From IMG/VR virus record IMGVR_UViG_3300044621_002460, positions 1 to 23,039 of that record: a stretch of DNA of 23,039 bases; one strand, written 5' to 3'. This stretch comes from a virus. Shown here piece by piece: positions 1 to 23,039 of the stretch. Every line of letters begins with the position of its first letter. Within the stretch, counting starts at the first letter, position 1. The position numbers and the translations under genes are program-made. The notes beneath the pieces are model-generated. The model had not been told where the DNA came from. It did not search any database and was given only the letters and a program-made list of their open reading frames with translations.

Positions 1-3000
1 CTGTAGCACTCTTATTAATTTCTTCTTGTACTGTCAGATACCCTTTAGAGTTGATAGTCAAATCAGCGACATTCTCGGAAGCATCTCTTAAAGTGCGTTC
101 TAATGCACGGGCATCTTCCTCTTGCTGTTGTCTAAATTTCATTGATCTGTCAAGAGCATTGTTTAGATTTTGTTGCTCTTCTAGCTGTCTTGAAAACTCC
201 TCAGCGTTTTGATTGGCTGTTTCAGCGTTGCGAATTTGATCAGCCGCTGCGCCAAGATTACCTGTAGGAAGATTGGGAACGGGAGGTAAATTAGGACTCT
301 GGAAGTTAATCGGATTGTCTTTAAGAACCGGTGGTAAATCGGCATCCCAGAAATTATCTTGATTTTGATTAGGTAAAGTTGGTAATTGGGCTATAGGTGG
401 GGGACTACTATATTCTGGACCACCTTTTCCTTCTTTTGTTTCTTCTTTTGTTAAAACACGGGGAGGCTGTAAAACAGGAACAGAAGTGGGCAAGGGGACA
501 GGAGAAGGGTTAGGTGTGGAGTCTCTAGAACCACCTTGACCGCCGCGACTTGTTTGTTTGCCGTCAAGATCGACAAACATTGAATTAGCTCCTGATTGAA
601 CTACCCAGTTAGCAATTTTTGCAATTTGACTAGGATCAGTAAAAGCGATACAACCTGCGCTGCCAATCTTTAAATCGTCTAAATGGAATCCGATTTGTGA
701 TCTTCCAGTAGAGAATTTTGGTTCGGCTCCTATCCACGCAGGTCCAACAGTTCCTAGTGGAATTTGACTGGGATTATAATTTCTAAACTGTCCAGAATTA
801 AATTGTCGAAGATAGCGAGAAGCGTGGTTAGCGTCAATAGACCAATTACCGTCAGGAAGTGGAGTTTCACTGCCACGAATATTAGTTTTATTTGTGCCAA
901 TTGCAGACTGCGTTGATGGTCTTCCTGTTACTCCTCCGATAACAGTATCAATTATTTTACCATCTTTTATTAAATCAAACCGTAGGATTTCTAGTCCTTC
1001 AGGAGTTTTTTGTCCAGAACGACGAACAAAAATAGTTGAGGAAGTAGAAGCCGATGGAGTGGAGGAAGGTTGTTCATATTTTTTTACAATTTCTTGATAT
1101 TTTCTTGCTAAACTTTCTTTGTTTCTTTCTTTTTGCCCATATCCAGCACCAGGAAAAGATGCCCATTCTTGACGAGCGGCAAATAAAGCACCCACTGCAT
1201 CACCTTTTAAAACTTCATCTAAAGCGCCTCTCATCATAATCCGGCTTATTGCCACTAAATCCTGAGATGTCGGTGAAAAATCTTGTAATCCTAATTTCGC
1301 TTTTTCTTCATCCCACGTCGCTTGCATTATCTGGTATCTTCCAGCAGCGTCAGACCTTAATCCGTTTTTTGAAACTCTTTGTCGTGGATGATCTCTAAAA
1401 GAAACAAATTGTCCATGTCCAAATAAAGTGTTGTATCCTTCATTAGGCATATAATCAGTGCCTTCTGCATAGGCAACAAGATCAAGAAAAGCTCTGATTT
1501 GAGGATTATTCAAATATTGAGATGCTTGCTGTCCGCGAGGGGTTAGTGTAGAGGGTAGCGTGGAAGATGTGGGGAATGTGGAAAATGAAGCAGGCGGCGG
1601 CGGTAAAAACCCTCCCCCATTCCACACAGGAGCAGGGGCGAAATTACCAGGTGCTGGTAGTATCAAACCTTCCTTAGCTTTTCTAATTGCCTCCGCAGTT
1701 TCTTCTATACTTTTTACTAAGTCTTCTCCAGAAGTCTTAATATTTGGGGGAATAGCCACTAACTCAGAATTGATTAATTTAATTGGTTCTGGAAGTGTAT
1801 TAAGATTTGTGACAATATCCTTGATTGATTGGGGAATAAAGCCTAATTCTTTATTGGTTTGTCGGATTAAATCAGCTAGAGTACGATTGAGGTCTTCCTG
1901 AGTCTGTTTAATATCCTCAATCGTTCTTAGTCGGTTTCTTTCAGCCTCTTGCTGTTGCTCTTGTAAGTTACGAATATTTCTTAGGGTAGAGATATAGGAA
2001 GTTTCTATCTCCTCGGTTCGGGATTGGAAGGTGCGTCCGCGACTAGCAATATCAGCTTGTCCCTGTACAAATTCTAGGAAAATGTCACCTAATTCTTTAC
2101 CAGCGTCGCTTGTACCGGGTATTAATAACCGGTTTTTGACTTGCTGCACCCTGATTCTATCGGTTGTATCTAATAGTTGATTTTGGGCATTTAAGAGGTT
2201 CTTATCGAGTTCTCTGACTAAATCACTGTAACTTTCAGATAGGGAACGATTCTCTTTAAATGCTGACAGTTGAGCGTCTTCAATCTGTCTTCTGTAATCC
2301 TCAATCTGACGATTAAAGTCGATTATCTGACGGTCAAGGTTGCGGTAGTAGTCTTGTAGTGATGTTTGTTGCTGTAATAGGTTAGCGCGGGCTTGTTCTA
2401 GGGATAATCGGGTATTATCAACCTCTTGCTGAATCACATTAGGGTCGTCTGACGCACTTTCTAATCGACGATAAGCCTCTCCTAATAATCTCTCTTGGTT
2501 GCGAACTTCTGATAAGGCATCCTGATAGGAAGCGGCTGGCCCCCCAAAGGGTAATTGCCTTAAAGTAGCAATTCTCTCGTTGACATTGGCACCGACTATT
2601 GATGCTTGTCTGGCATTTCTTGCGCGCTCTCGTCTAGCGTTAGCAATTTCTAGTTCTGTATCAACAATTGATTTATCAATAGTTAAAGTTTGTCGTCTAA
2701 TAGATGCTTGCTGTTTAGCTGTTTCTAATACCTGGTTTAATTCAAAAGGCGCTTGATCTCCCAACTGTTGTAACCGATCACCTATAGCTTCTGGTGACAC
2801 ACTTCCCTGCTGTAATGCTGTTCTAAAATCTATTCCATTTAATTCAGGCATTAACTCAGTTATTCGCTGATTAATTTGATCTGTTAGGGTGTTTTGTAAT
2901 TCTTTTTCTTTAGTTGCCAGTAATCCATTAAGCGAATTAAACTGATCCTTGACAATAGATAGGCTCTGTTCTCTAACGGTCAAGTCTATTTCAAACGGCT

Positions 3001-6000
3001 TCAGGTTCCCAGATAAAACTTGTCGTTTAATATCTGTTTCAGACAAAATAGTTCGACCACTAGAGACAAATTCAATATTAGATAAAGCTCTTGCTACTTT
3101 ATTTATTTGTTCTGTTAATCGTTGATAGTTGACTAAATTCTCTTTGACTGCTTCGTTATATTTTTCTTGCGATTCTTTTAATTTTCTAAGTTGAACTTCA
3201 GTAATTTCTAGCTGGATACTAGCATTATCTTTTTGAGAATTAGAAGACTCTGGATCATCTAAAACTTTTTTAATTGCTGTAATTCTTTCTTCTGTAGATG
3301 CTATCTCATTAACAATAAGCCCAATTTGAGGAAAGTATTTTTCCGTTAAAGCTTGTATTTCTTTGTTTACTTTCGCAATTTCTTGACGAACAGATGTAGC
3401 TTTTTTAACATCAGCATCTCCACTAGCTATGATTTCATCTATCTTGAGGTCTTTCGCTTTTTGTCGCAATGTGTCAAGTTTACCTGTAAATTCGGTAATC
3501 TTTGTATCACTAAATGTGTCAGTTGATAATTTTAAGATTTGTGTTGTATTACTTAGTCCCCCCGCAGTAAACTCTAAACTTTTATCTCTTTCTCTGTTGT
3601 TTTTAAATTGCTGAATTGCGGTTGCACTATCAGTTACAACAGTAGAAGCTTTAGGTATAGGTAAAGGTTTTTCTAGTAATCGTCTCAATTCTTGTAACGA
3701 TTCTTGAGTTGATTTAAGGGATCGTTTAGACTCTTCGGAGCCTGCGTTGATGTATTGATAAAGCCCTTTAAAAGCTTCCATTACACCAAAGACTAAAGCA
3801 GTCCATCCTAGCCCTTTAACAAATCCTATACCTATTTGTGCAATTGATGCTTTTGTAGATGCTGCGGTAACTCCTAGTGCTTTTAGCCCTAACTTTAAAA
3901 GACCAAGCCTGTGTAACATTTGAACAAATACACCCGATACGACAATCCCCATCGAAACAAAAGTAGCTACAATTTTATCTCCATGATCCTCTAAAGTCCT
4001 AAGTCCACTGATAACTGTAGGTATCCCTAATTTAGCCACTTCTAATAAAGGTTTCCCCATTTCTACGCGAAGCAAGTTTAATTGATTTTCAAGTTTTGCA
4101 ACTTGAGCAAAAGCCGTGTCATTAATTACATTAATCCCTCCTGCTGATTCTAAAGTAGTTTGAGTTGCAAATTTCGACAAAAATTCATCTGATGCTACTG
4201 ATCCAGACTCAATTAATTTAATAAATTCTTGAGACGTTACACCATAAGCTCTAGCGGCAATCTGTAACGCGCCTGGCATTGCTTCACCTAACTGAGAGTT
4301 AAGTTCTTCCATTGAAACACGACCTTTACTAGCTATTTGAGTAATAGCTAGTAAAGCTCTGTCTTGCTGTTGGGAATTAGCACCTCTAGTAGCCAATCCT
4401 AATGTTATTCCTTCAAAAATTTTATCTTTTTGAAACTCTAGTGAAGTGTTCATTACAGCAGCACTAAACTGCTGATAGTTTTTGGCAGAAGACAAAAAAG
4501 ATGTTCCAAGTTTATCTGCTTGTACTTTTAGCCTAGATAAAGCAGACTCAGCGTCGTCTGTGGTTAAGGATAAAGCCATTTCTAACCGCTCTGCTTCAAT
4601 TGCTGTTTGAAAAGCTTCTTTTCCAAATTTATTTAATAAACCAACAGTTGATTCAAGAACGTTAAAACCAACCATACCTAATATTGCGTTTCTTATTAGT
4701 CCAGCAACTTTCTTAATTGGTTCTGGTAATTTATCAAGTGATCTTTCAACTTTATCAGCAATGGTGCTAAATTGCTCTAACTTACTTTTACTTTTAAAAT
4801 CATCAATTTTATCAAGAATCCCTCCAATATTAAAAACTTTTCTCCCTACCTGTTTAATATTTGTTTTTATTGTTTCACGGTTTAGGGGTTGCATTTGTTT
4901 AGCAGATTCTTCCATCTCCCATTGTCTAAACTTTACTTCACTTCTTACATTACTAGGAAGTGCATTAAAAATTCTTTTCCCTGCTTTTTGGACATTAGTT
5001 TTTAAAGATTCACGGTCTAAGGATTTTACTTTCCCGACAAAATCTTTTATCTCTATCTCCTTAAATTTTAATTCAGTTTTTATTCCATCTAGTCCTAGTA
5101 TTAAACCTCTTTTGATGTCACGACCAATTCGCATCATAACTTTTGATGGAGATTGAATCTCAAGTGTATCTCTAATTGTTTTCGGTAAGGTTAAAGCAAT
5201 TTCCCGCATTTCCGCATCTAAATCACCAGACTCGCTTTTAATTCCTATTTTTATCCCTTCTATAATGTCAGAGCCAAGTCCTTTAGTCTTATTTTTATTT
5301 GCTAAAACAGGATTTAAGCTTAAGATTAGTTTCTCTAAATTAGCCTCTATTAACTCTTTATTCCCACCAGAAGCTATTGATTTTGCCGATTGTTCTATAG
5401 CCTTTGCGAATAGAGTTTTAAAGCCTACTGTAGTAGTATCGACACCAGTTTTCTGAATTTGTTGAATTAGTCCTGATTTAATAGGAGATAATTCTTTTAT
5501 ACCAATTGTTTCTTGAGCAGTCTGAACTTTTTTTCCTGTACTACTTAAGTATCCTTTTGCAGACTGAACAGAAGCACCGACTCCCCCAGAAGCTATAGAA
5601 GTGGGCTGTCCAGCTTCTTTGAGTAATTTTAGTATGTCTTCTAAATCAGAAGAGGCTTGTTCTTTGGCAATTAATATTTCATTAGCTACTTTTTTTGCTT
5701 GGTCTAATTCACCAGAATCTATTAATGTTTTTAATTTTTGATAACGATCACTAAACCATTTTCTAATTGCGTCAGATTGAGCCTGTGCTTTAACAATATC
5801 AGCAGATGCAGGATTACTTTGAATTAAAGACTTTAGGTCTTTTGTCTGTTTAGACAGCGACACAAGTTCTTTTTCTTTAACACCTATATTGCTACTAACA
5901 ATATTGTTGGTTGTTATATTTTTAGACGGGTTATTTTTTGAACTAATACTAGGAATCTCAAACGATTTCTCTTCAGTGCCTAATTTAATGTTAGGAATAT

Positions 6001-8056
6001 TGGTTGCTACTATACTATCAACTTTTAAATGTTCTAAAGGTTTTGTAGCTTCTTTGACTTCTTTTAGCTGTGTTTCAATAGCTACTAATTCTCTTTGCTT
6101 TAATTGCAAAGATGACATATCAAATAGTTCTAATTGATCAGGAATATCTTCAATATTTTCCTGTAATTTATCAACTTCTTTATTCAATATCTTGATAATT
6201 TCTGCGTTTTCGAGGTAGTCAGAAGAAGAATGTGACGCAATATCGGAAATAACTTGACTTTGCTTGGATACATCTGATGCCCCCATAGTTTGTTCTGCTA
6301 GTCTAATAGGGTCATTTTCTCCTATATAACGAGAAAAATTATCCATTTGAGTAGTCCCGACCATTGACGGGGTAGCTATTGCTACCCCTTTTATATTTTC
6401 AATACCAGCTTGGTTTGCTAATCTAGTCGCACCTTCAGAAACAAAACCCCCAGCAGAATAACCAAGTAAATCAATTTGAGCATTAGGATTTAATTCTCTA
6501 GCCTTGATAACTGCAGCAAGCATTGAAACTGAATCTTCGTTAGTCCCTGACAATCCTTGCCCCACTGTTTGAGCGGCTGCTTCACCAGCCCATTTCAAAG
6601 GATTATCTTTAATGGATGTACTTAAATCAGTTGCTTTATTAGCAATAGGGATAACTAAAACCCCATCTTCTAGTTTTGGTTGAAGATTTTCAGCAATTTC
6701 TTTGCTTCCTTCTCCCTGTTTACCAGCAAAACCCCCAGAAACAAAAACTATTTTTTTTGCTTCACTTACAGCTTTTTCGTCTAGTTGGACTGTTGCTGAT
6801 TGTTTTCTAGCTTTTGCGATAGACTCACCTGATTTTAGTTCTTTTCTTGCATTAGCAAAAGTATCGATAGGAGACATTGCAACTTGTCTCATTGAATCAG
6901 ATACTTTTAGCAATTGTTCTGCTAACTCTTGTGCTTTACTAGGGTCTTGAGTATTATAAAATTCAATGGCTAACTTTTTTAATTCTGCCATTTCTTCTTT
7001 TGTTCTTTTAGTTGCGTCTGCTATAGCCTCAGAACCTTTTTGTGCCGATTCAGTTTCTAAATGCTCGTTTAATACTGTTTTGCCTTTTCTAACTGTTTTC
7101 CCAGCAAGCTTACCGAGATCGGATCCACCAGTTTCGTACAAGTTTGTTCCTGCTTCTTTGTCAAAAGCTTTAATATTATTCCTGGTAAATATATCCGCGT
7201 AAGTGTAAGCCGCGCCTTCTGAATAGCTCTTTAAAAAGTTGGCAGGCATTGACATTACTGCACTGACAAAATTCTTTCTAGTTTCAACAACTTTTAGTAT
7301 TGCTGGTAATACTGCTGACAAAATTTTGGTCAATGATCCTGACAAAATTTGCGACAATAACTCCACGGCCACCATCGCACTAAACCCACCACCTCGAATA
7401 TTGGGTCTTTGAGATATATTTTGCTGCTCTGGTGCAACAGGTCTTTGAGATATATTTTGCTGTTCTGTTGTAACAGGTATTGTCTTGATTTGAGTTTGTT
7501 TATGCTGTTGATCAAGTTTTGTTAGATTTTGATTACTTGTTGTTATTGATACGTTTTGATTGGCTTTTTTTCTTGTTTTTTCTTGTGCAATATTTGTTTT
7601 TTCGTGGTCTTTTTGAAGTTTTGTAAGATTTTGACTGTCTGTTGTTGGCTTAATAGTAGTTTCTTTAGAAGACTCAATGACTTGATTTTGTAAAGCAAGA
7701 GTTTCTTCTAATTGTTTTTGAAGTGCCAATAATTCTGTGTCATCAACTTGAACTTTAATGACTTTCTTATTAAATTCATCGATGCGTTTTTCTGTAACAG
7801 TTAAATACTCGTTTAATGCTTCTAATGCAACGTGATTGACTTTAGGAGCAATAATCTTTTTATTAAGTTTATCATAATGATTCTCTTTGTCCGTTAGATG
7901 CTGGTTCAAGGCATCTAACGGACGGTGATCGACCTTGGGAGTAATAACTTTTTGCTCTAAGGAAGAAAGCTGATCTTTAGCCGATTTGATACCGCTATCA
8001 TATTGGGCTGTATTTAGCCCTAGACCGATTTCTAAAGTACCAAGTGATAAAGACAC
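1..8056 (-). CDS. Phage tail tape measure protein with embedded hydrolase and cell-wall enzyme domains (3' end outside window)
   Basis: One open frame from a GTG at 8056 to the left edge gives at least 2685 residues. The GTG shares a base with the preceding stop (TAGTG) and follows a GGAG ribosome site by 8 bases. Domains in order: N-terminal repeats and coiled coil (about 1-230, including a 12-residue tandem repeat); an alpha/beta-hydrolase segment (about 433-615); an IQSPSKVM..GLILGL segment typical of tape measures (about 960-990); a tape-measure core with GRVSMEELNSQLGEAMPGAL (about 1240-1265), as in TIGR02675-type proteins; hydrophobic stretches (about 1360-1440); long coiled coils (about 1450-2100); a lambda-R-like lysozyme (about 2180-2325); an L,D-transpeptidase-like domain (about 2340-2500); then a proline-rich linker and more coiled coil. 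Tape measures set tail length and enter the host envelope at infection. Position after the chaperone pair is canonical. The tape measure call is very secure; the enzyme activities are inferred from motifs. Confidence 0.95.
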   Translation of the reverse strand, partial: MSLSLGTLEIGLGLNTAQYDSGIKSAKDQLSSLEQKVITPKVDHRPLDALNQHLTDKENHYDKLNKKIIAPKVNHVALEALNEYLTVTEKRIDEFNKKVIKVQVDDTELLALQKQLEETLALQNQVIESSKETTIKPTTDSQNLTKLQKDHEKTNIAQEKTRKKANQNVSITTSNQNLTKLDQQHKQTQIKTIPVTTEQQNISQRPVAPEQQNISQRPNIRGGGFSAMVAVELLSQILSGSLTKILSAVLPAILKVVETRKNFVSAVMSMPANFLKSYSEGAAYTYADIFTRNNIKAFDKEAGTNLYETGGSDLGKLAGKTVRKGKTVLNEHLETESAQKGSEAIADATKRTKEEMAELKKLAIEFYNTQDPSKAQELAEQLLKVSDSMRQVAMSPIDTFANARKELKSGESIAKARKQSATVQLDEKAVSEAKKIVFVSGGFAGKQGEGSKEIAENLQPKLEDGVLVIPIANKATDLSTSIKDNPLKWAGEAAAQTVGQGLSGTNEDSVSMLAAVIKARELNPNAQIDLLGYSAGGFVSEGATRLANQAGIENIKGVAIATPSMVGTTQMDNFSRYIGENDPIRLAEQTMGASDVSKQSQVISDIASHSSSDYLENAEIIKILNKEVDKLQENIEDIPDQLELFDMSSLQLKQRELVAIETQLKEVKEATKPLEHLKVDSIVATNIPNIKLGTEEKSFEIPSISSKNNPSKNITTNNIVSSNIGVKEKELVSLSKQTKDLKSLIQSNPASADIVKAQAQSDAIRKWFSDRYQKLKTLIDSGELDQAKKVANEILIAKEQASSDLEDILKLLKEAGQPTSIASGGVGASVQSAKGYLSSTGKKVQTAQETIGIKELSPIKSGLIQQIQKTGVDTTTVGFKTLFAKAIEQSAKSIASGGNKELIEANLEKLILSLNPVLANKNKTKGLGSDIIEGIKIGIKSESGDLDAEMREIALTLPKTIRDTLEIQSPSKVMMRIGRDIKRGLILGLDGIKTELKFKEIEIKDFVGKVKSLDRESLKTNVQKAGKRIFNALPSNVRSEVKFRQWEMEESAKQMQPLNRETIKTNIKQVGRKVFNIGGILDKIDDFKSKSKLEQFSTIADKVERSLDKLPEPIKKVAGLIRNAILGMVGFNVLESTVGLLNKFGKEAFQTAIEAERLEMALSLTTDDAESALSRLKVQADKLGTSFLSSAKNYQQFSAAVMNTSLEFQKDKIFEGITLGLATRGANSQQQDRALLAITQIASKGRVSMEELNSQLGEAMPGALQIAARAYGVTSQEFIKLIESGSVASDEFLSKFATQTTLESAGGINVINDTAFAQVAKLENQLNLLRVEMGKPLLEVAKLGIPTVISGLRTLEDHGDKIVATFVSMGIVVSGVFVQMLHRLGLLKLGLKALGVTAASTKASIAQIGIGFVKGLGWTALVFGVMEAFKGLYQYINAGSEESKRSLKSTQESLQELRRLLEKPLPIPKASTVVTDSATAIQQFKNNRERDKSLEFTAGGLSNTTQILKLSTDTFSDTKITEFTGKLDTLRQKAKDLKIDEIIASGDADVKKATSVRQEIAKVNKEIQALTEKYFPQIGLIVNEIASTEERITAIKKVLDDPESSNSQKDNASIQLEITEVQLRKLKESQEKYNEAVKENLVNYQRLTEQINKVARALSNIEFVSSGRTILSETDIKRQVLSGNLKPFEIDLTVREQSLSIVKDQFNSLNGLLATKEKELQNTLTDQINQRITELMPELNGIDFRTALQQGSVSPEAIGDRLQQLGDQAPFELNQVLETAKQQASIRRQTLTIDKSIVDTELEIANARRERARNARQASIVGANVNERIATLRQLPFGGPAASYQDALSEVRNQERLLGEAYRRLESASDDPNVIQQEVDNTRLSLEQARANLLQQQTSLQDYYRNLDRQIIDFNRQIEDYRRQIEDAQLSAFKENRSLSESYSDLVRELDKNLLNAQNQLLDTTDRIRVQQVKNRLLIPGTSDAGKELGDIFLEFVQGQADIASRGRTFQSRTEEIETSYISTLRNIRNLQEQQQEAERNRLRTIEDIKQTQEDLNRTLADLIRQTNKELGFIPQSIKDIVTNLNTLPEPIKLINSELVAIPPNIKTSGEDLVKSIEETAEAIRKAKEGLILPAPGNFAPAPVWNGGGFLPPPPASFSTFPTSSTLPSTLTPRGQQASQYLNNPQIRAFLDLVAYAEGTDYMPNEGYNTLFGHGQFVSFRDHPRQRVSKNGLRSDAAGRYQIMQATWDEEKAKLGLQDFSPTSQDLVAISRIMMRGALDEVLKGDAVGALFAARQEWASFPGAGYGQKERNKESLARKYQEIVKKYEQPSSTPSASTSSTIFVRRSGQKTPEGLEILRFDLIKDGKIIDTVIGGVTGRPSTQSAIGTNKTNIRGSETPLPDGNWSIDANHASRYLRQFNSGQFRNYNPSQIPLGTVGPAWIGAEPKFSTGRSQIGFHLDDLKIGSAGCIAFTDPSQIAKIANWVVQSGANSMFVDLDGKQTSRGGQGGSRDSTPNPSPVPLPTSVPVLQPPRVLTKEETKEGKGGPEYSSPPPIAQLPTLPNQNQDNFWDADLPPVLKDNPINFQSPNLPPVPNLPTGNLGAAADQIRNAETANQNAEEFSRQLEEQQNLNNALDRSMKFRQQQEEDARALERTLRDASENVADLTINSKGYLTVQEEINKSAT
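562..1040 (-). other. L,D-transpeptidase-like (YkuD-type) domain inside the tape measure protein
   Basis: Residues about 2340-2500 of the tape measure protein. An N-terminal strand pattern LRFDLIKDGKIIDTVIGGVTG followed by TPLPDGNWSI resembles the start of L,D-transpeptidase domains. The active-site segment is IGFHLDDLKIGSAGCI, with His2458 and Cys2469 in an S-x-G-C motif. The His-to-Cys spacing is shorter than the classical H-x(14-17)-SHGC, so it may belong to a divergent branch that cuts or exchanges peptidoglycan cross-links rather than a standard YkuD enzyme. Confidence 0.72.
1085..1515 (-). other. Lambda-R-like lysozyme/lytic transglycosylase domain inside the tape measure protein
   Basis: Residues about 2182-2325 of the tape measure protein match phage lambda endolysin R along its length by eye: FLDLVAYAEGTD (catalytic Glu expected at 2198), RDHPRQRV, AAGRYQIM, LGLQDFSPTSQD, RGALDEVLKGD and WASFPGAGYGQ. 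Lambda R cleaves the MurNAc-GlcNAc bond of peptidoglycan, forming a 1,6-anhydro product. In a tape measure this would open the wall during DNA injection rather than lyse the cell (inference). Confidence 0.9.
6212..6760 (-). other. Alpha/beta-hydrolase (lipase/esterase-like) domain inside the tape measure protein
   Basis: Residues about 433-615 of the tape measure protein. A beta strand plus possible oxyanion loop (KKIVFVSGGFAG, 434-445) is followed by a nucleophile elbow IDLLGYSAGG with Ser534 in G-x-S-x-G. A candidate acid sits in GENDPIRL (Asp582) and a candidate base in ASHSSSDYL (His609). The order Ser, Asp, His and the spacings of 48 and 27 residues fit the fold. Substrate is unknown; a membrane lipid or ester is an inference. 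The domain lies upstream of the tape-measure core. Confidence 0.75.
7404..7475. repeat. 36-bp in-frame tandem repeat in the tape measure gene
   Basis: Two adjacent 36-base units (7404-7439 and 7440-7475) differ at three positions. Each encodes a 12-residue unit ending EQQNISQRP, in a low-complexity Gln-rich linker just before the first hydrophobic part of the protein. This is probably a recent slippage duplication. Confidence 0.8.
7889..7923. repeat. 13-bp perfect inverted repeat near the 5' end of the tape measure gene
   Basis: Arms gtccgttagatgc (7889-7901) and gcatctaacggac (7911-7923) are exact complements around a 9-base loop. The hairpin falls 45 to 56 codons into the tape measure frame. 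There is no U-tract on either strand, so it is not a simple intrinsic terminator. Confidence 0.6.
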
Positions 8057-8412
8057 TAGCTTTTCTCCCCTACTAATTGAATTATTTCGTCGTATAGTCC
8101 GCAATCGACTATTATTTGAGTGGCGAAGACTGGCACTTGTCCAGCTTTCATGGCTTCTAACAGGATTTGAGCGGTTTCTTGATCAAGAAAATATTTTTTA
8201 TTTTCTTTAAACCGGAAAGGAAGAAAATCACTGGGTTTTGGAGGTTGAGACTGTGATTTTTCTTTTGATTGAGCCATTAAGTAAATGTTAACCATGGCGG
8301 CAATCTGACTGACTGTGTCTGATAGTGAATTAATCTCTTCACATTTGACTTTATTAATCCCTGAATATTTTTTTAGGATTAACCAGCCTGGCCACTCTTC
8401 CCACTCTTCCAT
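8056..8412 (-). CDS. Tail assembly chaperone T-like extension, probably made by -1 frameshift
   Basis: The 118-residue frame starting at ATG 8412 ends one base into the tape measure start. The same frame is open upstream without a stop to at least 8508, where it meets the slippery site at the end of the upstream gene. A -1 shift there would give a fusion of about 410 residues, the arrangement of lambda G/GT, whose T part contacts the tape measure protein during tail assembly. The N-terminal part is Trp-rich (EEWEEWPGW). ATG 8412 has a GGGGA six bases upstream, so separate initiation is also possible. The call rests mainly on position and frame architecture; the sequence itself carries no motif I recognise. 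Confidence 0.8.
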   Translation of the reverse strand: MEEWEEWPGWLILKKYSGINKVKCEEINSLSDTVSQIAAMVNIYLMAQSKEKSQSQPPKPSDFLPFRFKENKKYFLDQETAQILLEAMKAGQVPVFATQIIVDCGLYDEIIQLVGEKS

Positions 8413-8501
8413 AGATAATCCCCATGCACACCATTTGTAATAGATTTCTTCCCAATTAATGGGGTTAGCGATTGCTTCTAACCGCGCATCAATTGCGTCA
8501 T

Positions 8502-9287
8502 CTATTCGTTTTTTTCGTCATCCTCCGTTGATTCTGATTCTGATTTTTCAGGCTCTGGTTTCTCAGTTTCTGGGTTTTGCCACTGGGTTATGTCTTGCCA
8601 GAGATAGTCTTGATAGAGTTTTACTACCATAAATTGAGACATATCATTAATGTCTTGTATGGTGAAATCAACAGAAGATTTATCTTTGAGTTTAACTACC
8701 CGTCGAGGACTACCTAGAAAGTTAGCTAACAAGGCTTTATTGTAAGTTGCATAGGTTGTTTCCCGATCCTTAAATAAAGCGTTTAATTCATCGAGATAAG
8801 GCTCTACAAGTTCTATAGATTCTCTTGTTAGTTCTCTTGTTTTTTTGCGATTATTTAAAATTGATTGCTGCACGATAGCGGCGGTTTCTACTTTTTGTTC
8901 TACGCTGTCAGATTTTACCCCGTCAAGGGCATCAACCATGACCTGTTCAATTCGTTCTCGGATCGAACCATCATTGACTACTACTCCTTCAATTTCAGCA
9001 GTGGATAGTCCCGTTTTTTGCCCGATAGCTTTAATTTTCTCAAGATAAGCTTCGTCAGCTTTTTCCCGTGCCTCTAAGTATTCCTTGACTGTTTCATTTT
9101 CCTTTGGATTAATCCCGTATCGTTTTAAAAACTTGATTCCAATCTCTCCATTTTCTTCTGTAGCAATTGTGTCTATTTTTTCTAATAAAGCATCATTGCC
9201 TTCAATGTAACAAATCCATTCTTTTTTTAAAGGGAAAAAGAATGTTTCATTAAATTTCAATTTACCCAATACGCTTAACTTCGCCAT
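8502..9287 (-). CDS. Tail assembly chaperone G-like protein
   Basis: A 261-residue protein just upstream of the T-like frame and the tape measure gene, the position of lambda gpG. Such proteins coat the tape measure protein while the tail tube forms. The sequence is mostly charged and helical, with a low-complexity acidic tail (EPEKSESESTEDDEKNE). The last codons, GAC GAA AAA AAC GAA TAG, contain an in-phase A AAA AAC slippery heptamer, so a fraction of ribosomes should continue into the next frame. ATG 9287 follows an AAAAGG ribosome site and overlaps the upstream gene by 26 bases. No direct sequence similarity to gpG is claimed; context and frameshift site carry the call. Confidence 0.8.
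   Translation of the reverse strand: MAKLSVLGKLKFNETFFFPLKKEWICYIEGNDALLEKIDTIATEENGEIGIKFLKRYGINPKENETVKEYLEAREKADEAYLEKIKAIGQKTGLSTAEIEGVVVNDGSIRERIEQVMVDALDGVKSDSVEQKVETAAIVQQSILNNRKKTRELTRESIELVEPYLDELNALFKDRETTYATYNKALLANFLGSPRRVVKLKDKSSVDFTIQDINDMSQFMVVKLYQDYLWQDITQWQNPETEKPEPEKSESESTEDDEKNE
8508..8526 (-). promoter_or_regulatory. Programmed -1 ribosomal frameshift signal
   Basis: Reading the minus strand, GGAGG (8526-8522) is followed after seven bases by the heptamer A AAA AAC (8514-8508), in the X XXY YYZ phase of the upstream gene and three bases before its TAG. A Shine-Dalgarno-like element shortly before a slippery A-run is the known stimulatory layout in E. coli dnaX. Slippage joins the frame to the T-like frame, which is open from 8508 to 8059. 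Confidence 0.85.
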
Positions 9288-9543
9288 TTATTTTTACCTT
9301 TTGATTTCTTTTTGCACTTTGTTCAGTATTTAGCCACAGAGGATCAAGGGTTACAGATACTTGTATTCTTTTTTGATTTTCTGTTCCGTCTGGTGGCTCG
9401 ATTAATATCTTTTCTTGCTGACTTATTTCTCGATCAAACGTACCGAAAGAAAACCAGAGGTAATTATTGATTATTCTAGAATTGACTAACATTACCTCTT
9501 GGTCTTCATCGACAAGAAGTTTAACTATTTTAATTGAGGTCAT
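9262..9543 (-). CDS. Small tail-operon protein of unknown function
   Basis: A 93-residue protein that I do not recognise. It overlaps the upstream tube gene by 14 bases and the downstream chaperone gene by 26 bases, so it is translationally coupled within the tail operon. The composition suggests a small beta-rich fold (alternating hydrophobic strands such as QEVMLVNSRI and RIQVSVTLDPLW). No ribosome site is obvious before ATG 9543, which fits coupling. Its place between tube and chaperone suggests a minor tail or tube-associated role, but nothing in the sequence proves it. Confidence 0.7.
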   Translation of the reverse strand: MTSIKIVKLLVDEDQEVMLVNSRIINNYLWFSFGTFDREISQQEKILIEPPDGTENQKRIQVSVTLDPLWLNTEQSAKRNQKVKINGEVKRIG

Positions 9544-10270
9544 CAGCTACATTAGGAGAGAATGGCGACGTTGCCATCGGTTTAATGTCAAACACATTGC
9601 CACTAATAGTTAGAGTTACGTTTCCTTGTAGGAAATTACCTTTTTCACCACTAACATTTTGGCTAACATTTGTCTGAAAACCTAAGCCGCCGCGCTGTCC
9701 CATATAGACAATTTCAAGGTAAATTCGATCACCTTTTTGCTCTGCGGCCTTTATGATTTCAAGTCCAGGATCACCAAATACAAGCGCACCCGATACCGAC
9801 CCAGTACTCATGATTTCGGAGATAAATTTCTCCACCGCCATTTCACAAAAGACGGAATCAGTAACCTCAGTAGAGGAGGTGTCAACGTTAAAGGTCTTGG
9901 CACTCACAAAAGGAACCCAGGATTTAATCGTGCATTTTTGAGCGGGAGTCGCAAGGGCAGCAGCAATTTTGGAAGGTTCGATCTGGATTGCTGTCTGAGT
10001 TAGCGTTGTCGTTTTTGTTCGGACAATTACATAATCACCGGCAGTCCCCACATAAATTAAAGTGCCAGCATATAAAATTCGGCCAAAACCCCCAGTCGCC
10101 ACGGTAAGAGTGGAATCACCTAAGACGATTGCACCACCTAAATCGGCTACTCGTGTGGAAGGTCCCTCTCCAAAACCATAAGGGCTAGAGATAAAAAATC
10201 GCGTATCACGGCTAGGGGTGAGGTTGTCACTCCGATTTAATTCTAGAATTTGATTCGACATTCTGATCAC
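9530..10270 (-). CDS. Probable major tail tube protein
   Basis: A 246-residue, glycine- and threonine-rich, beta-strand-rich protein without membrane segments. It lies two genes upstream of the tail chaperone and directly after the tail terminator candidate, where major tail tube proteins sit in lambda/HK97-like phages. The C-terminal half (EIVYMGQRGG, then GNVTLTISG) has the alternating pattern of tube beta barrels. The start is GTG 10270 or ATG 10261; neither has a strong ribosome site, and ATG 10261 would give a 243-residue protein beginning MSNQILEL. A 53-base gap upstream is the largest inside the tail operon and could hold an extra promoter for this abundant protein. Function is inferred from context. 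Confidence 0.65.
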   Translation of the reverse strand: MIRMSNQILELNRSDNLTPSRDTRFFISSPYGFGEGPSTRVADLGGAIVLGDSTLTVATGGFGRILYAGTLIYVGTAGDYVIVRTKTTTLTQTAIQIEPSKIAAALATPAQKCTIKSWVPFVSAKTFNVDTSSTEVTDSVFCEMAVEKFISEIMSTGSVSGALVFGDPGLEIIKAAEQKGDRIYLEIVYMGQRGGLGFQTNVSQNVSGEKGNFLQGNVTLTISGNVFDIKPMATSPFSPNVADDLN

Positions 10271-10323
10271 TGACTAAACTTTTCTAGTTACATTGTACTA
10301 TAAAAGATTAGTAAATGTGTACT

Positions 10324-10773
10324 CTAGAAGCCTAAAAGCCTAGCAGTAGTGATTTTAAAGGTCACTTTTGGTCTGATAATCCCCTCAGAAGTTTTGGTAT
10401 AGGGGGTTAGGCGCGGCTGATCTAGAAAATTCCAGTAGCGAGATGATTTAAGTCTCTCGATCACCGGTGTTAAGGATTTCTCTAGATTGTACTGTTTCAA
10501 GGTAATGCAATAGTTATTTATGCCTACGGTGTAACCCAATAGGTTTTCGTGATAGGGGTCGGGTTCTCTCTGAATAATTGCCTCAATTCCACTATTGGGC
10601 TTTACTTTATAGTTAGGGGGTAATTCAGGGGGCTCTACCCAAATAGCATCAATTTCTTTTAAATTTTGCCCTGTAGGGCTTGTTATTTCGTATTTACCTA
10701 AGTCAGTACCGATAAGTATCTTTAAATTGTTTCTAATACCTAATAAAATATCTCTTAATTCTGATTCACTCAT
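10324..10773 (-). CDS. Probable tail terminator or head-tail completion protein
   Basis: A 149-residue protein between the HK97-gp10-like gene and the tube candidate. In many siphophages this slot encodes the tail terminator (lambda gpU type), a ring protein that stops tube polymerisation. An N-terminal helix (MSESELRDILLGIRNNL) and a strand-rich body ending PKVTFKITTARLLGF are compatible with that fold. An AAGGA ribosome site lies about eight bases before ATG 10773, and the start overlaps the upstream gene by 8 bases. I cannot separate terminator from another connector by sequence. Confidence 0.5.
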   Translation of the reverse strand: MSESELRDILLGIRNNLKILIGTDLGKYEITSPTGQNLKEIDAIWVEPPELPPNYKVKPNSGIEAIIQREPDPYHENLLGYTVGINNYCITLKQYNLEKSLTPVIERLKSSRYWNFLDQPRLTPYTKTSEGIIRPKVTFKITTARLLGF

Positions 10774-11164
10774 TTAATTTTTCCTTTAAGATTTCACTAT
10801 AAGCCTCAATTGGATTATAATCCTCTATAGCCGTGTCGATAAATGGGCGGGCGGGAACATCTGTCACAGTCCCATCGTTACGCTCTATTTGATACCCTTC
10901 ATGGACAAGAGCGGCATGATCAGCAGTGTAACCGATTACTTTATAAGTATCCGATACATCTTCAATAAATTGGCTATTTTTTAGCTCACCTGTATCTACA
11001 ATGTCCCGAGGTGAGCCGACTACACTGCCATTTTTTCGTACGGTTTCCCGTGGCCAGTTCCATTTAGTATCTTCTATCTGAAAGTTAATCTCTTGGGCAA
11101 ATTCGGACACCATTTCCCCAAAAGCTTCAGTAGCTAAGTCTTTTCCTAGATTCCAGTTAATCAT
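10766..11164 (-). CDS. HK97-gp10-like head-tail connector / neck protein
   Basis: A 132-residue protein with the hallmarks of the HK97 gp10 family: a mid-protein RDIVDTGELKNSQ segment, then ADHAALVHEGY and a C-terminal VPARPFIDTAIED. Family members lie between head connectors and tail tube genes and take part in joining head and tail. It is the first gene of the leftward tail operon. Its ATG lies one base after the U-tract of a strong terminator hairpin, so there is no room for a normal ribosome site; a later start such as Met18 is possible but would remove part of the N-terminal helix. Confidence 0.8.
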   Translation of the reverse strand: MINWNLGKDLATEAFGEMVSEFAQEINFQIEDTKWNWPRETVRKNGSVVGSPRDIVDTGELKNSQFIEDVSDTYKVIGYTADHAALVHEGYQIERNDGTVTDVPARPFIDTAIEDYNPIEAYSEILKEKLNE

Positions 11165-11165
11165 T

Positions 11166-11198
11166 AAAAAATAGCTGTAAGTTATCCTTACAGCTATT
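11166..11198 (-). terminator. Intrinsic terminator directly before the tail operon
   Basis: Arms aatagctgtaag (11170-11181) and cttacagctatt (11187-11198) pair perfectly around a 5-base loop. On the minus strand the stem runs into TTTTTT (11171-11166), then A, then the ATG of the first tail gene. It would end transcription from the accessory genes to the right. Confidence 0.85.
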
Positions 11199-11221
11199 AT
11201 AACAATTTATTTTTATTGGTT

Positions 11222-11431
11222 TTAGGGAGTGTTTTTTTGTTTTTTTTTCAACCGATAACGACGACATCTTTCGGCGTTAGTCATTGAATCAGGGTGGGGA
11301 GGTTTTCCTGCCGGATTGCCAGTAAAATGATGATTGCAATCCTTACAGCGATAACGCTGTTTTCCTGACACAGAGAACCCTTTTTTAGAGATTCTCTGTG
11401 ATTGACATTTGGGACAATTAAAGAACTCCAT
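11222..11431 (-). CDS. Small IS1-InsA-like zinc-ribbon protein
   Basis: A 69-residue protein with a zinc ribbon Cys6-x2-Cys9-x19-Cys29-x2-Cys32. The stretch between the pairs (GFSVSGKQRYRCKDC) closely follows the N-terminal zinc finger of IS1-family InsA, which binds transposon ends. No transposase catalytic domain or IS ends are nearby. A basic tail follows (NAERCRRYRLKKKQKN), so it probably binds nucleic acid. It overlaps the end of the upstream gene by 14 bases and is the last gene before the terminator at 11166-11198. This could be a captured transposase domain serving as a phage regulator (inference). Confidence 0.75.
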   Translation of the reverse strand: MEFFNCPKCQSQRISKKGFSVSGKQRYRCKDCNHHFTGNPAGKPPHPDSMTNAERCRRYRLKKKQKNTP

Positions 11432-12080
11432 AATCTCCTAGTGTAAACATAGCCTCTATGTCTCCTTTTTTTGCTTTTGCTTTTGCTTCTGCTATTGCTT
11501 GACGATCTTTCTCATTCTGTTTTCTTGTTTTGTCGTCCATTTTACGATAAGCTTTTTCAGCTTCTTTGAAACCTTTAAAAACCGAAACGCTACCCCATAC
11601 TTCGGTCTGATAGCAATCTTGGAATAAACCAGATTGTAAATCTTTTTTAATTTTAAAGATAATTCTCTCGAAAATGGTGTCAGTAACAGCACCCTCAAAA
11701 CCGACTACATAAAAGGATTTTCCGTTAACAGATAAATGTGCTATACAAGCGGCGCGCCCAGTATTGACACAGCCTAACGATTCCGCTCCTACTACATAAC
11801 TTAGGTGGCGAGATAACTTGTGTTGTAAAGACTGCTCTTTACTGGTCGTCGCTTGTTTTTTGACAGTCTTAACTCGATTGACTGTGACATTGTATGTCTG
11901 TAGTTTTTCCATATATTTTTCTGACCAAGCCTTAGCCGCTTCATAGCTACGGCGGTAAGACACTTTATCATCAGGAAAATAGCAAAACCATTTATCTTTA
12001 TTGACACCAATACCTTTTTTAATTTCAACTTTTTCTGCTACTGCAACGTAGTGACCAGGTGCTTGTCTGTTAAATTTCAT
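11418..12080 (-). CDS. Unrecognised 220-residue phage protein
   Basis: I do not recognise this protein. An upstream ATG at 12107 is in frame, but ATG 12080 is chosen because AAAAGAGG lies five bases before it; this gives 220 residues starting MKFNRQAPGHYVAVAEK. The middle holds a small hydrophobic core (SLGCVNTGRAACIAHL, then FYVVGFEGAVTDTIF) and the C-terminus is a Lys/Glu/Ala-rich helix. It follows its own promoter at 12114-12142, which lacks the operator shared by its neighbours, and it is cotranscribed with the zinc-ribbon gene. Confidence 0.75.
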   Translation of the reverse strand: MKFNRQAPGHYVAVAEKVEIKKGIGVNKDKWFCYFPDDKVSYRRSYEAAKAWSEKYMEKLQTYNVTVNRVKTVKKQATTSKEQSLQHKLSRHLSYVVGAESLGCVNTGRAACIAHLSVNGKSFYVVGFEGAVTDTIFERIIFKIKKDLQSGLFQDCYQTEVWGSVSVFKGFKEAEKAYRKMDDKTRKQNEKDRQAIAEAKAKAKKGDIEAMFTLGDYGVL

Positions 12081-12113
12081 CGTAACCTCTTTTGTGTTTG
12101 TTGGCATATAACC

Positions 12114-12142
12114 AATATAACAGGTATATGTTTGTATGTCAA
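12114..12142 (-). promoter_or_regulatory. Sigma70-type promoter for the 220-residue gene
   Basis: On the minus strand TTGACA (12142-12137), a 17-base spacer and TATATT (12119-12114). A GTTTGACAAAC palindrome lies just upstream and could be an operator. It lacks the TTCTCCCA/TGGGAGAA repeat of the five promoters to the right, so it is likely controlled differently. Confidence 0.75.
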
Positions 12143-12270
12143 GTAGTTTGTCAAACTTTTTTATTATCTTTTTGTAGTTCGTAGATTTACCTATGGTTAC
12201 ACTGATCGCAGAACTGCCAAAAATCTCGGAAAATTAAGCCAATAAAGTAATCACACACTTTTTGACGGAT

Positions 12271-12343
12271 GATAACTGATAACTGATAACTGACAACTGA
12301 TAACTGATAACTGATAACTGACAACTGATAACTGACAACTGAT
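12271..12343. repeat. Heptamer tandem array GATAACT (10 units)
   Basis: Ten head-to-tail 7-base units; units 4, 8 and 10 are GACAACT, the others GATAACT. The array begins at the stop codon of the 47-residue gene and fills its 3' flank. Shorter arrays of the same unit occur at 12584-12599, 13690-13717 and 14122-14145. Heptameric tandem repeats are a known feature of cyanobacterial intergenic DNA. Confidence 0.9.
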
Positions 12344-12486
12344 TACAGCATCGGATATTTGTCTAGTACTGTTTGTACTTTCTGATCTAAAGATTGAGTT
12401 ATTTGCTCAATCTCTTCGCGGAAAGTTTGAGCCTTTTTAATTTTAGGAATTTGTGTTGTTTCGATTAGTTGTTTATCGTTAGACAT
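12343..12486 (-). CDS. 47-residue protein under the shared promoter-operator
   Basis: A small frame starting ATG TCT AAC at 12486, with GAGG about nine bases upstream, and ending TAA at 12343. The product begins MSNDKQLIETTQIPKIKK and continues with an amphipathic helix (FREEIEQITQSLDQKVQTV); it has no Cys or membrane segment. It is preceded at the usual distance by one copy of the 63-bp promoter-operator, and the ribosome-site context (CACACGAGGTA) matches that of the 319-residue gene, which supports a real gene. Function unknown. Confidence 0.75.
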   Translation of the reverse strand: MSNDKQLIETTQIPKIKKAQTFREEIEQITQSLDQKVQTVLDKYPML

Positions 12487-12519
12487 GACTTAGTACCTCG
12501 TGTGTTTTGGTTACTTCCT

Positions 12520-12582
12520 ATTGTGGATCATTCTCCCAGAAATGTCAACTATCTGGGAGAATCTTTTTTGAACAAGTGTACT
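12520..12582 (-). promoter_or_regulatory. Promoter-operator copy A
   Basis: Minus strand: AGTAC box at 12582-12578; an 11-bp perfect inverted repeat (attctcccaga 12530-12540 and tctgggagaat 12552-12562); -35 TTGACA (12548-12543) between the arms; 17-base spacer; -10 CACAAT (12525-12520). It points to the 47-residue gene. A repressor bound to the repeat would cover the -35 box. Confidence 0.85.
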
Positions 12583-12604
12583 ACTGATAACTGATAACTA
12601 GAAG

Positions 12605-13564
12605 CTAACTAATCTCTAAGTCGTTAGCGTCAGCAAAGTCATAGATGTCCATGTACCAGTCTGACCATTCATCAGGGTCAGACAAATTGACTTTATCGAC
12701 TGCCCACCGTCTCGAAAAATATAGTCCTGCTTTCCACTTGTCAGGATATGGATGCTTTGCTTTTTCGGTATCGTTGGGAGTAAGAATAAACTGGAGAATG
12801 TCTTTTCCCCATTTACCTTTTTTGATATTGTAAAAACAGGATAAGGCATCAATTAAGTCATCACACTCTTGTTGGTAGCCAGCAAAGTTTTCTGGTAATT
12901 TAAATTTAGGTTTTTTAGCCTTGTTATCCGTCAGCTTAGGTTCTGGTTTGGTTTCTGGTTGATTGGTTTTTAGTTGCTTATTTTCCTGTTCCAGTTGATG
13001 AATACGCGTATGTAATTGAGTAACAGATTCGTTTAGAACTGTTATTTGATCTGTTTCTTTTTGCAGTAGAGAAACTGTGCATTCAAGATCGTGTATTCGC
13101 TGCTTTAAGGCTTCCTTTTCAATCCATGCTTTATTGAACTCTTGGTATTCTAAGTCAGGTTCACTTAACAAACAATCAACTTCGTCAGGTTCACCCCACA
13201 ACAAATCAACGAGCGCAACCTGTCTTTTTTCAGAGAAAGATAACTCATTATCGGTCTTTAGTTGGTTGTCACTTCTTTGATCCTCTTGTGGGGTGTACTT
13301 GCAATGATCTAAATAGTCCCATAGTCCATAGGGAAAAAGAAACTCTCGATCTTCTTGACTAAAATTTTCTAGTGCGTCAAAAAGCTTTTGAGTGTCATAG
13401 TCCGCAACAGATAAACCCTGTCTTTTGACTGTAACATAATCACCGTTATCGGTGACGCTTAGTATTCCGTGGTTTCCCTCAAAGTATCTTTGGTTAATTT
13501 GATTAAGATTGTCTCCAATACGCTTAATAACTGTATCTCTTTCGTAGAATTCGATAGAAGTCAT
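12605..13564 (-). CDS. Unrecognised 319-residue coiled-coil protein
   Basis: I do not recognise a family. The N-terminal third is acidic and mixed alpha/beta; residues about 145-205 form a heptad coiled coil (LKQRIHDLECTVSLLQKE and LHTRIHQLEQENKQL), then a Lys/Pro-rich linker, then a C-terminal globular part rich in Trp and Asp (KGKWGKDILQF, DEWSDWYMDIYDF). No catalytic motif is seen. ATG 13564 follows CACGAGG by nine bases and is driven by promoter-operator copy B. The coiled coil suggests an oligomeric or scaffold role, as in single-strand-binding or host-takeover proteins, but this is a guess. Confidence 0.8.
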   Translation of the reverse strand: MTSIEFYERDTVIKRIGDNLNQINQRYFEGNHGILSVTDNGDYVTVKRQGLSVADYDTQKLFDALENFSQEDREFLFPYGLWDYLDHCKYTPQEDQRSDNQLKTDNELSFSEKRQVALVDLLWGEPDEVDCLLSEPDLEYQEFNKAWIEKEALKQRIHDLECTVSLLQKETDQITVLNESVTQLHTRIHQLEQENKQLKTNQPETKPEPKLTDNKAKKPKFKLPENFAGYQQECDDLIDALSCFYNIKKGKWGKDILQFILTPNDTEKAKHPYPDKWKAGLYFSRRWAVDKVNLSDPDEWSDWYMDIYDFADANDLEIS

Positions 13565-13599
13565 AGCTTGTTACCTCGTGTGTTTGTTTGCCTAGTCTT

Positions 13600-13662
13600 A
13601 TCTTACAAAATTCTCCCAATAAAGTCAAGTATGTGGGAGAATTATTTCTGAACGTTTGTACT
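13600..13662 (-). promoter_or_regulatory. Promoter-operator copy B
   Basis: AGTAC box 13662-13658; operator arms attctccca (13610-13618) and tgggagaat (13634-13642); -35 TTGACT (13628-13623); 17-base spacer; -10 TAAGAT (13605-13600), the best -10 of the set. It drives the 319-residue gene. Outside the conserved boxes it differs from copies A and C, so it is not simply a recent copy. Confidence 0.85.
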
Positions 13663-13689
13663 ACTTGTTAATCCCAAATAGTTGATGAT

Positions 13690-13717
13690 GATAACTGATA
13701 ACTGATAACTGATAATT
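13690..13717. repeat. Heptamer array GATAACT (3 units plus GATAATT)
   Basis: Four 7-base units between the stop of the DUF6876-like gene and promoter-operator copy B. It is the same unit as the array at 12271-12343. Confidence 0.85.
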
Positions 13718-13722
13718 GGTGA

Positions 13723-14091
13723 TTAATACTCACTAGGGAGAATTAAAACACCTTGCCCGGTTCCCATATCACACAAATAAAGAGTGATTCCTGGAATGGG
13801 AAAATCGGTCAAAGGTATCTTTTGAGTGATTACGGGTTCATCTGTATCTCGCTCGCAGATAAGAGATGCTGACTGATCAGGATTAACTTTTAACTTCCAA
13901 AATTGAATCTGACTTAAATCTTGATTGCTTTTAATAATGGGTTCACTTTGCCACGAAGCAATCGCATCAAGTAACCAATAGGCTCCGTTTTTCGCTAAAT
14001 ACTTGACTCCGTCAGTATATAAAAAAGGGTAGTTTTTATTACTGTAGTAATTTTCTGTGCTACTGAATTGATCAAGATTTTCTAGGTTCAT
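13723..14091 (-). CDS. DUF6876-like phage protein
   Basis: A 122-residue protein that I match from memory to the DUF6876 family: a LDQFSSTENYY start, then YTDGVKYLAKNGAYWLLDAIASWQ, a central FWKLKV strand, TDFPIPGITLYLCD, and a family-typical LILPSEY end (here at the extreme C-terminus). Length agrees with the family. The family is found in phages and mobile DNA; its function is unknown to me. AGGAG lies eight bases before ATG 14091. The leader between promoter-operator copy C and this gene contains a heptamer array. Confidence 0.8.
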   Translation of the reverse strand: MNLENLDQFSSTENYYSNKNYPFLYTDGVKYLAKNGAYWLLDAIASWQSEPIIKSNQDLSQIQFWKLKVNPDQSASLICERDTDEPVITQKIPLTDFPIPGITLYLCDMGTGQGVLILPSEY

Positions 14092-14121
14092 TTTGTTACT
14101 CCTAATTGCTTACTGTTTACC

Positions 14122-14145
14122 GATAACTGATAACTGATAACTGAT
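14122..14145. repeat. Heptamer array GATAACT (3 units)
   Basis: Three units plus GAT lie in the 5' leader of the DUF6876-like gene, between its promoter-operator and its ribosome site. Here the repeat would be part of the transcript. Confidence 0.85.
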
Positions 14146-14165
14146 GTGTGTTTTGGTTACTTTTT

Positions 14166-14228
14166 ATTGTGGATCATTCTCCCAGAAATGTCAACTATCT
14201 GGGAGAATTATTTCTGAGCATTTGTACT
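14166..14228 (-). promoter_or_regulatory. Promoter-operator copy C
   Basis: AGTAC box 14228-14224; 11-bp operator arms attctcccaga (14176-14186) and tctgggagaat (14198-14208); -35 TTGACA (14194-14189); 17-base spacer; -10 CACAAT (14171-14166). It drives the DUF6876-like gene. The last codons and TAA stop of the upstream zinc-finger gene are embedded in its AGTAC-to-operator part. Operator and spacer are identical to copy A. Confidence 0.85.
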
Positions 14229-14588
14229 ACGTCTTTGTTTGTAGCGTTGGTGTTGAGATTGTTTCCGCTTAGGATCAAGTTCTCGATGTTCCAAGCAGTA
14301 CCCAGATTTGTTTCGGGTATTAAGTGCTGTAAATTTACCCAAAACTAAGCAGGCAGCACAATATTTAGTTTCAGAGATAACTGCTTCTGTAGAAAAGTTG
14401 ATTCCTTTTTTTGCGATTATCTGAGGAGGCTTATCACAGACTAAAGCTACTCTTGTCAAACCTATGCCCGATAAAGAGTAATCTTGTAGCTTAACAAGAC
14501 TTAAGTTAGTGTCAGTATTGTCGATTTTCTGAATAGAAGATTTTAAAACCTCAAAATCTTCTAATTTAAGAGACAAGATTAAGATCAT
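14208..14588 (-). CDS. Putative zinc-binding protein, 126 residues
   Basis: The N-terminal half is an unrecognised alpha/beta region (MILILSLKLEDFEVLKSS). The C-terminal half holds a treble-clef or knuckle-like motif KYCAACLVLGK...SGYCLEHR, that is Cys-x2-Cys, about 17 residues, Cys-x2-His, followed by a very basic tail (KRKQSQHQRYKQRRS). This fits a small nucleic-acid-binding protein. It has no promoter-operator of its own and probably follows the 127-residue gene from copy D, past a weak hairpin at 14614-14635. No ribosome site is clear at ATG 14588. The final codons lie within promoter-operator copy C of the next gene. Confidence 0.75.
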   Translation of the reverse strand: MILILSLKLEDFEVLKSSIQKIDNTDTNLSLVKLQDYSLSGIGLTRVALVCDKPPQIIAKKGINFSTEAVISETKYCAACLVLGKFTALNTRNKSGYCLEHRELDPKRKQSQHQRYKQRRSTNAQK

Positions 14589-14613
14589 AGTGGTTTTTGT
14601 TAGTGTTAATATG

Positions 14614-14635
14614 AAACGGGAAATTATCCCCGTTT
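14614..14635. terminator. Weak hairpin between two small genes, possible attenuating terminator
   Basis: Arms aaacggg (14614-14620) and cccgttt (14629-14635) pair around an 8-base loop. It lies just after the stop of the 127-residue gene. The minus-strand tail (TTTCATATT) is a poor U-tract, so partial readthrough into the zinc-finger gene is likely. Confidence 0.45.
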
Positions 14636-14650
14636 TGACTTAGTTGCTTA

Positions 14651-15034
14651 TTACCAAATGCTATAAAAGTGATAACCGCCTTTTATAGCCTCTACGCCAC
14701 TGAAATGGGCGTTATTGTGTTTGTAAGCGGCGTATATCTCTTTTTCCGTCGGCAACTCTAGGGACAAATCAACTAAAGCCGTCACGCTGTAGAGTGTGTC
14801 ATGACATCCGCGAGCTAAACCCCCCGCAGGAACCTTAACTAGCTCTGAGACATAGATAGTGGTGTAATTTAGAACGTCAGTCATATTATGACCGTGTTTT
14901 GCCTGAATAGCTTTTGCTATAAAACTAGCAATTGTGTGACTTCTCCAGTACCATCCGTGGGGACCGATGTAACCATCTTCGTAAATACGAAGTTTGCTGG
15001 CTTTAAACTTTTTAAATCCAGTTTTTGTGTTCAT
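14651..15034 (-). CDS. Unrecognised 127-residue protein
   Basis: I do not recognise this protein. It is aromatic-rich with a compact look: a basic N-terminus (MNTKTGFKKFKASKLRIYED), GYIGPHGWYWRSHTIASFIAKAI, a central helix-strand region, and a Gly/Tyr/Trp end (KGGYHFYSIW). Scattered His residues (HGHN, RGCHDTL, HNNAHFSG) do not form a known catalytic motif. It starts at ATG 15034 with a GGAAAAG site upstream and is driven by promoter-operator copy D. Confidence 0.75.
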   Translation of the reverse strand: MNTKTGFKKFKASKLRIYEDGYIGPHGWYWRSHTIASFIAKAIQAKHGHNMTDVLNYTTIYVSELVKVPAGGLARGCHDTLYSVTALVDLSLELPTEKEIYAAYKHNNAHFSGVEAIKGGYHFYSIW

Positions 15035-15067
15035 GATTGTTACTTTTCCGTGTTTTGGTTACTTTCT

Positions 15068-15130
15068 ATTGTGGATCGTTCTCCCAATAAAGTCAATAGA
15101 TTGGGAGAATCTTTTTTGAGCAGATGTACT
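15068..15130 (-). promoter_or_regulatory. Promoter-operator copy D
   Basis: AGTAC box 15130-15126; 10-bp operator arms ttctcccaat (15079-15088) and attgggagaa (15100-15109); -35 TTGACT (15096-15091); 17-base spacer; -10 CACAAT (15073-15068). It drives the 127-residue gene. The AGTAC box directly abuts the terminator of the gene to the right, which isolates the two units. Confidence 0.85.
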
Positions 15131-15167
15131 AATAAAAAACACTTAGCTTAGTTAAGTGTTTTTTATT
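15131..15167 (-). terminator. Intrinsic terminator of the 318-residue gene
   Basis: A 15-bp perfect stem (15131-15145 and 15153-15167) with a 7-base loop. The stem ends are A/T-rich, so the minus-strand transcript ends in TTTTTTATT. The symmetric A/T ends would let it work on either strand. Confidence 0.85.
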
Positions 15168-15189
15168 GCTGACTAAGCGATAAGTGTAC

Positions 15190-16146
15190 TCATGAAGCTT
15201 TAGCCTTGTCATCAAAAGCATCTATGATGTTTTGTCCTATTTTTGCTTTTTCAATTGCGCTAGACTTATTCCATTCTAAGTAAGAACCTGGAATGTCAAT
15301 GTTAGCGGCAACTAACTTTTTGACAGCTAACCTAGCCGCTTCTTTTTCGCTTAGATTTTCATACTTAAATGGGTTTCTAGTTTTAAATCCTACACTAGAC
15401 ATTATTTCTAATCCTGTTGGGATGTGATGAATGCTGTAAGCGTCATTTTCTCCCGCAGAAATTAGATAATCGCCCAAAGCTTCTCCTTTTACTTTTCTAG
15501 TTTCACCTTCTCTGTTTAGAATAGATATGGTCTGTTTGGTAAATTTTGTGTTATCGATTACTTCTTGAAACTTATTTACGCATGGCATCTCACAAAAGAG
15601 ATTTAATTCTAATTGTTTGGTTCTGAGTTCAATTGCTTGAGTTTCGGTTATATTGATTTGAGTATCCTTAGATTCATTAATTGCCTTTTCTGGTTTCCGA
15701 TGAAACTCGTCTTTAAATGCTTGTTTTTTCTCGATCCATAGACAGTATTTTTCTGTTAACCCCCTTTTATCCATTTCTTGTTGGTATTGATCAACCCAGT
15801 AAACTACCTGTAGAAGGAGATGACGATCCCCCCATTGAATATCTTTTTGTGTTTTAAAGTCTCTTTGCATTGACTGGACAGCTAAAGAATACTTCCATCC
15901 GTCAATAATTTCTTTATCTGTCAGTTCAGGAGATGGTACGTTGCAGCAGTGTTTTTTAAGGGTAGAAACACTAACAGGGATTTTAATAGTTATATCTTTT
16001 ACCTTTATTTCTTTTTTGGGCTTTAACTGCTCAATAGCTGATTCTACTTTTAGAATTTCTATAACAATCTTAGCCTTGGCACGATTGCCTTTTGTAATTT
16101 TAAGTTGAGATTTCAATCGAGCTAATTTAGTTTGTAAAGTGTTCAT
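15190..16146 (-). CDS. Unrecognised 318-residue protein with basic coiled-coil N-terminus
   Basis: I do not recognise a family. Residues 1-45 form a basic helix or coiled coil (LQTKLARLKSQLKITKGNRAK), and a Lys-rich linker follows (LKPKKEIKVKDITIKI). The central part has a CCNVPSPELTDKEI loop and helical EIIDGWKYSLAVQSM; the C-terminal 120 residues are mixed alpha/beta (GEALGDYLISAGENDAYSIH). No nucleotide-binding or nuclease motif is seen. AAGGA lies about eight bases before ATG 16146. It is driven by promoter-operator copy E and closed by the terminator at 15131-15167, so it is a single-gene unit. Confidence 0.8.
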   Translation of the reverse strand: MNTLQTKLARLKSQLKITKGNRAKAKIVIEILKVESAIEQLKPKKEIKVKDITIKIPVSVSTLKKHCCNVPSPELTDKEIIDGWKYSLAVQSMQRDFKTQKDIQWGDRHLLLQVVYWVDQYQQEMDKRGLTEKYCLWIEKKQAFKDEFHRKPEKAINESKDTQINITETQAIELRTKQLELNLFCEMPCVNKFQEVIDNTKFTKQTISILNREGETRKVKGEALGDYLISAGENDAYSIHHIPTGLEIMSSVGFKTRNPFKYENLSEKEAARLAVKKLVAANIDIPGSYLEWNKSSAIEKAKIGQNIIDAFDDKAKAS

Positions 16147-16180
16147 TGTTTTAATCCTTGTGTGTTTTGTTTACTTCTCT

Positions 16181-16243
16181 ATAGTAGATCGTTCTCCCAA
16201 TAAAGTCAAGTGGGTGGGAGAATTATTTCTGAGCAGATGTACT
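16181..16243 (-). promoter_or_regulatory. Promoter-operator copy E
   Basis: AGTAC box 16243-16239; operator arms ttctccca (16192-16199) and tgggagaa (16215-16222); -35 TTGACT (16209-16204); 17-base spacer; -10 TACTAT (16186-16181). It drives the 318-residue gene. It shares the -35-to-operator block with copy D and the AGTAC-to-operator block with copy C apart from two bases after the AGTAC box. Confidence 0.85.
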
Positions 16244-16263
16244 AAGTATATTTACCTGTTACC

Positions 16264-16682
16264 ATTGTAGATAGATTGTAGATAGGGTGATCGACAACCG
16301 AAACCGTTACCCTGTAAAGGTTCTAGACTTTGTAGATAATGTCGATGTCTTATAAAGGAAAAAGATAAAAGAATAAACCAGACTGGACAATAAAAAACTG
16401 TAGAGTAAAAAAGCAAACAAGGTCAACAGCAAGGCTGTTGGATTGTGATTCGATTGTAGATAAGGTTATCTACAATCGAAAGCCTTGCAGGGTATAGGTT
16501 TCAAAGTTTGTTTATCTTGTTGGCACTTTATACAGGGGAGAGAAAAAATAGGGAGAGATAAACGAACTGGACAATAAGAAAAGGATAAAAAATCCTGACA
16601 CGGGAATAAGGCTAACAACATCAACAAAGTCTAGAACCTATATATATCAATGCTTTTTATTGTTGATCACCTTATCTACAAT
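16264..16682. repeat. Gene-free region with TTGTAGATA iterons and a diverged duplication
   Basis: No gene is visible between 16147 and 16751. After promoter-operator copy E the region holds two adjacent perfect 11-base repeats attgtagatag (16264-16274 and 16275-16285), a further copy of the core at 16330-16338, a palindromic pair at 16451-16478 and a reversed copy at 16673-16682. Two blocks, about 16275-16440 and 16452-16625, align loosely along their length and share landmarks (GATTGTAGATA, an AACCGAAA/AATCGAAA step, CTGGACAATAA), which suggests an old duplication of about 185 bp. It could be an origin, a regulator-binding array or a source of small RNA; the sequence does not decide. Confidence 0.6.
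16451..16478. repeat. Palindrome of the iteron core
   Basis: Arms cgattgtagataa (16451-16463) and ttatctacaatcg (16466-16478) are perfect complements around GG. This joins two inverted copies of the iteron and looks like a dimer-binding site. Confidence 0.75.
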
Positions 16683-16703
16683 CTATTTACAAACCAACAA
16701 ACT

Positions 16704-16735
16704 ATAAACCCCCTATGAGTCCATAGGGGGTTTAT
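16704..16735 (-). terminator. Terminator of the antirepressor-like gene
   Basis: A 14-bp perfect stem, ataaaccccctatg (16704-16717) with cataggggg plus tttat (16722-16735), and a 4-base loop, 17 bases after the stop at 16752. The G/C-rich core ends in TTTAT on the minus strand; the U-tract is short but the stem is strong. Confidence 0.75.
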
Positions 16736-16751
16736 ATGGGTTTAGGTATTT

Positions 16752-17456
16752 TTACCGTTTTTTATCGTTTCTCATGAGCATTCGACCGCCTCGCCATCCC
16801 CGTGCTTTTTCTCGTTCGGTTTCGAGTAGGTTGAATTTAGCTATATCGCGCTCTTTTTCAGCGTGTAATTCTTCGATCACTAGCCGCTTATAGTCAAGCA
16901 TCGAGTTTTTACTGCTAAAGTCAGCGATCATAGTCTTTTGAGTTTTGATCAACTCCTCTAGTATTTGCTTCTCTTCGCTTAGTTTGACGATTTGGCTCTC
17001 AAGTTGCCTTACCTCTTTAATTGCCTCGCTCTTGACGCGAAAACCAGCTAATGTGTGAAGGAATAATCGGACTCCTAGCTTAAGCACTTGAGAGGCTAAC
17101 TCAGGATTATCCTTTGGCAACCACTTACAGATTAGGTCTTCTGGGATTAGATAAACCCCTTGCAGCCCGCCCTCTGTTTGAATTTGAGCCTGTTTTAGCA
17201 ATCCTAATCCTAACCCCATTGTGTTACCCCCTTGTAACCCGCTCCCTGTTTGAATTTGAGGGTGATTTGGAGATTCAGAAGTTACCCCCTTGCTATCTTC
17301 TTTAGATAGCCGGGTTAACCGCATAGTGATAGCGTTGGAGCTTTTCCCAGACATACGAGCATATCCTTTGATTGAGGCAAAGCTTTCACCGGTCTGAGTG
17401 TCGATAATTAGCTCGATGCCGTCGTGATCAAAACGTTGTAAAATTAGATCAGCCAT
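16752..17456 (-). CDS. Putative phage regulator/antirepressor-like protein, 234 residues
   Basis: The N-terminal 50 residues (GIELIIDTQTGESFASIKGYARMSGKS) resemble, from memory, the DNA-binding start of proteins common in cyanobacterial phages and plasmids, in which ARMSGKSSNAITMRL would be a helix-turn-helix. The middle holds two copies of a QIQT-x-GGLQG-like unit in a low-complexity stretch, then VYLIPEDLICKWL and a long C-terminal coiled coil (about 145-185), and a basic end (ARGWRGGRMLMRNDKKR). GAGG lies five bases before ATG 17456. Palindromes crowd its upstream region (17489-17506 and 17541-17574), suggesting control by a DNA-binding protein, possibly itself. Confidence 0.65.
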   Translation of the reverse strand: MADLILQRFDHDGIELIIDTQTGESFASIKGYARMSGKSSNAITMRLTRLSKEDSKGVTSESPNHPQIQTGSGLQGGNTMGLGLGLLKQAQIQTEGGLQGVYLIPEDLICKWLPKDNPELASQVLKLGVRLFLHTLAGFRVKSEAIKEVRQLESQIVKLSEEKQILEELIKTQKTMIADFSSKNSMLDYKRLVIEELHAEKERDIAKFNLLETEREKARGWRGGRMLMRNDKKR

Positions 17457-17488
17457 GTTAGCCTCTACAGTAGGTTGACTTGGTTAGT

Positions 17489-17506
17489 CCCTCGCGTCAA
17501 CGAGGG
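17489..17506. promoter_or_regulatory. Palindromic candidate operator upstream of the antirepressor-like gene
   Basis: CCCTCG (17489-17494) and CGAGGG (17501-17506) flank a CGTCAA centre. A nested GTTGAC...GTCAAC pair (17473-17478, 17496-17501) overlaps it. Read on the minus strand the centre is TTGACG, a possible -35, but no good -10 follows at 17 bases. Confidence 0.45.
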
Positions 17507-17540
17507 CATATTAATGTTGTACTACATTAAATAATCAATT

Positions 17541-17574
17541 ATTCCCTAATATAGAATTTTCTATATTAGGGAAT
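17541..17574. repeat. 34-bp near-continuous palindrome
   Basis: Arms attccctaatatagaa (17541-17556) and ttctatattagggaat (17559-17574) pair perfectly over 16 bp around TT. No U-tract follows on either strand. It lies between the transmembrane-protein gene and the antirepressor-like gene. Confidence 0.8.
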
Positions 17575-17697
17575 CTGGACACAAAAAAACGAGAATCGGA
17601 AAACCTATTAACAGTAGCAACAAACTAATAAAACGTATATATATCAATACTTTTCACTGTTAATACACTGCTAACAATCTGTTAACAATATTAACTA

Positions 17698-17725
17698 AAA
17701 ACCCGTCAATTAATTGACGGGTTTT
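17698..17725 (-). terminator. Terminator of the small membrane-protein gene
   Basis: A continuous palindrome, aaaacccgtcaatt (17698-17711) with aattgacgggtttt (17712-17725), starting two bases after the stop at 17728. A G/C core with A/T ends gives a U-rich end on both strands. Confidence 0.85.
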
Positions 17726-17727
17726 GA

Positions 17728-18039
17728 TTAATTAAATTTTTTGTACTCTTGTAGTATTAGGTCGGTTGCCTCCTCAATTTGGTTTCCTTTTGATAGCAGT
17801 TCAAGGACTTTAGCCAGAACTTGTCTGACTTGTTCTTTACCTATTCCTAATTCTGCTGTAGTTGATGCCACTCTAAAGCGATAGTTCCGATGCCGGGAAG
17901 TAACAGGCACTGGGTCAAGATTATTGTTTTTTGCCCACACTAGATAGATGTAGGCTTGTCTAGGTGTTATCACTTTTGCCCAAATCCAGTGACAGTAAAT
18001 CGCTAGAGTAACTAAGAATATATTTAAAGTAATAAGCAC
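17728..18039 (-). CDS. Small membrane-anchored protein, 103 residues
   Basis: Starts at GTG 18039; no other Met occurs in the frame. Residues 2-20 (LITLNIFLVTLAIYCHWIW) form one membrane anchor or signal-anchor, followed by a basic soluble domain with ITPRQAYIYLVWAKNN and a C-terminal helical region (GIGKEQVRQVLAKVLELL) that could be a small helix-turn-helix. No ribosome site is visible. The start codon lies within one palindromic arm of the 188-bp repeat element, so translation could be controlled by that structure. I do not recognise the family. Confidence 0.65.
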   Translation of the reverse strand: MLITLNIFLVTLAIYCHWIWAKVITPRQAYIYLVWAKNNNLDPVPVTSRHRNYRFRVASTTAELGIGKEQVRQVLAKVLELLSKGNQIEEATDLILQEYKKFN

Positions 18040-18219
18040 TAGACCAAGTGCGTGCGTCAGCCGACTACTATTTCAAATCGGTTACTGGAATTACACCAGC
18101 AAGCTTAGAACGACTCATTAACCAGTCTCACCAGCCGACTACTATTTCAAATCGGTTACTGATCCGCCCAGTAGCTTATGGAGGCTCTAATTAATGGATG
18201 CACTTGGTTTAGTGCTTAT
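18032..18219. repeat. 188-bp symmetric element: 20-bp terminal inverted repeats with two internal 30-bp direct repeats
   Basis: Terminal arms at 18032-18051 and 18200-18219 are complementary at 19 of 20 positions. Each arm is itself a palindrome (GCACT-6-AGTGC). Inside are two identical 30-base direct repeats (18058-18087 and 18132-18161; core ccgactactatttcaaatcg) spaced 74 bases start to start, each with a CCGA...TCGG mini-stem. It separates the small membrane-protein gene from the methyltransferase gene. It could be a structured leader RNA, a multi-site operator, a recombination or partition site, or a small mobile element. Confidence 0.75.
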
Positions 18220-18279
18220 ATTTTAAATATATCATGATAATTTTCAGATAGTTGGCAAAGTGTGACAGTTTATCAAGTG

Positions 18280-19353
18280 TCACTGTGTGTATTTTTGTAC
18301 TGATTGTTCTGTAAACCACTGTAAATAAATCTGATGCGCTATCTGTGCAGTCATTACAGGAGGAACTGACATACCAATTAAATACTTTGGATCGATATTT
18401 TTAAAGTTGTAATCGAGTGGATAGCTACCAATTAGGCAAGTTGCTTTATTTGATATATAATTATTTAAGTTACTGTGTATTAGTTTATTTTTGTTTGCTA
18501 TTACTGTTAAAGGCGTTTGATTTTCTAAGCAAACAAAAGTAAATCCAATACCGCCGATTTTGCCATTTAAACTTTTTTTATGTGTTTGTAACGCACCTGT
18601 TGATGTTATAGGGTTTTTTAAAAGTTTTTTTATATAATTACATTTAATTGCTTCTCCAATTTCATTTGTTCCAAATTCACCAAACAAAATTGGCTCTTCA
18701 TTAAAACTTAACTCTAGATTTTTAAAGTTTAAATCATTCCTTTGACAAATAAAGAACACTCGCTCACGTTTTTGAGGCACTCCCATGCTTGCGGCGTTCA
18801 AGAGGAATAACTGTACTTTATATCCTGCTTTTTCAAATTCATCTTTTATTCGCTTTACATACGCTTTGGCATTACCTTGAATAATTCCTTTAACATTTTC
18901 AGCGATAACGACCTTTGGCTGTAGTTTTTTTGCTAATCGTATGTAATCAAAGAAAAGGTCATCAAGTCGCTGTTTAGCCTGACCTTCCCTAAATACTTTT
19001 TCTTTCCCCCAGTCTTTTTCTCTATTTCCTGCCATGCTAAATGAAGAGCAGGGAGGTGAGCCGTCTAAAATATCTAGGTTGTAAAGTTCATCGGGAAGAG
19101 TTGCACGATCAGCAAAATCTCTTATATCTTCAATAAATAAATATTTAGGATTGTGGTTAGCTTTATATATATTAGCTACTTGCGGGTCTATTTCAACACC
19201 TCCTAAATGGTCAAAACCTGCTAACTTGTAACCCATAGTCGAGCCACCGCCACAGATAAAAGTACCAGATACTTTTAACCCATGTTTTTCAATTCCGGGT
19301 GCTGGGTATCCATCTGACAAATTCCACTTATATGCAAATTTATGTTTAGTCAT
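18280..19353 (-). CDS. DNA (cytosine-5-)-methyltransferase
   Basis: A 357-residue C5-cytosine methyltransferase that transfers a methyl group from S-adenosylmethionine to cytosine in a specific DNA site. Motif I is VSGTFICGGGSTMGYKLAGF (29-47); motif IV GSPPCSSFS carries the catalytic Cys102; motif VI AENV has Glu152; motif VIII QKRERVFF (194-201) supplies the QxRxR residues; the end, YLIGMSVPPVMTAQIA, fits motifs IX-X. Motif I has ICGGGS where FxGxGG is usual. No restriction enzyme lies next to it, so it is likely an orphan phage enzyme that protects DNA from host restriction. It overlaps the ParB-like gene by 8 bases, so the two are made together. Low-GC codon use resembles its neighbours. 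Confidence 0.95.
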   Translation of the reverse strand: MTKHKFAYKWNLSDGYPAPGIEKHGLKVSGTFICGGGSTMGYKLAGFDHLGGVEIDPQVANIYKANHNPKYLFIEDIRDFADRATLPDELYNLDILDGSPPCSSFSMAGNREKDWGKEKVFREGQAKQRLDDLFFDYIRLAKKLQPKVVIAENVKGIIQGNAKAYVKRIKDEFEKAGYKVQLFLLNAASMGVPQKRERVFFICQRNDLNFKNLELSFNEEPILFGEFGTNEIGEAIKCNYIKKLLKNPITSTGALQTHKKSLNGKIGGIGFTFVCLENQTPLTVIANKNKLIHSNLNNYISNKATCLIGSYPLDYNFKNIDPKYLIGMSVPPVMTAQIAHQIYLQWFTEQSVQKYTQ

Positions 19354-20050
19354 TACCTAAAAGCTTCCATACTGCTTGTTCGGGTGTCAATGCTATTTTA
19401 CTTAATTGTTCTTTTACTTGCCAGTATTCATTTTCTGTATAACTTAATTTAATTATCATTTGCCCATCCATACCCTCGATGTCAATTTCTTTGTTTTTTC
19501 CCGAAAAATTATCTGTTATATTCGATTCAAAATTATCAGAATTATCTAAATTATCTGAAGTATTTAAAGCTTCTAGGATTGAATTTAAATCGCCGATTAC
19601 TCCTAAATTCTCCCCCCTTTCATCAAGGTATTCAGCTTGGCTAATTAGTAAGTCAGTATCAAAAAGCTTTAATTCCGTAGCAAGGTCAAGCCCCGCCCCG
19701 TGAATCGTAGAATGGTTGTGAATAATCGAGTATTTTATAGCTTGAGCCTCATTTTTAGCGTGAACTCCTACTAAAATAGGAACCATCCACTCCCTATCAT
19801 TGTCAATATCTATACCTCTAGGTCGATCTATTTTGCGCTTTTTAATTGCTAATAGTGCGGCACACCGATCATGACCCTCAGTAATCCCCCCTTTTCCGCC
19901 GTTTAAGCTCGGATCGTAGCCAATTGGGTCTTTAAACCCCAACTCCAATATTGAAGCTATTGTGTTTTCAGTGGCGTGTTTTTTGGAATTACCCTTTAGT
20001 TGTTTTAGGTCGCAAAGCCGTCGATACTCAATTTCTAATTTATCTGTCAT
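19346..20050 (-). CDS. ParB/Srx-fold domain protein coupled to the methyltransferase
   Basis: Starts at ATG 20050 (MTDKLEIEYR, 234 residues); an in-frame TTG at 20092 would add 14 hydrophobic residues without a better ribosome site. The N-terminal half shows the ParB-N pattern: a RRLCDLKQLKGNSKKH start, then a GGITEGHDRCAALLAI box (ParB box II, GHxR..A) and a VPILVGVHAKNEAQAIKYSI segment. No ParB central helix-turn-helix or Walker ParA partner is visible, and the middle holds an Asn/Asp-rich linker (NTSDNLDNSDNFESN). ParB-N proteins beside DNA methyltransferases are common in phages and may be nucleases, CTP-binding clamps or methylation partners. The role here is open. Confidence 0.85.
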   Translation of the reverse strand: MTDKLEIEYRRLCDLKQLKGNSKKHATENTIASILELGFKDPIGYDPSLNGGKGGITEGHDRCAALLAIKKRKIDRPRGIDIDNDREWMVPILVGVHAKNEAQAIKYSIIHNHSTIHGAGLDLATELKLFDTDLLISQAEYLDERGENLGVIGDLNSILEALNTSDNLDNSDNFESNITDNFSGKNKEIDIEGMDGQMIIKLSYTENEYWQVKEQLSKIALTPEQAVWKLLGND

Positions 20051-20091
20051 GATTGATGTAAGATTAAGTAACTCTACTACTATAATAACCA
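20051..20091. promoter_or_regulatory. 41-bp divergent intergenic region
   Basis: This short gap separates the leftward ParB-like gene from the rightward terminase genes. On the plus strand a TATAAT (20081-20086) lies only five bases before ATG 20092, so a transcript from it would be leaderless or start inside the gene; no good -35 is at 16-18 bases. Promoters for both directions may lie within the neighbouring coding regions. Confidence 0.35.
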
Positions 20092-20856
20092 ATGGTTGTC
20101 ACTAATCGAGGCAGAAAGCGTACATACTCTATTCATGAAGAGGTAATCGAGTTTACCAAATATCCTATCTGGGAACGGCAAGAACTAGAAACCCCTGACT
20201 GGTTTGAAAGATTTCAGATTTTTTACCTTCCTATTCCTTCAGGCTATCGCACTTTAAATCGAGCCTACGGTAACTGCGGGGAAGCTTCTGGGGAACAGAT
20301 AGAGAAGACTAAATTTAAACGAGCTAAAACTGTCCCCGATGACTGGCAGTTAGCGCATAAAAACTATCGATGGGAAGAGCGGGCGAAAGCCTATTGGCTT
20401 TTAAAGATTCAAGAGCAGCAAGCTTACACTGATAGCATTTTACGAGAAATCCGAGAGAAGACTCTAAAGATTACTCTAAAAAACCTCGAAAAGATTGAAC
20501 AGATGACTAATTATCCGATTTCTCGCCGTCGGATAGATTCTGTAGATGAATCGGGCCGGCCGATTGCCATAACAATTGAACCTAACGGAAATTGGAATCA
20601 TAGAGACGCAGTGACTATGGCTAAAACGTTGACTGATACCTTTGAAAAAGTTTTAGGTTTTGACACCATCGAGTACGCAATTAATATTGTTCAAAAGCAC
20701 GGATTAGCTGTTATTGACCCTGACGGAAAACTTATAGGACATTCTGGCATAGAGAAACTCGACGACGGACTGACCTCGATTATTCGTGATAGTGCAGAAT
20801 TTGATGATGATGTAATGGTTCCCACTAAAATAAGCGATGACGATGAGAGCGAGTAA
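20092..20856 (+). CDS. Probable terminase small subunit
   Basis: A 254-residue protein directly upstream of, and overlapping, the large terminase. The small subunit recognises phage DNA and loads the large subunit for packaging. The segment WQLAHKNYRWEERAKAYWLL recalls the W..RA.AY motif seen in small-terminase-like proteins next to TerL. A long charged helix follows (about 116-145), then a mid-protein region with NHRDAVTMAKTLTDTFEKVLG and an acidic tail (EFDDDVMVPTKISDDDE). No ribosome site precedes ATG 20092. The call rests mostly on context; another packaging accessory protein is possible. Confidence 0.7.
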   Translation: MVVTNRGRKRTYSIHEEVIEFTKYPIWERQELETPDWFERFQIFYLPIPSGYRTLNRAYGNCGEASGEQIEKTKFKRAKTVPDDWQLAHKNYRWEERAKAYWLLKIQEQQAYTDSILREIREKTLKITLKNLEKIEQMTNYPISRRRIDSVDESGRPIAITIEPNGNWNHRDAVTMAKTLTDTFEKVLGFDTIEYAINIVQKHGLAVIDPDGKLIGHSGIEKLDDGLTSIIRDSAEFDDDVMVPTKISDDDESE

Positions 20857-23039
20857 ATTATCATTAAAAAATCTTTCAAAGATAAAAACAGCGACCGAAA
20901 AATATCGACTTGTTAACACCAAAGAAGAAATTGTTTTTCCTCAATTACAAGAGGGAAAACAAGCTTTATTTGGGGAAATTGACGCTGATGTAATTTTCTA
21001 TGGCGGAGGCGCAGGAAGTGGAAAAGCAGGGCGTGCATCCAAGACAGGAAAAGCGATTGGAGATAAAATGCTTTCTATGGCGGATGCGCTTTTAGGGAAA
21101 AGACTATTATCATATAATAGTAGTTTTAATGAATCACAAGTGAAAGATTCAAAGGTCTTGGGATGGAGCGGTCAATGGATCGACTTCTCTGATCTTAAAG
21201 TCGGGGATAAGATTATGAATCCTGATGGTCAGTATCAAGAAATCATCCAAATTCACGAACAGGGATTTAAACAATTTTATCGGGTTTCTTTTGAAGACGG
21301 TACAAGTACAGAATGCTGTGGCGATCATTTATGGTCTTTTTGGGAATCTCGCCGTAATAGCCGCAGGAAGTCTAGTAACGGGATTAATCGAATTGAGTCG
21401 AATCTGACACCTAGAGGATGGAATACTAATTACATTACAAGAGCAAGGGTTAGGGATACTAATTGGTTGATTACTGAGATTAGCAAAGGAAGACGGTTTA
21501 TTGTTCCAGTTAACGCGCCATTGCAATTTACGGCACTTAACAGGTCTGATACTGGCAGAGCCTATTTTTACGGTTGTTTAATAGGCGATGGTTCTTATTG
21601 TAGTGATTCAATTATCGTAACAACTTCTGATAGATTTATTGCTGATAAACTCGTTGATATTTTAGGGAAAGAAGCTACCGTTAAAACACGAACACCAATA
21701 AAAGATAACCGTTTAGAAGTTTTATCCGTCAACGCGACAAAAGTTCAATGGGTTAAGTCTTGGATAAGCAACAATGAATATAAAGGAAAAAGAGCGTGGG
21801 AAAAAGTATTTCCCGACGGCTATTTATCAGCATCTCTTGATTTTCGTTATGCGTTTGCTCAAGGTCTTTTTGATACAGATGGAACTGTTGGAGACAAAAA
21901 AAGAGAAGTTTCCTATTGCACAACCAGTAAAGATTTGGCTATTCAGGTAGCTTCTTTGGTTCGTTCTTTGGGTTATATGGCTAAGATTACGAAAAGACAA
22001 CCAAAATATAGATACAAAGGGAAGCATTTAGATGGTCGTACAGCTTACGTCGTGGCTGTTGAGGGAAATCACCTTGAATTACTTTTTAGTTTGCCGCGTA
22101 AAGTTGAAAGAGCGAAAATGCTTGGACAATTTAATGGGGGATCAAGTTGGCCGGGTAAAAGAATTGTTTCTATTGAACCAACTGAAATTGATTACGCTCG
22201 TTGTATTACTGTTAGCAATCCAAATCATCTTTATTTAACAGATGATTATATAGTTACGCATAATAGTGCCGGGCTATTAATTGATTTTGCCCGTCAAGAA
22301 TTTATTAGCAATCCTGACTATCGGGCTGTTATATTTCGTCGGACGTATCCTGAATTTACTCAAGCAGGTGGACTAATAGATGAAAGCCAAAAAATCTATC
22401 AAGCAGTGAAAGGTAATTTTATTGAAAAGCCTCCAGGGTGGCGATTTCCATTTGGATCGAAAATATCTTTTAGACATTTACAATACGAAAAAACTGTCTA
22501 TGTTTATCAAGGGGGACAAATTGCAAGGATAGGTTTTGATGAATTAACCCATTTTACAGAAGAACAATTTTTCTATCTTCTCTCTAGAAACCGTTCAGTA
22601 TCGGGAATTAAACCCGCAGTTAGAGCAACCTGTAACCCCGATGCTGACTCTTGGGTAGCTAATTTTATCTCTTGGTGGATCGACCCTAAGACTGGGTATG
22701 CTATTGAAGAAAGAGGGGGAATAGTTAAATATTTTATTAGACGAGAAAACATAATCCACTGGGCTGATACTAAAGAAGAACTAATCGATAAATTTAGTCT
22801 TAAAGATGAACTTTTTGACCTTATTCCTAAAGATAAAAGAGAAAAGTTTTTATCAAATACAGATATTAATATTACACCAGATAATCTGATTAAAAGCTTT
22901 ACTTTTATTCCTGCTACGATTTTTGATAATCCAGCTTTAATTAGGGTTAACCCTACCTATTTGGCTAACCTTTACGCTTTACATCCTATTGAGCGGGAAA
23001 GACTTCTCAGGGGTAACTGGAAAGTTAAATATGAAGCTG
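20837..23039 (+). CDS. Terminase large subunit, intein-containing (3' end outside window)
   Basis: ATPase motor and nuclease for packaging DNA into the head. Starts ATG 20837 or 20843 (MTMRASKLSLKN), overlapping the small subunit by 14-20 bases, and stays open to the right edge. The N-extein is 63 residues from ATG 20837 and ends in Walker A GGGAGSGK; the C-extein begins SAGLLIDFARQEF, so the mature P-loop is GGGAGSGKS. After splicing, RRTYPEFTQAGG and a Walker B RIGFDELTHFTEEQ with its catalytic Asp-Glu pair follow, then ATCNPD (coupling motif region). The nuclease domain lies beyond the edge; the last visible residues, RLLRGNWKVKYEA, are typical just before it. The ATPase stays split until the intein is removed. 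Confidence 0.93.
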   Translation, partial: MTMRASKLSLKNLSKIKTATEKYRLVNTKEEIVFPQLQEGKQALFGEIDADVIFYGGGAGSGKAGRASKTGKAIGDKMLSMADALLGKRLLSYNSSFNESQVKDSKVLGWSGQWIDFSDLKVGDKIMNPDGQYQEIIQIHEQGFKQFYRVSFEDGTSTECCGDHLWSFWESRRNSRRKSSNGINRIESNLTPRGWNTNYITRARVRDTNWLITEISKGRRFIVPVNAPLQFTALNRSDTGRAYFYGCLIGDGSYCSDSIIVTTSDRFIADKLVDILGKEATVKTRTPIKDNRLEVLSVNATKVQWVKSWISNNEYKGKRAWEKVFPDGYLSASLDFRYAFAQGLFDTDGTVGDKKREVSYCTTSKDLAIQVASLVRSLGYMAKITKRQPKYRYKGKHLDGRTAYVVAVEGNHLELLFSLPRKVERAKMLGQFNGGSSWPGKRIVSIEPTEIDYARCITVSNPNHLYLTDDYIVTHNSAGLLIDFARQEFISNPDYRAVIFRRTYPEFTQAGGLIDESQKIYQAVKGNFIEKPPGWRFPFGSKISFRHLQYEKTVYVYQGGQIARIGFDELTHFTEEQFFYLLSRNRSVSGIKPAVRATCNPDADSWVANFISWWIDPKTGYAIEERGGIVKYFIRRENIIHWADTKEELIDKFSLKDELFDLIPKDKREKFLSNTDINITPDNLIKSFTFIPATIFDNPALIRVNPTYLANLYALHPIERERLLRGNWKVKYEA
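21026..22264 (+). other. LAGLIDADG homing intein within terminase large subunit (413 residues)
   Basis: An in-frame insertion between Lys63 and the Ser that follows. It begins with Ala1 rather than Cys or Ser, ends YLTDDYIVTHN (His412-Asn413), and Ser+1 follows. Block B is seen as FEDGTSTECCGDHLW with His101. The homing endonuclease has both LAGLIDADG helices: FYGCLIGDGSY (Asp188) and AQGLFDTDGTV (Asp285). Block F is RIVSIEPTEI. Residues 2-43 before the canonical SKVLGWSGQW block A are unusually long. Inteins self-excise and join the exteins; the endonuclease spreads the element to intein-less alleles. Confidence 0.93.

Follow-up and report, generated by a model that had tools for sequence, protein, structure and literature searches.

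Comparison with described systems

Multi-copy hairpin RNAs that titrate a protein, and the repeat antitoxin RNAs of type III toxin-antitoxin systems, are built of repeated hairpin modules in variable copy number. The element described here, located in a virus record of 23,039 bases (the whole stretch analysed, hereafter the window), likewise carries repeated hairpins of varying number; no partner protein or toxin gene was identified beside it. Shares with phage small non-coding RNAs the intergenic position, the short length, predicted transcription signals of its own and strong folding, but differs in having no Rfam 15 match and in its modular repeated hairpins with the invariant loop UGAAAUAGU. 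In size it is about a third or less of GOLLD and ROOL. As with these phage-associated RNAs (structures: PMC12286853), a structured RNA without known protein product is predicted; no match to GOLLD or ROOL is found in Rfam.

Phages are known to carry RNA mimics of CRISPR repeats, termed Racr (PMC10651486). The element resembles these solitary repeat units in being phage-encoded, intergenic, accessory and a putative hairpin RNA with a predicted promoter. Differs from them in the lack of a recognisable CRISPR repeat match and in the presence of two to three copies within 100 bp, whereas solitary units are defined as single. Phage CRISPR mini-arrays are similar in that two identical 30-nt repeats lie 44 nt apart; in the element, however, all genomes conserve the 44 nt that stand in the place of a spacer and belong to the fold, the duplicated unit is a 90-bp domain, not a repeat plus spacer, and no cas genes were noticed in the window.

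Description of the element

The element probably constitutes a gene of its own, on the minus strand of the window, whose product is a small structured non-coding RNA. Among the three ideas of the initial annotation, the structured regulatory RNA is the one supported, by compensatory stems, a minus-strand G-U bias, directional terminators and duplication of a domain. Its parts are as follows.

18018-18232, minus strand: predicted structured RNA of about 200 nt, also conserved in a further 25 contigs, with a diverged form in L106; changes in the consensus fold mostly pair-keeping
18225-18213 (5' end, near) and 18018 (3' end, at or beyond), minus strand: predicted RNA ends
18200-18232, minus strand: 5' strand of stem P1, the right inverted arm; inverted repeat, paired with 18018-18051 in the consensus fold
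18018-18051, minus strand: 3' strand of stem P1, the left inverted arm; inverted repeat
18187-18196, minus strand: 5' strand of stem P2, CAUUAAUUAG; consensus fold
18116-18125, minus strand: 3' strand of stem P2, CUGGUUAAUG; consensus fold and variant pairs
18116-18205, minus strand: domain 1, P2 plus hairpin H1, 90 bp; read from the sequences and repeat matches
18135-18155, minus strand: hairpin H1, CCGAYU-UGAAAUAGU-AGUCGG, within the 30-bp repeat 18132-18161; U-G to C-G change between genomes
18061-18081, minus strand: hairpin H2, sequence as H1, within the 30-bp repeat 18058-18087
18058-18107, minus strand: core of domain 2, TAAGCT..CTGG..CCAG..H2, homologous to the domain 1 core 18132-18178 by alignment and covariance-model matches

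The two 30-nt direct repeats are 100% identical, 74 nt apart, with 44 nt between them. Both are enclosed by 20-nt inverted arms (18032-18051 and 18200-18219, 95% identity), each with a short GCACTTGGTCTAGTGC / GCACTTGGTTTAGTGC stem-loop inside. This arrangement of identical repeats within internally palindromic arms had been noticed at the outset and is confirmed; the arms are even longer than noticed, since with one 1-nt gap they extend outward to 18018-18051 and 18200-18232 (91% over 34 nt). Segment 18010-18240 folds better than 200 of 200 dinucleotide shuffles on either strand, with z-scores of -7.7 and -5.7 that are driven in large part by the long arms. The element is not a chance arrangement, because the fold beats all 200 shuffles on both strands and the whole unit recurs in 25 other contigs. 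As coding sequence it was rejected on either strand: the plus-strand frame through it is stopped in L005, L018 and L021, the small minus-strand open reading frames are by inspection not conserved, and no conserved frame remains.

Distribution

Present once per genome in 25 other IMG/VR contigs, and as a diverged copy in L106. The exact 30-mer occurs in 21 IMG/VR contigs and a second word of the element raises the total to 25; the L106 copy was reached by way of a gene next to it and afterwards with a covariance model. Searches of whole records, four of them 82-88 kb long, give a single element in each genome, with 93-100% identity over most of its length. Around the element, L006 and the window do not differ. 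A looser hairpin pattern in IMG/VR also gave matches that were rejected, L056-L058 as lying within coding sequence of another phage and L179-L182 as one repeated unrelated stretch, read as chance.

No match is observed by blastn in INPHARED phages or PLSDB plasmids, nor is a copy found by covariance models in Aphanizomenon phage CL131 and more distant relatives; an exact scan for the core 21-mer in 84,980 prokaryote genomes (GTDB set) is negative, and in Rfam 15 nothing comes near gathering scores for the window or L106 (best E 0.68 and 1.2). The closest named phage by terminase is CL131 (42%), so freshwater cyanobacterial hosts are likely for the phages that carry the element. The putative RNA family, without a match in Rfam 15, occurs in phages (probably cyanophages) that as a group are poorly annotated.

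Consensus fold, strand and covariation

The minus-strand consensus fold comprises the long stem P1, the 10-bp stem P2 and two CCGAYU-UGAAAUAGU-AGUCGG hairpins, one per 30-bp repeat. Among 13 distinct elements it keeps 15 of 25 variant pair types and is broken by the other ten; of the plus-strand folds, the best keeps 7 of 18. Changes in the stems keep pairing more often on the minus strand, through G-U. Those opposite the 5' strand of P2 in L016, L018 and L021, for example, stay paired as G-U or A-U on this strand. End pairs of P2 are lost in L106 (two) and L019 (one), and L016 and L106 pair less tightly in the lower part of P1.

If only the close group is counted, pairs are no more frequent than in shuffles (66 of 500 attain the same percentage), because most known copies are very close and few changes are available. 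The decisive covariation comes from one sequence only, L106. Its H2 reads CUAUCU-UGAAAUAGU-AGAUAG, as compared with CCGAUU-UGAAAUAGU-AGUCGG: three adjacent pairs are changed on both sides, a fourth is C-G in place of U-G, and all nine bases of the loop stay the same. Compensatory changes in the arms, proposed as a check in the initial annotation, are also present in L106, at further pairs of P1. An invariant loop on a freely changing stem implies that something reads the loop.

Conservation of the element in close relatives does not exceed that of the coding genes next to it. Compared with L106, it differs at 11% of positions, and two neighbouring genes at 19-21% of third and 4-7% of first and second codon positions. 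This divergence pattern is in keeping with moderate constraint on a functional RNA and not with extreme conservation.

Domain duplication

The 90-bp unit equivalent to 18116-18205 is tandemly repeated in L005, L008, L010 and L013. It spans exactly the P2 stem and hairpin H1, so that a complete domain is added in these four contigs. The junction is the same in all four, and the duplication is probably one event that spread. The similarity of domains 1 and 2 continues outside the 30-mer (TAAGCT..CTGG/ACTG..CAG), pointing to an older duplication as the origin of the two-domain form itself.

Predicted transcription signals and the downstream gene

Transcription of the element and the transcript ends are predicted from the signals that flank it.

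18220-18258, minus strand: putative promoter region, TTGCCA-16-CATGAT (18258-18231) or CTGAAA-16-TAAAAT (18247-18220)
17985-18014, minus strand: degenerate 3' hairpin, equivalent to AGTTATTCCAGTGA..TCACTGGAATAACT in relatives and to full terminators in L016 and L106
17728-17973, minus strand: downstream gene, 81 aa, MITPRQAYIYL..., with re-annotated start
18280-19353, minus strand: C5-cytosine DNA methyltransferase, neighbour outside the element (PF00145, E 2.4e-47)
19346-20092, minus strand: ParB-like protein, neighbour outside the element (phrog_620, E 1.9e-9)

A promoter would lie in the right flank, about 18220-18258. The 5' flank GAAAATTATCATGATATATTT is invariant and is kept in L016 and L106, though the left flank is lost there; in several relatives the upstream genes point away from the element, which is counted as support for a promoter. 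Matches to a sigma-70-like consensus are at chance level (3, versus 3.1 expected). Directly after the element, and on the minus strand alone, L016 and L106 carry 15-bp hairpins with TTTT behind them; the differences between these two terminator hairpins are paired changes. Within the left arm, the inner part GCACTTGGTCTAGTGC-TTATTACTTT forms a weak hairpin of its own, similar to a terminator.

In the longest open reading frame (17728-18039, 103 aa) the GTG is indeed overlapped by the left arm, as the initial annotation had it; as a true start this GTG is probably an artefact of taking the longest frame. The 103-aa frame begins inside the element only in genomes with a decayed intervening hairpin. 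A stop lies in frame in L005 and L014, six codons ahead of the core ITPRQAYIYL that the homologues share, and in other relatives the N-terminus is unrelated; GTG 17971-17973 is therefore the more likely start. The downstream gene probably encodes 81 aa, starting at 17973, beyond the RNA. Its product has no family match and no supported membrane segment. The GTG start given for the 'membrane-protein gene' is probably wrong, the 'membrane' segment having been read through the RNA end and its hairpin. A false gene start would thereby be corrected.

The element could instead act in cis, as a leader controlling the downstream minus-strand gene, here the 81-aa gene 17728-17973. Methyltransferase, element and 81-aa gene follow one another on the minus strand in the window, and the intervening hairpin is degenerate, so that read-through is possible. 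What lies downstream, however, is not the same in all relatives (the 81-aa gene, a distinct gene B' or, in L106, a further small open reading frame), and a complete terminator stands between the element and the next gene in L016 and L106. Control in cis is accordingly considered unlikely.

Presence in whole genomes

A site acting at the level of DNA, in partition, replication origin, packaging or recombination, would also account for paired direct repeats inside inverted repeats in single copy per genome. The element lies about 2-4 kb from the terminase genes, and in the window a ParB-like gene is nearby (at about 1.1 kb, the distance given initially). The sister genomes G026 (84 kb) and G038 (90.6 kb) are nonetheless near full length and without the element, which is thus not essential; G027 and G028 also lack it. 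Repeats recognised as DNA would keep the letters of their stems, and in L106 both stem sides are changed and the loop is kept. The suggested partition site finds no support in the comparison by blastn: G002 has the element without a ParB-like homologue and G028 has a ParB-like gene without the element. Nor does a recombination site (attP), since no tyrosine integrase (PF00589) is found in six relatives of 82-90 kb, a search that covered tyrosine and not serine recombinases. A DNA-level role is judged improbable, somewhat more so than control in cis.

The large terminase subunit (20837-23038 in the window) is interrupted by an intein-like LAGLIDADG element. This insertion is present in the window, G002, G026 and L106 and absent from G004, G009, G021 and G027.

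Relation to CRISPR repeats

As an RNA anti-CRISPR (Racr), the element would have hairpins that mimic the host CRISPR repeat and tie up Cas proteins. In favour are the intergenic position in a variable region of a phage, the repeat-like hairpins of the putative RNA, and a separate element in the same phages that is similar to Microcystis type I-D repeats. The 30-mer itself was compared with five repeats of Microcystis aeruginosa FACHB-524 (taken from PMC11855584), a strain that may not be the host: the best p, 0.024 of five tests, is chance after correction. The exact core 21-mer is, moreover, absent from the 84,980 genomes. Mimicry of a CRISPR repeat is regarded as quite improbable for this element. 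A CRISPR array is disfavoured, the 44 nt between the repeats being nearly invariant across genomes, in contrast to variable spacers; a retron or DGR RNA is likewise disfavoured, with no reverse transcriptase (PF00078) in six genomes.

Accessory cassette

The element is in single copy at a constant locus, in fixed orientation relative to gene B, with several upstream and downstream gene contexts across contigs. A hairpin repeat flanks it.

18252-18283, strand not assigned: flanking hairpin repeat TTGGCRAAGTGTGACA...TGTCAC, about 33 bp, on both sides of the cassette in L018, L021 and L106 and once in empty L049, L051 and L109

Filled sites (L018, L021, L106) have the hairpin repeat, GTGACA...TGTCACACTTYGCCAAC, on both sides of the element; empty sites (L049, L051, L109) have a single copy. 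Gain and loss of the cassette by homologous recombination between the flanking hairpin repeats is the simplest explanation.

The initial annotation had also suggested a small non-autonomous element. An accessory cassette with empty sites does exist; the rest of the suggestion does not agree with a single copy at one locus in one orientation. A non-coding, MITE-like mobile cassette, kept without function, could draw on the empty and filled sites, the direct repeats of about 33 bp and the many different neighbours. Scattered copies are not found, the flanking repeats are intergenic hairpins of the phage and not target duplications, and the stem of L106 has changed in a compensatory manner, all of which speaks against such a cassette. 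It is the least probable of the explanations weighed here, with very little likelihood.

Proposed mechanism and role

For a self-contained RNA gene, the following course is proposed. The right flank, about 18220-18258, would serve as promoter and transcription would proceed on the minus strand. The RNA would be closed on itself by the long P1 stem and would display two copies of a module, three in some relatives; the key part of this module is a hairpin of 6 bp whose 9-nt loop, UGAAAUAGU, is invariant. Transcription would end at the hairpin adjoining the element on the left, which is complete as an intrinsic terminator in L016 and L106 and degenerate in the window. The repeated hairpins would be presented to one common partner, either a host or phage RNA-binding protein or a target RNA. 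That the RNA offers repeated sites to one partner is deduced from an invariant loop on stems free in their letters, from the two to three copies and from an accessory cassette in a variable region, which lies beside the methyltransferase in some genomes.

The presented hairpins may, more speculatively, act as decoy or regulator, useful in only some hosts. Granted that the element is an RNA, a decoy or counter-defence role is perhaps the case, a tentative proposal favoured with moderate to low confidence; the main alternative is a regulatory RNA acting on host or phage mRNA. Antisense targets in the phage genomes are limited to 12-nt matches, none of them, by inspection, at a conserved start codon. 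That the element is accessory points to a role in some hosts only, as for counter-defence factors. A still more specific proposal, considered doubtful, is a new class of counter-defence or host-takeover RNA, in which two to three identical UGAAAUAGU hairpins would be shown to a host protein or RNA, the number of domains would be set by tandem duplication and the gene would be swapped via the hairpin direct repeats. The modular design, together with natural variants in presence, absence and copy number, makes function testable.

Other repeats of the window and related phages

A second structured intergenic piece occurs in related phages and not in the window: in L067 at about 11300-11420 (contig G021), in L048, L049 and L051, and in L109 at 4270-4400. 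Its two hairpins, CCCTAATAGGGATT and GTTTCAATTCCTAATAGGA, are like the type I-D CRISPR repeat of Microcystis (0 of 500 shuffles as similar) and lie inside a CTTAAG inverted repeat. This piece is a candidate RNA anti-CRISPR.

An intergenic repeat of 85 nt occurs five times in the window (12500-12584, 13580-13664, 14146-14230, 15048-15132 and 16161-16245). Contains a CTCCCA..TGGGAG hairpin in which TTGACA is embedded, on the minus strand. These copies are possible repeated phage promoters or operators. Short tandem arrays of the heptamer GATAACT are found between genes at 12261-12349, 13691-13712 and 14123-14144. Short tandem repeats are known from filamentous cyanobacteria, and the resemblance of the arrays to these is a possible hint of the host. 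Between genes at 16265-16699 there are three related palindromes of about 25 nt (ATTGTAGATAAGGTTATCTACAATC) and long imperfect inverted repeats, operator-like in appearance.

Among close relatives, small intergenic hairpins stand in either orientation, CCAGTGATTTACTGTCACTGG versus CCAGTGACAGTAAATCACTGG; this concerns hairpins just left of the element in L011, L012, L007 and L017 and also those of the TTGGC repeat. The hairpins found in both orientations appear as if flipped by recombination across their stems.
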